From the NCBI RefSeq assembly GCF_012641515.1, contig NZ_JABAHY010000003.1:62001-126000 (forward strand): a stretch of 64,000 nt of DNA, given 5' to 3'. The position numbers were made by a program, and so were the translations under genes. Positions 1 through 64,000 of this stretch are shown here, piece by piece. Within the stretch, counting starts at the first letter, position 1, and the number at the start of each line of letters is the position of its first letter. This DNA is from Nesterenkonia sedimenti. GTDB taxonomy: Bacteria > Actinomycetota > Actinomycetes > Actinomycetales > Micrococcaceae. The notes beneath the pieces were generated by a model that had not been told where the DNA came from, made no database searches, and saw only the letters and a list, made by a program, of their open reading frames with translations.

Positions 1-1
1 G

Positions 2-79
2 GGTATCGGCTGCCTCGACCAGTACACAGGCATGTCCAAGGTGTGTGACCAACATGTCCCCATAGTTGCAGACTCCTGA
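2..79 (+). CDS. possible C-terminal fragment of a gene entering from the left
   Basis: One plus frame is open from the first bases of the window to a TGA at 77-79. It encodes about 25 residues ending in DQHVPIVADS. The fragment would be convergent with the MocR gene that stops at 99. I do not recognise the family, and so short an open frame can occur by chance. Confidence 0.3.
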   Translation, partial: GIGCLDQYTGMSKVCDQHVPIVADS

Positions 80-98
80 GGCTCTGTCAGCACGATAT

Positions 99-1496
99 CT
101 ATCCCAGGAGCCTGCCGAGAATTTTCGCCGCCTCGGGATAGCTGCCGGGATCGCGGCCGGCGTAGGTCATCCGGATAAAGGGGGCCACCGGTTCGGCGGG
201 GAAGAGTTCATCACCGGGGACCACGCTGACTCCGGCCAGTTCGGCCTCCCTGATGAATCCGCTCAGCTCTGCGCCCTCGGGCAGGCGGGCCCAGAGGTTG
301 AGTCCACCCCGGGGCCGGGTTTCGATATGCAGCTGTGGGGCATATTCGGCCAGGCTGCCCAGCAGGAGGTCCCGGCGGGAGGCCAGCTGTTCGTTGACGT
401 TCTTGAGGTGAGTCTTCCAAGCCGGCTGGTTGACCACATCCAGGGCGGCGGCCTGCAGCAGCTCGCTGACATAGATCGACTCCGACTGGGTGGCATGCAG
501 CAGTCGGTCTCGGACTGGTCCGCGGGCGACTACTCCGGCCACGCGCACAGAGGAGGAGACGCTCTTGGTCAGCGAGCGCAGATAGATCACATGCCCGGCC
601 TCGTCCTGGGCGGCCAGCGGCTGCGGTGCGGAGTCGATGGCGAAGTCATGGGCCCAGTCGTCCTCAATGAGGAAGGCCTTGTGCCGGCGAACAGTCTCCA
701 GAATCTCATGGCCCAGTTCGGGGCTCCATTGAGCCCCGGTGGGGTTGGCGTAATTCGGCTGGGCGTAGAAGACGCGGGCACCGGTTTGGGCGAAGGCCCG
801 TTCGAGATCGGAGGGATCTGGTCCCTGGGCTGAGCTGGGAATCGGCACAATCTCCACATTGGCCTGGGCGGCGGCCAGAATGGCGCCCCAGTAGGTGGGT
901 GATTCCATGATCAGTGGCTCCCCCGGGCCGATCAGAGAGCGGAAGGCTGCGCTGAGCCCGCCTTGGCTTCCCGGAAAGATGACGACGTCGTCGGCGGTGG
1001 GCGCTGAAAGCCTCGTCGACATGGACTCTGCCAGTTCTGCGGCAAACCAGGCTCGCAGTGCAGGTGATCCGGCCGGAGACGGGCTGTTCAGGAAGGCACG
1101 GTTGCGGGCCCGGTTGAAGGCCGAGCGCAGCAGGCGTTCAGGCAGCAGTTGGGAGTCGGGGAATCCGGAGCTGAGGTCGAAGGTGCCGGGTCGCGGCTGC
1201 CGCAGAGCGGCGGCCATATGCAGCGACCGCGATCTCCCCGCGCCCAGGGCTCCGGTCTGCCAAGAGTAGTCATGGGCACGAACCGGTCGCAGGGATCTCA
1301 CAAAACTGCCGACGCCGGGGCGGCTTTCGACCAGCCCCTGGACAGCGAGCTGGCGGAGGGCCTTCTGCACGGTCACCGGACTTGCGGAGTAGTCCTGAAC
1401 AAGCTGACGGGTGCTGGGCAGTTTGGCCCCTGGAGCAGCAGAATCTATCCAGGAGGACAACCCCTGAACGATTCGCTGACTGCTATCCTGTTGCAT
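99..1496 (-). CDS. MocR/PdxR-type transcriptional regulator (GntR wHTH fused to aminotransferase-like domain)
   Basis: This cytoplasmic regulator of about 465 residues has a GntR winged helix at roughly residues 5-70 (KLPSTRQLVQDYSASPVTV) and then a fold-type I aminotransferase-like domain. The PLP-binding region is visible as FYAQPNYANPTG, IEDDWAHDF and the lysine segment YLRSLTKSVS. Family members bind PLP or an amino acid and usually control a neighbouring gene. The start is the ATG at 1494-1496, because the reading frame upstream of it overlaps the divergent exporter gene. The divergent LysE-type exporter at 1617 is the obvious target by position, which is inference. Confidence 0.9.
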   Translation of the reverse strand: MQQDSSQRIVQGLSSWIDSAAPGAKLPSTRQLVQDYSASPVTVQKALRQLAVQGLVESRPGVGSFVRSLRPVRAHDYSWQTGALGAGRSRSLHMAAALRQPRPGTFDLSSGFPDSQLLPERLLRSAFNRARNRAFLNSPSPAGSPALRAWFAAELAESMSTRLSAPTADDVVIFPGSQGGLSAAFRSLIGPGEPLIMESPTYWGAILAAAQANVEIVPIPSSAQGPDPSDLERAFAQTGARVFYAQPNYANPTGAQWSPELGHEILETVRRHKAFLIEDDWAHDFAIDSAPQPLAAQDEAGHVIYLRSLTKSVSSSVRVAGVVARGPVRDRLLHATQSESIYVSELLQAAALDVVNQPAWKTHLKNVNEQLASRRDLLLGSLAEYAPQLHIETRPRGGLNLWARLPEGAELSGFIREAELAGVSVVPGDELFPAEPVAPFIRMTYAGRDPGSYPEAAKILGRLLG

Positions 1497-1616
1497 GGGA
1501 ATATATAGTAGCGCTACCGCCACTAGCACACCACCGTTACTCTCCCGCTCGGGCCTCCTCTGGGGCTTCCTGGGCGCGACTACGCTGAACCGCCACGGGG
1601 AGAGTAGGTTGTTTCG
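1497..1616. promoter_or_regulatory. divergent promoter region, MocR regulator / LysE exporter
   Basis: The 120-bp gap serves both genes. Toward the exporter, TAGGTT at 1605-1610 lies exactly 6 nt before the GTG at 1617, as expected for a leaderless transcript. Toward the regulator, TACTAT or TATATT lies just upstream of 1496. The perfect palindrome GTAGCGCTAC at 1508-1517 is a candidate operator. All assignments are by eye. Confidence 0.45.
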
Positions 1617-2240
1617 GTGACCACGTTTCTGCCAGTGATCCTCTTCTTCATCGCCGGGGCCGGCACCCCGGGTCCGAATAACACCATCGCGATGGCGTCG
1701 GGAGCCAATTACGGTTTTCGGCGCACCATCCCCTGTATTGCCGGAGTGAACGTCGGCTTCCCGACCATGCTGGTACTGGTCGGACTGGGCCTCGGTGGAG
1801 TCCTGGCCCAGTGGCCCTGGCTGCTGGACATTCTGCGGCCGATCGGTGTGCTGTATCTGCTGTGGCTGGCCTGGCGCATCGCCACCGCACCCACGGAGGT
1901 CCAAGCCCGAGGAACCGGAAAGCCGCCGAGCTTCACCCAGATGGCGCTCTTCCAGTTCGTCAACCCCAAGGCGTGGACTCTGGTAGTTGCCGCTGTTTCG
2001 ACTTATACCGGCTTCTGGGATTCCTTCCTGGCCGAGGTGCTGACGATTGCGCTGATCGCCCTGATCTTCAGCACCCCCTGCACTGCGGCCTGGGCGCTGC
2101 TCGGCGTAGGGGCTGGAAAGGTGATCTCCCGGGCATCGCATATGCGGATCTTCAACTGGGTGATGGCCGGCCTCCTGGTGGCATCTCTGATTCCAGCCCT
2201 GGTGGAGATCTGGGAGTCCGTGCAGCCGCTGCTGAGTTGA
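1617..2240 (+). CDS. LysE/RhtB-family amino-acid exporter
   Basis: This 207-residue polytopic membrane protein exports amino acids or related small molecules in characterised relatives. The N-terminal helix carries the family signature GAGTPGPNN (about residues 13-22). A Pro-Lys pair near FVNPKAW (about residues 115-121) is also typical, and about six membrane segments are visible. It starts with GTG and has no clear Shine-Dalgarno sequence, but TAGGTT sits 6 nt upstream. Divergent transcription from a MocR regulator suggests control by an amino acid or vitamin B6-linked signal; the substrate cannot be read from the sequence. Confidence 0.9.
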   Translation: MTTFLPVILFFIAGAGTPGPNNTIAMASGANYGFRRTIPCIAGVNVGFPTMLVLVGLGLGGVLAQWPWLLDILRPIGVLYLLWLAWRIATAPTEVQARGTGKPPSFTQMALFQFVNPKAWTLVVAAVSTYTGFWDSFLAEVLTIALIALIFSTPCTAAWALLGVGAGKVISRASHMRIFNWVMAGLLVASLIPALVEIWESVQPLLS

Positions 2241-2252
2241 TAGCGTCGCGGT

Positions 2253-2687
2253 ATGGATATTCGCATTGCCGCCTATGCCGTAGTGACTGATGAGGATGGG
2301 CGGATGCTGCTGCCGCGGCTGACCGCGGAGTTCAATAACCGGTGGACCCTACCCGGGGGAGGTACCGACCCGGGGGAGGATCCCAATGATGCCGTAGTTC
2401 GTGAAGTTTTCGAGGAATCCGGCTATGAAGTCACCGTCGATGAGCTTCTGGGCATCGACAATATGGTGATCCCCGGGGAGAAGCGACTCAAACGGTCGGA
2501 TCGCTATGGTGTGCCGATGCAGAGCCTTCGGATTATCTACCGGGCGCATATCACCGGCGGGGAACTGACCCCTGAGGCCGATGGCTCAACCGACGACGTC
2601 GCCTGGTTCGCTCCTGAGGAGATCGACCGGTTGGACCGGGTGGAGCTGATCGACACAGCACGCCGGTGGGCGGGGCTGCTGAACTGA
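2253..2687 (+). CDS. Nudix hydrolase
   Basis: This 144-residue enzyme hydrolyses a nucleoside diphosphate linked to another moiety in a metal-dependent reaction. The Nudix box spans about residues 36-58, from GGGTDPGED through REVFEESGY, with the invariant Gly, Arg, Glu-Glu and Gly in place. Length is typical of a single-domain MutT-like protein. TAGCGT at 2241-2246 is 6 nt before the ATG, so the gene may have its own leaderless start although the exporter ends only 12 bp upstream. The substrate is unknown. Confidence 0.9.
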   Translation: MDIRIAAYAVVTDEDGRMLLPRLTAEFNNRWTLPGGGTDPGEDPNDAVVREVFEESGYEVTVDELLGIDNMVIPGEKRLKRSDRYGVPMQSLRIIYRAHITGGELTPEADGSTDDVAWFAPEEIDRLDRVELIDTARRWAGLLN

Positions 2688-2691
2688 GGAC

Positions 2692-2997
2692 CTAGGACTT
2701 CACCAGCCGCTGGATGGCTGCACTGGCCTCTTTGATCTTGGCCTCGGCTTCTTCTCCGCCGGTGTTGACCGCCTCTGCCACACAGTGTTTGAGGTGATCA
2801 TCCAACAGCCCAAGGGCGACGTTCTCCAGGGCAGAGGTCACCGCGCTGATCTGAGTCAGCACGTCGATGCAGTAGGTGTCCTCCTCGACCATGCGGTGCA
2901 ACCCTCGGGCCTGGCCCTCAATGCGGCGCAGCCGGGCGAGGTATTTCTGCTTGTCGCTCATATAGCCGTGACCGCTGTGCTGTGATGCTTCTCCCAT
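2692..2997 (-). CDS. csoR: copper-sensing repressor CsoR
   Basis: This 101-residue all-helical DUF156 repressor releases DNA when it binds Cu(I). The copper ligands are Cys43, His68 and Cys72, with the family spacing (C-x24-H-x3-C) seen in TYCIDVL and DDHLKHC. I start it at the ATG at 2997, because the N-terminal HGY stretch is usual in actinobacterial CsoR and TATCAT lies 7 nt upstream on this strand. A shorter start at 2961 would give 89 residues. It is divergent from copZ-copA and shares a 23-bp palindrome with them. It converges on the Nudix gene with a 4-bp gap. Confidence 0.95.
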   Translation of the reverse strand: MGEASQHSGHGYMSDKQKYLARLRRIEGQARGLHRMVEEDTYCIDVLTQISAVTSALENVALGLLDDHLKHCVAEAVNTGGEEAEAKIKEASAAIQRLVKS

Positions 2998-3004
2998 GGA
3001 CAGA

Positions 3005-3027
3005 ATGATACCCCCTGGGGGTATCAT
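3005..3027. promoter_or_regulatory. CsoR operator that carries both divergent -10 boxes
   Basis: Positions 3005-3027 form a perfect 23-bp palindrome whose inner 19 bp are GATACCCCCTGGGGGTATC (3007-3025), the G/C-tract type of site bound by CsoR. Each outer end reads TATCAT on its own outgoing strand. On the minus strand TATCAT is 7 nt before the csoR ATG (2997). On the plus strand it is 6 nt before the ATG at 3034. Repressor bound here would cover both -10 elements. Confidence 0.85.
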
Positions 3028-3033
3028 ATGGAT

Positions 3034-3255
3034 ATGAGCAGCACGAAGAACTTCTCTGTGACCGGTATGTCCTGTGGCCACTGCGAATCCGCAGTGCGCT
3101 CCGAGCTCGAGGAACTGAATGGCATTTCGGCAATCACTGTCTCCGCGGCTGAGGGCGATCTCTCAGTCACCCTGGAAGAGGGCGCCTCGGTCAGCAATCA
3201 GGACATCATCAATGCTGTGGATGAGGCCGGCTACACCGCCGAGGCAGTTGCATGA
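3034..3255 (+). CDS. copZ: copper chaperone CopZ (heavy-metal-associated domain)
   Basis: This single HMA-domain protein of about 73 residues carries Cu(I) in the cytoplasm and passes it to the CopA ATPase. The metal site is GMSCGHC near residues 11-17, and the rest follows the ferredoxin-like HMA pattern. I prefer the ATG at 3034, because TATCAT at 3022-3027 lies exactly 6 nt upstream. An in-frame ATG at 3028 is the alternative, with a G-run 6 nt before it. The stop overlaps the copA start (ATGA at 3252), so the two are translationally coupled. Confidence 0.93.
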
Positions 3256-5564
3256 CGCGCCGCTCCCCCGCTCCACAGGCAGAGACTTCTGCGACCGACC
3301 GGGTCGAACTGGCCATCGGCGGGATGACCTGTGCCGCCTGCGCCAATCGGGTGGAGAAGAAGCTCAATAAGCTCGACGGCGTAACCGCCAGTGTCAACTA
3401 CGCCACCGAGAAGGCCTGGATCTCCGGTGCTGAGGGGGCGGCAGACCGACCAGAGTTCATCGACCAACTCATCAGCACGGTGGAGAAGACCGGGTACACC
3501 GCCGAACTGCCACCCGAACCGGACCAGGAGGACTCCGCCGAGTCCCCGGGGGCCCGTGACCTGCGAGCGCTTCGGATCCGGTTGATCATCGCCAGTATCC
3601 TCTCCTTCCCAGTGGTGCTCTGGGCCATGGTCCCAGCCACTCAGTTCGACTATTGGACATGGGTCTCTCTGGTGCTGAGCGTTCCGGTGGTGCTCTGGGC
3701 AGGCTGGCCTTTCCACCGTGCTGCGGCTCTGAATGCCCGCCGTGGCACCGCGACAATGGACACCCTGATCTCGCTGGGCACTCTGGCCGCCCTGGGCTGG
3801 TCGCTCTACGCCCTGCTGCTGGGCCATGCCGGGGATCCCCAGATGCGGCATGCCTTCAGCCTCTTCGATGAGCCCTATTGGATCTCGGGCCATTCGATGG
3901 GGGCGGGGAATGTCTACTTCGAGGTGGCCACTGCGGTCACGACTTTCCTGCTGCTTGGCCGGTATTTCGAGAAGCGGTCAAAAGCCTCCGCGGGTGCTGC
4001 CCTGCGCTCCCTGCTGAATATGGGCGCCAAGGATGTCACAGTATTGAAGAACGGCACCGAGATCCGCCTGCCCATCAAAGAGCTCAGCGTTGACGACGAG
4101 TTCATTGTCCGCCCCGGCGAGAAAGTCGCCACTGACGGTCGGGTGATCTCCGGGGCCTCGGCAGTGGATATGTCGATGCTGACCGGGGAGTCCGTTCCGG
4201 TGGAGGTCGCAGAAGGTGACACCGTCATCGGGGCCACGATCAACACCTCCGGCCGCCTGGTGGTCCGTGCTTCCCGGATCGGAACTGACACCCAGTTGGC
4301 GCAGATGGCGAAGCTGGTCGAAGAAGCCCAGTCCGGCAAAGCGGAGGTGCAGAGACTTGCCGACCGGATCTCGGGGGTCTTCGTGCCGATCGTTCTGGGG
4401 ATAACTGTGCTTACCCTGGCGGCCTGGTTGCTCTTCGGCGCACCCGTTGAGGCGGCATTCACTGCCGCTGTGGCGGTACTGATCATCGCCTGCCCCTGCG
4501 CTCTGGGTCTGGCCACCCCTACCGCCCTGCTGGTGGGTACCGGACGTGGCGCCCAGCGCGGCATCCTGATCAAGGGCCCGGAGGTACTGGAGTCCTCGCG
4601 CGGAATCGATGCAGTCCTGTTGGATAAGACCGGAACTGTCACCACCGGGGCCATGCAGCTGACCTCTCTGTTGTCCGCTCGGGAATGGGGCGGGGAGTAT
4701 GAGGATCCGGAGCTGCTGCGCTTAGCGGGTGGCCTGGAGTCGGCCTCGGAACATCCCGTAGCTCGAGCCATCACCAATGCTGCTCGGGAATCCCTGGGCT
4801 CCCGGCCGGGGCGGCTGCCTACCCCGGATAACTTCCAGAATCATCAGGGCCGCGGGGTCTCCGGTGTGGTCGAGGGCCATGAGGTCTGCATCGGTCGGCG
4901 CTGGTTCATGCGCACCCAGGAGGTGGATCTCCCCACTGAGGTCGATGACCTCATCGAACGCGCCGAGGCCCGGGGCAGCACTCCGGTTCTGATCGCCGTC
5001 GACGGTAAATTCACTGGAATGCTGACGGTCTCGGATACGGTCAAGGAATCTTCGGCCCAGGCTGTTGAGCAGTTGAAGAAATTGGGGATGACCCCGGTTC
5101 TGCTCACCGGCGATAACGCTGGTGCTGCCCAGCGGGTGGCCGATGAGGTCGGGATCGAGCAGGTCATCGCCGAGGCTCTGCCTGAGGATAAGGTGACTGC
5201 GGTGCAACGGCTGCAGGCTGAGGGTAAATCTGTAGCCATGGTTGGCGATGGGGTCAACGACGCCGCTGCTTTGGCTCAGGCGGAGCTGGGCATTGCGATG
5301 GGCACCGGCACTGATGTGGCCATTGATGCTGCCGATATCACTGTGATCCGAGGGGATCTCAATTCAGTCGCCGATGCGGTCAGGCTTTCCCGTAGAACCC
5401 TTCGCACCATCCGGGAGAATCTCTTTTGGGCATTTCTCTACAACACAGCGGCCATTCCGCTGGCGGCGGCCGGTGTGCTCAACCCCATGCTTGCCGGGGC
5501 CGCGATGGTGCTGTCTTCACTGTCCGTGGTGGCCAATTCGCTGCGGCTGCGCCGTTTTCAGTAA
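3252..5564 (+). CDS. copA: copper-exporting P1B-type ATPase CopA
   Basis: This 770-residue inner-membrane pump uses ATP to export Cu(I). It has one N-terminal HMA domain with Cys27 and Cys30 (GMTCAAC). The actuator loop TGES is near residue 310, the membrane CPC ion site is Cys414-Pro-Cys416, the phosphorylated Asp458 lies in DKTGT, the P1B-specific His501-Pro is in SEHP, and the hinge GDGVND is at 665-670. All key residues are intact and the length is usual. It follows copZ with a 4-nt overlap, so CsoR should control both. Confidence 0.97.
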
Positions 5565-5617
5565 CTGGTCAAACGCCTTATCGGCAACCTCGTACTGAGG
5601 GGTGACTGTTCTACCAT

Positions 5618-6508
5618 GTGGAAGTGATCTCCGCTCCCCGTGCTGTGGCACTGATGCTGCTGGGCAGTCTGGCCATGGCTGGTTCAGCGGCCATCATCTT
5701 CAATCTGGGCGCCGAACCGATGAGCGTGGCAGCCTATCGGTGCCTTTTGGCCGTACCGATGCTGCTTCCCTTTGTGCTCTGGGAGTTACGGCGGGTGGAC
5801 CGTTCCCAGGCCTTGCCGAAGTCGACCGTTATCGGTGCTGCCATCGGCGGGGTGGCCATTGGTGTGGACTACAGCTTCTACAACGCATCGATCGGACTGA
5901 TCGGCCCAGGTCTGGCGACGGTGCTGATCAATATTCAGATTGTCATCCTGCCGCTGATCGCCTGGGCGGTGGAGGGACAGCGTCCGATGCGTCAGCTGCT
6001 GGTGATTGTGCCGCTGATGATGGCAGGTGTTGCCTTTGCCGCAGGCGCCTTCGACGACGCCGAGATTCACTGGTTCGGCATCCTTGCCGGCCTGATTGCC
6101 GGGGCGGGTTATGCCACCTATTTGGCAATTATTCGCCGAACGGCTCCAGTGACGCTGCGTCCGGCCCCGCTTACTGTTGTCACCATCGTCTGCCTCACCG
6201 CCGGTCTGACGGCTGGGGGCGGGGCCCTGTTCTCGGGCCGGCTTGAGGTCCCGACTGCCGGCCAGGACTGGTTGTGGCTGGTAGCTCTGGCCTTCGTGGG
6301 GCAAGTGGTGGTTTATCTCTGCTTCAACATTGCGATGACTGGGCTGAATGAGACCGTCTCCAGCACGCTGATGCTCACTGGCCCGATTTTCGCGATTCTG
6401 CTGGGTGCGCTTCTGTTCACCGAGGTTCCGACTCTGTGGCAGTTGGGCGGCTGCGCCATGATTATTGCCGGTGCCTGGTGGGCGGCCACAGCCAGCCGCC
6501 GCACCTGA
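5618..6508 (+). CDS. EamA/DMT-family transporter
   Basis: This 296-residue membrane protein has about ten hydrophobic helices arranged as two EamA repeats, as in the drug/metabolite transporter superfamily, which often exports amino acids or metabolites. The start used is GTG at 5618. No strong ribosome site is close, so the first residues are uncertain. It follows copA by 53 bp but carries no metal motif, so a role in copper handling should not be assumed. Substrate unknown. Confidence 0.85.
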   Translation: MEVISAPRAVALMLLGSLAMAGSAAIIFNLGAEPMSVAAYRCLLAVPMLLPFVLWELRRVDRSQALPKSTVIGAAIGGVAIGVDYSFYNASIGLIGPGLATVLINIQIVILPLIAWAVEGQRPMRQLLVIVPLMMAGVAFAAGAFDDAEIHWFGILAGLIAGAGYATYLAIIRRTAPVTLRPAPLTVVTIVCLTAGLTAGGGALFSGRLEVPTAGQDWLWLVALAFVGQVVVYLCFNIAMTGLNETVSSTLMLTGPIFAILLGALLFTEVPTLWQLGGCAMIIAGAWWAATASRRT

Positions 6509-6544
6509 GGAACTGAATCACCGCCCCTGCTCCGAACAGAAGAA

Positions 6545-6588
6545 GGCGGCCCGATGACTCATGCCTGCACCTGAGTTACCGGGCCGCC
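6545..6588 (+). terminator. hairpin terminator after the EamA gene
   Basis: The arms GGCGGCCCG (6545-6553) and CGGGCCGCC (6580-6588) pair perfectly over 9 bp and are followed by TGTTTCTCT. It lies between convergent genes and could act for both. Confidence 0.7.
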
Positions 6589-6642
6589 TGTTTCTCTATC
6601 CTCGCCGTCGCACCTGTTCTACGGGAGGAGCATTATCGAAGA

Positions 6643-8139
6643 TCAGTGATCGTGGTCGTGATCATCGTCCTCTTCGTCATGGTCATGCTCGTGGTCATGA
6701 TCCTCATCATGATCGTGGTCGTCGTGATCGTGGTCCTCGTCCTCGTCATGGTCGTGGTCATGGACAGCGTCGTCATCGCCTTCGTCGTACTCATCGGAGA
6801 CCCCCTCCACCGGGCGGCCGTCGATGACGATGATCTCGTTGGGCACGAAGTCGACCTCTGCGGTGGTGATAACCTCACCCTCAGTGAGATCCAGAAGGTG
6901 AATCTCCTGATTGTCGGGATCGGTCACGTAGACCAAATCACCGTTGACACGGATGGCCGGGCGGGGCTCCTGCCATTCCTCGGGCTCGGTCCACTCATCC
7001 AGAACGTCAATGTGTTCCAGGTGCTCACCGGTCTCAGGGTCAATGATGTGCAGCTGACCGTCCTCGGTCAGCACCAGGGCCTCGCCCTCGGGACCGCGCT
7101 GCAGGTTCCGCCAGTTATAGGGGGAGCCGACATCGGTAGTGGTGATCTCTCCGGTCTCGGAGTTGACCAGGGCTACCTCGGTCATCTCACCGCCGTCCTC
7201 ATTGAGGTTGTAATCGCCCAGGAAGACTGGGGAGCCCTCCGCCGGGAAGAGGTTTCCGATCCGAGAGTACTCCTCACCTGTGTCCAGCTTCTCGAAGGTC
7301 TCACCATTCCAGATCAGCACGCCGTCCTCACAGCCGACGGCGATGATGCCCTCCGGTCCGGCCGCCTCACCGTGGACACCGGGGCAGTCCTCATTGCGAT
7401 CGACCTCTTCACCCTCAGTATCCAGGAAGCGAGCGCCTGAACGGTCCTCGAGGGTTTCGAAACGGCTGCCGTCCTCTGCCACGACCGCCACACCGTGGTG
7501 TGCGCCCTCTGTCTCATAATCACCGGTGGTTTCGATCTGCTCGTCCTCAACGCTGAGTTCGGTCAGATCGATGGTGTGGTACTCACCGGTACCGTCAAAG
7601 AACAGTGTTCCGATCCCGTCATGGGAGACCACATGCGCTGGGGCGTCCCCATCCAGGGTGAGGTCCGAGAGGAGGGGGTCAGTGGTGTAGTAGTCGTTGT
7701 GATCGCCATGGGGCTCCCCCCAGGTTCCGGCATCGATGAGCCGGAAAGAGTCACCTTCGGTGAGGAAGGCGTGACGGCCGTCGCCGGCTTCGTTGACGCG
7801 CAGGAAGCCCTCGGCCTCGAAGTCACCGACGCTCTCCAGGCTGACTCCGTCCAGTACGGAGACTCCCCCGTCATAGGTGATCACCAGTCGAGGTTCAGCA
7901 CCGCCTGCCTCGTGGGTGGGTCGCTCGGAGGGCTCTACGACACCCTCGTCGGAATCCTCCTCTGCCGCACCGTTACCGCCTTCCTCGTCGGCGTCCTCGG
8001 AAGTGTCATCAGTATCGGCTGCTGCCGCGTCTGCGGTCTCTTCAGGATCTTCGCTGCCGTTCTCGGCCTCGCCGCAGGCGGCCAGGGCCAGGGCGGAGAT
8101 CAGTGCCACTGAGGTGAGAGTGCTCATTTTTCTGTTCAT
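6643..8139 (-). CDS. secreted beta-propeller lipoprotein with His/Asp-rich tail, AztD-like zinc chaperone (putative)
   Basis: This lipoprotein of about 498 residues starts with a signal peptide and lipobox (LALAAC, about residues 17-22). A very acidic linker follows. The body, about residues 75-440, has repeated beta-propeller-like stretches with local histidine clusters (GEPHGDHND, EGAHHG). The last 45 or so residues are almost only His, Asp and Glu, arranged as repeated DHDH units. This matches the layout of AztD-type periplasmic zinc chaperones, but no aztABC transporter genes are in the window. The start at 8139 is chosen because it gives a clean signal peptide and lies 7 nt after GATAAT. 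A Zur-like box covers that position. Confidence 0.75.
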   Translation of the reverse strand: MNRKMSTLTSVALISALALAACGEAENGSEDPEETADAAAADTDDTSEDADEEGGNGAAEEDSDEGVVEPSERPTHEAGGAEPRLVITYDGGVSVLDGVSLESVGDFEAEGFLRVNEAGDGRHAFLTEGDSFRLIDAGTWGEPHGDHNDYYTTDPLLSDLTLDGDAPAHVVSHDGIGTLFFDGTGEYHTIDLTELSVEDEQIETTGDYETEGAHHGVAVVAEDGSRFETLEDRSGARFLDTEGEEVDRNEDCPGVHGEAAGPEGIIAVGCEDGVLIWNGETFEKLDTGEEYSRIGNLFPAEGSPVFLGDYNLNEDGGEMTEVALVNSETGEITTTDVGSPYNWRNLQRGPEGEALVLTEDGQLHIIDPETGEHLEHIDVLDEWTEPEEWQEPRPAIRVNGDLVYVTDPDNQEIHLLDLTEGEVITTAEVDFVPNEIIVIDGRPVEGVSDEYDEGDDDAVHDHDHDEDEDHDHDDHDHDEDHDHEHDHDEEDDDHDHDH

Positions 8140-8176
8140 GCGAATCATTATCGACATCTAGTCCCAGCAAATACAA
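8136..8176 (-). promoter_or_regulatory. leaderless promoter with Zur-like box for the zinc lipoprotein
   Basis: On the minus strand, TTGTAT (8176-8171), an 18-nt spacer and GATAAT (8152-8147) form a good promoter that ends 7 nt before the ATG at 8139. The 21 bp at 8136-8156 agree with the actinobacterial Zur consensus, as I recall it, at about two thirds of positions, with core GATAATGATTCGC. Zinc repression would occlude the -10. Confidence 0.5.
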
Positions 8177-8196
8177 ATCGTTCGCATCATCATGAA

Positions 8197-8226
8197 GGTG
8201 GCCCCACGCAGTTGCGCGGGGCCACC
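8197..8226 (-). terminator. hairpin terminator after the acidic secreted protein gene
   Basis: GGTGGCCCC (8197-8205) pairs with GGGGCCACC (8218-8226) over 9 bp. It lies downstream of the gene that stops at 8279. The T-tract on the minus strand is weak. Confidence 0.6.
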
Positions 8227-8278
8227 CCTTTATTCCTCTATTCAGTTATGTTCCCGTTCCCCCGACCTATAGCGCGGC

Positions 8279-9283
8279 TCAGTTGACCGCCTGGTCCATC
8301 TTGTCGAGCTGCTCACCCAGGATGTGCTCGAGGTCCTCGTCGTCGATCTCGCCTTCACCGATCAGGAAGACGTGGTTATTGCCGTAGCTGCCCCCACCCA
8401 TGCTCACGTTTCCGCCTTCACCCAGGCCACTGAATGTGAGAGTGAAACCCTCGCCGACCTCGAAGAGGTCGATATCCACGGTCATCGGGCCCTCGGTGAC
8501 GGTGGTGCCGCATTCATCGGTGATATTGGTGTAGTTGGCACCGAAGAGATCCATTTCCTCTTCAGTACTGGCCACAGCCAAGATGATGTCGGCGCTCTCA
8601 CCCTGGAAGGCGGTGAGTGCGGCGTATTCAGTCTCTTCTTCAATGGAGTCGAAGTCTTCAACTGCCTGGGCACAAGAGTCGCTGACATCGAAACCGTCGA
8701 GGTAGAAGCTCTTGTTGATATCGCCGTCACCCTCGGGGCCAATGACCACTACGGAGTCCTCGACCAGCTCGATGTCTTCGGCATCGAAGGCATCGCCTGC
8801 CTGTTCGTGAAGGATGCTCTCACCGGAGCTCCACCCCTCCGGGAGATCGTCAGCGCCGATGAGGATCTCGGCCAGTTCGCTGCCAGTCAGGGGCTCATCA
8901 TAGGTCCAGCTGTTCTCGCCGTCTCGATCGCTATCCTCATCGTCATCCTCCTCATCTTCGTCGAGGATTCCCTGCTCATCGGAGTCACCCTCGAAAGGAT
9001 CCTCATCACCGGAGATACCCTCACCGATGGGATCAGTCTCCTCGTCTCCAATGAGCCCAATCTGCTCAACGAAGTCATCGTCAAAGAGGCCCTCACTCTC
9101 GAGCTCAGTGATGAGCTGCTTCAGCAGAGCGTCGAAGGCCTCCTCGTCAAAGTCGGCGGAGGCCTGTGCGGGCACTGCCGCGCCGAGGGTCAGGCCCAGG
9201 GCAGTGAAGCCGGCTGCCGTTGCAGTGGCTGCGCGACGGGCAAAGTTGCGTCCTGCGGTGGTCTTAGTGGTCTGCTGCTCCAT
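8279..9283 (-). CDS. secreted, strongly acidic protein with PknH-like sensor fold (hypothetical)
   Basis: This 334-residue protein has an N-terminal signal peptide (about residues 1-42, twin Arg then a hydrophobic run, ending PAQASA). A highly acidic low-complexity region follows at about 43-125, then a globular domain of about 200 residues with two cysteines (SCAQAV, DECGTT). Its landmarks also occur in the same order in the lipoprotein at 61360-62220: a leucine/acidic segment ending DLPEG, Cys-Ala-Gln, an Asn-Ile-x-x-x-Cys, and a C-terminal amphipathic helix. The two are therefore probable paralogues. The fold may resemble the extracellular PknH sensor domain; that is a guess. Function unknown. 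Confidence 0.75.
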   Translation of the reverse strand: MEQQTTKTTAGRNFARRAATATAAGFTALGLTLGAAVPAQASADFDEEAFDALLKQLITELESEGLFDDDFVEQIGLIGDEETDPIGEGISGDEDPFEGDSDEQGILDEDEEDDDEDSDRDGENSWTYDEPLTGSELAEILIGADDLPEGWSSGESILHEQAGDAFDAEDIELVEDSVVVIGPEGDGDINKSFYLDGFDVSDSCAQAVEDFDSIEEETEYAALTAFQGESADIILAVASTEEEMDLFGANYTNITDECGTTVTEGPMTVDIDLFEVGEGFTLTFSGLGEGGNVSMGGGSYGNNHVFLIGEGEIDDEDLEHILGEQLDKMDQAVN

Positions 9284-9342
9284 GATCTCGTCCTCTCAAG
9301 TGATTTGCTGAAGTAAATCTTGTTGTTGCCATAGTAAACACA

Positions 9343-9378
9343 TGCAATTTGCGATTGCAACCCGGTAGGCAAAATTGT
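9343..9378 (-). promoter_or_regulatory. promoter and inverted repeat upstream of the acidic secreted protein
   Basis: TGCAAT (9343-9348) and ATTGCA (9354-9359) form a perfect inverted repeat with a 5-bp centre. On the minus strand TTGCAA (at about 9360) and TACTAT (at about 9336) make a promoter with an 18-nt spacer that the repeat overlaps. A repressor site is inferred. Confidence 0.4.
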
Positions 9379-9513
9379 GTCGCCGCAGGAGCTTCAACTT
9401 CCGCGATGTGAGAACCCAGAAATATTCGGTTTACGCCACTGACAAGGGCGAGTAACGGTCCGGTCCTAGTGTGGAGAATGCATCAGGACAATCCAGGCAC
9501 GGGAGGGAACAGC

Positions 9514-9840
9514 ATGGCCGAGCTGGCCTCAGAGGTGGTGGAGGAGGAGGAGCATTATCTCCGAGTGCAGATGCCTCGCGGACCAGTAGAAATCATCGGC
9601 AATGAGGTTCATCTCCCCGGACATCAGGGCATTCGCCTAGCCCCCGGCCCGATGTCAGTAATGCGTGTATTGGTCAAAGCCCAAGGGGCGGTGATCTCTC
9701 GAGATCATCTGCTCAGGATGCTGCCGCACTGCGGGTCTCTGCACGGGTTGGAAATGTGGGTCTCACGCCTGCGACATTCACTGCCGGAAACCCATATCGT
9801 CCAGACGGTGGTCAAACGGGGCTACCGTCTAGCCTTGTGA
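9514..9840 (+). CDS. stand-alone winged-helix DNA-binding protein (HemD-fusion / OmpR-type C-terminal domain)
   Basis: This small protein of about 108 residues consists almost only of a Trans_reg_C winged helix: APGPMSVMRVLVKAQGAVIS, then the recognition-helix region LEMWVSRLRHSLP and the closing VVKRGYRLA. The same closing motif is found at the C-terminus of actinobacterial proteins in which uroporphyrinogen-III synthase is fused to this domain, but here no enzyme or receiver domain is attached. The ATG at 9514 follows GGGAGGG by 7 nt. A start at 9469 is possible but lacks a ribosome site. Target genes are unknown. Confidence 0.8.
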   Translation: MAELASEVVEEEEHYLRVQMPRGPVEIIGNEVHLPGHQGIRLAPGPMSVMRVLVKAQGAVISRDHLLRMLPHCGSLHGLEMWVSRLRHSLPETHIVQTVVKRGYRLAL

Positions 9841-9858
9841 GATTGCAGGAGTAAATGC

Positions 9859-10698
9859 TCAGGGCAGGCGGAGGTAGGTCAGATCGAAAATCCGGCGGCC
9901 GACGTCAAGGGCCTTCTGCTCGAAATCGGTGACCACCCGGCCGTCGAACCGCGGCGCCCAACCGCCCTCTTCATCCAGGGCCTGAGACAACGGCAACGGT
10001 TCAGTGGGCTTACCCAGGCTTGCCGCATCGAGATCCCCGAGCCGCACCTCGGTAAGGGGAGACTCTTCGCCGGCACGCTGGCCGGCATGGGGGTTGGTGA
10101 AGGACTCCGAGGCGCCGATCACCTCACGCATCTGCACCGCGTAATCGGACCAGTCCGTGGCCAGGCGCCAGAGCCCAGTCGGGGAGATCACCCGGGCAGC
10201 CTTTTCCACGAAACCCGGTTGAACCAGCCGGCGCTTCTTGTGTTTGGTCTTATGCCAGGGGTCGGGGAAAAAGACCCAGAGCTCAGAAATCCCGCCATCG
10301 GGCAGCAGGTGATCCAGCAGCTCCACGGCGTCCACGCAGGCCACCCGGACATTGGTCAGCCCCTCGCGGCGGATTCGGGCGGCCAACTGCGCTGCTCCTG
10401 GCCGGTAGACCTCAACGGCCAGGAAGTCAGTCTCGGGGTTATTGGCAGCCGCTGCCGCCACGGCTTCACCGGATCCGGAGCCGATCTCAACGATGAACGG
10501 AGCCGTGCGTCCGAACTCGGCCCGCCAGTCAATGCTGAAGCCCTCGGCAACTGAGGTGTCACGCTCTCCGTGAGGAATATCGAGCAGCTCTTTACCCAGG
10601 GCTGCATCCCAGGCGCGCTGGTAGCTGGGCTTGAGCTTATTGCTGCGCCGGACGAAGGACAGCGGTTTGCGGTGGTGCTTCTGCGGGGTCTCAGACAT
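9859..10698 (-). CDS. trmB: tRNA (guanine-N7-)-methyltransferase
   Basis: This 279-residue SAM-dependent enzyme makes m7G46 in the tRNA variable loop. The SAM-binding motif is VEIGSGSGEA (about residues 70-79), and the TrmB signature FFPDPWHKTKHKKRR is near 145-159. Length is normal for actinobacterial TrmB with its N-terminal extension. It lies 11 bp after the penicillin-binding protein gene and is probably cotranscribed. TAGACT lies 8 nt before its ATG, so a separate start is possible. Confidence 0.95.
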   Translation of the reverse strand: MSETPQKHHRKPLSFVRRSNKLKPSYQRAWDAALGKELLDIPHGERDTSVAEGFSIDWRAEFGRTAPFIVEIGSGSGEAVAAAAANNPETDFLAVEVYRPGAAQLAARIRREGLTNVRVACVDAVELLDHLLPDGGISELWVFFPDPWHKTKHKKRRLVQPGFVEKAARVISPTGLWRLATDWSDYAVQMREVIGASESFTNPHAGQRAGEESPLTEVRLGDLDAASLGKPTEPLPLSQALDEEGGWAPRFDGRVVTDFEQKALDVGRRIFDLTYLRLP

Positions 10699-10709
10699 CG
10701 GCAGTGAGT

Positions 10710-12653
10710 CTAGCTGCCCTGGGCGTCGTCGAGAATTTCTTGTGCCCCGATGAGGAATTCACGCATCAGCGGGCCGTTGGTGGAGGAGCCCCACTCTCCC
10801 TCCTCCAGGAAGACCGCGACGGCGAGGTCACCCTGAGCCCCGATCACCCAGGTATGGGAATAGGCATCATCACCGGAACCGACCTCGGCAGTACCGGTCT
10901 TGGCGTAGACCGGGGGTCCGGGGATGGAGTCGAGGTCCCGCAAGGTGCCGTAGTCCACCGTTCCGGCCATCAGCTCCCGCAGCTGTTCCCCCTCCTCAGC
11001 GCTGAGCCCGGAGTCATCGGGCTCCTCGTCGCGCTGGACCAGCCAGGGGTGGACCGTCCTGCCGTCGGCTACTGAGGCAGCCACGGCTGCCATGCCGAGC
11101 GTGGAGGTCTCTACAGTGCCCTGGCCGAAGAGATTGGCTGCATGCAGGTTGAGATCGGCGTCTTCGGGGACACTGGCTTTGATCGCATGCAGACCGATCC
11201 CGGTGTCATTGTCCAACCCCAGATCCCGGGCGGCCTGAGCCAGTTCTGCGGAGGTGACGTCGTCGTAGGCTGCGGCGAATGTGGTGTTGCAGGAGACAGC
11301 CACCGCAGTGTTGAAGGGGATATTGCCCACGTACTGGTCCTGGTACCCGGTCACATTGCGGAACTGCTGTCCGTGGACGGTGACCATCTCGGGACAGGAG
11401 ACCGTGGATTCGGGGCTCAGCCCATCGCGGAGCATCGCCAGGGCGGAGACCACTTTGAAAGTGGAGCCGGGGGCGTAGGTGGACTGGGTGGCGGTGTCGA
11501 CACTGGCGGATTCGGTGTTATGGCTGGCCGCGGCCAGAATCGCACCATCCGATGGGCGGATGGCCACCAAGCCTGCGGTGACATCCTGGTCGTCGACGAT
11601 CCCCTGGGCGAGGTCCTGCATCCGCGGGTTCAGCCCGATGGTGATGTCATCACCGGGTTCGGGGTCGGTGGAGAAGACCGTCTGCTCCCCCACGGTGATG
11701 TTGATCCCGGGCGTGCCGCGCAGCCGTTCCTCATGCACCGCCTGCAGACCGGAGAGACCCACAGTGTCCCCGGAGTTGAGGCTGGGGTCCTCTTCGAGGT
11801 GCTCGGCGGTGACCGGACCGACTCGGCCCAGCAGGTTCGGCGCGAAATCGGAGCTTTCAGCCAGCGGCATCTGGTCATAGTTCAGATGCACACCGGGGAT
11901 GTCCTCAACATCGGCGGCGGTGACATGTCCACCCTCGGTGCGCACGGTGATCGCCTCCACGAAGGCCTCGTCACCATAGGCAGCCACAGTCTCCTGGTAG
12001 GTCTGCGGATCAATACCGACAGCCTCGGCCAATTCGCGGGCGGATTCGGCCTGTGCCTCCTCGGTGTCCAGCTGAGTCTTGTCCAGACCGATATGGACCA
12101 CATCTCGGTTGTGCACGATGGCCCGGCCGTTATCGCCGATGATCCGGCCGCGGTCTGCCTCCGAGGTGGAGATGCTGACGTTCTCATGCCCGGCATAACC
12201 GGGGAAGAGGATCTCCGGCTCCGCCTCGATGTACCAGATGTCCTCCTCTTCCTCATAGGTGAAGGAGGTCTCGGTGTCATAACTCCAGTCCTCGCCGTCG
12301 ATCCCGATCTCCTCCAGTGCCCAACTGTGTTCGAAGGTCACTTCAGCAGTGGGCGGGCGGACCGAGTCCTCACCCGGGTCATCGACGGTGATATCGGCGA
12401 CTGCGACCTCCGGGCGCAGCTCTTCGAAGGGCTCGTGCAGGTTCTCTGCGGCCTCAGCGAGGATCTCGGGGGACCCGGAAGCGAAGTCCAGCCCGGAGAA
12501 GTCTCCGGTGGCGATGGCCTCAGCAGTCTCGGCCGCAGCATCCTCAATCTGGGCCTGTTCATCCTCGGAGCCGCATCCGCTGAGCGCGGTGAGCAGAGTC
12601 AGAACCCCCGCAGTGAGCACAACAGGGCGAGCAGAGGAGGAAAAACGCACCAT
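10710..12653 (-). CDS. penicillin-binding protein (class B transpeptidase with NTF2-like N-terminal domain), lipoprotein
   Basis: This envelope transpeptidase of about 647 residues cross-links peptidoglycan. A lipoprotein signal ends at LSGC (about residues 23-26). An NTF2-like N-terminal domain (about 30-150) and a dimerisation domain precede the catalytic domain. The active-site motifs are complete: S397-T-F-K400 (SxxK), S454-C-N456 (SxN) and K585-T-G (KTG). The N-terminal layout is the MecA_N type, as in low-affinity PBPs such as PBP2a, so intrinsic beta-lactam tolerance is possible but not shown. The start at 12653 is chosen because it gives a proper signal peptide. trmB follows 11 bp downstream. 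Confidence 0.9.
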   Translation of the reverse strand: MVRFSSSARPVVLTAGVLTLLTALSGCGSEDEQAQIEDAAAETAEAIATGDFSGLDFASGSPEILAEAAENLHEPFEELRPEVAVADITVDDPGEDSVRPPTAEVTFEHSWALEEIGIDGEDWSYDTETSFTYEEEEDIWYIEAEPEILFPGYAGHENVSISTSEADRGRIIGDNGRAIVHNRDVVHIGLDKTQLDTEEAQAESARELAEAVGIDPQTYQETVAAYGDEAFVEAITVRTEGGHVTAADVEDIPGVHLNYDQMPLAESSDFAPNLLGRVGPVTAEHLEEDPSLNSGDTVGLSGLQAVHEERLRGTPGINITVGEQTVFSTDPEPGDDITIGLNPRMQDLAQGIVDDQDVTAGLVAIRPSDGAILAAASHNTESASVDTATQSTYAPGSTFKVVSALAMLRDGLSPESTVSCPEMVTVHGQQFRNVTGYQDQYVGNIPFNTAVAVSCNTTFAAAYDDVTSAELAQAARDLGLDNDTGIGLHAIKASVPEDADLNLHAANLFGQGTVETSTLGMAAVAASVADGRTVHPWLVQRDEEPDDSGLSAEEGEQLRELMAGTVDYGTLRDLDSIPGPPVYAKTGTAEVGSGDDAYSHTWVIGAQGDLAVAVFLEEGEWGSSTNGPLMREFLIGAQEILDDAQGS

Positions 12654-12803
12654 TCCAGTATGCGGCCTGCCACCCGCGGCGGGGCGGAGAAACACCTGCC
12701 GCTATTCCGTTCGAGCCGCTGACATGGATAAACTCACGCTGCAGCAAGGAGGCACCCCCGTGGTGTCACAGACCGCGCGACGACGAACCGAAGGGATCCA
12801 TGT

Positions 12804-14471
12804 ATGGCCGCCCATGACCAGACCACCGACGATTCCAGGCCGGGGCAGGACCCACCTGAAGAACGCCAGGGGATGATTGTCCGAGCGCTCAACGGTGTTG
12901 AGCGGATCGGTAACTACCTGCCCCACCCGTTCTGGCTCTTTGTGATCCTCGCCGGTGTTGTGGTGGTGCTCTCCTCGGTGCTCAACGCCATGGGCGTCGG
13001 CGCCGAGCACCCCGCTCCTGAAGAAGGTGAGGACTCCTGGGTCGGTGTGGAATCCCTGCTGACTGCTGAAGGCCTACAGGTGATGGTCACCGGGGCAGTG
13101 GACAACTTCGTGAACTTCCCGCCCCTGGGTCTGATCATCACCGTGATGCTCGGTGTGGCCGTGGCTGAAGGCTCCGGACTGATCTCGGCCACGATCCGTG
13201 TGGCCGTCTCCCGGGTTTCCAAACGGTGGCTGACGTTCACCGTCGCATTGGCCGGTGTGACCGGTTCAGTGGCCTCCGATGCCATCTACATCATTCTGAT
13301 CCCGCTGGCCGCGGCAGCCTTTAAGGCGGTGGGCCGTTCTGCGGTGCTCGGTGCGATTGTCGCCTTCGGCTCCGCCTCAGCCGGCTATAACGCCTCCCTG
13401 GTGATCACAGCCTCTGATCCGCTCTTCGCCGGTATCTCCACCTCGGCGGCCCAACTGATCGACGAGGACTATGTGGTCTCCCCGATCGCCAACTACTTCT
13501 TCGCAGCCGCCTCCGCCGTCGTGCTGGCCGCCGTGGTCACCCTGGTGACCGAGCTGCTGCTGGTGAAGGTCACCGCCAAGATGCGTTCCGAGGAGGATAA
13601 GGAGGGCGGTGCTGCCACTGCTGTGCTGAGGGCGGGCCGCAGCGAGGAGACCCAGGGTGCCGGCACCGAGGGCGCTTCGGCGGCGATCGAGGACAATGAG
13701 GATCTGCTCAGCTACACCAAGGAGGAAGTCCGGGCCCTGTGGAAGACCGGACTGTCCCTGGTGATCTTCCTGGGTGTGTTCTTCGCCGCCCTGTTCATCC
13801 CCGGCTCACCCTTCGACGGCGGCGGCGCAGGCGCTCTGGAGTCCCCGCTGGTCACCGATGTGGCGGTGCCGATCTCACTGGCCTTCCTGGTCATCGGTCT
13901 GACCTACGGCATCTCGGTGGGCAGCATCAAACGCGCCCAGGACGTTCCGATGGTGATGGCGCGGTCGCTGAAGGAGCTCACTGGTGTGATCGTGATCTTC
14001 TTCGCCGCCGCCCAGTTCATCGCCTACTTCAACTGGACCAATATGGGCACAGTCCTGGCGATCAACGGTGCTGAGACCCTCGAGCGCTGGGATCTGCCGC
14101 CCTTCGTGCTCTTCGGCAGTGTTGTGCTGCTGGTGGCGCTGTTCAACTTCTTCATCACCTCCGGCTCCGCCCAATACACGCTGATGGCGCCGGTGCTGGT
14201 GCCGATGCTGATGCTGATCGGGGTCAACCCCGAGGTGACTCAGATGCTGTTCCGGATGGGTGATTCCCCGACCAACATCATCACCCCGATGAGCCCCTAC
14301 TTCGCATTGGTTTTGGGCTACCTGCAGCGTTACTACCCGCGGGCAGGTGTGGGCACGATGATCTCGCTGACCCTGCCGCTGGCGCTGACCATGCTGGTGA
14401 CCTGGTTCCTGTTCTTCATGGTCTGGTACGCCTTCGGCCTGCCACTGGGCCCGGGAGTCCCGATCCGCTAA
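12804..14471 (+). CDS. AbgT-family transporter
   Basis: This 555-residue inner-membrane protein has about eleven hydrophobic segments and the AbgT family's conserved stretches, including the motif near GDSPTNIITPMSPYF (about residues 488-502). Family members import p-aminobenzoyl-glutamate or export sulfonamides using ion gradients. A charged loop rich in Glu and Ala (about 255-300) is unusual for a membrane protein core and is probably cytoplasmic. It converges on hspR with a 24-bp gap. An M20 hydrolase of the type that can act on such substrates lies at 42260, but not in an operon with this gene. Confidence 0.9.
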   Translation: MAAHDQTTDDSRPGQDPPEERQGMIVRALNGVERIGNYLPHPFWLFVILAGVVVVLSSVLNAMGVGAEHPAPEEGEDSWVGVESLLTAEGLQVMVTGAVDNFVNFPPLGLIITVMLGVAVAEGSGLISATIRVAVSRVSKRWLTFTVALAGVTGSVASDAIYIILIPLAAAAFKAVGRSAVLGAIVAFGSASAGYNASLVITASDPLFAGISTSAAQLIDEDYVVSPIANYFFAAASAVVLAAVVTLVTELLLVKVTAKMRSEEDKEGGAATAVLRAGRSEETQGAGTEGASAAIEDNEDLLSYTKEEVRALWKTGLSLVIFLGVFFAALFIPGSPFDGGGAGALESPLVTDVAVPISLAFLVIGLTYGISVGSIKRAQDVPMVMARSLKELTGVIVIFFAAAQFIAYFNWTNMGTVLAINGAETLERWDLPPFVLFGSVVLLVALFNFFITSGSAQYTLMAPVLVPMLMLIGVNPEVTQMLFRMGDSPTNIITPMSPYFALVLGYLQRYYPRAGVGTMISLTLPLALTMLVTWFLFFMVWYAFGLPLGPGVPIR

Positions 14472-14495
14472 GCGGAGATCACCACAGCCCCGTGG

Positions 14496-14954
14496 TCAGC
14501 GTCCTGATCGCCACAGCACCACTTCGCGGGTGCTGGCGCGGGGACGCTGGCCGCGGGCCAGGGTCACCACATCGCCGTGGGGGCCCACAGCGAAGACCCG
14601 AGAACCACCGAGGCTTTGTTCGGCGGCCCGCAGCTGGCTGCGCAGCTCATCGGTCTCAGCCTCGAGCTCCTCGACACGGTTCTGCAGCTCGATGATCCGG
14701 CGAATCCCCTCCAGGGAGACACCTTCCTGGGAGAGCTGTTGAATCTGGCGCAGCTGCTCGACGTCATAGGGCGAGTAGCGCCGGTGCCGACCACCCTGCC
14801 GACGGGGGGTTACCAGACCCATTCGGTCGTACTGACGCAGGGTCTGGGGGTGCAAATCTGCCAGTTCTGCGGCTACGGAGATGACAAACAGCGGGGCATG
14901 GCGCTGGGTCTCATCAGTTTCGACCACGTTGCCGCGTATCCGGTATGTGTCCAT
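14496..14954 (-). CDS. hspR: heat-shock repressor HspR (MerR family)
   Basis: This 152-residue MerR-type repressor is the last gene of the dnaK operon. The winged helix spans about residues 22-90 (LHPQTLRQYDRMGLVTPRR, GGRHRRYS), followed by a coiled coil rich in Glu and Leu (about 95-125). HspR binds HAIR inverted repeats, using DnaK as co-repressor in studied actinobacteria. Two HAIR sites lie upstream of dnaK at 18973 and 19026, so the loop closes within this window. It lies 21 bp after dnaJ and has an AGGAAG ribosome site. Confidence 0.95.
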   Translation of the reverse strand: MDTYRIRGNVVETDETQRHAPLFVISVAAELADLHPQTLRQYDRMGLVTPRRQGGRHRRYSPYDVEQLRQIQQLSQEGVSLEGIRRIIELQNRVEELEAETDELRSQLRAAEQSLGGSRVFAVGPHGDVVTLARGQRPRASTREVVLWRSGR

Positions 14955-14975
14955 CGGTTACACTTCCTACACTCC

Positions 14976-15935
14976 CTATAACGCCGCCTTGGCGCTCAGC
15001 CCTTCCCGAGGGTTGTGGGCGGTGGTGGCCTCAGCATATGCTTTGACTGCCTCGATGGCCTCCTCGTTGAGGTCCTCAGGCACGACGATGTCGAGCACCA
15101 CCAGCATGTCTCCACTGGAGTTCTTACGCCGGATTCCGTGGCCCTTCAGCCGCAGCGTCTTGCCGCTGCTGGAGCCGGCCGGAATCCGGATTTTCACCGT
15201 CTCACCGTGGACAGTCGGCACCTCGACCGTTGCACCGAGAACAGCCTCGTCAAGACTGACCGGAAGGTGGATGCGAATATTGTCGTCAATGCGTTCGTAG
15301 AAGGGGTGATCCTGGACGGAGACTTCCACCAGGAGATCCCCGGCACCACCGGCACTAGGCTGGCCCTTGCCCTTGACCCGGACCTTCTGGCCCTCCTTCA
15401 CCCCGGCGGGAACCCGAACGTCGATGACATTGCCATTGGGCTCACGCAGTCCGATGGTCGTGCCCCGCACGGCACCCTTGAAAGAGATGGTGGTCTTCGC
15501 GGTACGGTCTGCGCCCTTGGCCGGACTGCCGCCGAAGCGACCGCCGAACCGGTCCCCCATACCACCGAATATGTCCTCGAAGCCCCCGCCGAAGCGGCCG
15601 CCCCCGGTCCCAGGCGAACCGCCTTGACCGAAAAGCCCACCGAAGAGGTCCTCGAATCCGCCGGACCCCTCACCCGGGCTTCCGGAGAAGCGGGCACCCG
15701 ATCCCATGGCGCGCACAGCATCGTACTGCTGGCGCTGCTCGGGGTCTGAGAGCACAGTATGTGCCTCTGAGATGTCTTTGAACTTCTGTTCAGCGGCAGC
15801 GTCCCCGGGGTTCTTATCCGGGTGGTACGTCCGGGCGAGCTTGCGGTACGCCTTCTTGATCTCCTCGTCCGAGGCGTCCTTGGAGACGCCCAGCACCTCG
15901 TAGAAATCTTTTTCCAGCCATTCCTGTGATGCCAT
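14976..15935 (-). CDS. dnaJ: DnaJ co-chaperone without zinc finger
   Basis: This 319-residue Hsp40 stimulates DnaK ATPase activity. The J domain occupies about residues 9-75 with the HPD motif in [12 protein letters not shown] Gly/Phe-rich linker follows (about 85-150), and the two C-terminal beta domains bind clients. The CxxCxGxG zinc repeats of classical DnaJ are absent; the protein passes directly from the G/F region to the first beta domain. This is the CbpA-like form and explains the shorter length. The start at 15935 has GGAGG 8 nt upstream. The gap to grpE (305 bp) is unusually long for this operon and is filled with palindromic repeats. Confidence 0.93.
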
Positions 15936-15959
15936 AAGGCGCCTCCTCCCTGTGTTTGT

Positions 15960-16113
15960 TCCGGCGCGGCGCACATGCCGCCGCGCCTCTCGCTCGTCAA
16001 GGCCTTGCCGAGCTTCACGCTTAAAGTCGGCGCTTGCTTCGCTCGCGCCTCATTATCTCGCTTCGTTGGCGCGGAACTTCACGCCTAAAGTCGCTGCTCG
16101 CTTTGCTCGCAGC
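15960..16113 (-). repeat. two tandem units of a palindromic repeat with covarying hairpins (copies A and B)
   Basis: Read on the minus strand, each unit has a short hairpin with conserved loop AGCRAAGCRA, then the core CGACTTTARGCGTGAAG. The cores lie at 16013-16029 (A) and 16077-16093 (B). The hairpin stems are GGCGC/GCGCC in A (16029-16049) and GCTGC/GCAGC in B (16093-16113). Copy A continues into a Cys-free, non-coding CTCG..CGAG hairpin and the GC-rich stem 15963-15971/15979-15987. A third, diverged copy lies at 24141-24240. Confidence 0.85.
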
Positions 16114-16161
16114 TCACGTTTGTGCCCCTCACCTAGGTGCCCCTAGGTACAGGGCCTTTTT

Positions 16162-16182
16162 GCTGCTTGCTTTGCTGGCAGC
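16162..16182. repeat. partial copy of the palindromic repeat hairpin
   Basis: GCTGC (16162-16166) and GCAGC (16178-16182) flank a loop which on the minus strand reads CAGCAAAGCAA, as in the neighbouring units. The conserved core is missing. Confidence 0.6.
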
Positions 16183-16192
16183 TGAGTTGGTG

Positions 16193-16227
16193 TGCGTATG
16201 CGGGGGCGTGTGGCCCCCGCATACGCA
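16193..16227 (-). terminator. strong hairpin between grpE and dnaJ
   Basis: A perfect 14-bp stem (16193-16206 with 16214-16227, loop CGTGTGG) lies 13 bp after the grpE stop. No T-tract follows on the minus strand. It may stabilise the dnaK-grpE message or attenuate dnaJ-hspR expression rather than end transcription outright. Confidence 0.6.
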
Positions 16228-16240
16228 GCTCATTTCCTTC

Positions 16241-17050
16241 TTATTCTGCCTTGCCGCTGGAGACGATGACCTGGGCTGCGCGCAGCAGACGGTCACCGAA
16301 GCGGTAGCCGGAGCGGACAACGATGGCGACGTGATCTGCCTCGATGTCCTCACTGGGCTGCTGCATGATCGCCTCATGCTCATTGGGGTCGAAGGCCTCC
16401 CCCACTGAGCCGATCGGGCTCAGGCCCTGAGCGTTCAGGACCTGCTCCAACCGGGAAGCGATGTGGGCAAAGGGCCCATCCTCGAGATCCCCGGCCTGCC
16501 GGGCGGCAGCGATATCGTCGAGCACCGGCATCAGCTCGGAGATCAGCTGGCCCTTGACCCGCTCCTTCTCCAGGTTCCGGTCACGCTCAACCCGGCGCCG
16601 GTAGTTGACGTACTCCGCCTGCACGCGGCGGAGGTCGTTCTCCAGCTCAGTCTCACGGTCGTAACCCTGCTGGGTCAGTTCCTCCTCGGCCGCCTCGATC
16701 CGCTCGGCGGGCTCAGTCTCGACCCCACCGGCGGCCTGGTCGGCCGGGACTTCCTGCAGCTCAGGCTCCTCGTCCAGATTGGAGTCCAAGCCCTCGCCCG
16801 GCTCATGGAGGTCGCCCTCCTCGGAGGCCGGTTCCTCATGAGCCTGCTGGACCTCAATGGACTCCTCGGGCACATCAGCCAGAATCCGCTCGGCCTCGGC
16901 TAGGGGGTCGGCGGCAGGATCAGCTGCAGCCGCCTCCCGGTCCTCAACCGTAGCTTCACCTTCTGCCGGCTGCTCTGCAGCGTCCGGCCGGTACTTGCGC
17001 TTATCGGTGAAGCGGATCGGCTCTTCTGGGGAGCTGTTCTCCTCTGCCAT
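16241..17050 (-). CDS. grpE: nucleotide exchange factor GrpE
   Basis: This 269-residue protein releases ADP from DnaK. A long acidic, low-complexity N-terminal region (about residues 1-125) is followed by the dimerising coiled coil (about 128-165, YVNYRRRVERDRNLEKE) and the compact beta domain that contacts DnaK (about 200-269, ending IVVRSGYRFGDRLLRAAQV). The N-terminal part is longer than in most bacteria and rich in Glu, Ala and Pro, as in other actinobacteria. It starts 11 bp after dnaK with an AAGGAG site. Confidence 0.95.
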   Translation of the reverse strand: MAEENSSPEEPIRFTDKRKYRPDAAEQPAEGEATVEDREAAAADPAADPLAEAERILADVPEESIEVQQAHEEPASEEGDLHEPGEGLDSNLDEEPELQEVPADQAAGGVETEPAERIEAAEEELTQQGYDRETELENDLRRVQAEYVNYRRRVERDRNLEKERVKGQLISELMPVLDDIAAARQAGDLEDGPFAHIASRLEQVLNAQGLSPIGSVGEAFDPNEHEAIMQQPSEDIEADHVAIVVRSGYRFGDRLLRAAQVIVSSGKAE

Positions 17051-17061
17051 GGGGATGCTCC

Positions 17062-18924
<1,863 letters not shown>

Positions 18925-18972
18925 CTGCAGTCTCCTTTCATCAGGACTTTGGGGGCAAGTCTTCACGTCACA

Positions 18973-18993
18973 GTTGAGTACGTTCGACTCAAG
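18973..18993. promoter_or_regulatory. HAIR element 1 (HspR operator)
   Basis: GTTGAGT (18973-18979), a 7-bp spacer and ACTCAAG (18987-18993) match the HAIR consensus CTTGAGT-N7-ACTCAAG with one mismatch. It lies just downstream of the predicted dnaK -10 and would block initiation. Confidence 0.9.
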
Positions 18994-19020
18994 TCTGGAA
19001 CCTGAGCCAGATCTTGTCAA
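18992..19020 (-). promoter_or_regulatory. dnaK promoter
   Basis: On the minus strand TTGACA (19020-19015), a 17-nt spacer and CAGACT (18997-18992) form a sigma-A-like promoter lying between the two HAIR sites. The -35 is perfect and the -10 is moderate. Confidence 0.65.
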
Positions 19021-19025
19021 ACTGA

Positions 19026-19046
19026 CTTGAGTCAACCTCACTCAAC
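19026..19046. promoter_or_regulatory. HAIR element 2 (HspR operator)
   Basis: CTTGAGT (19026-19032), a 7-bp spacer and ACTCAAC (19040-19046) match the HAIR consensus with one mismatch at the last base. Its centre is 53 bp from that of HAIR 1, and the dnaK promoter lies between. Confidence 0.88.
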
Positions 19047-19061
19047 TTTGCGCTCGATGAG

Positions 19062-19210
19062 TATAACGACGACGACGCCGACTTCATTCCCGGCCCCAAT
19101 CAGCCGGTTTCAACTCCCCCTCAACCCCTTCAGACACGGCCGATTAACGACAAACGGTGGCCCCCTACAACTGCGCTCCGGCCCGGAAGGGAGCCGTCGT
19201 CGTCGTTATA
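19062..19210. repeat. widely spaced inverted repeat between dnaK promoter and gabD
   Basis: TATAACGACGACGACG (19062-19077) and its exact reverse complement (19195-19210) are separated by 117 bp. The 16-bp arms flank most of the gap between the HAIR region and the gabD stop at 19250. I see no gene in the gap. The arms end in short GAC/GTC runs, which are common in this genome, so part of the match may be chance. The rest of 18925-19249 is the dnaK leader and promoter. Confidence 0.5.
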
Positions 19211-19249
19211 GGGAGCCACCGAAGGTCAAAGCCTCAGGGGCTGGTGGAA

Positions 19250-20725
19250 TCAGTTCACGGCGATACCGATGTACTTGCTCTCCAGGAACTCATCGATGCC
19301 GATATCGCCGCCTTCGCGGCCCAGTCCGGATTCCTTGACACCGCCGAAGGGTGCAGCCGGGTTGGAGACCACGCCCTGGTTGATGCCGACCATGCCGGAC
19401 TCCACGGCCTCGGCCACGCGCAGTGCGCGGTTGAGGTTCTCGGTGAAGACGTAGTTGACCAGGCCGTATTCAGTGGAGTTGACCCATTTGATGACCTCGC
19501 CCTCATCGGTGAACGGGGTCACCGGGGCGACGGGTCCGAAGATCTCCTCGCGCCACATACGCGCCTCGCGGGGCACACCCTTGAGCACTGTGGGCTTGTA
19601 GAAGAAGCCCTCACCGGCAGCCGGTTCACCGCCGAGGACGACTTCGGCACCGGATTTCACGGCGTCGTCGACCAGCTCGGCGACCTTATCGCGCTGCTTG
19701 GCGTCGACCATGGGGCCGACTGTGGTGCCCTCGGCAACACCGCGGCCGACCTGCAGCTCACCCATCCGGGCGGCCAGCTTCTCGGAGAACTCGCTGATCA
19801 CCGATTCGTGGACGAAGATCCGGTTTGCTGCGGTGCAGGCCTCACCGGAGTTACGCATCTTGGCCTGCATCGCACCCTCGACTGCCTTATCGAGATCGGC
19901 ATCCTCGAAAACGACGAAGGAGGCGTTGCCGCCCAGCTCCATGGAGGTGCGCATGACCTTGTCAGCGCACTGTTCCAGCAGCTTCTTGCCGACACCGGTG
20001 GAACCGGTGAAGGAGAGCTTGCGGGCAATACCGGAGCGGATCAGCGGCTCCATGACCTTGCCGGCGGTGGAGGTCACCACAATGTTGACCACACCGGCGG
20101 GAACACCGGCGTCCTCCAGCAGCTGGGCCAGTGCCAGCATGGACAGCGGGGTCAGCTCTGCGGGCTTGAGCACCGAGGTGCAGCCGGCAGCGATGGCCGG
20201 GCCCAGCTTGCGGGTGCCCATGGCCAGCGGGAAGTTCCAGGGGGTGATCAGAATGGAGGGGCCCACCGGCTGCTTGGCCACGATGAACCGGGCATTGCCT
20301 GCCGGGGCGGTCTGGTAGTTGCCGCTGATCCGGGTGGCTTCCTCAGCGAAGTGGCGGAAGAACTCGGCGGCGTAGTTGACCTCACCATAGGCCTCGGCCA
20401 GGGGCTTACCCATCTCCAGGGTCATCAGCAGGGCGAGGTCATCCTTGCGCTCATGCATCAGCTCGAAGGCCTTCATGAGGATATCGGCGCGCTTGCGCGG
20501 GGGCATGGCCGCGAAACTCTCCTGGGCTGCCTCAGCGGCCCGCAGTGCTTCCCAGCCGTCTTCTTCGGTGGCGTCTGCCACCGAGCAGAGCACCTCTCCG
20601 GTGGAGGGATCGTGGACCTCCAGGGTGGCGCCTCCGCTGGCATCGCGCCACTGGCCATTGATGTAGAGCTTCTTGGGCGCGGCCTCGACGACGGACACTT
20701 CGCGGTCCTGTGCAACGGCGGTCAT
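19250..20725 (-). CDS. gabD: succinate-semialdehyde dehydrogenase (NAD(P)+)
   Basis: This 491-residue aldehyde dehydrogenase oxidises succinic semialdehyde to succinate, the second step of GABA degradation. The catalytic residues are Cys297 (NSGEACTAANR) and Glu263 (MELGGN). The cofactor-binding segment ITPWNFPLA and the C-terminal FGGVKESGLGREGG are those of the SSADH subgroup. Length is typical. It is divergent from gabT across about 100 bp, so a shared regulatory region is likely, though no regulator gene lies beside them. Confidence 0.93.
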   Translation of the reverse strand: MTAVAQDREVSVVEAAPKKLYINGQWRDASGGATLEVHDPSTGEVLCSVADATEEDGWEALRAAEAAQESFAAMPPRKRADILMKAFELMHERKDDLALLMTLEMGKPLAEAYGEVNYAAEFFRHFAEEATRISGNYQTAPAGNARFIVAKQPVGPSILITPWNFPLAMGTRKLGPAIAAGCTSVLKPAELTPLSMLALAQLLEDAGVPAGVVNIVVTSTAGKVMEPLIRSGIARKLSFTGSTGVGKKLLEQCADKVMRTSMELGGNASFVVFEDADLDKAVEGAMQAKMRNSGEACTAANRIFVHESVISEFSEKLAARMGELQVGRGVAEGTTVGPMVDAKQRDKVAELVDDAVKSGAEVVLGGEPAAGEGFFYKPTVLKGVPREARMWREEIFGPVAPVTPFTDEGEVIKWVNSTEYGLVNYVFTENLNRALRVAEAVESGMVGINQGVVSNPAAPFGGVKESGLGREGGDIGIDEFLESKYIGIAVN

Positions 20726-20826
20726 TATGTGCGGTTCCTCCTGATGGCGTGCTGTGACATTCCGGGGCTCGATAGGTAGCCTAGTCGAGGATGCAGATTG
20801 TCAACAATCCGAACAGGAGTATTTCA
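20726..20826. promoter_or_regulatory. divergent gabD/gabT promoter region
   Basis: The 101-bp gap contains ATTGT-CA-ACAAT, a perfect inverted repeat at about 20797-20808, directly upstream of the gabT ribosome site. It is a candidate operator for a GABA-responsive regulator encoded elsewhere. No convincing -10/-35 pair stands out. Confidence 0.35.
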
Positions 20827-22089
20827 ATGGCCCAACTTTCTCCTCAGCTAAAGCAGGCAACCCCTGTTGTGGCAACTCACGGCGAAGGCGTCTATCTCTA
20901 TGACGAGTCTGGTAACCGTCACCTCGACTTTACCGCCGGAATCGGAGTCACCGGTACCGGCCATTGCCACCCCAAAGTTGTCGAGGCCGCACAGGCCCAG
21001 GTTGGCAAGCTGATCCACGGTCAGTACACCACCATCATGCATAAGCCGCTGCAGGAGCTCACCGAGCGTCTCTCCGGTGTTCTGCCGGCTGGGCTGGACT
21101 CCCTGTTCTTCTCCAACTCCGGCTCCGAGGCCGCTGAGGCTGCCCTGCGTCTGGCCCGCCAGGCCACCGGCCGGCCCAATATTGTGGTCTTCCAGGGCGG
21201 GTTCCACGGCCGGACCGTGGCAGCTGCCTCCCTGACCACCTCCGGCACCAAATTCCGTGCCGGCTTCAGCCCCCTGATGAGCGGTGTGGTGGTCTCCCCC
21301 TTCCCGAATCCGGCTCACTACCGGCACTACGGCTGGGATGTGGAGCAGGCCACCGACTTCGCACTGCGCGAACTGGACCTGGTGCTGCAGACCCAGTCCA
21401 ACCCTGCCGATACCGCCGCCTTCCTGGTGGAGCCGGTTCTGGGCGAGGGTGGTTATATCCCCGGCAATGAGCGGTTCTTCGCGGGCCTGCGCGAGCGCGC
21501 CGATAAGCACGGCATCCTGCTGATCATCGATGAGGTCCAGACCGGCTTCGGACGCACCGGCAAGTTCTGGGGCCAGGAACACTTCGGGGTGACTCCGGAT
21601 ATCCAGATGTTCGCCAAGGGCATTGCCTCCGGCTTCCCGATCTCCGGTATCGCCGCCTCCGAGGAGGTCATGTCCAAGGCGTGGCCGGGTTCCCAGGGCG
21701 GCACCTATGGCGCCAATGCGGTGGCCTGCGCTGCGGCACTGGCCACCCTTGAGGTGATCGAAGAGGAGAACCTGGTGGCCAATGCCGCCGAGCGCGGTCA
21801 GCAGTTGAAATCCGGGCTGCAGGCTATCGGCGAGAAGTACTCCCAGGTGCAGAATGTCCACGGCCTGGGCCTGATGGTCTCTGTGGAGTTCTCCGATGCC
21901 GATGGCGAGCCCGATGGCGCCACCTCGGCTGCAGTGCATAAGGCTGCCGCGGAGAACGGCCTGCTGCTGCTGACCAATGGAATGTACGGCCAGAACGTGC
22001 GGTTCATCCCCGCCCTGGTGGTCTCCGAGGAACAGGTCGACGACGCCCTGGCCATCTGGGAGAAGACCCTGGCCTCTGTGCTGGGCTAA
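20827..22089 (+). CDS. gabT: 4-aminobutyrate aminotransferase
   Basis: This 420-residue class III PLP aminotransferase converts GABA and 2-oxoglutarate to succinic semialdehyde and glutamate. The PLP lysine is Lys264 in MFAKGIASGFP. The acidic PLP contact is in IIDEVQTGFGRTG, and the phosphate-binding motif is NSGSEAAEAALRLAR. I start it at 20827, where ATG is preceded by AGGAG at 8 nt. An in-frame ATG at 20791 lacks a ribosome site. A substrate other than GABA, such as beta-alanine or ornithine, cannot be excluded, but the divergent gabD favours GABA. Confidence 0.9.
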   Translation: MAQLSPQLKQATPVVATHGEGVYLYDESGNRHLDFTAGIGVTGTGHCHPKVVEAAQAQVGKLIHGQYTTIMHKPLQELTERLSGVLPAGLDSLFFSNSGSEAAEAALRLARQATGRPNIVVFQGGFHGRTVAAASLTTSGTKFRAGFSPLMSGVVVSPFPNPAHYRHYGWDVEQATDFALRELDLVLQTQSNPADTAAFLVEPVLGEGGYIPGNERFFAGLRERADKHGILLIIDEVQTGFGRTGKFWGQEHFGVTPDIQMFAKGIASGFPISGIAASEEVMSKAWPGSQGGTYGANAVACAAALATLEVIEEENLVANAAERGQQLKSGLQAIGEKYSQVQNVHGLGLMVSVEFSDADGEPDGATSAAVHKAAAENGLLLLTNGMYGQNVRFIPALVVSEEQVDDALAIWEKTLASVLG

Positions 22090-22108
22090 TTCCCCTCTAT
22101 CCGGTCTG

Positions 22109-22142
22109 CCGCCGGTGGGACCGTCACTGGATCCACCGGCGG
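22109..22142. terminator. hairpin between convergent gabT and abrB genes
   Basis: CCGCCGGTGG (22109-22118) pairs perfectly with CCACCGGCGG (22133-22142). The second arm lies inside the last codons of the AbrB C-terminal gene. There is no T-tract, so factor-independent termination is uncertain. Confidence 0.45.
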
Positions 22143-22639
22143 TAGATTCGCTCGGCCGCCCAGAGGAACAGCGGCAGACTCCAGATCACCGCGAAGAGTC
22201 TGACCATATGGGCACCGACCACCACTGCGCCGTCGTAGCCTAGGGCAATACTGGCAGCGACCATCTCCGCGACCCCACCGGGCATCAGAGAGAACATGGA
22301 TTCACCCGGGGCCAGCAGCCCCAGGGCCGCGAAGCTCCAGCCGAAGAGCAGCCCCGCACCCAGTACGACGACGACCGCGAGGGTCCCGGGGGCTAAGAAC
22401 CTTGCGAACTGTTTGAAGACATCGGGTCCGATCGTGGCACCGATGGCAGTGCCGATCATCAGCTGGGCAGCCAGCGCGAATCCTCCGGGGATCTGGACTT
22501 CCAGGCCGAATCCGAGGTTCACCGCAGCCGCCCCGACCAGCCCGCCGGTCAGCGGCCACAGGGGCAGGCGCACCCACCGGAAGAGCAGAGCCGCCCCCAC
22601 TGATCCAGCCATCACCGCACCCAGCATCAAGAGGTTCAT
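22124..22639 (-). CDS. AbrB-family membrane protein, C-terminal half (split gene)
   Basis: This protein of about 171 residues has five or six hydrophobic helices and ends with the repeat-typical segment MPGGVAEMVAASIALGYDGAVV. AbrB proteins (DUF, once called ammonia monooxygenase) normally hold two such repeats in one chain of about 350 residues. Here each repeat is its own gene. The ATG at 22639 overlaps the stop of the upstream half as ATGA, so the two are translationally coupled. Function of the family is unclear; transport is suspected. Confidence 0.8.
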   Translation of the reverse strand: MNLLMLGAVMAGSVGAALLFRWVRLPLWPLTGGLVGAAAVNLGFGLEVQIPGGFALAAQLMIGTAIGATIGPDVFKQFARFLAPGTLAVVVVLGAGLLFGWSFAALGLLAPGESMFSLMPGGVAEMVAASIALGYDGAVVVGAHMVRLFAVIWSLPLFLWAAERIYRRWIQ

Positions 22640-23142
22640 TCGGCCAGCACCCACAGCATGATCGGCAGCAGCACTAGTACCAGGGTGAACAGCCGCACGG
22701 CGTGGACAGTGAGCACGACGACGACCTCAGCGCCTCTGTCCATGGCCAGAGACATCACCTCACCCAGTCCGCCGGGGGTGACAGCGAAGACTGCAGTGGC
22801 GGGATCCACCCCATAGCGTGACATCAGCAGGGTCACGAAGCCGAGGTTGACCACCCCGAGCAGCAGATAGGCCACCGCCACGGGGATGGCAATCGTGGCG
22901 GTGCTGGCCAGAGAGTCCAGGGTCAGCAGCACTCCAGTGACGAATCCCATCAGCACCAGCCCGCCTTGGCGCAGGGGCGCGGGCACCTCAGCCGGTTTCA
23001 TCCGAGGTGTCCAGCGCTGATTGACCAGCGCGGCCCCGATGACCGCACCGAGCAGCATGCCCGCGGGGACCCCCAGCAGTTCGAAGAGAGTGCCGACCGC
23101 AGCAGCTGCCAGAAAGAGCCGGAGCAGTCCCCACAGCTTCAT
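22636..23142 (-). CDS. AbrB-family membrane protein, N-terminal half (split gene)
   Basis: This 168-residue membrane protein has about five helices and the same end motif as its partner (TPGGLGEVMSLAMDRGAEVV), which identifies it as the other AbrB repeat. It starts in a context with a GGAGG-like site (GGCGGAGGTGCGGAATG) and ends in an ATGA overlap with the second half. The two proteins probably assemble into one complex. It lies 111 bp after the GntR regulator on the same strand and may be cotranscribed with it. Confidence 0.8.
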   Translation of the reverse strand: MKLWGLLRLFLAAAAVGTLFELLGVPAGMLLGAVIGAALVNQRWTPRMKPAEVPAPLRQGGLVLMGFVTGVLLTLDSLASTATIAIPVAVAYLLLGVVNLGFVTLLMSRYGVDPATAVFAVTPGGLGEVMSLAMDRGAEVVVVLTVHAVRLFTLVLVLLPIMLWVLAE

Positions 23143-23253
23143 TCCGCACCTCCGCCGATATTCGGCACACCTGGATCGTTACCTGATGCAACTACCCTAT
23201 GCCTGCAGCCTGCTGCGGTCAGCCCAAGGTGGCTGAGGTCATATCGTCGGTGG

Positions 23254-24108
23254 TCAGCGGGTGAGGCGGTGGAGCTGTTCGGCCAGCCGCTGGGCCGTCT
23301 GCTGGGCTTCCTGCAGTGCCGGCAGCCTCTCAGGGGCCGAGGCGGCACCGGGTGCGGAATCCTCGACGTCGAGGTCGAAGGCGATGAGATCTCCCCGGTG
23401 CCAGGTGGAGAAGACTTCCACGACTGTTCCATCCGAGGCGGTGGTGACACCCTCCAGCAGCAGCAACGGCGCCCCCTGACGGGTGCCCAAAAGCCGTGCC
23501 AGCTCGGCATCGGCGGCCACCGCCCGCACCTGTCGGGACCCGCCGGTCAGCGTGATGGCGTGCCGGGTCTCCAGGATGCGGTGCAGGGAGGAATCGGTGA
23601 GCTCCTTGCTGGTCAGCCCTTCACCGAGGCTCGCCGGCAGCCAGGTGCGGATATAGGCTGCCGGCAGCCCGTCGATACTGCGCAGACGTTCGAGGTAGAC
23701 AGTCTCGGCCTCGGCCAGCTGTTCGGCATGGGCGGGGCGGCGCATCCGGTCCAGGCTCAGCACCTGGGTGCCGACCTCAACTCCGGTTTCGGCGATCTGA
23801 CTGGAGAGCCCGGCGGCCCGGTGGGCCAGTCGGTGGTGCTGTCCGCGGGGTGAGACCACTGAGCCGCGGCCACGGGACCGGCTGACCAGCCCCTCGGCCA
23901 CCAGTGTGCTCATCGCCTGCCGGGCCACCGAACGGGAGATGCCCAGCTGGGACTGCAGCTGCACCTCAGTGGGGAGGTCCTCCCCCGGCTGCAGCCGCCG
24001 GTCCCGGATCCGGTCGCGCAGGGCGGTGGCCAGCTGGGCATGCAGCGGCTCCCGCGCCTGCGGGTCCAGACAGAGGTCCTCCAACACCCAGTCAGTATGC
24101 GCATCCAT
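23254..24108 (-). CDS. GntR-family regulator with UTRA ligand domain
   Basis: This regulator of about 284 residues has the GntR winged helix at about residues 15-85 (GEDLPTEVQLQSQLGISR, SRGRGSVV). A UTRA effector domain follows at about 95-245. UTRA regulators respond to sugar phosphates or organic acids. I start it at the ATG at 24108, where TAGGCT lies 7 nt upstream; a TTG start at 24114 is possible. Its position after the sugar-acid operon suggests that it senses that pathway. The repeated GTACGTAC-type sites at 27681-27710 are the candidate targets. This is inference. Confidence 0.85.
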   Translation of the reverse strand: MDAHTDWVLEDLCLDPQAREPLHAQLATALRDRIRDRRLQPGEDLPTEVQLQSQLGISRSVARQAMSTLVAEGLVSRSRGRGSVVSPRGQHHRLAHRAAGLSSQIAETGVEVGTQVLSLDRMRRPAHAEQLAEAETVYLERLRSIDGLPAAYIRTWLPASLGEGLTSKELTDSSLHRILETRHAITLTGGSRQVRAVAADAELARLLGTRQGAPLLLLEGVTTASDGTVVEVFSTWHRGDLIAFDLDVEDSAPGAASAPERLPALQEAQQTAQRLAEQLHRLTR

Positions 24109-24140
24109 CCGCAAGAGCCTATCTTTTCCGTGAATTAGCT

Positions 24141-24240
24141 AGTGCCTCATGAGGTACAAGCGAAGCGAGGTACCGACTTTAGGCGTGAAGCTCGGCAAGG
24201 CTTTGCCGAGCGAGAAGCGCGGCGACATGCGCGCCGCGCT
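24141..24240 (+). repeat. palindromic repeat copy C
   Basis: This copy lies between the pdxA2 stop and the GntR start. It contains the hairpin GGTAC/GTACC (24153-24174) with loop AAGCGAAGCGAG and the core CGACTTTAGGCGTGAAG (24174-24190). A perfect hairpin CTCGGCAA/TTGCCGAG (24191-24210) and a 9-bp GC hairpin (24216-24224 with 24232-24240) follow. It matches copies A and B at 15960-16113 in order and spacing. Confidence 0.85.
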
Positions 24241-24244
24241 GGGA

Positions 24245-25282
24245 CTAGCGCTGCGCTTCCTGCCAGACGAGGTCCCAGCCCGGGGCGAGCTCGGCGGCCC
24301 GCTCCATGGCCAGCACCAGGCTTGCCTCCCGGGCGATGCCCTGACCTGCGATATCGAAAGCAGTGCCGTGGTCCACCGATACTCGGACTACAGGCAGTCC
24401 CACAGTGATGTTGACGCCGTCGTCGCCGTATACGGCTTTGAAGGGGGCGTGGCCCTGGTCGTGGTAGCAGGCGATGACGAAGTCCCATTTGCCTTTGACT
24501 GCCTGCGGGATCAGCGCATCGGCGGCGATAGGGCCATGGGCGTTGATGCCCTGATCCTTGGCCCGCTGCACGGCGGGGGCAAGGATCTCGTCATCCTGGT
24601 GCCCGAAGAGCCCGTTCTCACCGGCGTGCGGATTCAGCCCGGCCAGGCCGATGGGCGCCTCCGGCTTGCCCAGGGAGCGGGCGAAGGCACCGGCCAGACG
24701 CAGCACGGAGTCAGTGCGCTCAGGTGTCACACCTTCGATAGCCTCCTGCAGGGAGACGTGGGTGGTGAGGTGGAAGAAGTAGAGCTCACCGGCCGAGAGC
24801 ACCAGGGAGTAGTTGGTTACACCGAATTCGTGGGCCAGCAGCTCGGTGTGACCGGGGAATTTGTGGCCGCCTGCGTGCATAGCGGCCTTGTTCAGCGGCG
24901 GGGTGACAATGGCGTCTACGCTGCCCTCTTTGGCCAGCCGGCAGGCTTCGACCACGAACCGGTAGGCGCCGTCGCCGGCCTTGGCGGAGAGTTCACCGAC
25001 CGGCACATCGGCCAGGCTGGGGCCGGTCTGGACGACCTCGATGGTCTCGGGGTCATTGGTGGCACCTGCCGGGGAGTCGATGACTGTGACGGCCTCGGGG
25101 TTGAGTCCGGCGAATTCCGCTCCGCGGCGCATGGCCTCGGCGTCGCCGATGACCACCGGCACTGCGCGCTGGCGGAGTTCGGGGTTCTTCAGCAGGGCTT
25201 TGGCGGTGATTTCGGGGCCGATGCCGGCGGCATCGCCCATGGTGACCGCGAGGGTGGGGATAGTGGTGGGTGCGCTGCTCAT
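24245..25282 (-). CDS. pdxA2: PdxA2-type 4-phospho-D-threonate / D-erythronate dehydrogenase
   Basis: This 345-residue NAD-dependent oxidative decarboxylase belongs to the PdxA family. Motifs include VTMGDAAGIGPEI at the N-terminus, the metal-binding histidine segment GGHKFPGHTELLAHEFG (about residues 140-156) and CYHDQGHAPFKAVY (about 255-268). True PdxA makes pyridoxal phosphate. PdxA2 paralogues that lie next to a DUF1537 kinase instead oxidise 4-phospho-threonate or 4-phospho-erythronate to dihydroxyacetone phosphate and CO2. The start overlaps the kinase stop by 4 nt, which supports the second role. Confidence 0.88.
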   Translation of the reverse strand: MSSAPTTIPTLAVTMGDAAGIGPEITAKALLKNPELRQRAVPVVIGDAEAMRRGAEFAGLNPEAVTVIDSPAGATNDPETIEVVQTGPSLADVPVGELSAKAGDGAYRFVVEACRLAKEGSVDAIVTPPLNKAAMHAGGHKFPGHTELLAHEFGVTNYSLVLSAGELYFFHLTTHVSLQEAIEGVTPERTDSVLRLAGAFARSLGKPEAPIGLAGLNPHAGENGLFGHQDDEILAPAVQRAKDQGINAHGPIAADALIPQAVKGKWDFVIACYHDQGHAPFKAVYGDDGVNITVGLPVVRVSVDHGTAFDIAGQGIAREASLVLAMERAAELAPGWDLVWQEAQR

Positions 25283-26547
25283 GCGGTGCTCCTGTTCAGT
25301 ACGTGATGCATCGATTCGACGGCGTGGATGAGGGATGCCGGGCTGCCGAAGCCGCCGGCTTTGGTGAAGATGAGCTGTCCGGGGTTCTGGCCGTCGACAG
25401 TGGCGGCCAGTGGCATGCCTTCCTCCAGGACATCGAGCACTTGGAGGCTGGTGCAGCCGCTGGCTCGCAGCGCGGCTAGGGCGCCGTCGCCGCCGATGAG
25501 GCCGGCTGCGGCGAATTCCCCGGTGTTCAGCAGTGCTGCTGAGATCGCGCCCAGGGCAGTGGCGACAGCACGGGCATCGTCAGTGCGTTCCTCGGGTGCT
25601 TTGAGGATCAGGGCGCCTTCGGTGGGCAGTTCGGCCTCTTGCAGCCAGGCGAAGGCTGCCTCAGCGGTGGTCAGTACCTGGGCCGGTGGTTCGATGAGCG
25701 TTGTCGCCAGACCCTCGTGGCTGTTGAGCTGGGCGGCCTGTTCCACGGAGACAGGGTTCAGGGAGCTGACCTGCAGCAACAGGCGGCTGCCGGTTCCGGC
25801 CCTAGCGGCTGCAGTTTCAGTCAGCTGGTGGTGGGGCCAGGTCTCGGCCAGGGCTGCGGCGAGGCCCGCCGATCCCACCGGCAGGGTGGGGAAGTCGACG
25901 TCGGCCAGTGCCTGGGCGAGGCTGCGGAGGTCTGCGTCCTCAACGGCGTCGACGACGAGGGTCCGCAGGTTGGCCTCATAGGCTGCGACCAGCGCCCGGG
26001 CCAGGGCCTCGGCTGAACGGTCGGCCGGCTGCAGGGCCTGGGCCCCGGGGATGATCTGGCGCAGATCGCTGTGCTCAACTGGGGTCGCGGGATCGTTCCT
26101 CAGGGAGGTTTCTGCCACCGGGACTCCGTTGACCAGCAGGGTGGAGTCCTGCAGCTGTCGGCCCATACCGGGGTATGCGGGGCAGACCACGGCCAGGGCA
26201 TCGGTGCCGTTGGACTCCAGAGCCGCCAGGGCGCCGGTGATCTGGGCAGAGACGCTGCCTCGGATGGTGGAGTCGATCTTGAGGTAGAAGCGTTCTGCCC
26301 CTGCACTGAGCGCGGCGGTCACGGTGTCAGAGGTGACCGCCTGGGCCTGAGGATCGGGCAAGGCCCGGGCGTCGGTTGTGGTGGCCAACGCCCGGGTTGC
26401 CGATGGGGTATCCCCGGCTGGTGCTGGAGCTGCGCTGCGGAGGTCGGTGAGCACCAGTCGGGTGTCCCAGCCCTGCCGGGCGAATTGGACCGCAGTGTCA
26501 TTGGCGCCGGTGAGGTCATCGGCGATGACCGCTGTCTGTTGCCTCAT
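25279..26547 (-). CDS. four-carbon sugar-acid kinase (DUF1537; D-threonate/D-erythronate kinase type)
   Basis: This 422-residue kinase phosphorylates a four-carbon acid sugar at O4 in characterised relatives (DtnK, DenK, OtnK). The N-terminal domain begins IADDLTGANDTAVQFA (about residues 7-22), which is the family signature. KIDSTIRGSV follows at about residue 93. The C-terminal nucleotide-binding domain includes GEFAAAGLIGGDGALAALR (about 345-363). It is coupled to pdxA2, so D-threonate or D-erythronate is favoured over 3-oxo-tetronate, whose clusters carry otnI/otnC instead. The exact substrate is inference. Confidence 0.9.
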   Translation of the reverse strand: MRQQTAVIADDLTGANDTAVQFARQGWDTRLVLTDLRSAAPAPAGDTPSATRALATTTDARALPDPQAQAVTSDTVTAALSAGAERFYLKIDSTIRGSVSAQITGALAALESNGTDALAVVCPAYPGMGRQLQDSTLLVNGVPVAETSLRNDPATPVEHSDLRQIIPGAQALQPADRSAEALARALVAAYEANLRTLVVDAVEDADLRSLAQALADVDFPTLPVGSAGLAAALAETWPHHQLTETAAARAGTGSRLLLQVSSLNPVSVEQAAQLNSHEGLATTLIEPPAQVLTTAEAAFAWLQEAELPTEGALILKAPEERTDDARAVATALGAISAALLNTGEFAAAGLIGGDGALAALRASGCTSLQVLDVLEEGMPLAATVDGQNPGQLIFTKAGGFGSPASLIHAVESMHHVLNRSTA

Positions 26548-26555
26548 CTGGGTAG

Positions 26556-27644
26556 TTACTCCCGGGTCTCGCCAGTGGAGCCACCTTCGCCTGAACCGGT
26601 GCCCTCGGTGGGCGCTTCGGTGGCAGTTGCGGCTTCGGTTGCTTCGGCAACGTCCTCAGCCGGCTCCAGTGCACCATTGCGTTTGAGCACATAGGAGGCG
26701 ATCAGCGGGGCGATGATCGCGGTGATCAGCGCGGATGCGGCCACCTGGGCGGTGGCATCAGCAACATAGGGGGCGAAGGTGGAGTCGATCTCGGCGATCA
26801 CTGCAGGGGTGGCGATGGCGTTGCCGGCAGTTGTTCCGGCGGCGAAGCCCAGACCGCTCTTGACCCCGCGGCGCAGCATGAACCGGTAGCCGAGGTAGAC
26901 CAGGAATCCGGTGAATGGTGCGGCGATGAGGCCGACGATCAGCCCCTGGGCGCCGCCGGTGACCACTGCGGTGAGGTCGATGCCGGTGCCCAGTGCGAAG
27001 GCGAAGAACGGGATGACGATATTGGGCACCGGGACCATGATGTTGCGCCATTTGTCGTCAAGGTTGCCGACCAGCATACCCAGGAAGAAGGGGATGATGG
27101 CTGCCACCAGGGCGAGGATCGGGATATCGGCCAGGCCAGAGACGCCTAGGAAGAGCATGCTGATGAAGGGGCCGTCGTTGACTGCGGAGGCCATATAGGC
27201 GCCGCGGTCGCGTTTGTCGCCGTAGCGTCCGGTAAAGGCCAGCCAGAGTCCGCCGTTGCTGTTGTCGAGGATGACCAGCAGCGCCAGGATGGAGACGCCG
27301 AGGACACCGTCGAGGCCGACCCAGAGGCCCAGCAGGATGACCAGGGTCGCCGGTACCAGGGACTTCATCAGCAGGATGGTCCCGGCGTGTGCCAGCACTG
27401 GGCCAGTGGAGCGCAGGGTGACCTGGGTGCCGGTGGCGAAGATCAGCAGGGCGATCAGCGGCAGGGCGCTGTCGACGAAGAGTGCGGTGGTGAAGCTGCC
27501 GATCTCCAGTGCCGGCATGAAGAATGTGCCGATGATGGAACCGAGGATCAGCGGGATGAGCATCAGACCGCCGGGGACCCGGTTCATTCCGTCGAAGAGC
27601 GGAACACGGATACGGCGGCGGGATTCCTGGACGTCTTTGGCCAC
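26556..27644 (-). CDS. KdgT-family sugar-acid permease
   Basis: This 362-residue membrane protein of the 2-keto-3-deoxygluconate permease family has about ten hydrophobic segments and conserved stretches such as LVILDNSNGGLWLAF and AAGTTAGNAIATPA. The tail (about residues 325-362) is low-complexity, rich in Ala, Glu, Thr and Gly. It is the first gene of the operon, 8 bp before the kinase, so it probably imports the four-carbon sugar acid. The start used is a GTG with GAAGGGG about 8 nt upstream. Confidence 0.88.
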   Translation of the reverse strand: MAKDVQESRRRIRVPLFDGMNRVPGGLMLIPLILGSIIGTFFMPALEIGSFTTALFVDSALPLIALLIFATGTQVTLRSTGPVLAHAGTILLMKSLVPATLVILLGLWVGLDGVLGVSILALLVILDNSNGGLWLAFTGRYGDKRDRGAYMASAVNDGPFISMLFLGVSGLADIPILALVAAIIPFFLGMLVGNLDDKWRNIMVPVPNIVIPFFAFALGTGIDLTAVVTGGAQGLIVGLIAAPFTGFLVYLGYRFMLRRGVKSGLGFAAGTTAGNAIATPAVIAEIDSTFAPYVADATAQVAASALITAIIAPLIASYVLKRNGALEPAEDVAEATEAATATEAPTEGTGSGEGGSTGETRE

Positions 27645-27680
27645 GGGGTTGCCCCTTCTTGTTGCAGAGATAGATCAGAA

Positions 27681-27710
27681 TGTACGCACCAATCTGAGAA
27701 ATGTACGTAC
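27681..27710. promoter_or_regulatory. tandem operator-like repeats upstream of the sugar-acid operon
   Basis: TGTACGCAC (27681-27689) and TGTACGTAC (27702-27710) are direct repeats 21 bp apart, two helical turns. The second contains the palindrome GTACGTAC. They lie 37-66 bp upstream of the permease start and are the best candidate sites for the GntR/UTRA regulator. Confidence 0.6.
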
Positions 27711-27713
27711 AAC

Positions 27714-27731
27714 GTGCCAGCATTTTGGCAC
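27714..27731. promoter_or_regulatory. inverted repeat near the sugar-acid operon promoter
   Basis: GTGCCA (27714-27719) and TGGCAC (27726-27731) form a perfect inverted repeat with a 6-bp centre, followed by an A-rich stretch to 27770. It may be a second regulator site or the terminator-like end of upstream transcription. Confidence 0.4.
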
Positions 27732-27770
27732 ACTGCCGTGAGGCAAGCAACAAAAAAAGAGAAAAAGAAC

Positions 27771-28562
27771 CTACCAGATGCGCTGAGTCAGCGTGGGGTA
27801 TTTGGGGCTGAGCTCATCGCCGGAGGACTTCCGGCTCAGCCGCCGACCCACCCAGGGCAACAGGTAATCCTTGGTCCACCGGATATCGGTGACCACCTTC
27901 TCCAGGGCAGCCTGGATCGGTGGGTCCTCGGGCTGAGGAGGCTCGATATCATCCGGCTCGCCCAGGACCTTGAGGACTTCCTTGGCCATCATGGTGTGAC
28001 CTTCAATGCCCAGATGCAGCCGGTCCACATCCCAGAACCGCCAGTCCTGGAACTGCTTCATATGCCAGAAGTCCACCAGTTCGATGCCGAGGTCCTCGAC
28101 GATCTTGCGGATGTGCTCGTTATAGATCGCCGTGCGCCCGCGGGTGAGGCGGAACATGGGCGCCTTACCGGAGTCGAAGCCGGTGAAGATGACCACCCGG
28201 GCTCCGGAGTCCACGAGTTTCTCCACTGCCCAGCGATAGCGCTCCATAATGCCGTCGAGGTTGACCACCGGGCGGAGGATGTCATTTCCTCCGGCGTAGA
28301 TGGTGACCAGAGTTGGCTCCAGGCTCAGGGCGGCGTCGAGCTGTTCATCGATAACCTGCTGGAGCTTCTTGCCGCGGATGGCGAGATTCGCATACCCCCA
28401 GCTGTTGTCATTGTCGATCAGCTGTGCGGCGACCCGGTCGGCCCAGCCACGCACCCCATTGGGGCTGGAGGGGTCAATATCCCCTACGCCTTCGGTAAAT
28501 GAATCCCCCAGGGCGACGTAGCGCTTGGAAAAAGGCCCGTCCAGTTCATCGTGTGCCGCCAT
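27771..28562 (-). CDS. SGNH/GDSL-family hydrolase
   Basis: This 263-residue esterase or lipase-like enzyme has the SGNH blocks: YVALGDSFTEGVGD (nucleophile Ser, about residue 21), the Gly block NLAIRGKK, Asn in IYAGGNDILR (about 89-98), and the catalytic Asp-His in DVDRLHLG (about 182-189). There is no signal peptide, so it is probably cytoplasmic. GGGAGG lies 6 nt before the ATG. The C-terminal region (about 210-263) is rich in Pro and basic residues. Substrate unknown. Confidence 0.9.
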   Translation of the reverse strand: MAAHDELDGPFSKRYVALGDSFTEGVGDIDPSSPNGVRGWADRVAAQLIDNDNSWGYANLAIRGKKLQQVIDEQLDAALSLEPTLVTIYAGGNDILRPVVNLDGIMERYRWAVEKLVDSGARVVIFTGFDSGKAPMFRLTRGRTAIYNEHIRKIVEDLGIELVDFWHMKQFQDWRFWDVDRLHLGIEGHTMMAKEVLKVLGEPDDIEPPQPEDPPIQAALEKVVTDIRWTKDYLLPWVGRRLSRKSSGDELSPKYPTLTQRIW

Positions 28563-28660
28563 GGTCCCTCCCGTCCTTCAGTAGTGTCCCCACCGTATCG
28601 TGCAGGAGGCCACGCCCTGAAGTTACTCCTGAGTATTTCCGGGGCGGATAGCATGCCCTC

Positions 28661-29350
28661 ATGAACCTGGATCTACCCGCCCACGAGATCACCCGTATTG
28701 GTCGGTGGGCTTATGTGGGGCTGGCCTTCGCCTGGCTCGGCGTAGCGGCCTGCACCGCTGGGTTCAGTTATCTCGTCTGGAGCTCCTGGAATGACAGTGT
28801 CGGCGAGGGGATCTTCTTCGGAGTGCTCTTCGGAGCCATCATCATCTTTTCCGCAGCCTCCATCTACTTCGGCGGACGAGGTGTCCACCGATGGCGCCGC
28901 AGCGTACGGCCTGCGGCTAAGAAGAAACCGCCTGTGCGTGAGGTAGCCGGCCGGCTCCAATTTCAGGGGATCGAAAGATCCCCCATCGGGGATGACCGCC
29001 CGCATTGGACCACCTACTCTGTGGCTGTTGAGGTCGCCTCCTGGGAGGCCGCACCCAAGGCATCGGCCGATACTGAGAAGCCTGATTTTGACCTCAACCC
29101 CTTGGATTCGGCAGCCGCCCAATGGGGACTCTTCCCCAATCGCTCAGGCTCACAGCGCCGTGGCCCGAAAACTGTCGCCAATCTAGCCACGATCTTCGGG
29201 CCGGGGCCGGATGCTACTCCAGGCGACCGGATTGCCCTGCGCTGGTATGGAAAGGACCGTGGCCATGGCTGTGGTGGCGTCCTGGCGAACCTCACCACCG
29301 GCGCCAAATGCCCCGTCACCGTGGAGGACCCAGATTCGACTTTCGGCTGA
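28661..29350 (+). CDS. membrane protein of unknown function with two N-terminal helices
   Basis: This 229-residue protein has two hydrophobic segments at about residues 17-42 and 50-72, a basic stretch (RRSVRPAAKKKP), and a soluble part of about 140 residues. The layout resembles DUF3592-type proteins, but no signature is certain. TAGCAT lies exactly 6 nt before the ATG, consistent with a leaderless message. It converges on the glutathionyl-hydroquinone reductase-like gene with a 9-bp gap. Confidence 0.7.
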   Translation: MNLDLPAHEITRIGRWAYVGLAFAWLGVAACTAGFSYLVWSSWNDSVGEGIFFGVLFGAIIIFSAASIYFGGRGVHRWRRSVRPAAKKKPPVREVAGRLQFQGIERSPIGDDRPHWTTYSVAVEVASWEAAPKASADTEKPDFDLNPLDSAAAQWGLFPNRSGSQRRGPKTVANLATIFGPGPDATPGDRIALRWYGKDRGHGCGGVLANLTTGAKCPVTVEDPDSTFG

Positions 29351-29359
29351 AGCCTGCCT

Positions 29360-30484
29360 TCAGCGGTAGAGCGGGTTGGCTCCCGGGGGCTGTTCCTCGG
29401 GGCTGATCGGGCCTGGAGCGGTGCCGTCACCGAAGGGGGAGCCGCCGAGCTTCTCCCGCCCGTGCGGGGAGAGCCAGTTCTCCAGATCCGGGCCCACCGG
29501 CACGATCTGGGTGGGGTTGATGTCCTCGTGGACCACGTAGTAGTGCTCTTTGATCTGGTCGAAGTCCACAGTGTCGCCGAAACCGGGGGTCTGGAACAGA
29601 TCCCGGGCATAACCCCAGAGATTGGGAAATTCGGTGAGCTTATTGCGGTTGCATTTGAAGTGCCCGTGGTAGACGGGATCGAAGCGCACCAGAGTGGTGA
29701 ACAGTCGCACATCGGCCTCAGTGATGTGCTCGCCCATGAGGTAGCGGCGGGTGGCCAGGCGTTCCTCGGCCCAGTCCAGGGCGTCGAAGAGCCGCTGGTA
29801 GGCATCGTTATAGGCCTTCTGTGAGCCGGCGAAGCCAGCCCGGTACACCCCATTGTTGATCTCGGTGAAGATCTTCCTGATCACCGGCAGCATCTCGTCA
29901 ATGAGCTCATCGGGCACCAGGTTCGGTGCACCCTGCCGGTGGTATTCCTTCCACTGGGTGGAGAAGTCGAAGGTCAGCTGCGGGTAGTTATTGGTCACCA
30001 CTCCACCGGAGGGGATATCTACCAGGGCCGGGACAGTGATCCCGCGGGGATAGTCCGGGAACCGGGCGAAGTAGTTCTCCTGCAGTCGTTCGGTGCCCAG
30101 GACCGGATCGCGGCCGTCCTCGGTGAGATCGAAGGTCCAGGAGCGGACATCGTGCACCGGACCGGGCGTGGCCAGGGAGATCGCTTCCTCCAGACCCAGC
30201 AGCCGCCGGATGATGATCGAACGGTGCGCCCAGGGGCAGGCTCGGGCTGCGACCAGCCGGTACCGTCCGGCTTCCACCGGCCAGGCTTCTGCGTCCTCAG
30301 TGAGACCGCTGATCCGCGGGTCGCCAGTCTTGGAGGACTCCTCCTGGGCGGCTGAGGTCACCGCATCCACATCTGCGACTACTCGGTCTTCGATGTAGTT
30401 GGTGTCCCGGGTGAACTCGTCCCCGGTGACATAGGCGCCTTTGGTGGAGTACTCAGTGCCGTCGGTGGGCTGCGGTTCACTCAT
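29360..30484 (-). CDS. glutathione S-transferase omega-like (Xi-class, hydroquinone reductase family)
   Basis: This 374-residue protein belongs to the ECM4/YqjG family. The catalytic Cys is in ACPWAHRS (about residues 83-90). The thioredoxin-like domain includes VPALVD and NNYPQLTFDF, and the helical domain holds YLMGEHITEADVRLF. Relatives reduce glutathionyl- or mycothiol-conjugated hydroquinones. Because the host probably uses mycothiol, the true thiol partner is uncertain. The start at 30484 (MSEPQ) follows AAGGAG. Confidence 0.9.
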   Translation of the reverse strand: MSEPQPTDGTEYSTKGAYVTGDEFTRDTNYIEDRVVADVDAVTSAAQEESSKTGDPRISGLTEDAEAWPVEAGRYRLVAARACPWAHRSIIIRRLLGLEEAISLATPGPVHDVRSWTFDLTEDGRDPVLGTERLQENYFARFPDYPRGITVPALVDIPSGGVVTNNYPQLTFDFSTQWKEYHRQGAPNLVPDELIDEMLPVIRKIFTEINNGVYRAGFAGSQKAYNDAYQRLFDALDWAEERLATRRYLMGEHITEADVRLFTTLVRFDPVYHGHFKCNRNKLTEFPNLWGYARDLFQTPGFGDTVDFDQIKEHYYVVHEDINPTQIVPVGPDLENWLSPHGREKLGGSPFGDGTAPGPISPEEQPPGANPLYR

Positions 30485-30640
30485 GCTCAGGCTCGCTCCT
30501 TCTGGATGTGCTCCTGGTGGACGGAGTTTCACCACCAGCCTATGCGGACCGGCTGGGCATAGGCTAGAGAGGATCTAGAGATCGGGGCTATGCTTTCGGC
30601 CCAGGTCAGCGCCATGTGTTCCGATGGGAAGTGAGTATTG

Positions 30641-31426
30641 ATGACGACGACGACGCCGCTGCCGCCCCAGGTGGAGGTCCTCACCTGTGACAACCCCTCA
30701 CCGATGACTCTGGAGGGAACCAACAGCTACCTCATCGGTGACCCCGGGGCCGAGGAGGTCGTCGTCGTCGATCCTGGCCCGGAGGGTCATCCCAAGCATG
30801 TGGCAGATCTCGTGGCCGCGGCGGGCTCACGCACAGTAACCGAAATTCTGGTCAGCCACCGGCATCCGGACCATTTCGGGGCGGCGAAACTGCTCTCGGC
30901 CCAGACCGGCGCGCCGGTGCGCGGCATAGACCCCGATGTCTGCATATCCGGCGGGGATGGGACAGTGCTGCCGCTGATCGACGGAGAGCAGGTCACAGTG
31001 GCCGGTCACAGCATCACTGTGCTGCATACCCCCGGCCACACCTCGGATTCAGTGAGCTTCTGGGTGCCGGCGGCCAATGCGATGCTCACCGGAGACACGG
31101 TGCTGGGCCGCGGGACCACCATGCTGGACTACCCCGACGGGACGCTGACCGATTATCTGGCCACCCTGGAGAAGCTGGCCGAATATGGTGAGGCCATGCT
31201 GCTGCCAGCTCATGGCCCGGTCCATGAGCAGATGGGTCCGGTGGTGCAGAAATACCGTGAGCACCGCTTGGAACGGCTGGATCAGGCCCGGCAGCTGTTG
31301 GAGGAGCACGGGGACCTCAGCGCTGAGGAACTCGGTGTGCTGGTCTACGGGGAGAACCCGAGGGTGGATCAGCGGATCATCACCAAGATCACCGCCGCCC
31401 AGCTGGAGCATCTCCAGCGCAGCTAG
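30641..31426 (+). CDS. metallo-beta-lactamase-fold hydrolase (LACTB2-like)
   Basis: This 261-residue enzyme has the metal-binding motif SHRHPDHFGA (about residues 71-80), a further His in HTPGHTSDS (about 131-139), and the Asp in LTGDTVLGRG (about 152-161). The C-terminal helical part matches the LACTB2/RNase Z-like winged region. Hydrolytic substrates in this group range from RNA to thioesters. The ATG at 30641 is preferred over the TTG three bases upstream, with GGGAAG about 11 nt before it. Residues 2-5 are four threonines coded by ACG. Confidence 0.85.
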   Translation: MTTTTPLPPQVEVLTCDNPSPMTLEGTNSYLIGDPGAEEVVVVDPGPEGHPKHVADLVAAAGSRTVTEILVSHRHPDHFGAAKLLSAQTGAPVRGIDPDVCISGGDGTVLPLIDGEQVTVAGHSITVLHTPGHTSDSVSFWVPAANAMLTGDTVLGRGTTMLDYPDGTLTDYLATLEKLAEYGEAMLLPAHGPVHEQMGPVVQKYREHRLERLDQARQLLEEHGDLSAEELGVLVYGENPRVDQRIITKITAAQLEHLQRS

Positions 31427-31433
31427 TTGAGGC

Positions 31434-31856
31434 TCAGAAGGGCCGGGCGATATAGGGCTTCTCAGTCCAACGGATCTCTTCGACAGAGACGCCTTCGGCC
31501 TGCAGCTCATCCACCAGGGAGGAACTGGCCTTCGCCAGCCGCTCGAAGGCGTCAGGCTGAGATTCACCGACCCTGCCGGCGGCGTAGAAGGTCACTTCCA
31601 GCACCCGGCGCCCCCAGGAGTCGCTGCTGAAGTCGTGGACCACAGCCAGCTGCCCATCGGTCACCCCGGTCAGGGGCAGGCCGTCGACGTCCTCTCGGAA
31701 GAAGTCCATGAATCCGGTCAGTTCCTCAAGGACCTGCTCAACCGCTTCGAGGTCCGTTGAGGCGATCCGGGCCTGAAGTGGGGCCCACTGGTCATCACGC
31801 AGCCGGGGACCGCCGAATTTCTCCGGTCCCCAATCCGTCAAACGCCTCCAGCGCAT
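31434..31856 (-). CDS. conserved hypothetical protein
   Basis: This soluble protein of about 140 residues is rich in Glu, Asp and aromatic residues and has no signal peptide or membrane segment. The ATG at 31856 follows AAAGGAGG by 5 nt, a strong ribosome site. I recognise no domain. The regular alternation near VLEVTFYAAGR suggests an alpha/beta fold. It converges on the MBL gene and diverges from the SDR gene. Confidence 0.65.
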   Translation of the reverse strand: MRWRRLTDWGPEKFGGPRLRDDQWAPLQARIASTDLEAVEQVLEELTGFMDFFREDVDGLPLTGVTDGQLAVVHDFSSDSWGRRVLEVTFYAAGRVGESQPDAFERLAKASSSLVDELQAEGVSVEEIRWTEKPYIARPF

Positions 31857-31898
31857 GGCTCCTCCTTTCACCAGGGTGCGGGCTCTACGATATCCCTC

Positions 31899-32717
31899 AT
31901 GGGAACACATACTGCAGTCATCACAGGTTCCACCGCAGGCCTCGGGGCGGAGTTCGCCCGTCAGTTAGGCGCCCAGGGTTACGACCTGGTCCTGGTGGCG
32001 CGCAATGAAGCGCGACTGCAGGAACAGGCGGAGCACCTCGCCTCCCGCTACGACGTCAAGGCTGAGCATATTGTGGCGGATCTGACCACCGACGACGGCG
32101 TGGCCGCAGTGCAGGAGCGGCTGGAGGACACCCGCCATCAGGTGCATCTTCTGGTCAACAACGCCGGGCACGGCCTGGCGGGCAATTTCCTGGACAACGA
32201 CCTCGACGACGAACGGGACCTCCTGCGTCTGCATGTGCAGACCACTATGGAACTGACCCATACCGCCGCCCGGGTGATGACCGCCCAGCGGGCCGGCAGG
32301 ATCATCAATGTGGCCTCCGTCGCCGGATTCACCCCCACAGGCACCTACTCAGCGGCTAAGTCCTGGGTGGTGAACTTCTCCAAGGCTCTGCATGCACAGC
32401 TGAAGCCCGAGGGCGTGACCGTCACCGCCCTGTGCCCGGGGCTGGTGCGCACCGAGTTCCATGAGCGTTCGGGGATCAAGATCTCCGGGGCAAAGAAGTG
32501 GATGTGGCTTGATCCTGAGGATGTTGTCCGCCAGGGGCTGACCGCAAATGCTCAGGGCTCAGCGATCTCGGTGCCGAGTGCTCAGTACCGCGCGCTGACC
32601 GGGGCCTTGAAGTTCATCCCGGACACTGTGGTGCAATGGGCTGCCGATAAGCGGATGGGGGTTCCCGGACAGGAGTCGGAGGGAACTGACTCCGAGGTCA
32701 GTGCAGCACGTCAATGA
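31899..32717 (+). CDS. short-chain dehydrogenase/reductase (SDR)
   Basis: This 272-residue NAD(P)-dependent oxidoreductase shows the Rossmann motif TGSTAGLG (about residues 9-16), the structural NNAG (about 87-90) and the catalytic YSAAK (about 149-153). It belongs to the classical SDR group. TACGAT lies 7 nt before the ATG. The last 20 bp overlap the 3' end of the convergent AMIN-like lipoprotein gene. The substrate is unknown. Confidence 0.9.
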   Translation: MGTHTAVITGSTAGLGAEFARQLGAQGYDLVLVARNEARLQEQAEHLASRYDVKAEHIVADLTTDDGVAAVQERLEDTRHQVHLLVNNAGHGLAGNFLDNDLDDERDLLRLHVQTTMELTHTAARVMTAQRAGRIINVASVAGFTPTGTYSAAKSWVVNFSKALHAQLKPEGVTVTALCPGLVRTEFHERSGIKISGAKKWMWLDPEDVVRQGLTANAQGSAISVPSAQYRALTGALKFIPDTVVQWAADKRMGVPGQESEGTDSEVSAARQ

Positions 32718-33417
32718 TCAGCCGGGGCCCGTCCTGGTGCTCCCAGACCGAGACCCGGAACTTCCGTTCGGTGTCCAGTCCGAGGTAGTAGCTGGCCCGG
32801 CCGTTGTGAACGAATGTGGTGACCACATCCTCGAAGACTGTGTCCTCCGTGTCAGTCCAGTCGTCCAGCTCAAGCTGCTGCTGCTCACTGCCGGCCTGGG
32901 ATAATCCGGCGGCACTGATATAGAGGAACTTCTCCCCCTCCACCTGCAGGGGGAAACCTGATCCAGGCTCCACTGGTGTGCTGACGTATTCGGCCCGCCA
33001 GCCCGGGGCGCCCTGGCCGGCGTGTTCGAAGACAATGCGGTCATAGCCCTCGTGGACCCCGGTACGGACCTCGGCCAGCACCAGCCCTGCGGAGTCCGGC
33101 ACGGAAGTCAGCGGTTCGGGGAACTCCGCGGACTGCTGGGCTCCGGTGGCGAACTCGGAGACATCCTGGGGTCCCCCACCCCCGGTGGCAGCCCGGGCCT
33201 GGGGTTGGCCCTCCTCTTCCTCCTCGGCTTCCTCCGGTTCTGCCGGAGACTGCTCGGCGGTGCCGTCGTCGGGTTCATCCAGCGGCGGAGTGGAAGCCGG
33301 TGCGGCGGAAACTGGTTCTACAGGGGCCTCGGTATCGGTCTGCGCGGGGCTGCAGGCAGCCAGCGTCAGCACCATGAGGCAGGTGAGGCCGGGGAAGGTG
33401 ATGCGGTTCTTAGTCAT
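32698..33417 (-). CDS. AMIN-like domain lipoprotein
   Basis: This lipoprotein of about 239 residues has a signal peptide ending LTLAACS (lipobox, about residues 16-22). A Pro/Glu/Ala-rich linker spans about 23-90, and an AMIN-like domain occupies about 100-239 (VRTGVHEGYDRIVFEHAG and LIIDVLH are typical). AMIN-like domains bind cell-wall polymers. The ATG at 33417 overlaps the end of the MscS gene by 8 bp, so the pair is probably coupled and both act at the envelope. Confidence 0.85.
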   Translation of the reverse strand: MTKNRITFPGLTCLMVLTLAACSPAQTDTEAPVEPVSAAPASTPPLDEPDDGTAEQSPAEPEEAEEEEEGQPQARAATGGGGPQDVSEFATGAQQSAEFPEPLTSVPDSAGLVLAEVRTGVHEGYDRIVFEHAGQGAPGWRAEYVSTPVEPGSGFPLQVEGEKFLYISAAGLSQAGSEQQQLELDDWTDTEDTVFEDVVTTFVHNGRASYYLGLDTERKFRVSVWEHQDGPRLIIDVLH

Positions 33418-34837
33418 CGAGTTGGCGGTCTTTGCGCTCCCGGTAGGCATCCTTGCCGGGGCCCGAAAACTCGCGGTTGCGCTCCACGGCGGCGATTGAG
33501 CCGGTGAACAGTCCCTCGTCAGTGGGGAACTGAGTGTCGGTGGGCGGTTCGGAGCTTTCCTGGGCCGCGGCCTGGTCAGCATTAGGATCGACAGTACCAA
33601 ACTGACCGGTAGCCACCGATTCGGGTTTGCCGCCCAGGGCCTCCTCATTGGTGATGAGCATCCGCTGAGTCATCACCGCATAGGGGTGCTCGGTGCGCAG
33701 ATAGTTCACCAGATCCTCACGGATGAGGCAGCGCAGATCCCAGAGTTCGCCGGAGTTCCGTGCAGATACCACCACGCGGGCCTGGACATGCCCGCCGGTG
33801 GCCTCGGTGATCTGCAGGCTTGAGGTCTCCCCGTCCCAGAGGTCGGTGGTGGCCAGCAGTCGGTTGAGCCGGCCACGCAGCGCATCGGCGGGCACCCGCC
33901 AGTCGACATCGAGCTCCACGGCCCCGAGCAGTTCGGTGCCCACCCGGGTCCAGTTCTCGAAGGGAGTGGCCACGAAATGAGCGCTGGGGTAGATGAAGCG
34001 CCGGCCGTCCCAGGATTTCATGACCACAGTGGAGAGGGTGATCTCCTCCACCGTGCCGAAATTGTCCTCGATGACGACGACGTCGCCGACTCGGATGGAA
34101 TCAGTGAAGGCCAGCTGAATACCGGCGAAGACATTGGCCAGGGTCGACTGCATCGCCAGACCAGCAACCACCGAGACCACACCCGCCGAGGCCAGCAGAC
34201 CGGCGCCGAGACCGCGGACGCTTTCGTTGAGCAGCAGGACCGCAGCCACTGCCAGAGTGATGATGATCGCTGCGAGGATGCGGCCGATGAGGTCCACCTG
34301 AGTCTGGACCCGGCGGCCCCGACGGTCCTCGATGCCTGGTTCGCCCTCGCCGATGTACTTGGAGAGGATGACGGCTTCGACGATCTTGACCACGCGCAGG
34401 GCCCACCAGGCCACTGAGACGATCACACAGATCACCAGGGCCACATAGAGGGGGCCGTCCCACCACTTGTCCTGGACCGCATAGCGCACCGAGAGGGCGG
34501 AACCGGCGAAGAACAGGATGCCGAACATGGGAGTACGGGTGCGGTTGACCGCACGTTTGACCATGGGCTTGCGCCGGAAGATCTGTTTGACCACGGCGGC
34601 GGCCACCAGAGTGACCACCAGGGCCACCACTGCTGAAAGGGCGGCGCCGATGAGGATGCCCAGCAAGGGGCCTGCCTCGGCGACGATGTCCTCGAATTCA
34701 TCCGGGACGTGGTTCTCCAGCTCCGAGGTGATTTCCTCGGCGGGGTCTGTGGTGGCGGTCTCCTCTTGGTTCTCCGGTTCCTCCGGGGTGGCGAGGGATA
34801 TCTGCGACAGCGAATCCAGTGCGGGGGAGCTAGTCAT
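33410..34837 (-). CDS. MscS-family mechanosensitive channel
   Basis: This 475-residue membrane protein has three to five N-terminal helices and the MscS core at about residues 205-310. The pore-lining helix is Gly/Ala-rich (GLGAGLLASAGVVSVVAGLA), and the beta domain carries DSIRVGDVVVIEDNFGTVEEI. The C-terminal tail (about 410-475) is charged and probably cytoplasmic. It opens under membrane tension during osmotic down-shift. ATG 34837 and ATG 34846 are both possible starts. Upstream lies a structured RNA-like element pointing toward this gene (34885-35037). Confidence 0.9.
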   Translation of the reverse strand: MTSSPALDSLSQISLATPEEPENQEETATTDPAEEITSELENHVPDEFEDIVAEAGPLLGILIGAALSAVVALVVTLVAAAVVKQIFRRKPMVKRAVNRTRTPMFGILFFAGSALSVRYAVQDKWWDGPLYVALVICVIVSVAWWALRVVKIVEAVILSKYIGEGEPGIEDRRGRRVQTQVDLIGRILAAIIITLAVAAVLLLNESVRGLGAGLLASAGVVSVVAGLAMQSTLANVFAGIQLAFTDSIRVGDVVVIEDNFGTVEEITLSTVVMKSWDGRRFIYPSAHFVATPFENWTRVGTELLGAVELDVDWRVPADALRGRLNRLLATTDLWDGETSSLQITEATGGHVQARVVVSARNSGELWDLRCLIREDLVNYLRTEHPYAVMTQRMLITNEEALGGKPESVATGQFGTVDPNADQAAAQESSEPPTDTQFPTDEGLFTGSIAAVERNREFSGPGKDAYRERKDRQLDD

Positions 34838-34884
34838 GCACGGCATTGTGGCACGCTGGCCTTAAACCCAAAAAACGGGGTTAA

Positions 34885-35037
34885 ACGAGAAGCTCCCCGG
34901 CTGGCCGCGTGAGGGGGGACGCTAGATGGCCAACCGGGGAGCTATGAATCACTCGCACCTTGAAGAGGCACTATCTAAGGTACTCCTCTACCTGAACGGA
35001 ACACCCTGAATTCCCTGGACATTTCCTATGAATTTTT
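34885..35037 (-). ncRNA. candidate small RNA, copy 1 (C-rich-loop hairpin family)
   Basis: Read on the minus strand, GGAAA (35026-35022) and GTT (35002-35000) are spaced by 19 nt. They are followed by the box AAGGTGCGAGTGATTCA and a long hairpin: 34943-34928 pairs with 34906-34891 over 16 positions with one G-U. Nested inside it is a GCGT/ACGC hairpin whose loop contains six C. The whole segment aligns with 42092-42240. The hairpin ends about 50 nt before the mscS-type start, so a leader or attenuator role is also possible. Confidence 0.7.
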
Positions 35038-35148
35038 AAGCGCTGATCAGCCCCCTTCACGGGGTCCTGCGGATAACGGTCTGGTCACAATCGGAGTGCA
35101 ACTCGAGTCCTGGGGGTGTGCAGCTGAATGTTGGCTGGAATAGTAGGC

Positions 35149-35228
35149 GAGGAAGAGGGCAGTGCGAGTCTCCGTGCAGGTGTCCTGCGGTAGTGGCATA
35201 GGCATGTTGAGACCGCACTGCCCTCCTC
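35149..35228. promoter_or_regulatory. large cruciform / structured leader upstream of the Rpf-M23 gene
   Basis: The arms AGGGCAGTGCG (35156-35166) and CGCACTGCCCT (35214-35224) pair perfectly. They extend outward by GAGG/CCTC and inward by GTCTC/GAGAC (35168-35172, 35209-35213). Inside is a third hairpin GCAGG-TGT-CCTGC (35176-35188). The nested paired structure looks like a structured RNA or a DNA cruciform. It does not match the c-di-AMP riboswitch that precedes many actinobacterial rpf genes. Confidence 0.6.
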
Positions 35229-35231
35229 CAC

Positions 35232-35303
35232 TTCACAGTTTGGTCACAGGTTCAACCTACGGTCGAAACCCCCTCTGCCCGGCATCGTGACCATCTCGTT
35301 ACA
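35232..35303. promoter_or_regulatory. two tandem MtrA-like direct repeats upstream of the Rpf-M23 gene
   Basis: TTCACA-N5-GTCACA (35232-35248) and GTGACC-N5-GTTACA (35287-35303) are direct repeats with an 11-bp period. This is the layout reported for the response regulator MtrA, which controls rpf and other wall-hydrolase genes in actinobacteria. The assignment rests on motif similarity only. Confidence 0.45.
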
Positions 35304-35438
35304 GTTATCAGCGAGTTGACCGGGGACTTCGCTCACTTCCCATCACTGCTTCCCCTCACGGGCGGCCCCCGGCAGCTGAGGCGCACCTGTGCCTTTGGTT
35401 AATGAGGAGTCGATTTTCGACTAGTGAGGAATATCGCT

Positions 35439-38400
35439 GTGTCTGTGCACAAGAAACTTCCCATGGCAGCTGTGGGCGGGCTGGCCGTCGGGCTGACCAT
35501 TCCGTTCGTTCCCGCTGCAGCTGGCGCTGCAACGGCTACCGCTCCTACGACACCGCCGACTCAGGGCAGCTCCGCGCTGGCCCCAACCTCGTCGTTGTCC
35601 CAGGGTGTGACAATCACCAACTCCCGCAGCTCCGGACAGTTCGTCCAGCCCCTGACCGGGACCTTCACTTTCAGCACTGGCTATGGCCCCCGCTGCAGCC
35701 CCAATCCCGGCGCCTCCTCCTATCACCTGGGCCAGGACCTGGTCGCCCCGGAGGGCACGCCGTTCCGGTCGATCGCTGCTGGCACGGTAGTCAGCACCCA
35801 GGATGGAACCTCCAGCCGGGCCGGCCATGTCATGGTTCGGCATAACATCGGCGGGCAGACCTACCACTCTCGGTATCTGCATGTCTGGGACGGCACCTCT
35901 CATGTGGAGGTCGGTGACACCGTTCAGGCAGGTCAGACCATCGGACTGGTGGGCAACTCCGGGGTCAGCACTGCCCCGCATCTGCATCTGGAAATCTGGC
36001 AGGGCGCCTGGCACAGCGGCACTGCCCTGGACCCCCATGAGTTCCTCTCCGCCCGCGGGGTGGATATGCAGGCTGCGGCAGCCCGGGAATACCAGCCCAG
36101 CATCTGCGATGACGACTCTGACTCCTCCGGAGGGTCCTCCTCCAGTGGTTCATCGCCGGCTGGTTCCACCGGGTCGGGTTCCTCCGGCTCCTCCTCTGGC
36201 TCTTCTTCGAGCTCCTCGGCCTCCGGCACCTATGAGGTGGAATCGGCAAGTGGTCTCTGGATGCGTTCGGGACCTGGCACGGGGCACAGTACTGTTCGCG
36301 GACTGAGCAACGGCGCCCAGGTAGAGGTCACTGGATCCCAGGGATCCTGGTACCAGATTCGAGTCAATGGCCAATCCGGTTGGTCCCATAGTTCCTATCT
36401 GCAGCCGGCCAGCGGTGGCTCCTCAACCACCCCGGCCGGTTCAGGTGGAAGTGGTTCTTCCTCCGGGTCCTCCAGCAGCGGTTCTTCCTCCGGGTCCTCC
36501 AGCACGGGTTCCTCGAGTTCATCCAGCTCCTCTTCCAGCGGCAGCGCTCGGGTGACCGCCGGGGTCAATATGCGCTCCGGGGCCAGCATGAGCTCCCGAG
36601 TGGAGCGGATTGTCCCTGCCGGCACCTCGGTGGATGTGCTGGGGCAGAACGGCGGCTGGTATCAGATCCGCACTGGTGGAAACACCGGCTGGGTCTGGCA
36701 GGACTTCCTGAACGCCTCCTCCAGTTCGGGTTCCTCAGGATCGAGCTCTTCTGGCTCCAGTTCCTCAGGTTCGGGATCCTCCAGCTCCGGCTCTTCCTCC
36801 TCCGGTTCCAGCACCTCGACTGCCGGGACCTCTTCCTCCTCTGGTTCGGGTTCCTCGAGCTCTTCCAGCTCCTCGAACTCCTCGGTGGCCCAAATTGCCC
36901 AGCAGGTGATCGACGGTCAGTTCGGCAATGGTGCTGACCGCATTCAACGGCTCAACGACGCCGGTCACGATGCCTCTGCAGTTCAGGCAGAGGTCAACCG
37001 TCTGCTCGGTGGAGGCTCCAGCTCGTCTGGTTCGAGTTCCTCCTCGTCCTCGAACTCTGGTTCATCCAGCAGCCATTCTTCGAGAAGTTCCTCCGGATCC
37101 TCCAGCTCCGGTTCAAGTTCCTCCGGTTCTAGCTCTTCAGGCTCCAGTTCCTCGAGCTCTAGCTCCTCGGGCTCCTCAGGCTCCTCGAGCAGTGGCTCCT
37201 CCAATTCAGGTTCCTCCAGCTCAAGCTCAAGTTCGACAAGCGGGTCCTCCAGCAGCTCCGGATCCTCCTCGTCATCGTCCTCTTCGCGGGCTTCCAGCGG
37301 TGAGGTGCGGGTGACTGCCGGGGTGAATATGCGCTCGGCCCCGAATTTGGGCAACAACATCCAGAAGGTTGTTCCGGCTGGTACTACCTCTGAGGTGCTC
37401 AGCCGCAGCGGCAGCTGGTACCAGATCGAGCACAACGGTGACACCGGTTGGGTCTGGGATGAGTTCCTGGATGTCTCGGCTGCCAGCGTTTCAAGCTCCT
37501 CCGGTTCCAGCTCTTCCGGCAGCTCCAACTCATCCGGTTCCGGCTCATCGACCTCTGGCTCCTCCAGCTCATCCGGTTCCTCGAGCTCTTCAGGCTCCTC
37601 GTCATCCTCCGGGTCCAGCTCCAGCTCCAGCTCCTCATCCTCAAGTGACTCCGCCCGGGTCACCGCTGGTGTGAATATGCGATCCGGAGCCAGCATGAGC
37701 TCCTCAGTGCAGCGCCAGCTGCCGGCCGGCACCACTGTGGATGTTCTGGATAACAACGGCGGTTGGTACGAGGTCCGGGCCAGCGGCAACACCGGCTGGG
37801 TCTGGCGGGACTTCCTGGATGTTCCCTCCGGCAGCTCCGGATCGAGTTCTTCAGGTTCAAGCTCATCTGGTTCGGGTTCCTCGAGCTCCGGCTCTTCGGG
37901 GTCGAGTTCCTCGGGATCCTCCAGCTCTGGGTCTTCGAGCTCGGACTCTTCCAACTCCTCCGGTTCAGGTTCCTCCAGCTCCTCAGGCCGGACTGGCCCC
38001 TCAAGCGGGCAGCACCGGCAGAGCAGCCATGGTCCCTACAGCGCAGCCTGGGACCGGCTGGCCGAATGTGAGTCCAACCAGAACTGGTCCATCAACACCG
38101 GTAACGGCTACTACGGCGGCCTACAGTTCTCCGCGCAGTCCTGGCGGGCTGTCGGTGGCACCGGTCTCCCCCACCAGGCCTCCAAGCAGGAGCAGATCGA
38201 ACGCGCCTATGAGCTCTGGAAGATCCAGGGCTGGGGCGCCTGGCCGGCCTGTTCACAGAGTCTGGGTCTCTCCGGGGATCCCGGCGGCTGGGGCGATGAC
38301 TACTTCGATGTCCACGGTGGCACCCAGACCTCCTCGGGCACTGTCTCCTCTGGTGAGATCCGCACCTCCTATTCGGTGCCGCTGCGTGAGGAGCCCAGCA

Positions 38401-38546
38401 CCTCTGCGGAGAAGCTGGCTCAGATCCCGCGCGGCGAGGTGCTGCGCACCGGTGACACTGAGGGCACCTGGGTGCAGGTGGAGTTCGAGACTGACTCCGG
38501 CACTCAGCTCGGCTGGGTGGATCTGACCTACCTCACCGCTGCCTGA
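35439..38546 (+). CDS. secreted multidomain wall hydrolase: M23 endopeptidase + SH3b x5 + CW_7 + Rpf domain
   Basis: This secreted protein of about 1035 residues has a signal peptide (about 1-30). A complete M23/LytM endopeptidase follows, with zinc ligands His96, Asp100 and His183 plus His181 (HLGQD, HLHLE). Next come SH3b (about 265-325), SH3b (368-425), a CW_7 muropeptide-binding repeat (482-527), SH3b (622-680), SH3b (740-797), an Rpf lysozyme-like domain (865-945) with catalytic Glu878 in ECES, and a final SH3b (973-1035). Linkers are almost pure Ser/Gly. GTG 35439 is preferred because GAGGAA lies 7 nt upstream; GTG 35424 is possible. It should cut both glycan and peptide bonds. Confidence 0.9.
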   Translation: MSVHKKLPMAAVGGLAVGLTIPFVPAAAGAATATAPTTPPTQGSSALAPTSSLSQGVTITNSRSSGQFVQPLTGTFTFSTGYGPRCSPNPGASSYHLGQDLVAPEGTPFRSIAAGTVVSTQDGTSSRAGHVMVRHNIGGQTYHSRYLHVWDGTSHVEVGDTVQAGQTIGLVGNSGVSTAPHLHLEIWQGAWHSGTALDPHEFLSARGVDMQAAAAREYQPSICDDDSDSSGGSSSSGSSPAGSTGSGSSGSSSGSSSSSSASGTYEVESASGLWMRSGPGTGHSTVRGLSNGAQVEVTGSQGSWYQIRVNGQSGWSHSSYLQPASGGSSTTPAGSGGSGSSSGSSSSGSSSGSSSTGSSSSSSSSSSGSARVTAGVNMRSGASMSSRVERIVPAGTSVDVLGQNGGWYQIRTGGNTGWVWQDFLNASSSSGSSGSSSSGSSSSGSGSSSSGSSSSGSSTSTAGTSSSSGSGSSSSSSSSNSSVAQIAQQVIDGQFGNGADRIQRLNDAGHDASAVQAEVNRLLGGGSSSSGSSSSSSSNSGSSSSHSSRSSSGSSSSGSSSSGSSSSGSSSSSSSSSGSSGSSSSGSSNSGSSSSSSSSTSGSSSSSGSSSSSSSSRASSGEVRVTAGVNMRSAPNLGNNIQKVVPAGTTSEVLSRSGSWYQIEHNGDTGWVWDEFLDVSAASVSSSSGSSSSGSSNSSGSGSSTSGSSSSSGSSSSSGSSSSSGSSSSSSSSSSSDSARVTAGVNMRSGASMSSSVQRQLPAGTTVDVLDNNGGWYEVRASGNTGWVWRDFLDVPSGSSGSSSSGSSSSGSGSSSSGSSGSSSSGSSSSGSSSSDSSNSSGSGSSSSSGRTGPSSGQHRQSSHGPYSAAWDRLAECESNQNWSINTGNGYYGGLQFSAQSWRAVGGTGLPHQASKQEQIERAYELWKIQGWGAWPACSQSLGLSGDPGGWGDDYFDVHGGTQTSSGTVSSGEIRTSYSVPLREEPSTSAEKLAQIPRGEVLRTGDTEGTWVQVEFETDSGTQLGWVDLTYLTAA

Positions 38547-38558
38547 TCCCCAACAGGA

Positions 38559-39866
38559 CTAGCGGAAGCGCACGCTGATGGCCTCGCCGTGGGCCGGAAG
38601 GTCCTCGGCGAGCGCCAGTGCCTCCACCTGGCGGGCCACCTCGCCCAGCCCCTGGCGGCCGTAGTGGATGACCTGCTGGGAGCGCAGGAAGCTTGTCACA
38701 TTCAGCCCGGAGGAATACCGGGCGGAGCCGCCGGTGGGCAGTACGTGGTTGGAGCCTGCGCAGTAGTCACCCAGGGAGACCGGGGTGTAGGGCCCCAGGA
38801 AAACTGCCCCGGCGTTGCTGATCCGGCCGGCGAGTTCCTCCTGGCCGGCGGTCATGATCTCCAGGTGCTCAGCCCCATAGGCATTGGCGACCTCAACGGC
38901 CTCATCCATGGTGCCCACCAGCAGGACGGCTGACTGCGCTCCGGAGAGCGACTGCTTGACCCGGTCGAGGTGTTTGGTGGTCTCTGCCTGGGCCTGGACC
39001 TGGGTCTGGACCTCTCGGGCGAGTTCCTCGGAGTCAGTGACCAGCACCGCTGCGGCCAGTTCGTCATGCTCAGCCTGGGAGATGAGATCGGCGGCGATGA
39101 GGTCGGCTGGGGCGGAACCGTCTGCCAGCACCATGATCTCGGTGGGCCCGGCCTCGGAGTCGATGCCGACTGTGCCCTGGACGGCACGTTTGGCGGTTGC
39201 CACATAGATATTGCCCGGACCGGTGATCAGGGAGACAGGAGGGGCGACGACGTCGTCGTTCTCTGCGCGGGCGCCATAGGCGAACATTCCCACGGCCTGG
39301 GCGCCGCCGACGGCGTAGACCTCCTCGACACCGAGCAGTTCGGCCGCTGCCAGCACGGTGGGGTGGGGCCAGCCGCCGAAGTCCTTCTGTGGCGGGGAGG
39401 CGATGGCCAGGGAGGCCACACCGGCCACCTGGGCGGGGATCACATTCATCACCACCGAGGAGGGGTAGACGGCCTGGCCGCCGGGGACATAGAGGCCGAC
39501 CCGATCCACTGGCACCCAGCGGTTGGTGATCTGAGCATCGGGGCCTGGGGAGACTGTGGTGGAGGCCGGCAGCTGAGCGGCGTGGACCTCACGGGCCCGG
39601 CCGATCAGGGTCTCCAGGGCCTGCCGGACGGTGGGGTCGAGCTGCTCGAGGGCCTGCTGCATCACATCGCGGGGCACCCGCAGTGAGTCGGGGCGGACCC
39701 CGTCGAATCGTTCACTGAGATCCAGCAGTGCCTGTTCGCCACCGGTGCGCACCTGCTCCAGAATGGGGGTGACGGTCTCCAGGGTGGCGGTGATGTCTTG
39801 GTCGGCCCGCGGCAGAGCGGAGGCGATGTTCACAGTACGTCCGCGGAGGTCAGTGAGATTCAGCAT
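38559..39866 (-). CDS. hisD: histidinol dehydrogenase
   Basis: This 435-residue zinc enzyme performs the last two steps of histidine synthesis, from histidinol to histidine with 2 NAD+. Conserved stretches are [11 protein letters not shown] (about residues 120-130), [24 protein letters not shown], the zinc-site region SQAEHDELA, and GAEHLEI. Length is normal. It stands alone; hisC and hisB, the usual partners, are not next to it here. ATG 39866 is used, while ATG 39875 three codons upstream overlaps the G-rich region and is also possible. Confidence 0.95.
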
Positions 39867-39921
39867 GCCTCCCATTCTCTCCCATGCGCCGGTGCCTGCG
39901 GGTTCACTACAGTAGGGAGGT

Positions 39922-40308
39922 ATGAGTGATGGGCCAACGGGTGCGGTGCGGGTGGATGCCTGGCTGTGGTCGGTGCGGATGTTCAAGACCCGCTCGGCCG
40001 CCACAGAGGCCTGCCGGGCCGGGAAGATCAAAATCGACGGCGAACCGGTGAAGCCTGCCCTGAAGATCAGCCCCGGAACGAAGGTGCATATCAGCCGCCC
40101 CGGCTATGTGGTCATCCTCGAGGTGGTGCATACCCATTCCAAGCGGGTCGGTGCACCTGTTGCCCGGGTGGCATATCGCGATCACTCCCCCGAGCAGATC
40201 AAGCCCCGGGAGGTCGGGCTGCCGGTCCGCGAGCGCGGCACGGGCCGGCCGACCAAACGCGAACGCCGACAGCTGGAGCTGCTGCGCGGCTATACCAAGG
40301 ACCGCTGA
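39922..40308 (+). CDS. S4-domain RNA-binding protein (Hsp15/HslR-like)
   Basis: This 128-residue protein has an S4 RNA-binding domain at about residues 10-60 ([32 protein letters not shown]) and a basic C-terminal extension. Family members such as Hsp15 bind 50S subunits that still carry nascent chains. It is divergent from hisD across 55 bp. GGGAGG precedes the ATG closely, and TACAGT lies 8 nt upstream. Confidence 0.88.
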
Positions 40309-40328
40309 ACCTTCCGGTTTACAGTCGC

Positions 40329-41327
40329 CTAGACTCCAGCGCGACGTCCGGTCAGAGCCAGCAGCTCGGTGAGGTCATCAGCATCGGGGCCCGGTGTGAG
40401 AGCTTCCGCATAGGCTTCCGGTGAGAAGAAGATGGATTCCCGGGTGTCCCTGGCATTGGTCAGCACCTGGTGAATCAGAGTCGATGAGGCATCCAGCGGT
40501 TCGCCGATGGCCTGGCTGATATCCCAGGCGTGAACCAGGAACTCCACCGAGAGATAACGCAGCATCAGCTCGGCTGTCACCGGCGCCCCGAGGTCGATGC
40601 TCTCCTGCGGTGAAAGTCCCTCGAGATGGTTCAAGGCAGGCCAGATAGTTTCAGCGACCCGGGCTTCCATGGACGCATCGGATGCTTCCGGTGATGGTTC
40701 GGCGATCGAGTCATTACTGGCACTCAGTGCTGTGCTGAGCATCTGGGCGTTCTCTACTACGTGATCGGCCATCTTGGTGATGGTCAGGCTGGTGGATACT
40801 GTGGCTGTCTGCCCTTGGCCCTCTGCCCGGCGGAAGGCGCTGAGCAGTGCATAGAAGGCTGATTCTGTGGTGGCAGCATCAGTGGCAGTTTCCATCCGTC
40901 CCTCCCAGTCCGAGTGGTTGTGCAGGTTGCGGGCTGCCCGTTCCAGACGGGGAATGAATTCTGCCCAACCTTCGGCCATTTCGGTGTATTCGGCAGGCAG
41001 TCCCCTATGGCGGATGGTGACAGCAGTCCCATCTGCCTGGGGTTCCAGCACCACTTCGACCGTGCTGGATCCGGGAGTGAGGTGCTCATCTCCGACCCAG
41101 CCGTGGGTGTAGACGAATCGGCGCCCGGGTTCGATTTCAGTGACCTTCCCCTGGGCATGGGCACCTGGGGCGACGAGGAGGTGCACCTCTCCGCCGATGC
41201 GCAGGTCGATGCTGCCTGCCACTATCAGCCAACGTCGCAGTCGTGCTGGTTGGGTGACTAGAGCGAAGGCTTCCTCCGGGGGCAGCGGCAGCCAGGTGTC
41301 GACTTCAACGTGCAGTTTTTCGGTCAT
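40329..41327 (-). CDS. fusion of SRPBCC (AHSA1) domain and mycothiol-type DinB domain (TIGR03086-like)
   Basis: This 332-residue protein joins two domains. Residues about 1-140 are an SRPBCC/AHSA1 fold (WLPLPPEEAFALVTQPARLRRW, LIVAGSIDLRIGGEV). Residues about 150-332 match the TIGR03086 group of mycothiol-dependent maleylpyruvate isomerase/DinB proteins (YLSVEFLVHAWDISQAIG is typical). The start overlaps the ArsR gene by 23 bp, a common pairing in which the ArsR regulator controls an SRPBCC protein. The ligand is unknown; the C-terminal part implies a mycothiol-using host. Confidence 0.85.
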   Translation of the reverse strand: MTEKLHVEVDTWLPLPPEEAFALVTQPARLRRWLIVAGSIDLRIGGEVHLLVAPGAHAQGKVTEIEPGRRFVYTHGWVGDEHLTPGSSTVEVVLEPQADGTAVTIRHRGLPAEYTEMAEGWAEFIPRLERAARNLHNHSDWEGRMETATDAATTESAFYALLSAFRRAEGQGQTATVSTSLTITKMADHVVENAQMLSTALSASNDSIAEPSPEASDASMEARVAETIWPALNHLEGLSPQESIDLGAPVTAELMLRYLSVEFLVHAWDISQAIGEPLDASSTLIHQVLTNARDTRESIFFSPEAYAEALTPGPDADDLTELLALTGRRAGV

Positions 41328-41640
41328 GGCCGGGGTTCCTTTGGTCTGCGATGGCGGTGGCCTCCTGGGCCAGGGTGTCCAGTTCCTGGGTCCAGAAGGA
41401 TTCGATCTGACTGCGGACCTCCTGCAGTGCCGGCAGGTGGAGTCGGTAGAGGCGGCGTCGTCCCTGGGCGGTCATGGACACGAGGCCTGCGGCCCGGAGG
41501 ACGGCCAGATGTTGGGATATCGCCGATCGGGTTGAGGTGAAGTTCTCGGCAATTTCGCCGGCAGTGACTTCACCCCGTTGGCTCAGCAGTACGAGGATCT
41601 GTCTGCGGGAGGGGTCGGCGATAGCCTGCCAGCTGTCCAT
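41305..41640 (-). CDS. ArsR-family regulator
   Basis: This 111-residue winged-helix repressor shows the recognition region ENFTSTRSAISQHLAVLR (about residues 31-48) and the wing MTAQGRRRLYRL. No metal-binding cysteine cluster is present, so it belongs to the SRPBCC-linked subgroup rather than to metal sensors. TAACCT lies 6 nt before the ATG, and the inverted repeat at 41649-41664 overlaps that -10, which suggests autorepression. Confidence 0.9.
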   Translation of the reverse strand: MDSWQAIADPSRRQILVLLSQRGEVTAGEIAENFTSTRSAISQHLAVLRAAGLVSMTAQGRRRLYRLHLPALQEVRSQIESFWTQELDTLAQEATAIADQRNPGHDRKTAR

Positions 41641-41648
41641 ATCGATAG

Positions 41649-41664
41649 GTTAGCAACCACTAAC
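41649..41664. promoter_or_regulatory. ArsR operator (inverted repeat over the -10)
   Basis: GTTAG (41649-41653) and CTAAC (41660-41664) form an inverted repeat with a 6-bp centre. It overlaps the arsR -10 TAACCT (41652-41647, minus). Spacing and position fit a dimeric autorepressor. Confidence 0.6.
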
Positions 41665-41721
41665 ATATTGGACAAGGGTTCCCCCCTCAATAAATTCGCC
41701 CCCGGGCGCTACGCTAGGGAT

Positions 41722-42072
41722 ATGGCACAGACAGTGAATCTTGGACCGGCCGATCAGCTTCCTGAGGGCGAGGTCATGCAGGTGACCGCCGAACAGACCG
41801 GCCACAGTGGTGATATCGCTGTGGTTCATGCCGAGGATGGTGGGTACTTCGCCCTCGATGACGAATGTTCCCATGAGGCTGTCTCGCTCTCGGATGGTTT
41901 CGTCGAGGAGCAGACTCTGGAATGCCCCATGCATGCCTCGGCCTTCTGCCTGAAGACTGGTGTTCCTGAAACCCCTCCGGCGATGTCTCCGGTGAAGACT
42001 CACCTGGTGACTGTTGAGGATGGCGATCTCGTTCTGCACCCCGGGACCCCGCATCCCCATGCCCAGAATTAG
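41722..42072 (+). CDS. Rieske-type [2Fe-2S] ferredoxin
   Basis: This 116-residue protein is a single Rieske domain. The cluster ligands are in CSHE (about residues 49-52) and CPMHAS (about 70-75). The Gly-rich and Pro-rich loops are similar to those of ferredoxin subunits of ring-hydroxylating dioxygenases or small stand-alone Rieske proteins. No oxygenase or reductase gene is adjacent. TACGCT lies 6 nt before the ATG. A candidate small RNA begins 20 bp after the stop on the same strand. Confidence 0.9.
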   Translation: MAQTVNLGPADQLPEGEVMQVTAEQTGHSGDIAVVHAEDGGYFALDDECSHEAVSLSDGFVEEQTLECPMHASAFCLKTGVPETPPAMSPVKTHLVTVEDGDLVLHPGTPHPHAQN

Positions 42073-42091
42073 AGCTCTGAGAAGTTCCGCC

Positions 42092-42240
42092 AAAAACTCA
42101 CAGGAAACTTCCAGCGACTTTAGGGGTTTCCATCAAGGTCTGCCCCTAGATTATTAACTACCTCATCAAGGTGCGAGTGATTCAAACCCCCGGGTTGGCA
42201 TTCTAAGCGTCCCCCTCACGCAGCCACCCGGGGGTTTTCT
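42092..42240 (+). ncRNA. candidate small RNA, copy 2 (C-rich-loop hairpin family)
   Basis: GGAAA (42103-42107), an 18-nt spacer and GTT (42126-42128) resemble a SigH/SigR-type promoter. The box AAGGTGCGAGTGATTCA ends at 42184 and is followed by the stem AAACCCCCGGGT/ACCCGGGGGTTT (42184-42195 with 42226-42237). An inner GGC/GCC and a GCGT-CCCCCTC-ACGC hairpin lie inside, then TTTTCT. The outer stem differs from copy 1 on both sides together. No plus-strand gene follows, so the transcript would be free-standing, or the 3' end of the Rieske message. Confidence 0.72.
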
Positions 42241-42259
42241 CATGTCCGGGCACCTGCGG

Positions 42260-43531
42260 TCAGGAGCGGGGCTCGACGCCGCACCAGGAGGCCAGGAACA
42301 GGGCCATGGACTTGGTGCATTTACGCACCGACTCCACGCTGACCCGCTCATCGAATCCATGGATATTCTCAGAGACCGGCCCATAGACCAGGGTCGGCAT
42401 CTTGCCGTAGTTCACGAAGACCCGGCCATCGAGGTAGCCCGGGGTGGTGAATGAGGTCAGTTCCTTAGCGAAGGCAGTCCGGTGGGTCTCCTCCAGCAGG
42501 GCCTCGGCATCGCTGCCGGGCTCCAGGACATAACCCTCAGCGTAGAAACCGTCCCGGGTCAGCCGGGTTTCGAAACCGGACTTCCCCGCAGCGGACTCCA
42601 CACATTCAACGATCTGGGCCCAAGCCTGATCCGCAGGTGTCCCGGGGTAGGTGGCTACCCGAACCCGCAGTTCACACCAGGCCGGGACACTGGAGGGCCA
42701 GTCGCCGCCGCTGATGCCGCCGAAGTTGAAGTTGATGGGGTGCTCAAGGTCCTCGAAGTAGCGGTGGTTGACCTTGTCCTGGTTCCATTCCTCCTCCAGC
42801 TCTCGCAGGGCACCCATGACCTGGTAGGCGGCGTCGATGGCGTTGAAGCCATTGCCCATCTCACGCGGGTGGGTGGGGTTGCCGTAGACCCGGACCGTGA
42901 ACCACAGCACCCCGACGTTGGCGCGGACCAGGGCGTCTTCTTCAGGCTCGGAGATGATCACTGCATTAGCTTCATAACCTCGCAGCAGGGCCGCCAGGGA
43001 GCCATTGCCGGTGCACTCCTCCTCGACCACCGACTGCAGGTGCACACGGCCGGTGAGGTCGAATCCAGCCCGGCGCACTGCCTCGAAGGCGTAGAGGTTG
43101 CCGATCAGCCCGGCTTTCATATCCCCGGCCCCACGGCCGTACATCCAACCATCGCGAATTTCGGCATCCCAGGGAGAGCGCGCCCACTGCTCCTCGGGCC
43201 CCTCAGGCACGACGTCGATATGCCCATTGAGGATCAGGGACTTACCGGTCTCCTTCTGCGGGCGGTAGGTGCCGACCACATTGGTCATCTTGGTGTAGTC
43301 CACCGTCGAGGGCCCATATCCGGGGTGGGCTTCAAGCTCATCGGAGGCGATAGTCCACCGGTCCACTTCCAGCCCGAGATCCTGCAGACGGGATTCGATG
43401 AGATCCTGGGCCGGCTCCTCCCCTGCCCGCAGCGACGGCGAGGTCACCAGCTCCGCGGTGGCCTTCAGCTGGTCATCAAACTGGGCGTCGACGGCGTCGA
43501 GAATTTTGGCAGCAACATCATCAGAAATCAT
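42260..43531 (-). CDS. M20-family metallopeptidase / amidohydrolase
   Basis: This 423-residue zinc hydrolase of the ArgE/DapE/ACY1 group has metal-binding motifs GHIDVVPEG (about residues 95-103), GRGAGDMKAG (about 126-135), EEECTGNG (about 163-170) and EPEEDALVRA (about 187-196). Substrates in this group include N-acyl amino acids, allantoate-like ureides and aminobenzoyl-glutamate. The start at 43531 follows AAAGGGGA. A PucR-type regulator lies immediately upstream, which favours a role in nitrogen or purine catabolism; this is inference. Confidence 0.88.
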   Translation of the reverse strand: MISDDVAAKILDAVDAQFDDQLKATAELVTSPSLRAGEEPAQDLIESRLQDLGLEVDRWTIASDELEAHPGYGPSTVDYTKMTNVVGTYRPQKETGKSLILNGHIDVVPEGPEEQWARSPWDAEIRDGWMYGRGAGDMKAGLIGNLYAFEAVRRAGFDLTGRVHLQSVVEEECTGNGSLAALLRGYEANAVIISEPEEDALVRANVGVLWFTVRVYGNPTHPREMGNGFNAIDAAYQVMGALRELEEEWNQDKVNHRYFEDLEHPINFNFGGISGGDWPSSVPAWCELRVRVATYPGTPADQAWAQIVECVESAAGKSGFETRLTRDGFYAEGYVLEPGSDAEALLEETHRTAFAKELTSFTTPGYLDGRVFVNYGKMPTLVYGPVSENIHGFDERVSVESVRKCTKSMALFLASWCGVEPRS

Positions 43532-43612
43532 GGCAGTCCCCTTTGGAGGTAGCGGTTGGTGCATATGCCCACTGGCACGCCCACCGTATGCCCGGTCGGG
43601 ACTGCTGTCATC

Positions 43613-43656
43613 GTCAGAATGCTCCGCATTGATACCCATTGGGTGTGCATTCTGAC
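43613..43656. promoter_or_regulatory. nested inverted repeats between PucR regulator and M20 hydrolase
   Basis: GTCAGAATGC (43613-43622) and GCATTCTGAC (43647-43656) are perfect 10-bp arms around a 24-bp centre that itself contains the palindrome ACCCATTGGGT (43634-43644). It sits about 80-125 bp upstream of the M20 start and is the most likely site for the PucR-type regulator. Confidence 0.6.
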
Positions 43657-43676
43657 ACCGGAGGCTGCGGCGAGTA

Positions 43677-44591
43677 CTACGGCCGGTGAGCCAACATCAC
43701 CATGGCGATGATCGCATCCTGCGGGATGGTCACATTCAGTCCGGTGATCTCTTCGAAGCTGCGCAGCCTCTTGAACACAGTATTGCGGTGCAGATAGAGC
43801 TCTTCGGCGGCCTGACGGATGGAGCCTGACCGCAGGAAGACCTCCAGAGTTTCGGCGTATCGCTGTCGCTCTTCCTCGGGCAGCTGGTGATACCGGCCGA
43901 TGACCTCATGTTCGAAACCAAAGAGCTGATCCCCCAGACCTTCAGCCACCAGTCGGGAGAATCCTGTACGTGGGCTCACCACACCCGCTTCCACATGCTG
44001 GGCCAAGAGCTTCCGGGCAAGCCCAGCGGCTGCGGCCAACGCACCCAGCCCCGGGACATGCCGAATATGGGCCACTGTCTGCCCAAGTGCCTCAGGTGTT
44101 TCTCCGGTCTCCTGGCGGTGGCGGAACAGGAGGTGGTATTCGCCGTCGTCGTAGGTGAAATATGGCCGCTGTCCGTAATGGGATTCCAGCAGCCCCGGGT
44201 GATCACCTGCAGTGGTGGCGAAGAGTTCGTGAGCTGGCAGCGCTTCGACCAGATCAGGCTGGGCCACTCTATGCAGCGCCCGCCAGAAGAGCCGGAAGTT
44301 GATCCGGACCGCCTCGGTGAACTGCTCGAAGCTGACACCCTGACGGGCCCGGCGGCGCCCCAGCTGTGTTGCCACATCTGAGGAGCCTGACCCGGACCCG
44401 CCCTGGGGGTCGGCCAACCGGTTGAGGAAGAGATCGAAGACCTGCAGTGCCGTGCGCTCCAGCTCATCCCGAGAGACGCTGGCGTCCACATAGTCGGGCT
44501 GTCGGCTCAGTTCAGCCAGAAAGTCTTCCAGCAGTTGGTGCCGGTTCTCCCGAACTCTGTTCAGCAGGCTGCCCCAGGCGTTGTCTTCCAT
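43677..44591 (-). CDS. PucR-family transcriptional regulator
   Basis: This 304-residue protein ends in the PucR/CdaR-type helix-turn-helix at about residues 245-300 (FLRSGSIRQAAEELYLHRNT, then RLRSFEEITGLN). The N-terminal part is helical (about 1-130), and a central region of about 130-235 may sense a ligand. PucR-type regulators often control purine or amino-acid catabolism. It lies 145 bp upstream of the M20 hydrolase on the same strand. Confidence 0.88.
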   Translation of the reverse strand: MEDNAWGSLLNRVRENRHQLLEDFLAELSRQPDYVDASVSRDELERTALQVFDLFLNRLADPQGGSGSGSSDVATQLGRRRARQGVSFEQFTEAVRINFRLFWRALHRVAQPDLVEALPAHELFATTAGDHPGLLESHYGQRPYFTYDDGEYHLLFRHRQETGETPEALGQTVAHIRHVPGLGALAAAAGLARKLLAQHVEAGVVSPRTGFSRLVAEGLGDQLFGFEHEVIGRYHQLPEEERQRYAETLEVFLRSGSIRQAAEELYLHRNTVFKRLRSFEEITGLNVTIPQDAIIAMVMLAHRP

Positions 44592-44613
44592 ACCGGTGGT
44601 GATACTCCTGGCC

Positions 44614-45381
44614 TTAGGGAACTGCCTTGCGGATCATGAAGTAGTCCACCACACCGAGTGCGATGGCCGCTGGAGCGAGGTAGGCCGAGAAGCTCAGGGC
44701 GTTCTGTTCGACGAACCACCGCCCAACATCCGGCCAGGCTCCCTGAGAGGTGATCAGCATGACCACGCCCAGGAGCACCAGTGCCAGAGCGATGAGCACC
44801 AGCCACATCCGCATCAGACCGAATCGCTTGAAGAGGATCACGAAGCCGAATCCCAGGAGCATAACGGCCAGGCAGAGCAGACCGGCTAAGAGTCCGGCTG
44901 ATGCCACTCCCCCGGGCCCCTCGGTGAGCATCGGCAGATCGAAGGTATAGCTCTCGACGCCGAAACCGTTAGTCGCCCGCTCCACCAGGGCGGCCAGGGC
45001 GAATGCCAGGCCAAAGGCTGCCGAGACGGCTGCGAAGGCCAGTCCAGCGCCCAGGACGAAGACCCTGCGGCTGTAGCTCAGCGCCATGGAGAAGGGGAAG
45101 GTGTGAGATCCGGCGTAGCCGGCCATAAAGGCCAGGCACCACAGGGCAGCCTGGGAGGCGCCGGTGTAGAAGGGGTCCTCGGCCGGGATCCGGTCATCGG
45201 CCAGGGCGTCCAGCCAGATACCGATGCCGATGGAGACTCCCCAGGCCAGGGCGAAGACCATGGCCGGAACCCAGATCAGGCTGGAGGGGATCATAAACTG
45301 CAGCCGGAAGGCTGCCGGGACTCGGGCGAAGCTCGAGCGCTGTCTGGTGGACTCAGTGTTCTGCATGGTCGCCGTGGTCAT
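44614..45381 (-). CDS. ABC transporter permease
   Basis: This 255-residue integral membrane protein has six hydrophobic segments and no soluble domain of note. It is coupled to the ATPase gene by a 4-nt overlap (ATGA). Together with the YtrA-type regulator it forms an ABC-2-like operon of the sort induced by cell-wall stress in other Gram-positives. Substrate unknown. Confidence 0.85.
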   Translation of the reverse strand: MTTATMQNTESTRQRSSFARVPAAFRLQFMIPSSLIWVPAMVFALAWGVSIGIGIWLDALADDRIPAEDPFYTGASQAALWCLAFMAGYAGSHTFPFSMALSYSRRVFVLGAGLAFAAVSAAFGLAFALAALVERATNGFGVESYTFDLPMLTEGPGGVASAGLLAGLLCLAVMLLGFGFVILFKRFGLMRMWLVLIALALVLLGVVMLITSQGAWPDVGRWFVEQNALSFSAYLAPAAIALGVVDYFMIRKAVP

Positions 45382-46292
45382 GACTGCACCTCCGCAGTGT
45401 TCTCGGCATTTGCCCGGGTGGTCAGCCGGACGATCAGCTGTTGGAGAGAGACCGGCTGCAGGTCGAGGTCCAGTTCGCGGACCCGCTGCTGCTCGGCCTC
45501 GGTGAGTGCGCCCAGCACTGTGGTGCGCGCGATCCGGCCCATAGTCTCCTCGTGGAGGATCTCGCGGCCGGTGGTGAATTCGGCAATGGCATCGGCTCTG
45601 CCGACGATGGTTACAGCCCGGTCCCGGAGGTCCTCGACCGGCTCATCCAGCAGGATCCGCCCGCCGTCGATGAGCACCACATTCTCGATCAGATGCGCGA
45701 TCTCATCGATGAGGTGGCTGGAGAGCACGAAGGTCCTGGGGTGTGCGGCGTAGTCCTCAAGCAGCCGGTCGTAGAACAGCTGGCGGGCCACCGCATCCAG
45801 TCCCATATAGGGCTCATCGAAGAAGGTGACCTCGGCCCGGGATGCCAGACCGATGATCACTGCCACCGCGGATTTCTGCCCGCGGGACATCTTCTTGATC
45901 TTGGTCTTCTGCGGGACCTTGAAATCGGCGATGAGCCGATTGGCGAAGTCCCAGTCCCAGTTCTCGTAGGCATCGGCGGCCGCCTTGAAGGCATGCTTTG
46001 CCAGCGCGTCCTCGGGGTAGCGCTGGTCCTCGCGGACGAAGCAGATCTTCGGCAGCACCTGCTCGTTCTCATGCGGGGTCTGGCCGAAGACTTCCACCTG
46101 CCCCTCTGAGGGCCACAGCTGGGCGGTGATGATCGACATCAGGGTGGTTTTGCCCGCCCCATTGCGACCCAGCAGACCGTGGATGGCGTCCTTCCCAAAA
46201 CTGACGGTGACGTCGTCGAGCGCTGTGGTGTTCTTATAGCGCCTGGTGACGGACCGCACTTCTATCGCCTGGCCGGCGGTGTTTCCACTCAT
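45378..46292 (-). CDS. ABC transporter ATP-binding protein
   Basis: This 304-residue ATPase has Walker A GRNGAGKTT (about residues 42-50), the signature MSRGQK (about 134-139), Walker B VTFFDEPYMGLD (about 153-164) and the switch His in VLSSHLIDE. The C-terminal 80 residues are accessory. The start at 46292 follows AGAGGAG by 9 nt. It sits between the regulator (14-bp gap) and the permease (overlap), so all three are one operon. Confidence 0.93.
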   Translation of the reverse strand: MSGNTAGQAIEVRSVTRRYKNTTALDDVTVSFGKDAIHGLLGRNGAGKTTLMSIITAQLWPSEGQVEVFGQTPHENEQVLPKICFVREDQRYPEDALAKHAFKAAADAYENWDWDFANRLIADFKVPQKTKIKKMSRGQKSAVAVIIGLASRAEVTFFDEPYMGLDAVARQLFYDRLLEDYAAHPRTFVLSSHLIDEIAHLIENVVLIDGGRILLDEPVEDLRDRAVTIVGRADAIAEFTTGREILHEETMGRIARTTVLGALTEAEQQRVRELDLDLQPVSLQQLIVRLTTRANAENTAEVQS

Positions 46293-46305
46293 CGGCAGAC
46301 TCCTC

Positions 46306-46677
46306 TCACTCGTGAATTCCGGACTGCTGGGCCCGCTCGCGCAGCAGCTGAATGATGTTCTCCACCGACAGCCCGATGTGACGGGCCTCGGCAAGCATGG
46401 GAGTGAGGTAGTGATCGGCAAACTGTTGGCGGCGCTCCTCGCGCAGCCGTTCAGCGGCCCCGGCGGCGACGAACATGCCCAGTCCCCGGCGCTTGACCAG
46501 AATCCCGCGGTCGACAAGAAGGTTGATCCCCTTGGCGGCCGTGGCGGGGTTGATCCGGTGGAATGCGGCGAGCTCATTGGTTGATGGGGCGCGCTCCTCT
46601 TCTTGGAGCGAACCGTCGAGCACAGATCCCTCGATCTCTTCGGCGATTTGTACGAACAGTGGGCGACCCTCGTCCAC
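46306..46677 (-). CDS. YtrA-type GntR regulator
   Basis: This short GntR protein of about 123 residues has a winged helix at about 10-75 (RAPSTNELAAFHRINPATAA, RGLGMFV) and only a small C-terminal helical segment, which defines the YtrA subgroup. I choose the GTG at 46677 because AAGGAGGTG lies 7 nt before it, an excellent ribosome site. An ATG at 46713 would swallow that site. It should repress its own ABC operon through the 26-bp inverted repeat upstream. Confidence 0.9.
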   Translation of the reverse strand: MDEGRPLFVQIAEEIEGSVLDGSLQEEERAPSTNELAAFHRINPATAAKGINLLVDRGILVKRRGLGMFVAAGAAERLREERRQQFADHYLTPMLAEARHIGLSVENIIQLLRERAQQSGIHE

Positions 46678-46737
46678 GAGCACACCTCCTTCCTCCGGAT
46701 TTCGCTGCGTCACAGCTTACCAACTCCACTACCTCAG

Positions 46738-46783
46738 TGGTTCATTACTCTACTAATGAACCATAGAACGACGACGACGTCAA
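46738..46783 (-). promoter_or_regulatory. YtrA-type operator and promoter
   Basis: TGGTTCATTA (46738-46747) and TAATGAACCA (46754-46763) are perfect 10-bp arms with a 6-bp centre. On the minus strand TTGACG (46783-46778), an 18-nt spacer and TCATTA (46759-46754) form a promoter whose -10 lies in the operator. Confidence 0.75.
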
Positions 46784-46839
46784 CTCCCCTGCCCTGCCCC
46801 AGGGGTCACAAGATATGGGCCGGGTCGTAAGATGGGGCT

Positions 46840-47646
46840 ATGACCGGTGAACATGCCATCGAATGTTGGCTGACCGATATGGATGGGGTTCTTGTGCGTG
46901 AGCATGAGGCTCTGCCCGGTGCCGCTGAACTGCTGGAGCAGTGGCGGCGCAAGGATCTGCCCTATCTGGTGCTGACGAATAACTCGATCTTTACCGCCCG
47001 CGATCTCTCCGCCCGGCTGCGCAATTCCGGGCTGGTGGTCCCTGAGGACCGAATCTGGACCTCCGCTTTGGCCACCGCAACGTTCCTGGCCAATCAGATC
47101 GATGAGGAGCAGGGGGCGGGCACCTGTTATGTGGTCGGTGAGACTGGTCTGACCACGGCCCTGCATGAGGCGGGGTTCATCATGACTGAGACCGACCCCG
47201 ATTACGTGGTGGTCGGCGAGACCCGCAATTACAGTTTCGAGGCGATCACCAAAGCGGTGCGCCTGATCAACGAGGGTGCTCGGTTCATTGTCACCAACCC
47301 CGATGCCACCGGCCCCAGCCCGGAGGGTGTGCTGCCGGCCACCGGAGCGATTGCCGCACTGATCTCCAAGGCCACCGGTTCAGAGCCCTATGTGGTGGGT
47401 AAGCCGAATCCAATGATGTTCCGCTCTGCACTGAACCATCTGGGCGCGCATTCCATGCAGACGGCGATGATCGGCGATCGGATGGACACCGATATCGTCG
47501 CCGGTATGGAGGCCGGTATGCATACGATCCTGGTGATGTCCGGGGTCTCCAGTCAGGCCAGCATTTCCCGGTACCCCTTCCGGCCCAACCGAATCATCGA
47601 TGGGGTCCATGAGCTGGTGGAAGAGGGCTTCGTCCTGGAGGACTGA
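46840..47646 (+). CDS. HAD-IIA (NagD-like) phosphatase
   Basis: This 268-residue hydrolase has the nucleophile motif WLTDMDGVLV (Asp near residue 13), motif II in LTNNS (about 44-48), the Lys in VVGKPNP (about 185-191) and the metal motif GDRMDTDIVAG (about 210-220). The NagD subgroup dephosphorylates small phospho-metabolites. TAAGAT lies exactly 6 nt before the ATG. The gene is divergent from the YtrA operon. Confidence 0.92.
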   Translation: MTGEHAIECWLTDMDGVLVREHEALPGAAELLEQWRRKDLPYLVLTNNSIFTARDLSARLRNSGLVVPEDRIWTSALATATFLANQIDEEQGAGTCYVVGETGLTTALHEAGFIMTETDPDYVVVGETRNYSFEAITKAVRLINEGARFIVTNPDATGPSPEGVLPATGAIAALISKATGSEPYVVGKPNPMMFRSALNHLGAHSMQTAMIGDRMDTDIVAGMEAGMHTILVMSGVSSQASISRYPFRPNRIIDGVHELVEEGFVLED

Positions 47647-47675
47647 TCCCTCAGCGGGTCAGCCATGTTGCAGTG

Positions 47676-47697
47676 AACCAGGTACTCAGGCCTGGTT
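47676..47697. terminator. small hairpin between HAD and FadR-type genes
   Basis: AACCAGG (47676-47682) pairs with CCTGGTT (47691-47697). It spans the stop of the minus-strand regulator and lies 30 bp after the HAD stop. It is short and lacks a T-tract. Confidence 0.35.
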
Positions 47698-48345
47698 GAA
47701 ATGTTCGGTGAGGAAGCGGCGTCGTGCCCTGCTGAGGTGAGCGTCCAGGAGCCCACGCCAGGCGTCGTCGCCGGCCTGCAGGGATTTACAGATACCGGCG
47801 TGCTCCTCGGCGTGAGCGACCATATTCTCCACCGGATGTGGGTTGATGGTGAACAGCGCGGTCAGAGTCGGTTCGAAAAGCCGCCAGACCGCCTGCAGTC
47901 GTTTCCCACCCCCGGTCTCGACGAAGCTGCGGTGGAAGGCGATATCAGCCCGGATATAGCTGTCCTGGTCGCCCTGGGCAGCTGCGGCACGCATCTGCTC
48001 CACCAGGGCTTCCAGCCGTTCCCAGCTCTGCCCGGTGCCAAGTGTGGCTTCAATGGCAGTGCGTTCGACCATCAGCCGGATCGCGTAGATCTCCTCTACA
48101 TCTGCGCTGGTCAGCTGGGTGACCCGGTAGCCCTGCCGGGCTGAGTAGACCAGCCCGTCACGCTCCAACTCTTTGATCGCCTCCCGCACTGGCCCCCGGC
48201 TGACGCCATAGGCCTCAGCCAGCTGCAGTTCCACCAGATGCTCATCCTGACTCAGCTTGCCGGAGAGGATTTCGATGCGCAGCTGTTGGGCCAGCCGTGC
48301 CCCCAGAGGCTGGGCGGCCAGGGGCCTGACCGCAGAAACCGTCAC
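47686..48345 (-). CDS. FadR/FCD-type GntR regulator
   Basis: This 219-residue regulator has the winged helix at about residues 15-75 (AEAYGVSRGPVREAIKEL) and an FCD effector domain with metal-binding residues in ADIAFHRSFVE and HAEEHAGI. It lies 3 bp after the D-2-hydroxyacid dehydrogenase gene and so is the last gene of that operon. It probably senses a hydroxy-acid such as lactate, glycolate or 2-hydroxyglutarate; the ligand is inference. Confidence 0.9.
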   Translation of the reverse strand: MTVSAVRPLAAQPLGARLAQQLRIEILSGKLSQDEHLVELQLAEAYGVSRGPVREAIKELERDGLVYSARQGYRVTQLTSADVEEIYAIRLMVERTAIEATLGTGQSWERLEALVEQMRAAAAQGDQDSYIRADIAFHRSFVETGGGKRLQAVWRLFEPTLTALFTINPHPVENMVAHAEEHAGICKSLQAGDDAWRGLLDAHLSRARRRFLTEHFNQA

Positions 48346-48348
48346 CGC

Positions 48349-51255
48349 TCAGCCCTGCCCTTCGCTGCGGCTGGCTAGCAGTTCGGCCAGGTGCATCGCC
48401 TGCACATCGGCGAGGTCATCAAGCTGAACCTTGCAGCTCATGCCATCGGCCAGGACCACCTTGGTTCGACCGGAGTCATCTCGTTCGGCCTGTTCACGCA
48501 CCGCCGGCAGCAGATGAGTCTCAGCCACGGCCACCGAGACCTCATAATGTCCCTTTTCCACGCCGAAGTTCCCGGCCAGCCCGCAGCAGCCGGCCACCTT
48601 GGTGACCTTGGCCCCGGCCATCTCCAGCAGGGCCTGGTCCACATCCCAGCCGATGATCGAGCTCTGGTGGCAGTGCGGCTGGGCGACCACATCGATATCG
48701 GAAAGATCGGGAAGTTCAACCTTGCCCTCATCGACCAGCCGGTTGACCAGTTCGGCGAAGGTCAGCACCCCATCGGCAACTGTTTTGGCCTCCTCGCGGG
48801 GTGAGAGCTCCACGGCATCGCTGCGCAGGGTCGCAGTGCAGGAGGGTTCCAGTCCGATCACCGGCACCCCAGAGGTGACATAGGGCTCCAGAGTGGTGAT
48901 GGCCTGCTCCATACGTTCCTTGGCCTGATCCAGCTGGCCGGTGGTGATCCATGGCAGTCCGCAGCAGCCCTGCTTCTGGATGACCTGCACATTGAGGCCC
49001 TGCGAGCGCAGGAACTCCAGGGCACCGTGTCCGGAACCGGGGAAGAAGTGGTTGGTGAAGGAATCGGCCCATACCCAGACATCCGGAGTCGACGACGACG
49101 TCGCGTTCTCCGCTTTCTTTTCGGACCGCCTCAACGTCTTATTCGCGAAGGTGGGCACACTGCGGCGCTGGTCGATACCGGCAACCCATTTGGCGATTCC
49201 GGCCACTGGGGGCAGTTTCATGGTGAGGTTGGCCAGGGGCGCCAGTGGCGCGGCCAGCTTGGCCCAGAAGGGCAGCCGGCCGAGGATGTAGTGGCTGCGG
49301 GGCCGCAGTTTGCGTTTGGGCTGGCCCTCGGCGTCCCGGTCGTAGGTTTGGTAGAGGGCTTCGGCCTTATAGGTGGCCATATCCACCCCGGCGGGGCAGT
49401 CGCTGGCGCAGCCCTTACAGGCCAGGCAGAGGTCCAGGGCCTCGTGCACAGCGGGGTCGGCGAGACCTTTGACCAGCGTTCCGTCCATGGCCTCCTGGAG
49501 GATTCGGCCGCGGCCGCGGGTGGAGTCCTTCTCGTCTCGGGTGGCCAGATAGCTGGGGCACATCACGCCGTTGGTCTTCGGTGCCACACAGCGCCCGACG
49601 CCGGAGCAGCGGTGGACGGCTGCTCCGAAGTCGCCAGCATCGTGGCTCATCAGCAGACCCGGCCAGGGCAGTTCCTGTTTGGGCTGAACCGGTTTGATGT
49701 TCTCGGTGTGAGAGACCGGTCCGGAGTCGTCCGGGGCGGTGATGATCCCGGGGTTCAGGAGGTTCTCGGGGTCGCAAATATGCTTGGCCTGGGCGAACAG
49801 GGCGATGGAGTCCTCGCCGTACATCGTCGGCAGCAGTTCGGAGCGGACTCGACCATCGCCATGTTCACCGGAGAGGGAGCCGCCGTATTCGGCCAGGCGT
49901 TCAGCACTGGCGGCCATGAATTCGCGGAAGACGCTGGTGCTGCTGGGGTCTCCGTGCTGGAAGGGGAAGTCGATACGGCAGTGGATGCAGCCGTCGCCGA
50001 AGTGCCCGTAGGGGTAGCCCTGGAGGCCGAATTCGGCCATGAGTCCCTCGAATTCGCGCATCCAGTTACCCAGATGCTCGGGAGGAACGGCTGCGTCCTC
50101 CCAGCCGGAGTGGGCGGGGGTAGGCAGGCTGATCCCCGCCAGACCGGCACCGTCCTCGCGGATCTTCCACAGGGCGGCAGCCTCGGTGGCGTCCTCGATG
50201 AGCCGGTCCCCCACGGCATCGGAGGCGGATTTCACTCGGTCGAGGACATCGAGGGCGTCCTCCCCTGCGACCTCGACGAAGAGCCAGGATTCACCCTTGG
50301 GTAGGGTGGGCACGCGTTTTCCTGCACCGCGGACCAAGGCGACCAGACGGGAGTCCATCCCTTCGCAGGCGATCAGGCGGCCTTTGCCGGCTTCGAGGAT
50401 ATGGGGGACGGCGTCGGCGGCTTCGGCCACTGTAGGGAAGCCCAGGACCAGCAGTCGGCGTCCGGGGTCATCGCGGACGAGATCCACTGTGGCTTCCAGG
50501 ATAGTGCCCAGGGTTCCTTCGGTACCGGCCATGAACCGTTCGATCCGACCCCGGTTTTCGGGCAGGAGGTGTTCGAGGCTGTATCCGGAGACCTGACGGC
50601 CGAATTGGCCGAAGTGGGTGCGGATATGGGCGAGGTTGTTCTGAGCCAGCTGCAGCAGTTTCTCTGCAGTGGGCCCGGTGGCTTTGCCACTGCGGGCATC
50701 GAAGTTGCCGGTTTCACCATTGCCGAACAAGACGGTGGCAGCCTCGATGTTATCGGCGGTGCGCCCGTAGCCCAGTGCGCGGGATCCGCAGGCGTTATTG
50801 CCGATCATCCCGCCAATGGTGCAGCGGGAGTGAGTGGAGGGATCAGGACCGAAGCGCAGTCCGTGCGGGGCTGCTGCCCGTTGGAGGTCTGCGTGGACGA
50901 CCCCGGGTTCGATGCGGGCCGTCTGGGCTTCGGGGTCGATCTCGATGATGCGTTTGAGGTCCCGAGTGTCCAGCACAATGCCCTCGCCAACGGCGTTGCC
51001 GGCGATGGAGGTGCCGGCCCCGCGCATGGTCAGCGGGACGCCGAGCTCTCGGGAGACTTCGTGGGCGGCGTGGAGTTCATCGACGTGTTGGGGTCGGGCA
51101 ACCACCTGGGGCACTACCCGGTAGAGGCTGGCGTCGGCGGAATACATCCCACGGGCCAGAGCTGAATCATCGACCTCGGAGACTCCGGCGCGGCGCAGCG
51201 CGGAGACGAGATCGGTGGCGTCTGCATTGGTGCGGGTATCTGCGGTGATGGTCAT
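48349..51255 (-). CDS. FAD-dependent D-2-hydroxyacid dehydrogenase fused to a GlcF-type Fe-S domain (Dld2/YdiJ-like)
   Basis: This 968-residue protein has an FAD-binding PCMH domain at about residues 45-240 (RGAGTSIAGNAVG, GMIGNNACGSRALGYG), an FAD-linked oxidase C-terminal domain at about 260-510 (GHFGDGCIHCRID, SGEHGDGRVRSE), and a Fe-S part. The latter has CSGVGRC and CLACKGCASDCPAG cluster motifs (about 545-640) and two CCG domains (KQGCCGLPW, VAGCCGLAGN). The layout matches fused GlcD-GlcF or YdiJ enzymes that oxidise D-lactate or D-2-hydroxyglutarate and pass electrons to the membrane. Operon context does not settle the substrate. Confidence 0.92.
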   Translation of the reverse strand: MTITADTRTNADATDLVSALRRAGVSEVDDSALARGMYSADASLYRVVPQVVARPQHVDELHAAHEVSRELGVPLTMRGAGTSIAGNAVGEGIVLDTRDLKRIIEIDPEAQTARIEPGVVHADLQRAAAPHGLRFGPDPSTHSRCTIGGMIGNNACGSRALGYGRTADNIEAATVLFGNGETGNFDARSGKATGPTAEKLLQLAQNNLAHIRTHFGQFGRQVSGYSLEHLLPENRGRIERFMAGTEGTLGTILEATVDLVRDDPGRRLLVLGFPTVAEAADAVPHILEAGKGRLIACEGMDSRLVALVRGAGKRVPTLPKGESWLFVEVAGEDALDVLDRVKSASDAVGDRLIEDATEAAALWKIREDGAGLAGISLPTPAHSGWEDAAVPPEHLGNWMREFEGLMAEFGLQGYPYGHFGDGCIHCRIDFPFQHGDPSSTSVFREFMAASAERLAEYGGSLSGEHGDGRVRSELLPTMYGEDSIALFAQAKHICDPENLLNPGIITAPDDSGPVSHTENIKPVQPKQELPWPGLLMSHDAGDFGAAVHRCSGVGRCVAPKTNGVMCPSYLATRDEKDSTRGRGRILQEAMDGTLVKGLADPAVHEALDLCLACKGCASDCPAGVDMATYKAEALYQTYDRDAEGQPKRKLRPRSHYILGRLPFWAKLAAPLAPLANLTMKLPPVAGIAKWVAGIDQRRSVPTFANKTLRRSEKKAENATSSSTPDVWVWADSFTNHFFPGSGHGALEFLRSQGLNVQVIQKQGCCGLPWITTGQLDQAKERMEQAITTLEPYVTSGVPVIGLEPSCTATLRSDAVELSPREEAKTVADGVLTFAELVNRLVDEGKVELPDLSDIDVVAQPHCHQSSIIGWDVDQALLEMAGAKVTKVAGCCGLAGNFGVEKGHYEVSVAVAETHLLPAVREQAERDDSGRTKVVLADGMSCKVQLDDLADVQAMHLAELLASRSEGQG

Positions 51256-51266
51256 CGGAGAATTCC

Positions 51267-52370
51267 TCAGTCGAAGGTGATGATCTGGCGGACTGCTTCA
51301 CCGGCAGCCAGCCGGTCCATGGCCTGGTTGATCTCCTCGAGCCCGATGCGCCCGGAGATCAGTTGTTCCACTGGCAGCCGGCCCTGTTTCCACAGTTGGG
51401 CGTATTCACGGATGTCATCGAAGGGCACTCCGGAGCCGAGGTAGGAGCCTTTGATGGTGCGGGCTTCCTGGGTGATGCCTGTGGGCGCAATGGATGAGCG
51501 CGCATCCGGATGCGGCAGGCCCACGGTGACGGTGGTGCCGCCGGGTGCGGTGGCCTCCACTGCTGTTTCGAAGGCCCTGGGGTGGCCTGCTGCCTCGACG
51601 ACCAGATCAGCTTTGATGCCCTGGTTCTGGAGATCTTCGGGGGTGTAGGCGGCATCGGCTCCGAGCTGGCGGGCCTGTTCGAGTTTGCTGTCATTGGCGT
51701 CGACGGCGATGACCTCCCCAAGCTGCAGGGATTTAGCCACCAACAGGGCCGCCATGCCGACACCGCCAAGACCGACCACCACGATGCTGTCCCCGGGTTG
51801 AGGGTTTCCAGCGTTCTTGACCGCCCCTCCGCCGGTGAGGACCGCGCAGCTCAGTGCTGCAGCGACCTCTGCAGGGATATCGTCATCGATGACGACCACT
51901 GATTTCGCACTGACCACCGCATGGGTGGCGAAGCCGGAGACTCCCTGGTGATGGTGGATGTTCTCACCATTGCGGGACAGTCGGCGGGATCCGCCCAGCA
52001 GTTCTCCGGCGCCATTGGATTCGGTGCCGCGGATGCAGGGCAGTTTGCCCCCGGCGGCGCAGTGCTTGCATTCCCCACAGTGGGGCATGAAGATCATGGC
52101 CACATTGGCCCCAACGGGGATATCTTCGACCCCGGGACCAACTTCCTCAACGATGCCGGAGGACTCGTGGCCCAGCAGGATGGGAAGCGGACGAGGACGG
52201 TTTCCCTCGACCACTGAGAGATCGGAGTGGCATACCCCGGCTGCGCGGACCCTGATGAGAACTTCTCCTTCACCGGGTGGAGCCAGTTCCACCTCACTGA
52301 CTGAGATGGGGGTGGATTCCGCAAAGGGCCCGGGGCGGCCCATCTCTTCCAATACTGCGCCGGTGATCAT
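51267..52370 (-). CDS. zinc-dependent alcohol dehydrogenase (MDR superfamily)
   Basis: This 367-residue enzyme has the catalytic zinc Cys in GVCHSDLSVVEG and GHESSGIVEEVG. The four structural cysteines lie within CGECKHCAAGGKLPC (about residues 95-109). The Rossmann motif GLGGVGMAALLVA spans about 203-215. It is closest in layout to class III-type or mycothiol/NDMA-type alcohol dehydrogenases. It is 11 bp upstream of the D-2-hydroxyacid dehydrogenase and leads the operon. It may supply or consume an aldehyde or hydroxy-acid used by that enzyme. Confidence 0.92.
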   Translation of the reverse strand: MITGAVLEEMGRPGPFAESTPISVSEVELAPPGEGEVLIRVRAAGVCHSDLSVVEGNRPRPLPILLGHESSGIVEEVGPGVEDIPVGANVAMIFMPHCGECKHCAAGGKLPCIRGTESNGAGELLGGSRRLSRNGENIHHHQGVSGFATHAVVSAKSVVVIDDDIPAEVAAALSCAVLTGGGAVKNAGNPQPGDSIVVVGLGGVGMAALLVAKSLQLGEVIAVDANDSKLEQARQLGADAAYTPEDLQNQGIKADLVVEAAGHPRAFETAVEATAPGGTTVTVGLPHPDARSSIAPTGITQEARTIKGSYLGSGVPFDDIREYAQLWKQGRLPVEQLISGRIGLEEINQAMDRLAAGEAVRQIITFD

Positions 52371-52561
52371 CATCTGGGGGCTCCTGATCCGCGGTCAACT
52401 GTTTACAAAATGCTGTGATGTCGACTTTATCAGCATCGTGCTGTGGATCACGCCGGGGTTAAGGACGTCCGAGGGGTGGGCAGCCCACTGCATACTGGTC
52501 CATCTAAATGAAGCTTTTCCGGCATAACTCATGGTCCAGAAGTCTTCCTAATGTTGAGCTC

Positions 52562-53032
52562 ATGAATTCAACACCTTCCTTGATCGTGCGTCCTTTGACC
52601 CCCGCTGACGAGAGTTCCTGGCGAGCACTGTTCCGCAGTTATCGAGAGTTCTATCGTTTGCCAGAGGACGAGGATGTCGTCTCCCGAGTGTGGGGTTGGA
52701 TCATGGATCCCGTGCATGAGTGCCAGAGCCTAGTGGCCGAGAGGGATGGTCACATTCTCGGCCTCGGGAACTACCGTCGCTTCTCGCGCCCTTCCACTGG
52801 AACGGTGGGTATTTGGCTCGATGACCTCTTCACCACTAGAGAAGCACGCGGTCAGGGTGTTGCCCGTGCGGTCATCGGCAGGTTGACCGAGATTGCTGCC
52901 TCAGAAGACAGGTCTATTGTTCGGTGGATCACCGCGGAGGACAATCATCAGGCCCAGGCCCTTTATGAGAAAGTCGCCACCCGGACCTCCTGGCTGACCT
53001 ATGACGCGGCACCCTCAGCTGCTGTCAGCTGA
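52562..53032 (+). CDS. GNAT-family N-acetyltransferase
   Basis: This protein of about 156 residues has the GNAT acetyl-CoA loop LFTTREARGQGVARAVIGRL (about residues 85-104) and the late motif TAEDNHQAQALYEKVA. The start at 52562 is supported by TAATGT 7 nt upstream. Codons here contain more A/T at third positions than in the flanking core genes. The EamA gene overlaps its end by 32 bp. Confidence 0.88.
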   Translation: MNSTPSLIVRPLTPADESSWRALFRSYREFYRLPEDEDVVSRVWGWIMDPVHECQSLVAERDGHILGLGNYRRFSRPSTGTVGIWLDDLFTTREARGQGVARAVIGRLTEIAASEDRSIVRWITAEDNHQAQALYEKVATRTSWLTYDAAPSAAVS

Positions 53033-53942
53033 GGTGGGAAAACCCGTCCTGCACCAGGTCCTACTGCTTCTGGTGGCGATGATCTGGGGACTGAACTTCG
53101 TTTCAGCCAGTCTTGCTCTCGAGGATGTGCCGGTCTGGATCTTCCGGGTCGTGACCTTCGGTGGCGGTGCTGTCATCCTCTTCGCTGTCACACTGACGCG
53201 CAGGATTGCACTGCTTCCGCCCCGCCGGAGGGATCTCATCCATCTGACCGTGGCCGGATTCTTTGGCGTAGCGGGTTTCGGTGCACTGTCTGCTCTAGCC
53301 CTGTTGCACACTTCGGTGGGACGCGCCAGCATCTGCGTATATCTCATGCCAGTCTGGGTAGCCCTGCTGGGGAGGGTAATTCTGAAGGAGCGACTGGGTA
53401 GGGCGCGGATTCTTGCGATATTGATCGGTGTCACTGGTCTGGTGATCTTGATGTATCCCCTCCTCAGTGCCGGAGAAATGACGGGCGTGCTGGCAGCTAC
53501 AGGTGCCGGCATCAGCTGGGCAATCGGAACGATCTATCTGAAATGGGCGAAAGTGCCCGCCCACCCTCTGATGATCACTGTATGGCATCTGGCCGTGGCT
53601 GCCCTTGTCTCTGCTGTCGGAATTGTCATATGGCAGCAGAACTGGCCATCAGAAATTTCGTCCTCAGCATGGGCAGGCTTGGTGTTCACCACAGTGATGG
53701 GCACTGCCGCCGCCTACCTCATCTGGTTCAATTTGGTCACACGACTGCCAGCCAGCACCGCCGGCCTGGGGACCCTCTTGGTCCCTGTCTTCGGCCTGCT
53801 TGCCGCTATGGTCTTATTGGCTGAACAACCGACCGTTGCAGACACATTTGGGCTGGCACTGGTCCTTACTGCCGGACTGTTGACCCTGATGGCACGCCCG
53901 TTTACACCGTCTGTGCCAGCAAAACCCGGGACTTCACACTGA
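53001..53942 (+). CDS. EamA/DMT-family transporter
   Basis: This 313-residue membrane protein has about ten helices in two EamA repeats (MIWGLNFVSASLAL, then ISWAIGTIYLKWAKV). It is unrelated in detail to the EamA gene at 5618. It overlaps the GNAT gene, so the two are coupled; a GTG at 53034 just after the GNAT stop is an alternative start. A pairing of acetyltransferase and exporter often serves detoxification or amino-acid export. It converges on the second GNAT gene with a 9-bp overlap. Confidence 0.88.
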   Translation: MTRHPQLLSAEVGKPVLHQVLLLLVAMIWGLNFVSASLALEDVPVWIFRVVTFGGGAVILFAVTLTRRIALLPPRRRDLIHLTVAGFFGVAGFGALSALALLHTSVGRASICVYLMPVWVALLGRVILKERLGRARILAILIGVTGLVILMYPLLSAGEMTGVLAATGAGISWAIGTIYLKWAKVPAHPLMITVWHLAVAALVSAVGIVIWQQNWPSEISSSAWAGLVFTTVMGTAAAYLIWFNLVTRLPASTAGLGTLLVPVFGLLAAMVLLAEQPTVADTFGLALVLTAGLLTLMARPFTPSVPAKPGTSH

Positions 53943-54632
53943 ACTCAGAGACTGAATCTGTCTATGGTCTGACGTGAAGTTGCTTGCTGACAGCCAGGCG
54001 TCAAAGCGTGTACGTAACTCTGGCCATTCAGAGTCGAGGATGGAGTACCAGGCGGTGTCTCTATTACGTCCTTTGGTAACTACAGCCTGTCTGAAGGTTC
54101 CCTCGTAGGTGAAACCGAGGCGCTCCGCGGCCCTGCGTGAGGGCTCGTTGAGACTGTCGCACTTCCATTCATAACGCCGGTAGCCCAAATCCTCAAAAAC
54201 GTGGTGCATCAGGAGGTACTGGGCCTCGGTGGAGGCAGGGGTTCGTTGCAATGCCGGTGAGTAGTTCACCCACCCCACTTCGATGACACCGTTATTGGGG
54301 TCGTGACGCATCAGGGACAGTGTCCCCACAGCCTTATTCGTGCTCTGCTCGATGACTGCGTAATGCCGCGGATCCTCACTCTGCGCAGCCTGTTCGGCCC
54401 ATTCCCTGTAAGCGGAAGCCGAGAGGAACGGGCCCACTCCAAGGTACGTCCAATTTCTTCCATCGGGCGCCTGTGCATATGCGTCATAGAGGTCTTGAAC
54501 ATGGCGTGAGGAGTCAAGTCGCTCCAGAGCGCACCAGTGTCCAGGCAGCCTCGTGGCGCTCGGAAGGGGACGTGGAGTCCAATCCGGGACGGGGTCCCCC
54601 ACTGGCTGACCGAACTCATTACTGGACACCAC
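53934..54632 (-). CDS. GNAT-family acetyltransferase (RimJ/RimL-like)
   Basis: This acetyltransferase of about 232 residues has the RimJ/RimL pattern: GTLSLMRHDPNNGVIEVGW (about residues 100-118), YLLMHHVFEDLGYRRYEWKC and NEPSRRAAERLGFTYEGTFR (about 162-181). The start is uncertain. GTG 54632 lies 9 nt after AAAGGA and is preferred; ATG 54692 is an alternative. It diverges from the MocR gene. Base use resembles its neighbours in the 52.5-56.2 kb module. Confidence 0.85.
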   Translation of the reverse strand: MVSSNEFGQPVGDPVPDWTPRPLPSATRLPGHWCALERLDSSRHVQDLYDAYAQAPDGRNWTYLGVGPFLSASAYREWAEQAAQSEDPRHYAVIEQSTNKAVGTLSLMRHDPNNGVIEVGWVNYSPALQRTPASTEAQYLLMHHVFEDLGYRRYEWKCDSLNEPSRRAAERLGFTYEGTFRQAVVTKGRNRDTAWYSILDSEWPELRTRFDAWLSASNFTSDHRQIQSLSSV

Positions 54633-54778
54633 AGGCACTTTTCCTTTCGAACGCACAACGGGGTGGCCAGGGCTTCGCGCCACTGCACCCATCTCCTCGC
54701 CATTTCACAGTAGGACCTTTTCCGGTTCGTCCATTAGGCCAGAATCACGGCAAACGAGTGGTCCAGTATAGTTCGGGT

Positions 54779-56224
54779 ATGCGTCATGCCTTCCCCATGG
54801 ATTTGATCATCGATGCAGCGCCCCAGGGTGTCAGTGCACGCGCCCATCTGGTGGACCAATTGCGCAACGCATTATTGGCCGGACAGCTTCACGCAGGCCA
54901 GCCCATGCCCTCGACTCGAGTCTTAGCCCAGGCTGCTGGGATTTCACGAGGCACCGCCGTGGCTGCCTATGAAGAATTAGCCGGAGAAGGTTATGTGGAG
55001 ATAGTGCCGGGTTCGGGAACATTCGTTGCTGAAGGCCTCCCTAGCCTAGAGGGCCGAACTTCTATAAAAACCGCGCCAGCAGATTCCGTCCTTTCGCCGG
55101 CCTCAGACTCAGAGGGTGATTCGCTTATCAACCTCTCCCCCGGCAGTCCCTCGACAACGTTCTCAGGACACCGCGATTGGACGGCAGCGTGGCGACGTGC
55201 CCAATCGGCAAAATTACCTGCCCTAGTGCCGCCTCCAGAGGGCAGTGCCGAGCTGCGGGAGCGCATCGCCGAGCATCTGCACACTGCTCGGGGAGTTGCC
55301 TGTGATCCCGAGGAAGTCCTGGTCACCGCCGGCACCAGCGACGCGATCGGGCTCTTGGTCCACGGTCTACGAGCGCGAGGGGACCGCCTCCGAATGGCCA
55401 CTGAGAACCCCGGGTACACCAAAGCCCGGGAGGTGCTTAACCAGTTGGGCGCAACGCCTGTGCCTATACCGCTCGTTGACGGTGGGATGGATATCGAGGA
55501 ACTGTCGAATCATTCTGGTGCGCTTGACGCGGTGATCCTCACTCCGAGTCACCAGTATCCCCTGGGGGGTCGGCTGCCGGTGGCCTCGCGGTTGTCAGTC
55601 CTGGAGTGGGCCCGCAATTCCGAAGCGGTGGTCATCGAGGATGATTACGACAGCGAATTCCGACACGGGGCGGCTCCTCTGCCTGCCATCGCCTCACTTG
55701 ATGAGGAAGGTCGTGTGGTGATGGTTGGCAGCTTCTCCAAAACCTTGACCCCCTGGCTACGCTGCGGTTATCTACTGGTCAGGGACCCGCTGTTGCGTGA
55801 TCGGATGATAAGTACCCGGAGAGCCCTGGGCCAGCCAGTTTCCGGAATCATTCAGCAGGTCTTGGCCGAGTTCATGCGCAGCGGGGGGCTACGCCGCCAT
55901 CTGGGCCGAGTCAGCCGTGAATATGCTCATCGGCGCGCTCTGGTCCTAGCCACAACGGAAGATTTGGCACCCGAGGTGCGGACCCACGCCCTGGAAGGCG
56001 GCCTGCATGCCACGCTCACTTGGACTACGGGCATCACCGCCGAGAGCATCACGGCCCAGCTGAAGCATCTCAGGGTCGCCGTCACACCTCTTTCTCGGTA
56101 TTACTATGAGTCAGACTGCCCTGACCAGCAGGGTATCGTCATCGGTTACGGCGCACCGACCGATCTCGAACTGCGCACTGCACTGCAGCAGATCCGACAA
56201 GTGCTCTTGGAGATTCGCGAGTAG
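54779..56224 (+). CDS. MocR/PdxR-type regulator
   Basis: This regulator of about 481 residues has a GntR winged helix at about 20-90 (GQPMPSTRVLAQAAGISRGT) and an aminotransferase-like domain with TENPGYTKAR, IEDDYDSEFR and GSFSKTLTPWLRCGY, the last holding the PLP lysine. TATAGT (54767-54772) lies 6 nt before the ATG, giving a leaderless start. The reading frame extends far upstream into the divergent GNAT gene, but that part is not coding. It is a different protein from the MocR at 99 and probably regulates its own module. Confidence 0.88.
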   Translation: MRHAFPMDLIIDAAPQGVSARAHLVDQLRNALLAGQLHAGQPMPSTRVLAQAAGISRGTAVAAYEELAGEGYVEIVPGSGTFVAEGLPSLEGRTSIKTAPADSVLSPASDSEGDSLINLSPGSPSTTFSGHRDWTAAWRRAQSAKLPALVPPPEGSAELRERIAEHLHTARGVACDPEEVLVTAGTSDAIGLLVHGLRARGDRLRMATENPGYTKAREVLNQLGATPVPIPLVDGGMDIEELSNHSGALDAVILTPSHQYPLGGRLPVASRLSVLEWARNSEAVVIEDDYDSEFRHGAAPLPAIASLDEEGRVVMVGSFSKTLTPWLRCGYLLVRDPLLRDRMISTRRALGQPVSGIIQQVLAEFMRSGGLRRHLGRVSREYAHRRALVLATTEDLAPEVRTHALEGGLHATLTWTTGITAESITAQLKHLRVAVTPLSRYYYESDCPDQQGIVIGYGAPTDLELRTALQQIRQVLLEIRE

Positions 56225-56229
56225 CAAGC

Positions 56230-57666
56230 TCACCCACCTGGAAATCTTGTGTCCAGGGCACTGAGCACACCTCGGGATTTGGTGATGACCTCGGCCCATT
56301 CGGCCGCAGGATCAGAATCCGCGGTGATGGCCCCACCCAGCCCCAGATGAAAGTCCCACTCGCCCCCGCCGCCGGGACTAGTCAGCGCAGCGGTACGGAT
56401 GAGTACCGAGAGGTCGCAGGCTCCGGTGGTGCTGAAGTATCCGGCCACTCCGGAGTAGGGCCCTCGTGGTCCGGTTTCGAGCTCGCTGAGGATGTTCATA
56501 GTGGAGATCTTCGGCGCCCCGGTCATTGAGCCGGGCGGGAAGGCATCACTGAGCGCGCGGGCCCGGGAGGCCTCGGCTGAGAGTCGGGCACTGACCGTGG
56601 AAACCATCTGGTGGACACTGGGATAGGTCTCCACAGCACAGAGGCGCTCGGTGCGCAGACTTCCAGTCTCGGCATGGATGGAGAGGTCATTGCGGACCAG
56701 ATCGGCGATCATCACATTCTCTGCCCGGTCCTTCGGATGAGTCTCGAGGTCCCGAATCTGGGCCGCATCCTCCTGCGGGGTTTTGCCCCGGGGGCGCGTT
56801 CCCTTGATCGGTTCGGAACGGATCATCCCCTCGGCATCGATGGAGACAAACCGCTCCGGTGAGGTCGAGAGCAGTACGGTGGCCGCACTGTCCTCGGTGG
56901 CTGGGAAGTTGAAGTACTGAGTGAAAGGCGCCCGGTTTGCCTCACGCAGCCTCCGATAGGCGCTCAAGGGGCTGCCGTGGAAGGTGCCCTCGACGGCTGT
57001 GGTCAGGCAGATCTCATAGGAGTTCCCCTCCCGGATCTGAGCCTGGGCTGCGCGGATCTTCTGGAGGTATTCGGCCTCCTGATCACGCACTTTCAGCTTC
57101 TCCAGCCATACGGAGTCTGCACCCTCAGGCATGACCTGTTTGTCACCCTGCTGCGCCCCCGAGAAGAGCTGCGCTATTGCAGTTTCGACCTCCCCCACCC
57201 AGATGGAGTCCTGCCCCAGAGTCTGAATCTGCGCCGATGCATGGTGATGGTCGACGACGACGGCATGGGTGGCCCGGAAGAGCTGTGCCTGTTCCTCGTA
57301 GCCGATCCAGCCCACCCAGCCCAGTTGAAAGGGTGGTCCCTGTGCTGTGCTGGTCTCCCCTGCCCCTCCGGTCGGCGTCCCCCGGTGGGGCCAGTGCCGC
57401 TGCAACCAGCCGAAGGCACCCTCCCCCAGGTGCACAGCCTCGGTATGGGGCCCCTGTGAGAAGGCCAGGATGCTGTAGCGGCGGCGCTGAGGGGCGGGCC
57501 CACCGAGCTGACCGGAGCTGCCGTGGTCGCTGCTGTCGAGAAAAGCTGCCGGGGAACCAGTGCGGGGCTCGGCGAGCATCTCGAAGAGCTCAGCCGCCGC
57601 ATCCTGGCATTGCGGGAAGGCCACAGCCTTACGCTGCACCTGGGGGGCCGGCACCTTCTCAACCAT
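56230..57666 (-). CDS. pabB: aminodeoxychorismate synthase component I
   Basis: This 478-residue chorismate-binding enzyme makes 4-amino-4-deoxychorismate for folate. The catalytic half shows SYEICLTTAVEG, SPERFVSID, IKGTRPRGKTPQED (about residues 298-311), ENVMIADLVRNDLS and PGSMTGAPK. The lysine-containing PIKGT motif marks PabB rather than TrpE. The N-terminal third is the poorly conserved domain. ATG 57666 is used (TAGACT lies 8 nt upstream); ATG 57723 is possible. No glutamine amidotransferase gene lies beside it, and a pabC-like gene begins at 63830. Confidence 0.92.
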   Translation of the reverse strand: MVEKVPAPQVQRKAVAFPQCQDAAAELFEMLAEPRTGSPAAFLDSSDHGSSGQLGGPAPQRRRYSILAFSQGPHTEAVHLGEGAFGWLQRHWPHRGTPTGGAGETSTAQGPPFQLGWVGWIGYEEQAQLFRATHAVVVDHHHASAQIQTLGQDSIWVGEVETAIAQLFSGAQQGDKQVMPEGADSVWLEKLKVRDQEAEYLQKIRAAQAQIREGNSYEICLTTAVEGTFHGSPLSAYRRLREANRAPFTQYFNFPATEDSAATVLLSTSPERFVSIDAEGMIRSEPIKGTRPRGKTPQEDAAQIRDLETHPKDRAENVMIADLVRNDLSIHAETGSLRTERLCAVETYPSVHQMVSTVSARLSAEASRARALSDAFPPGSMTGAPKISTMNILSELETGPRGPYSGVAGYFSTTGACDLSVLIRTAALTSPGGGGEWDFHLGLGGAITADSDPAAEWAEVITKSRGVLSALDTRFPGG

Positions 57667-57730
57667 GATGGAAAAGTCTATGGCCAAGCCACCGGCAGCA
57701 CCGAGATGCGGCACCGATACCATGTTGACC

Positions 57731-58366
57731 ATGGTTGAGGCGGGGCAGAATGAGACCAGCAATGGTGAGGGCAAACGGGGGCGGCCGCGCAGCGAGACGG
57801 CCCACCGCGCAGTCCTGGAGGCAGTGGCCGAACTGCTCAACACCCAGGGCTGCACCTATGAGGAACTGACGATCGAGCGCATTGCCGCCGTCGCCGGCGT
57901 GGGCAAGCAGACGGTCTACCGGTGGTGGAACAATAAGGCCGCCGTGGTCCTGGAGGCCCTGCTCAGCGGCTACGTGAAGCTGGATTTTGCCCCAGTTCCG
58001 GATACCGGGGATCTGCGCGCTGACCTCATGACCTGGATCGAACTGGCTGATGCCAATGAGCGAGAACAGGGCCTCGGGGATTCGACCATCATGGCCCGCA
58101 GCCTCATCGCGGCACTGTCCACCAGCAGCGAGGAGACCCAGGAACTGCTGCATAACAGCGCCCTCTGGGAGGACATGCATCTGACTGCCAGGATCCGGGC
58201 GGCTGCATCATCCGGTGAACTGCGCGAGGGGCTGGATCCCGAACATGTCGCCGCCGCACTGATGGACCCTGTAATCCTTCGAACGATCACCACCGGCCGG
58301 CCCGGAGTGGAGTGGATGCAGGGACTTGTCGACGTCGTACTCTCCGGCGCACTGCGACAGGAGTGA
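57731..58366 (+). CDS. TetR-family regulator
   Basis: This repressor of about 211 residues has an N-terminal HTH at about 20-65 (RIAAVAGVGKQTVYRWWNNK) and a C-terminal ligand-binding domain of the TetR_C type (about 90-205). TACCAT lies 7 nt before the ATG at 57731; the ATG at 57722 is possible. It lies 116 bp upstream of the MMPL gene on the same strand and is the likely local regulator. Confidence 0.92.
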   Translation: MVEAGQNETSNGEGKRGRPRSETAHRAVLEAVAELLNTQGCTYEELTIERIAAVAGVGKQTVYRWWNNKAAVVLEALLSGYVKLDFAPVPDTGDLRADLMTWIELADANEREQGLGDSTIMARSLIAALSTSSEETQELLHNSALWEDMHLTARIRAAASSGELREGLDPEHVAAALMDPVILRTITTGRPGVEWMQGLVDVVLSGALRQE

Positions 58367-58482
58367 TTTTAAGCACATTACCCCTGATGGGAGGCCCGCA
58401 GCATTTGTGAGACGTTGCGTTCCGTTTATGATTAATAGTATCGCCTGAGACTCCCCTACCCACAACGAGGACCCCCACCCCT
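58367..58482 (+). promoter_or_regulatory. likely MMPL gene promoter region
   Basis: TTGTGA and TATGAT (about 58405 and 58427) are spaced by 16 nt upstream of the MMPL start. The AT-rich stretch TATGATTAATAG stands out from the GC-rich surroundings. No clear TetR palindrome is visible. Confidence 0.4.
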
Positions 58483-61284
58483 ATGGCCAGAATGCTCTAC
58501 CGGCTCGGTATGCTCGCCGCGCGCCGCGCCAAGACTGTCATCGCTGGTTGGTTCGTACTGCTGCTGGCAGCTGTTGCCGCTTTCGCCGGCTTCGGCGGAC
58601 AGCTCACCGACCAGATCGACGTCCCGGATCTCGAGACCACTGAGGTGGCCGACCGGCTGGCCGATGAACTTCCCGACGCCGGGGGCGGATCCGGCACTGC
58701 AGTGCTGCGTACTGACGACGGCGCCGAGTTCACCGAAGAGCAGCAGGAACAGGTCGATCAGCTCATCGCCGATCTCGAATCCCATGAGATTGTCGACGAG
58801 GTCACCAACCCCTTCGACGCCCAGGCGGAGATGGACGCCGGCGCCGAGGAGCTGGCCGAGGCCCGGGAGATGATCGATGAGCTCCCCGAGGACTTCGACC
58901 CCGCCGAGGCTCAGGCTGAGATCGAGGCCGGTCGCGAGGAACTCGAAGCTGGCCGGGCCGAGCTCGAGGCCGCCGAGGAAGAACTGGCCCAGGGCCGCGA
59001 ACAGGCTGAGGCCGGACTCTCCCAGATGGACATCAGCTCCGATGAGCTGCCCGGCCTCATTGAGGAGGTCGAAGCCGGACTGGCAGAACTCGATGCCGCC
59101 GATGCCGAACTCGACGCCGAGGTCCAGGCTGCCGTCAATGGCGGCTACTGGTCCCAGGTAGAGGGCGAGCTCAACGCCGCCCGTGCCGAGATCGTCTCCC
59201 AGCGCTCCACTCTGGAGCCCCAGCTCGCCCAGCTGCAGCAGGCCCAGGCCGGACTCGCCGAGATCGAGGCCGGGGAGGCTGAGATCGAGGAAGGCTTTGC
59301 CGAACTGGAAGCCGCTGAGGCCGAGCTCGAAGAAGGCGCAGCCGGACTTGCTGAGATGGAGGAAGCCACCGCCGGAGGGGAGGATCCGGCAGAGTTCATC
59401 GAACGCAATGAGCGGCTGCTGGCCCTGACCGAGGGCGCGCAGATGATCTCCGAAGACGGCGACGTCGCCATCTTGATGATCGGCTTCCACGATCCCCTCG
59501 AGCAGGTGGAGATGAACGCGCTTTCGGCTGTCTCCGATGAGCTGCTGGAGGCAGAGATCGACGGCGTGGAGGTCCTGCCCGGCGGCGATATCAGCTTCGA
59601 GATGCCGCATCTGTTCTCCATCGCTGAGGTGATCGGCCTCATGGTCGCCGCCGTGGTGCTGCTGGTGATGCTGGGCACCTTCATCGGTGCCGGTCTGCCG
59701 CTGCTCAACGCCCTGATCGGTGTGGGAATCGGTGTAGCCGGCGCAATGGCCCTCTCCGATGTGGTGGAGATGATGTCGATGACCCCGATCCTGGGCCTCA
59801 TGCTAGGCCTGGCAGTGGGTATCGACTATGCACTGTTCATCATCAACCGGCACCGACGACAGCTCAAAGACGGCATGGATATGCGAGAATCCATCGCCCT
59901 GGCCAATGGCACCGCCGGCAACGCGGTGGTCTTCGCCGGTGCCACCGTGGTCATCGCGCTGCTGGCGCTGAACGTCACCGGTCTGCCCTTCCTGGGGCTG
60001 ATGGGTACAGTGGGCGCCTTCTGTGTGACCATCGCGGTGCTGATGGCCACCACGATGACCCCGGCCCTGCTGAAACTGGTGGGCTGGCGGATCCTGCGGC
60101 GCAAGGAACGCCGTTATATCGGCTTCAGCGAGACTGCCGAAGAGAAGGTCACCACTCCGATGGGCAGCCTCAAAGCTGTGGTGCTCACCGTGGTCTCCCT
60201 GGCCGGTCTGGCCGTACTGGCGATCCCGACCTTCGACCTGCGCCTGGGTCTGCCCGATGCCAGCTCCGAGGCCGAGGACTCCACTGCCTACCAGGCCTAT
60301 GTGGAGACCGAGGAGGGCTTCGGCCAGGGAATGAACGGCCCCCTGGTGGTTCTTGCCGATTACCCACAGAGCTTCGATTCCGAGGCCGAGGCCACCGACT
60401 ACCAGTTGGATGTGGCCGAAGAGTTGGTCGAACACGAATACATCGACACCGTGATGCCGATCGCGCTCTCCGAGGCCAATGACATGGCCGCCTACCAGGT
60501 GGTTCCGGTGGATGGTCCGGCAGCGGAATCCACCGAGTCCCTCGTCCATGAGTTCCGTGATGGCAATCCCCTGGCCGATACTGAGGTCTCTGATGTCGAA
60601 CTCTCGGTGGCCGGTATGACCGCCGCCGAAATCGATATCTCCGATGTGATCGCCGATGCCATGCCGCTCTACCTCGGTCTGGTAGTGGGACTCTCCCTGG
60701 TGTTGATGGTGATGGTCTTCCGTTCCATCCTGCTGCCGGTGATCGCCACCCTGGGCTTCGTCGGATCCCTGGCCGGCGCCATCGGTGTGGTGGTCGCAGT
60801 CTTCCAATGGGGATGGCTGGGCGATATCTTCGGCGTCTCCCGTCCGGGGCCGATTATGACCTTCCTGCCGATCCTGATGGTCGGCATCCTCTTCGGTCTG
60901 GCCATGGACTATCAGCTCTTCACCGCATCCGGAATGCGGGAGGCCTATGCACACGGCTCCCCACCGAGACTGGCAGTACGCCAGGGCCTCCACGCCGGAC
61001 GCGCTGTGGTCACTGCCGCGGCACTGATCATGTCCAGTGTCTTCGCCGGCTTCATCTTCACCCCGGATCCCATGGTCGCCTCAATCGGCCTCGGCCTGGC
61101 GGTGGGTGTACTACTCGATGCCTTCGTGGTGCGGCTGCTGCTGGTCCCAGCAGTGCTGCACCTCTGCGGACCGGCCGCCTGGTGGCTGCCGAAGTGGCTG
61201 GATAAGATCCTGCCCGATGTCGACGTCGAAGGCGCAAAGCTGGAACGTAGCCGTGCGAAGGATCAGGAGGGCGCTGGGATCTGA
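58483..61284 (+). CDS. MMPL/RND-family exporter with long coiled-coil insert
   Basis: This 933-residue membrane transporter has one N-terminal helix (about residues 15-40), then two groups of about five helices (380-550 and 720-900). The catalytic Asp-Tyr pairs are in VGIDYALFIINRH and AMDYQLFTASG. An insert at about 105-310 repeats Glu, Ala and Leu in long runs, giving a predicted coiled coil in the first extracytoplasmic loop. MMPL proteins export lipids or drugs. The TetR gene upstream suggests induction by a substrate. No terminal domain is missing. Confidence 0.92.
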   Translation: MARMLYRLGMLAARRAKTVIAGWFVLLLAAVAAFAGFGGQLTDQIDVPDLETTEVADRLADELPDAGGGSGTAVLRTDDGAEFTEEQQEQVDQLIADLESHEIVDEVTNPFDAQAEMDAGAEELAEAREMIDELPEDFDPAEAQAEIEAGREELEAGRAELEAAEEELAQGREQAEAGLSQMDISSDELPGLIEEVEAGLAELDAADAELDAEVQAAVNGGYWSQVEGELNAARAEIVSQRSTLEPQLAQLQQAQAGLAEIEAGEAEIEEGFAELEAAEAELEEGAAGLAEMEEATAGGEDPAEFIERNERLLALTEGAQMISEDGDVAILMIGFHDPLEQVEMNALSAVSDELLEAEIDGVEVLPGGDISFEMPHLFSIAEVIGLMVAAVVLLVMLGTFIGAGLPLLNALIGVGIGVAGAMALSDVVEMMSMTPILGLMLGLAVGIDYALFIINRHRRQLKDGMDMRESIALANGTAGNAVVFAGATVVIALLALNVTGLPFLGLMGTVGAFCVTIAVLMATTMTPALLKLVGWRILRRKERRYIGFSETAEEKVTTPMGSLKAVVLTVVSLAGLAVLAIPTFDLRLGLPDASSEAEDSTAYQAYVETEEGFGQGMNGPLVVLADYPQSFDSEAEATDYQLDVAEELVEHEYIDTVMPIALSEANDMAAYQVVPVDGPAAESTESLVHEFRDGNPLADTEVSDVELSVAGMTAAEIDISDVIADAMPLYLGLVVGLSLVLMVMVFRSILLPVIATLGFVGSLAGAIGVVVAVFQWGWLGDIFGVSRPGPIMTFLPILMVGILFGLAMDYQLFTASGMREAYAHGSPPRLAVRQGLHAGRAVVTAAALIMSSVFAGFIFTPDPMVASIGLGLAVGVLLDAFVVRLLLVPAVLHLCGPAAWWLPKWLDKILPDVDVEGAKLERSRAKDQEGAGI

Positions 61285-61322
61285 CCCCGGCCAGCTCCCT
61301 GGCTCACACGCTCCACGGCTGG

Positions 61323-61359
61323 CCCCTGGCGGCGGACCATATGAGGTCCACGCCGGGGG
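61323..61359. terminator. bidirectional hairpin between MMPL and lipoprotein genes
   Basis: GGACC-ATATGA-GGTCC (61334-61349) forms the tip of a longer imperfect stem, with CCCC at 61323-61326 opposite GGGGG at 61355-61359. It lies between convergent genes. No strong T-tract is present. Confidence 0.55.
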
Positions 61360-62220
61360 TCAGTCTTCGTATTGGGCCAGTTTCTCCGCCTGGGCCTCGG
61401 CGATCTCGGTAAAGGTCTCGGCATCGACTGCTACGGCGGTCATCATCAGGAGGTTGCTGCCGAAATCAGCGGTGACTGAGTAGCCCTCAATGACCTGGAG
61501 GTCACCGTCCTCAGGATCCTCCATTTCGATCTGTCGGCTGATCCCACTCATGGGCCATTCCGTTGAGTCCAGAGTGAAGGCTTCGATCTCGATCTGGTCG
61601 CCCTCGGCTTCAAGGGGGCTGGCCGCGCAATGTTCGGCGATGTTCTCCCAGATGCCATTGGACTCCACCCCGGTGCCCTCGGGGTAGCTGAGCATCCACA
61701 CGTAGACCTCCGCGGATGCGTCCACTCCACTGGCCCCGGAGGCGGTGGGCAGCCGGTATTCATGCATCACTCCGGTCTGGGGGTCCTCACCGACCAGTTC
61801 GAGGTTGACCCGGTCCATGTCCTGGGCGCATTCACTCTGCCCGAAGGCGTCCTGGTATTCGCTGCGTTCAACGGCGATGTACTCCTCGAAGTACCCCAGT
61901 CCGGAGTAGGTGGAATGACCTTCTGCGGATTCGGGCAGTTCCCCGGGAGCCAGCAGCAGTTCCATCATCTGCTCCTCGTCCAGGGGGCCGATGCTCTCAG
62001 TTTCCTCTGCCGTATCCCCCTCGCCGTCCTCGTCATCGGGCTCTGCGCCCTCTGTGCCCTCATAGGTCTGCGGGGCGGCTTCTTCAGTGGCTGTCTCGGC
62101 AGGCGGCTCTTGGGAATCCGGTTCGGGCTCCACACAGCCGGTGAGCAGGCCTAAGGCCACGACGGCACAGCAGGTCACCGGCGTCAGGGCAGCAGGCCTC
62201 CGTATCGAGGAAGAAAGCAC
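61360..62220 (-). CDS. secreted lipoprotein with PknH-like sensor fold (hypothetical)
   Basis: This 286-residue lipoprotein starts with GTG and has TACCCT 7 nt upstream, a leaderless layout. Its lipobox is LLTGC (about residues 25-29). An acidic Glu/Thr/Pro-rich linker covers about 30-85, and a globular domain of about 190 residues has two cysteines (SECAQD, EHCAAS). Landmarks and order match the secreted protein at 8279-9283, so both belong to one family. Function unknown. Confidence 0.75.
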   Translation of the reverse strand: MLSSSIRRPAALTPVTCCAVVALGLLTGCVEPEPDSQEPPAETATEEAAPQTYEGTEGAEPDDEDGEGDTAEETESIGPLDEEQMMELLLAPGELPESAEGHSTYSGLGYFEEYIAVERSEYQDAFGQSECAQDMDRVNLELVGEDPQTGVMHEYRLPTASGASGVDASAEVYVWMLSYPEGTGVESNGIWENIAEHCAASPLEAEGDQIEIEAFTLDSTEWPMSGISRQIEMEDPEDGDLQVIEGYSVTADFGSNLLMMTAVAVDAETFTEIAEAQAEKLAQYED

Positions 62221-62240
62221 GTAGGACAGGGTAGCAAGGT

Positions 62241-63761
62241 CTACTGCAGTGCTGAGGTGAGACGGAAGACATTATCCAGATACTTCACATGCCAGGGCCG
62301 GCGAACCCAAGCCTGCAGGTCCAGGGGCTCGGAGATCGCGCAGTAGTCCTTGAAGATCTGGGCCATCTCGCCAACCGTGCGGTCATCCACCAGCATCAGA
62401 GTCACTTCAAGGTTCAGTGAGAAACTGCGCTGATCCATATTGGATGAGCCCAGCACTGCGACGTCGTCGTCGACGATCATGAATTTCGCATGCAGCACAT
62501 CCGGCTCCGGGTAGCGGTAGATCCGCACCCCTGCCTCCAGCAGCGCCTGGTAGTAGGACTGCTGGGCGTGCTGGACGGTGAACTGATCGGCCTTCTTGGT
62601 CACCAGCAGCACCACATCCACATTCCGGTGGGCGGCATTGGTGACCGCGTAGAGCAGGGAGTCATCCGGCACCAGATAGGGGGTGCAGATCACCAGCCGG
62701 TCGGTGGCCTGGTAGATGAGGTCGTTGAACAGCCGCAGGTTGTTCTCATCCGGGAAGCCCGGCCCCGAAGGCACCACCTGGACCAGGGTCCCTCCCCTGG
62801 CCTCCTCATCAGCCTCGAGGTCCACCAGCAGTTCGGGTCCGAGGTTCTCCCCGGTTTCGGTGTACCAGTCGGAGGCGAAGACGATGTCCAGACCGGTGAC
62901 CACCGGCCCGTTGAGTTTCGCGTTGAGTTCGACCCAGTGACGGTTCATCCGCACCGCCGAGCGGCGCTGGTAGTGGGGTTCGATGAGATTGGCCGAACCG
63001 GTGAAGGCAGTGCGGGAATCGACGACGACGATCTTGCGGTGATTGCGCAGATCCAGCCGGGAGAACCGGCGCTTCAGAGGACGCACCGGCAGCGCCCGCG
63101 CCCACTGGAAGTCGGGGTAGGTCTCGCTGGCCCGTTCCAGGCGTTTGCGCAGTCGCTTATAGCCGCGCACCCGAAGGGTGCCCAGGTGGTCATAGAGCAG
63201 CCGGACCCTGACCCCGCGGGCCGCGGCCCGTTCCAGGGCGGAGAGCACGGGGTCGGTGTATTCGGGGTCCTCACCGATGATGTAGGAGATCACATGGACG
63301 TATTCCTCGGCGCAGTCGATCTCTGCGGCCAGCTCGGTGAAGAACTCCTTGTAATCGGGCAGCAGCGTGACGTTATTGCCCTCCTGGATGGGGAAGGCGC
63401 CGAGTTTCCGGTTCAGGGCTGCGGTGGCTCCAAGCTGCTCGTCATGATCGCGCAGCTGGTCGGTGAGGTCCATATGGCTGGTGGCCTCCAGCAGAGCCTC
63501 ATTGATCCGGCGCTGACGTTCCTGCCGCCTCCGGGAGAGCTTATTATTGCCGATCAGCAGAAACAGCGGCAGGGCCACCAAGGGGATGAAGAAGATCGCC
63601 AGCAGCCAGGCCATGGCCGTATTCGGCCGTCGGTTGCCCGGAATAATGCCGATAACAGCCAATCGAATGGTGATCTCAGCCACTAAGACCAAGGAGACGA
63701 TCCACCCGGGCAGCCCATCGATGCCCAGCCCACTCAGCGGCCAGAGCATAGGAACCCACAT
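62241..63761 (-). CDS. cardiolipin synthase (phospholipase D family)
   Basis: This 506-residue membrane enzyme joins phosphatidylglycerol molecules to form cardiolipin in characterised homologues. Two N-terminal helices (about 15-40 and 50-75) anchor it. Both HKD motifs are present: NHRKIVVVDSRTAF (about residues 238-251) and HAKFMIVDDDVAV (about 424-436). Length and order are typical of bacterial Cls. ATG 63761 or 63749 may be the start. Confidence 0.93.
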   Translation of the reverse strand: MWVPMLWPLSGLGIDGLPGWIVSLVLVAEITIRLAVIGIIPGNRRPNTAMAWLLAIFFIPLVALPLFLLIGNNKLSRRRQERQRRINEALLEATSHMDLTDQLRDHDEQLGATAALNRKLGAFPIQEGNNVTLLPDYKEFFTELAAEIDCAEEYVHVISYIIGEDPEYTDPVLSALERAAARGVRVRLLYDHLGTLRVRGYKRLRKRLERASETYPDFQWARALPVRPLKRRFSRLDLRNHRKIVVVDSRTAFTGSANLIEPHYQRRSAVRMNRHWVELNAKLNGPVVTGLDIVFASDWYTETGENLGPELLVDLEADEEARGGTLVQVVPSGPGFPDENNLRLFNDLIYQATDRLVICTPYLVPDDSLLYAVTNAAHRNVDVVLLVTKKADQFTVQHAQQSYYQALLEAGVRIYRYPEPDVLHAKFMIVDDDVAVLGSSNMDQRSFSLNLEVTLMLVDDRTVGEMAQIFKDYCAISEPLDLQAWVRRPWHVKYLDNVFRLTSALQ

Positions 63762-63829
63762 GTCATCGTCATCCCCACCATCCTATGCGGGATAAGCCCC
63801 GCCCAGTTGCGGGGTATACAGTGGGAATC

Positions 63830-64000
63830 ATGGCTGAACGCTTTGGTGAACACTCCCTGAAGGCCGTTGGTGTCCGGATCGACGCCGAGCACCCCGAAGG
63901 TTTCATTTTCGACCCCCACCAGCCTCAGCTGCGGGTCACCGATCTCGGTTCGGTGCGCGGCGACGGCATCTTCGAGACCATGCTGGTCCTGGACGGCAAG
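63830..64000 (+). CDS. class IV aminotransferase / aminodeoxychorismate lyase, N-terminal part (runs off the window)
   Basis: The first 57 codons are present. Residues about 41-57 read VTDLGSVRGDGIFETML, the fold-type IV motif with the conserved Arg-Gly-Asp-Gly-x-Phe-Glu. TATACA lies 9 nt before the ATG. With pabB 6 kb upstream, a PabC role in 4-aminobenzoate formation is likely, but branched-chain or D-amino-acid aminotransferases share this motif and the rest of the gene is outside the window. Confidence 0.75.
   Translation, partial: MAERFGEHSLKAVGVRIDAEHPEGFIFDPHQPQLRVTDLGSVRGDGIFETMLVLDGK

Follow-up and report, generated by a model that had tools for sequence, protein, structure and literature searches.

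The 64,000-nt window analysed here (positions 62,001 to 126,000, forward strand, of contig NZ_JABAHY010000003.1 of Nesterenkonia sedimenti, assembly GCF_012641515.1) harbors two copies of an element, which are separated by 7 kb, run on opposite strands and were found to be alignable over about 150 bp, as an initial annotation of this DNA had reported: copy 2 at 42092-42240 on the plus strand and copy 1 at 35037-34885 on the minus strand. Both contain the 17-nt box AAGGTGCGAGTGATTCA, located at 42168-42184 (+) and 34961-34945 (-), for which no other match with up to three mismatches was detected in the window (shuffle mean 0.10, with 1 of 100 shuffles reaching two). Across the 3.1-Mb genome, the exact 15-mer GGTGCGAGTGATTCA is restricted to these two places, and the three further places obtained when two mismatches are allowed do not exceed the six given by the reversed pattern. 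Both elements are probably genes of a small regulatory RNA (sRNA) family that is unlisted in Rfam and spread across the Micrococcaceae; in our view the family is new, whereas the kind of RNA is known. The window also contains a 1040-residue open reading frame at 35424-38546, which by eye resembles a secreted protein of the M23/SH3 type whose Ser/Gly linkers are very long.

From 5' to 3', each gene is constructed of a TANNNT -10 box placed behind four repeats, a short 5' hairpin that runs into the box AAGGUGCGAGUGAU, and a covarying terminator hairpin. The gene of copy 2 spans 42157-42242 (+), where the covariance model R2 gave a match of 90.2 bits, copy 2 itself being among the 22 sequences of R2. 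Upstream of it, a candidate regulator site TCACAGG / TTCCAGC / TTAGGGG / CATCAAG occupies 42098-42137 (+) with exact 11-bp spacing and a degenerate third unit, followed by the -10 box TAGATT at 42147-42152 (+), which agrees with the TANNNT position across copies. The 5' hairpin UACCU-CAUCA-AGGUG, with its fixed box side, lies at the probable RNA start (42159-42173, +) and leads into the near-invariant box AAGGUGCGAGUGAUUCA at 42168-42184 (+), in which GUGCGAGUGAU is proposed as the mRNA-pairing seed on the grounds of its conservation and of the enrichment of its complements upstream of gene starts. The terminator hairpin, AAACCCCCGGGT.../...ACCCGGGGGTTT with a short U tract, extends over 42185-42242 (+) and is capped by the C-rich apical loop CCCCCUC at 42211-42217 (+). 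Copy 1, which is outside the R2 seed, was matched by the same model with 81.9 bits at 34885-34972 (-); its 11-bp repeat array (34992-35031, -) has a degenerate third and an imperfect fourth unit, and is followed by the -10 box TACCTT (34977-34982, -), the box AAGGUGCGAGUGAUUCA (34945-34961, -) and the terminator hairpin (34891-34943, -) with the loop CCCCCCUC at 34918-34911.

The anatomy bears on several details of the initial annotation, which had interpreted the duplicated element as a small-RNA gene. Its inner stem GCGT/ACGC is real, with a C5TC loop in copy 2 and a C6TC loop in copy 1. The proposed T-tail is present, albeit short and impure (TTTTCT; TTCTCGTTT). The spaced motif GGAAA-N18/19-GTT, which had been regarded as a common feature, was recovered in just 12 of 201 copies (15 of 201 when GGAA is followed by A, C or T) and was rejected as a promoter, and the GGAAA and TCCAG singled out there correspond to the first two of the four 11-bp repeats. 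The transcript start, formerly placed near 42137, is likelier to fall at about 42159, as judged from the -10 box.

A TANNNT hexamer stands 13-15 nt before CCT in 200 of the 201 copies, at 14 nt in 157 of them. Ahead of the -10 box, the dinucleotide CA peaks at -46, -35, -24 and -13 (154, 141, 88 and 144 of 200 promoters, the median offset giving 9), which places four repeats in registers spaced exactly 11 bp, as is expected of the direct repeats of OmpR/PhoB (PhoP-type) regulators with a 7-bp motif and a 4-bp spacer. The PhoP of Mycobacterium tuberculosis is reported to recognize the direct repeats TCACAGC-N4-TCACAGC, in which the 4-bp spacing is strict, and to bind three or four consecutive motifs more tightly than two (PMC4832192); the first repeat unit of copy 2 reads TCACAGG. 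Twelve Trans_reg_C matches were counted in the own genome of the window. The L200 protein, which was chosen by eye for its PhoP likeness and is the sole regulator protein compared with the PDB, found its best match in M. tuberculosis PhoP (286.9 bits, vs 182.3 for PrrA, 172.7 for MtrA and 157.4 for RegX3), and is by this best PDB match only likely to be the PhoP ortholog. We infer that the genes are transcribed, and that a PhoP-like sensor system is likely to switch them on.

The 5-bp hairpin conforms to the consensus YRCCU-CWUSA-AGGUG and is followed by the box and the terminator hairpin. In its helix the box side never changes, while in nearly all copies the base opposite U is A or G and the base opposite G is C or U, which is compatible with G-U pairing. 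In the alignment A5 (75 matches, 68 distinct rows), which was fitted to the model and is thus tilted toward the structure, 97.6% of cells pair vs 79.7% in shuffles, and 276 cells are changed on both sides vs 69 in shuffles; the pairs with a double change (14 of 24) are barely above the 12.2 of the shuffles, and sliding the partner by 1-3 columns left at most 50.2% paired. The covariation of the outer stem noticed earlier was thereby confirmed on a far larger set of sequences. The broader interpretation of a duplicated, covarying small-RNA gene conserved outside proteins is supported; conservation extends beyond the terminator stem, the 5' box being the most conserved part. The apical loop of the Nesterenkonia copies is C-rich and ends in UC, and the terminator in other genera often differs in sequence. 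The box is not strictly invariant, since the sRNA copy of L377 (G100:C19:561931-561942) has AAAGTGCGAGTGAT and not AAGGTGCGAGTGAT.

Some variants of the architecture were also observed. A box in tandem or nearly so (for example AAGGTGCGAGTGATGAAGGTGCGAGTGATGA) is present in at least L091, L157 and L182, among some Micrococcus-type copies, and suggests a repeated functional unit. Ten copies carry the box of a sub-class that opens with CCTTCTCAAGGTGCGAGTGAT (L092, L095, L096, L102, L113, L163, L168 and L177 among the copies listed), in which the terminator differs and its loop region holds CCTCCTT, an anti-Shine-Dalgarno (anti-SD)-like sequence.

The search of relatives with a covariance model, which the initial annotation had suggested, revealed members in many of them. 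A model designated R1, built from 60 copies, detected the family in 137 of 245 Micrococcaceae genomes and in 27 of 32 genera (E<=0.001), some of them weakly, with several genera at a best E of just 1e-4 to 1e-3 under rough calibration and strict filters; the Nesterenkonia copies scored 68-96 bits and many other genera lower. Because the right arm was poorly aligned in R1, R2 was built on a structure set by the author, using 22 of the 60 copies. When copy 2 was searched as DNA against 58 genomes, 33 of them gave a match, including its own, 28 of the 29 other Nesterenkonia genomes (2-6 matches each), three genomes of other Micrococcaceae genera, and one genome beyond the family with a weak match. 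Furthermore, a pattern scan of named genomes returned at least 118 stretches. Among the 80 matches listed, thirteen genera were represented (Nesterenkonia, Arthrobacter, Glutamicibacter, Paeniglutamicibacter, Micrococcus, Citricoccus, Kocuria, Zhihengliuella, Auritidibacter, Yaniella, Enteractinococcus, Tersicoccus and Zafaria), together with entries titled Micrococcaceae bacterium and an outlier from the Ignavibacteria. The box is conserved in these loci partly by selection, since the pattern required it; the DNA search and the R1 search provide the evidence that is free of an exact box requirement. The Ignavibacteria match (L089, a metagenome-assembled genome) has no such hairpin and was taken as chance, as were the four contigs matched in a viral scan, none of which shows the hairpin context (best R1 score 14.8 bits, E 0.094, in L037); three of them (L036, L038 and L039) look near-identical. 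G013 is the sole genome of the genus searched in which neither the DNA search nor R1 detected the sRNA, and it is possibly a natural knock-out.

At the gathering scores of Rfam 15, the window matched no family, and neither did the sRNA in 16 loci of relatives, in which the sole match was a SAM-IV riboswitch at 5323-5204 of the Micrococcus terreus contig L125. Permissive Rfam scans of both copies returned chance-level matches only, and no account of the family was found in the literature within reach of the search, most subscription papers lying outside it.

The genomic surroundings are variable. In at least five of the 16 loci (L009, L012, L018, L020 and L028), a type I copy, characterized by UGCCUCUUC or UGCCUCUUG, stands just before an S4-domain-like gene by eye, and in nine loci a second copy follows about 170 bp further on. 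A Rieske-like gene precedes the type II copy in L019, as it does in the window (by eye). Copy 1 of the window is followed after about 39 nt by an mscS-like gene on the same strand (by eye) and not by an S4-domain-like gene. Since the neighbours change between loci, independent trans-acting genes are favoured.

For an sRNA of this kind, the seed GUGCGAGUGAU predicts mRNA sites of the form AUCACUCGCAC. Their positions were assessed in four sets, with gene starts assigned by the author's simple codon-usage caller and with an interval of -50 to 0 for the site centre that was fixed after the first matches had been seen. In set A (four Nesterenkonia genomes of six scanned), 5 of 56 sites of a 9-mer fall on the sense strand within 50 nt upstream of a start (background 1.8%, P=0.0035). 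In set B (24 Nesterenkonia genomes), the corresponding figure for an 11-mer is 10 of 38 (background 1.7%, P=5e-10), or 8 of 36 once three orthologs are counted as one (P=1e-7), 38 of 39 sites being used because L323 meets a contig end. Set C, comprising 24 genomes of nine other genera, gave 3 of 24 for the 11-mer (background 1.35%, P=0.004) and 2 of 23 with orthologs merged (P=0.04), 24 of 25 sites being used without the variant sRNA copy L377. In set D, 2 of the 10 sites of the pattern TCACTCGCAY in the own genome lie upstream of a start on the sense strand (background 2.3%, P=0.02), the two left out of 12 being the sRNA genes themselves. The choice of the 11-mer for sets B and C followed inspection of the 9-mer matches, and sets A and B overlap (for example L237=L307, L246=L298 and L278=L301), none of the ten upstream hits of set B being in A genomes. 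With an earlier interval of -45 to +15, the counts were 7 of 56 (P=2e-4), 7 of 30 (P=1e-6), 3 of 25 (P=0.007) and 2 of 10 (P=0.03).

The enrichment is strand-specific: over sets A to D, 20 sense sites were obtained vs 2 antisense sites (0, 2, 0 and 0, the two being among 38 in set B), so that complementarity of the seed to leaders and start regions, as expected of a trans-acting sRNA, is confined largely to one strand. For a scrambled-pattern control with just six sites, three of them orthologs, no sense and two antisense hits were counted. In total number, the 11-mer occurs 39 times in the 24 Nesterenkonia genomes vs 4 times for the reversed pattern (scrambled 6, its reverse 10), and 25 times vs 11 for the control in the 24 other genomes, an excess that may partly reflect codon usage. 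Hits within coding sequence may result from signal-peptide codons (ATC ACT CGC; TCA CTC GCA), and the strict test therefore takes upstream hits only. Few upstream sites belong to the own genome, namely one in set A and two in set D. In 16 of the 20 upstream cases, the site begins 30-44 nt ahead of the start codon.

The 20 upstream loci correspond to 17 distinct genes, 16 of which, as a raw count, look like envelope or transport genes (two by eye only). They encode three SBP_bac_1/8 solute-binding proteins, an NlpA lipoprotein, an Nramp transporter, glutamate and alanine symporters, a FecCD permease, a Sugar_tr/MFS transporter, COX2 (ctaC), Lipoprotein_Ltp, LytR-CpsA-Psr, PASTA and PPC proteins, and one FGGY sugar kinase, in addition to L256 and L324, which have signal-like starts by eye and were outside the Pfam scan. 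Sites at or just inside the start, where codon bias is possible, are found for BCCT, NMT1-like and further solute-binding proteins; a DUF4212 gene (L308) has its site 31 nt upstream of the start and was uncounted by the caller, and one start-region hit falls within an alaS-like coding sequence (L403, by eye). The site of the NMT1-like solute-binding protein is kept in the close orthologs of G014 and G029 and altered in that of G009, and among distant paralogs no consistent site was found. Eleven sites chosen by the author were predicted to form duplexes of -20.2 to -37.0 kcal/mol (z -2.4 to -6.6), energies that are circular in that the sites were picked by complementarity. In three of the predicted duplexes (L395, L398 and L324), the 5' CCUC of the sRNA also pairs with GAGG near the ribosome site, and since GAGG is common there, this second contact is a suggestion. 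As a separate observation, the box complement GGGATCACTCGCAC(T/G)CAT ends about 15 nt before a tRNA-Gly(CCC) gene in six Nesterenkonia loci (L307 in the own genome at G000:C9:32773-32784, L298, L300, L303, L318 and L325), and may reflect either inheritance of a single sequence or a site for pairing within the tRNA precursor.

The cytochrome oxidase gene ctaC was followed across the genus, using 29 of 30 loci after the broken gene of G016 had been left out. The site core TCGCAC is kept in 25 of the 29 aligned leaders, where it lies in the stretch ahead of the ribosome-binding block that is most clearly conserved, and variants such as CATTCGCAC retain pairing via G-U. G013, in which the sRNA went undetected, keeps TCGCTCGCAC in its ctaC leader, which carries no clear weight for or against targeting.

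Taken together, we consider it probable that the element is a PhoP-type-controlled, multi-copy, trans-acting base-pairing sRNA that represses nutrient import and surface proteins. In the proposed mechanism, an OmpR/PhoB-type regulator, likeliest the PhoP ortholog, would bind as tandem subunits to the four 11-bp repeats overlapping the -35 region and recruit RNA polymerase to a promoter of the activator type. The resulting RNA of about 85 nt would consist of the 5-bp hairpin, the box with the seed GUGCGAGUGAU, and a strong terminator hairpin at its end. The seed would then pair with AUCACUCGCAC-like sites, mostly about 30-44 nt before start codons and in some cases at the start codon, and in at least three of the predicted duplexes the 5' CCUC would additionally engage a GAGG close to the ribosome-binding site. 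Initiation would thereby be blocked, rather than activated, on the mRNAs of solute-binding lipoproteins, symporters, permeases, cytochrome oxidase subunit II and other surface proteins.

The initial annotation had pointed to C-rich-loop sRNAs that pair with ribosome sites. Pairing near ribosome sites is supported as probable, the evidence favouring the 5' box and not the C-rich loop as the pairing element. A 6C-type sRNA, whose C-rich terminator loop pairs with G-rich ribosome sites and whose box would be a stabiliser or protein site, appears unlikely. The CCC(C)UC loop of Nesterenkonia does stay constant while its stem covaries, CCC lies in a predicted loop of 160 of the 201 copies, and such C-rich-loop pairing near ribosome sites is reported for B11 (6C) in mycobacteria (PMC10470900); yet the remaining 41 copies have no CCC in any predicted loop despite their near-invariant box, there is one C-loop hairpin instead of two and no match to RF01066, and it is the box complements that are enriched upstream of starts. 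The C-rich loop may be a second contact. We regard it as quite unlikely that the box is a DNA operator, common to sRNA and transport genes, for a repressor acting just downstream of the start site. Identical letters at both types of place and the frequency of transporter genes among repressor targets would suit an operator, but the letters near starts are mostly the reverse complement with respect to transcription (the 20 sense vs 2 antisense sites), as pairing predicts, the ctaC sites near the ribosome site drift in a wobble-compatible manner, and the exact 15-mer is confined to the two sRNA genes in the own genome.

That the box (AAGG...GUGAU) serves as a titrator, mimicking or binding the 16S rRNA end or an RNA-binding protein, seems very unlikely: sense-specific complements upstream of transport genes are not predicted by it, even if the tandem boxes of some Micrococcus-type copies (L091, L157 and L182) would be in its favour, and AAGG and GUGAU may resemble parts of the anti-SD complement. 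Some copies read ATG AAG GTG CGA GTG ATG, and the loop offers ATG or TTG in frame with two GUG codons in 89 of the 201; nevertheless, a leader peptide or small open reading frame is highly improbable and was dropped, given that the other 112 copies have ATC, TTC, CTC or ATA, that 101 of the 201 lack an in-frame stop in the segment read, which extends beyond the terminator, and that the codons downstream are not conserved. The reading with almost nothing left to it holds that there are two similar terminators plus the promoter of a neighbouring gene and no functional RNA. It would draw on the closeness of copy 1 to the mscS-like gene on its strand, and is contradicted by conservation, as box and hairpin are kept in 60 copies, with neighbours differing in the loci examined, and also in other genera.

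Few actinobacterial trans-acting sRNAs have known targets. A family that is widespread among mostly harmless, culturable bacteria, and for which a candidate regulator, a defined seed and a list of targets open to testing are at hand, would open the question of multi-target sRNA control of nutrient uptake in a group from which Hfq is not known. For the pairing sRNA preferred here, a more ambitious formulation is put forward tentatively, at a little under an even chance: a Micrococcaceae counterpart of GcvB, whose PhoP-type-driven copies, with one invariant 11-nt seed clamped upstream of ribosome sites and a 5' anti-SD, would jointly tune the whole surface-uptake and respiratory programme without a known RNA chaperone. 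The GcvB-type sRNAs of enterobacteria, which are Hfq-dependent, use one conserved single-stranded seed on many leaders of periplasmic solute-binding proteins, and the present family would resemble them in silencing importers by base-pairing; the two differ in their seeds and structures, in phylum, and in the regulator. The LhrC, CcsR and cuckoo sRNA families likewise have multiple similar copies in a genome that act through a common seed, with other sequences and other hosts.

Among Rfam families, rdlD (RF01813) was the top permissive match of copy 2, with 17.4 bits vs a gathering score of 50 and an E of 0.57, which corresponds to chance. The 6C RNA (RF01066), for which a comparison had been recommended, matches neither copy even at E<=10 (gathering score 47 bits) and was not found at E<=1e-3 under strict filters in the own genome or in 29 other Nesterenkonia. 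It resembles the present family in being actinobacterial and short, with a C-rich loop on a strong hairpin, and differs in that the hits in other genera (L040-L043, over the cut-off) show two C-loop hairpins and no AAGGUGCGAGUGAU box by eye, in contrast with the single C-loop hairpin of the Nesterenkonia copies. Two 6C hits below the cut-off, L044 (G034) and L046 (G052), display three or more hairpin-type C-runs in a row by eye. With respect to regulation, the likeness, by description, is to Mcr7 of M. tuberculosis, which is reported as a PhoP-dependent sRNA with a single locus that acts on an exported-protein pathway via its target tatC (PMC4038636), in contrast with the importer set and the multiple copies proposed for the sRNA described here.
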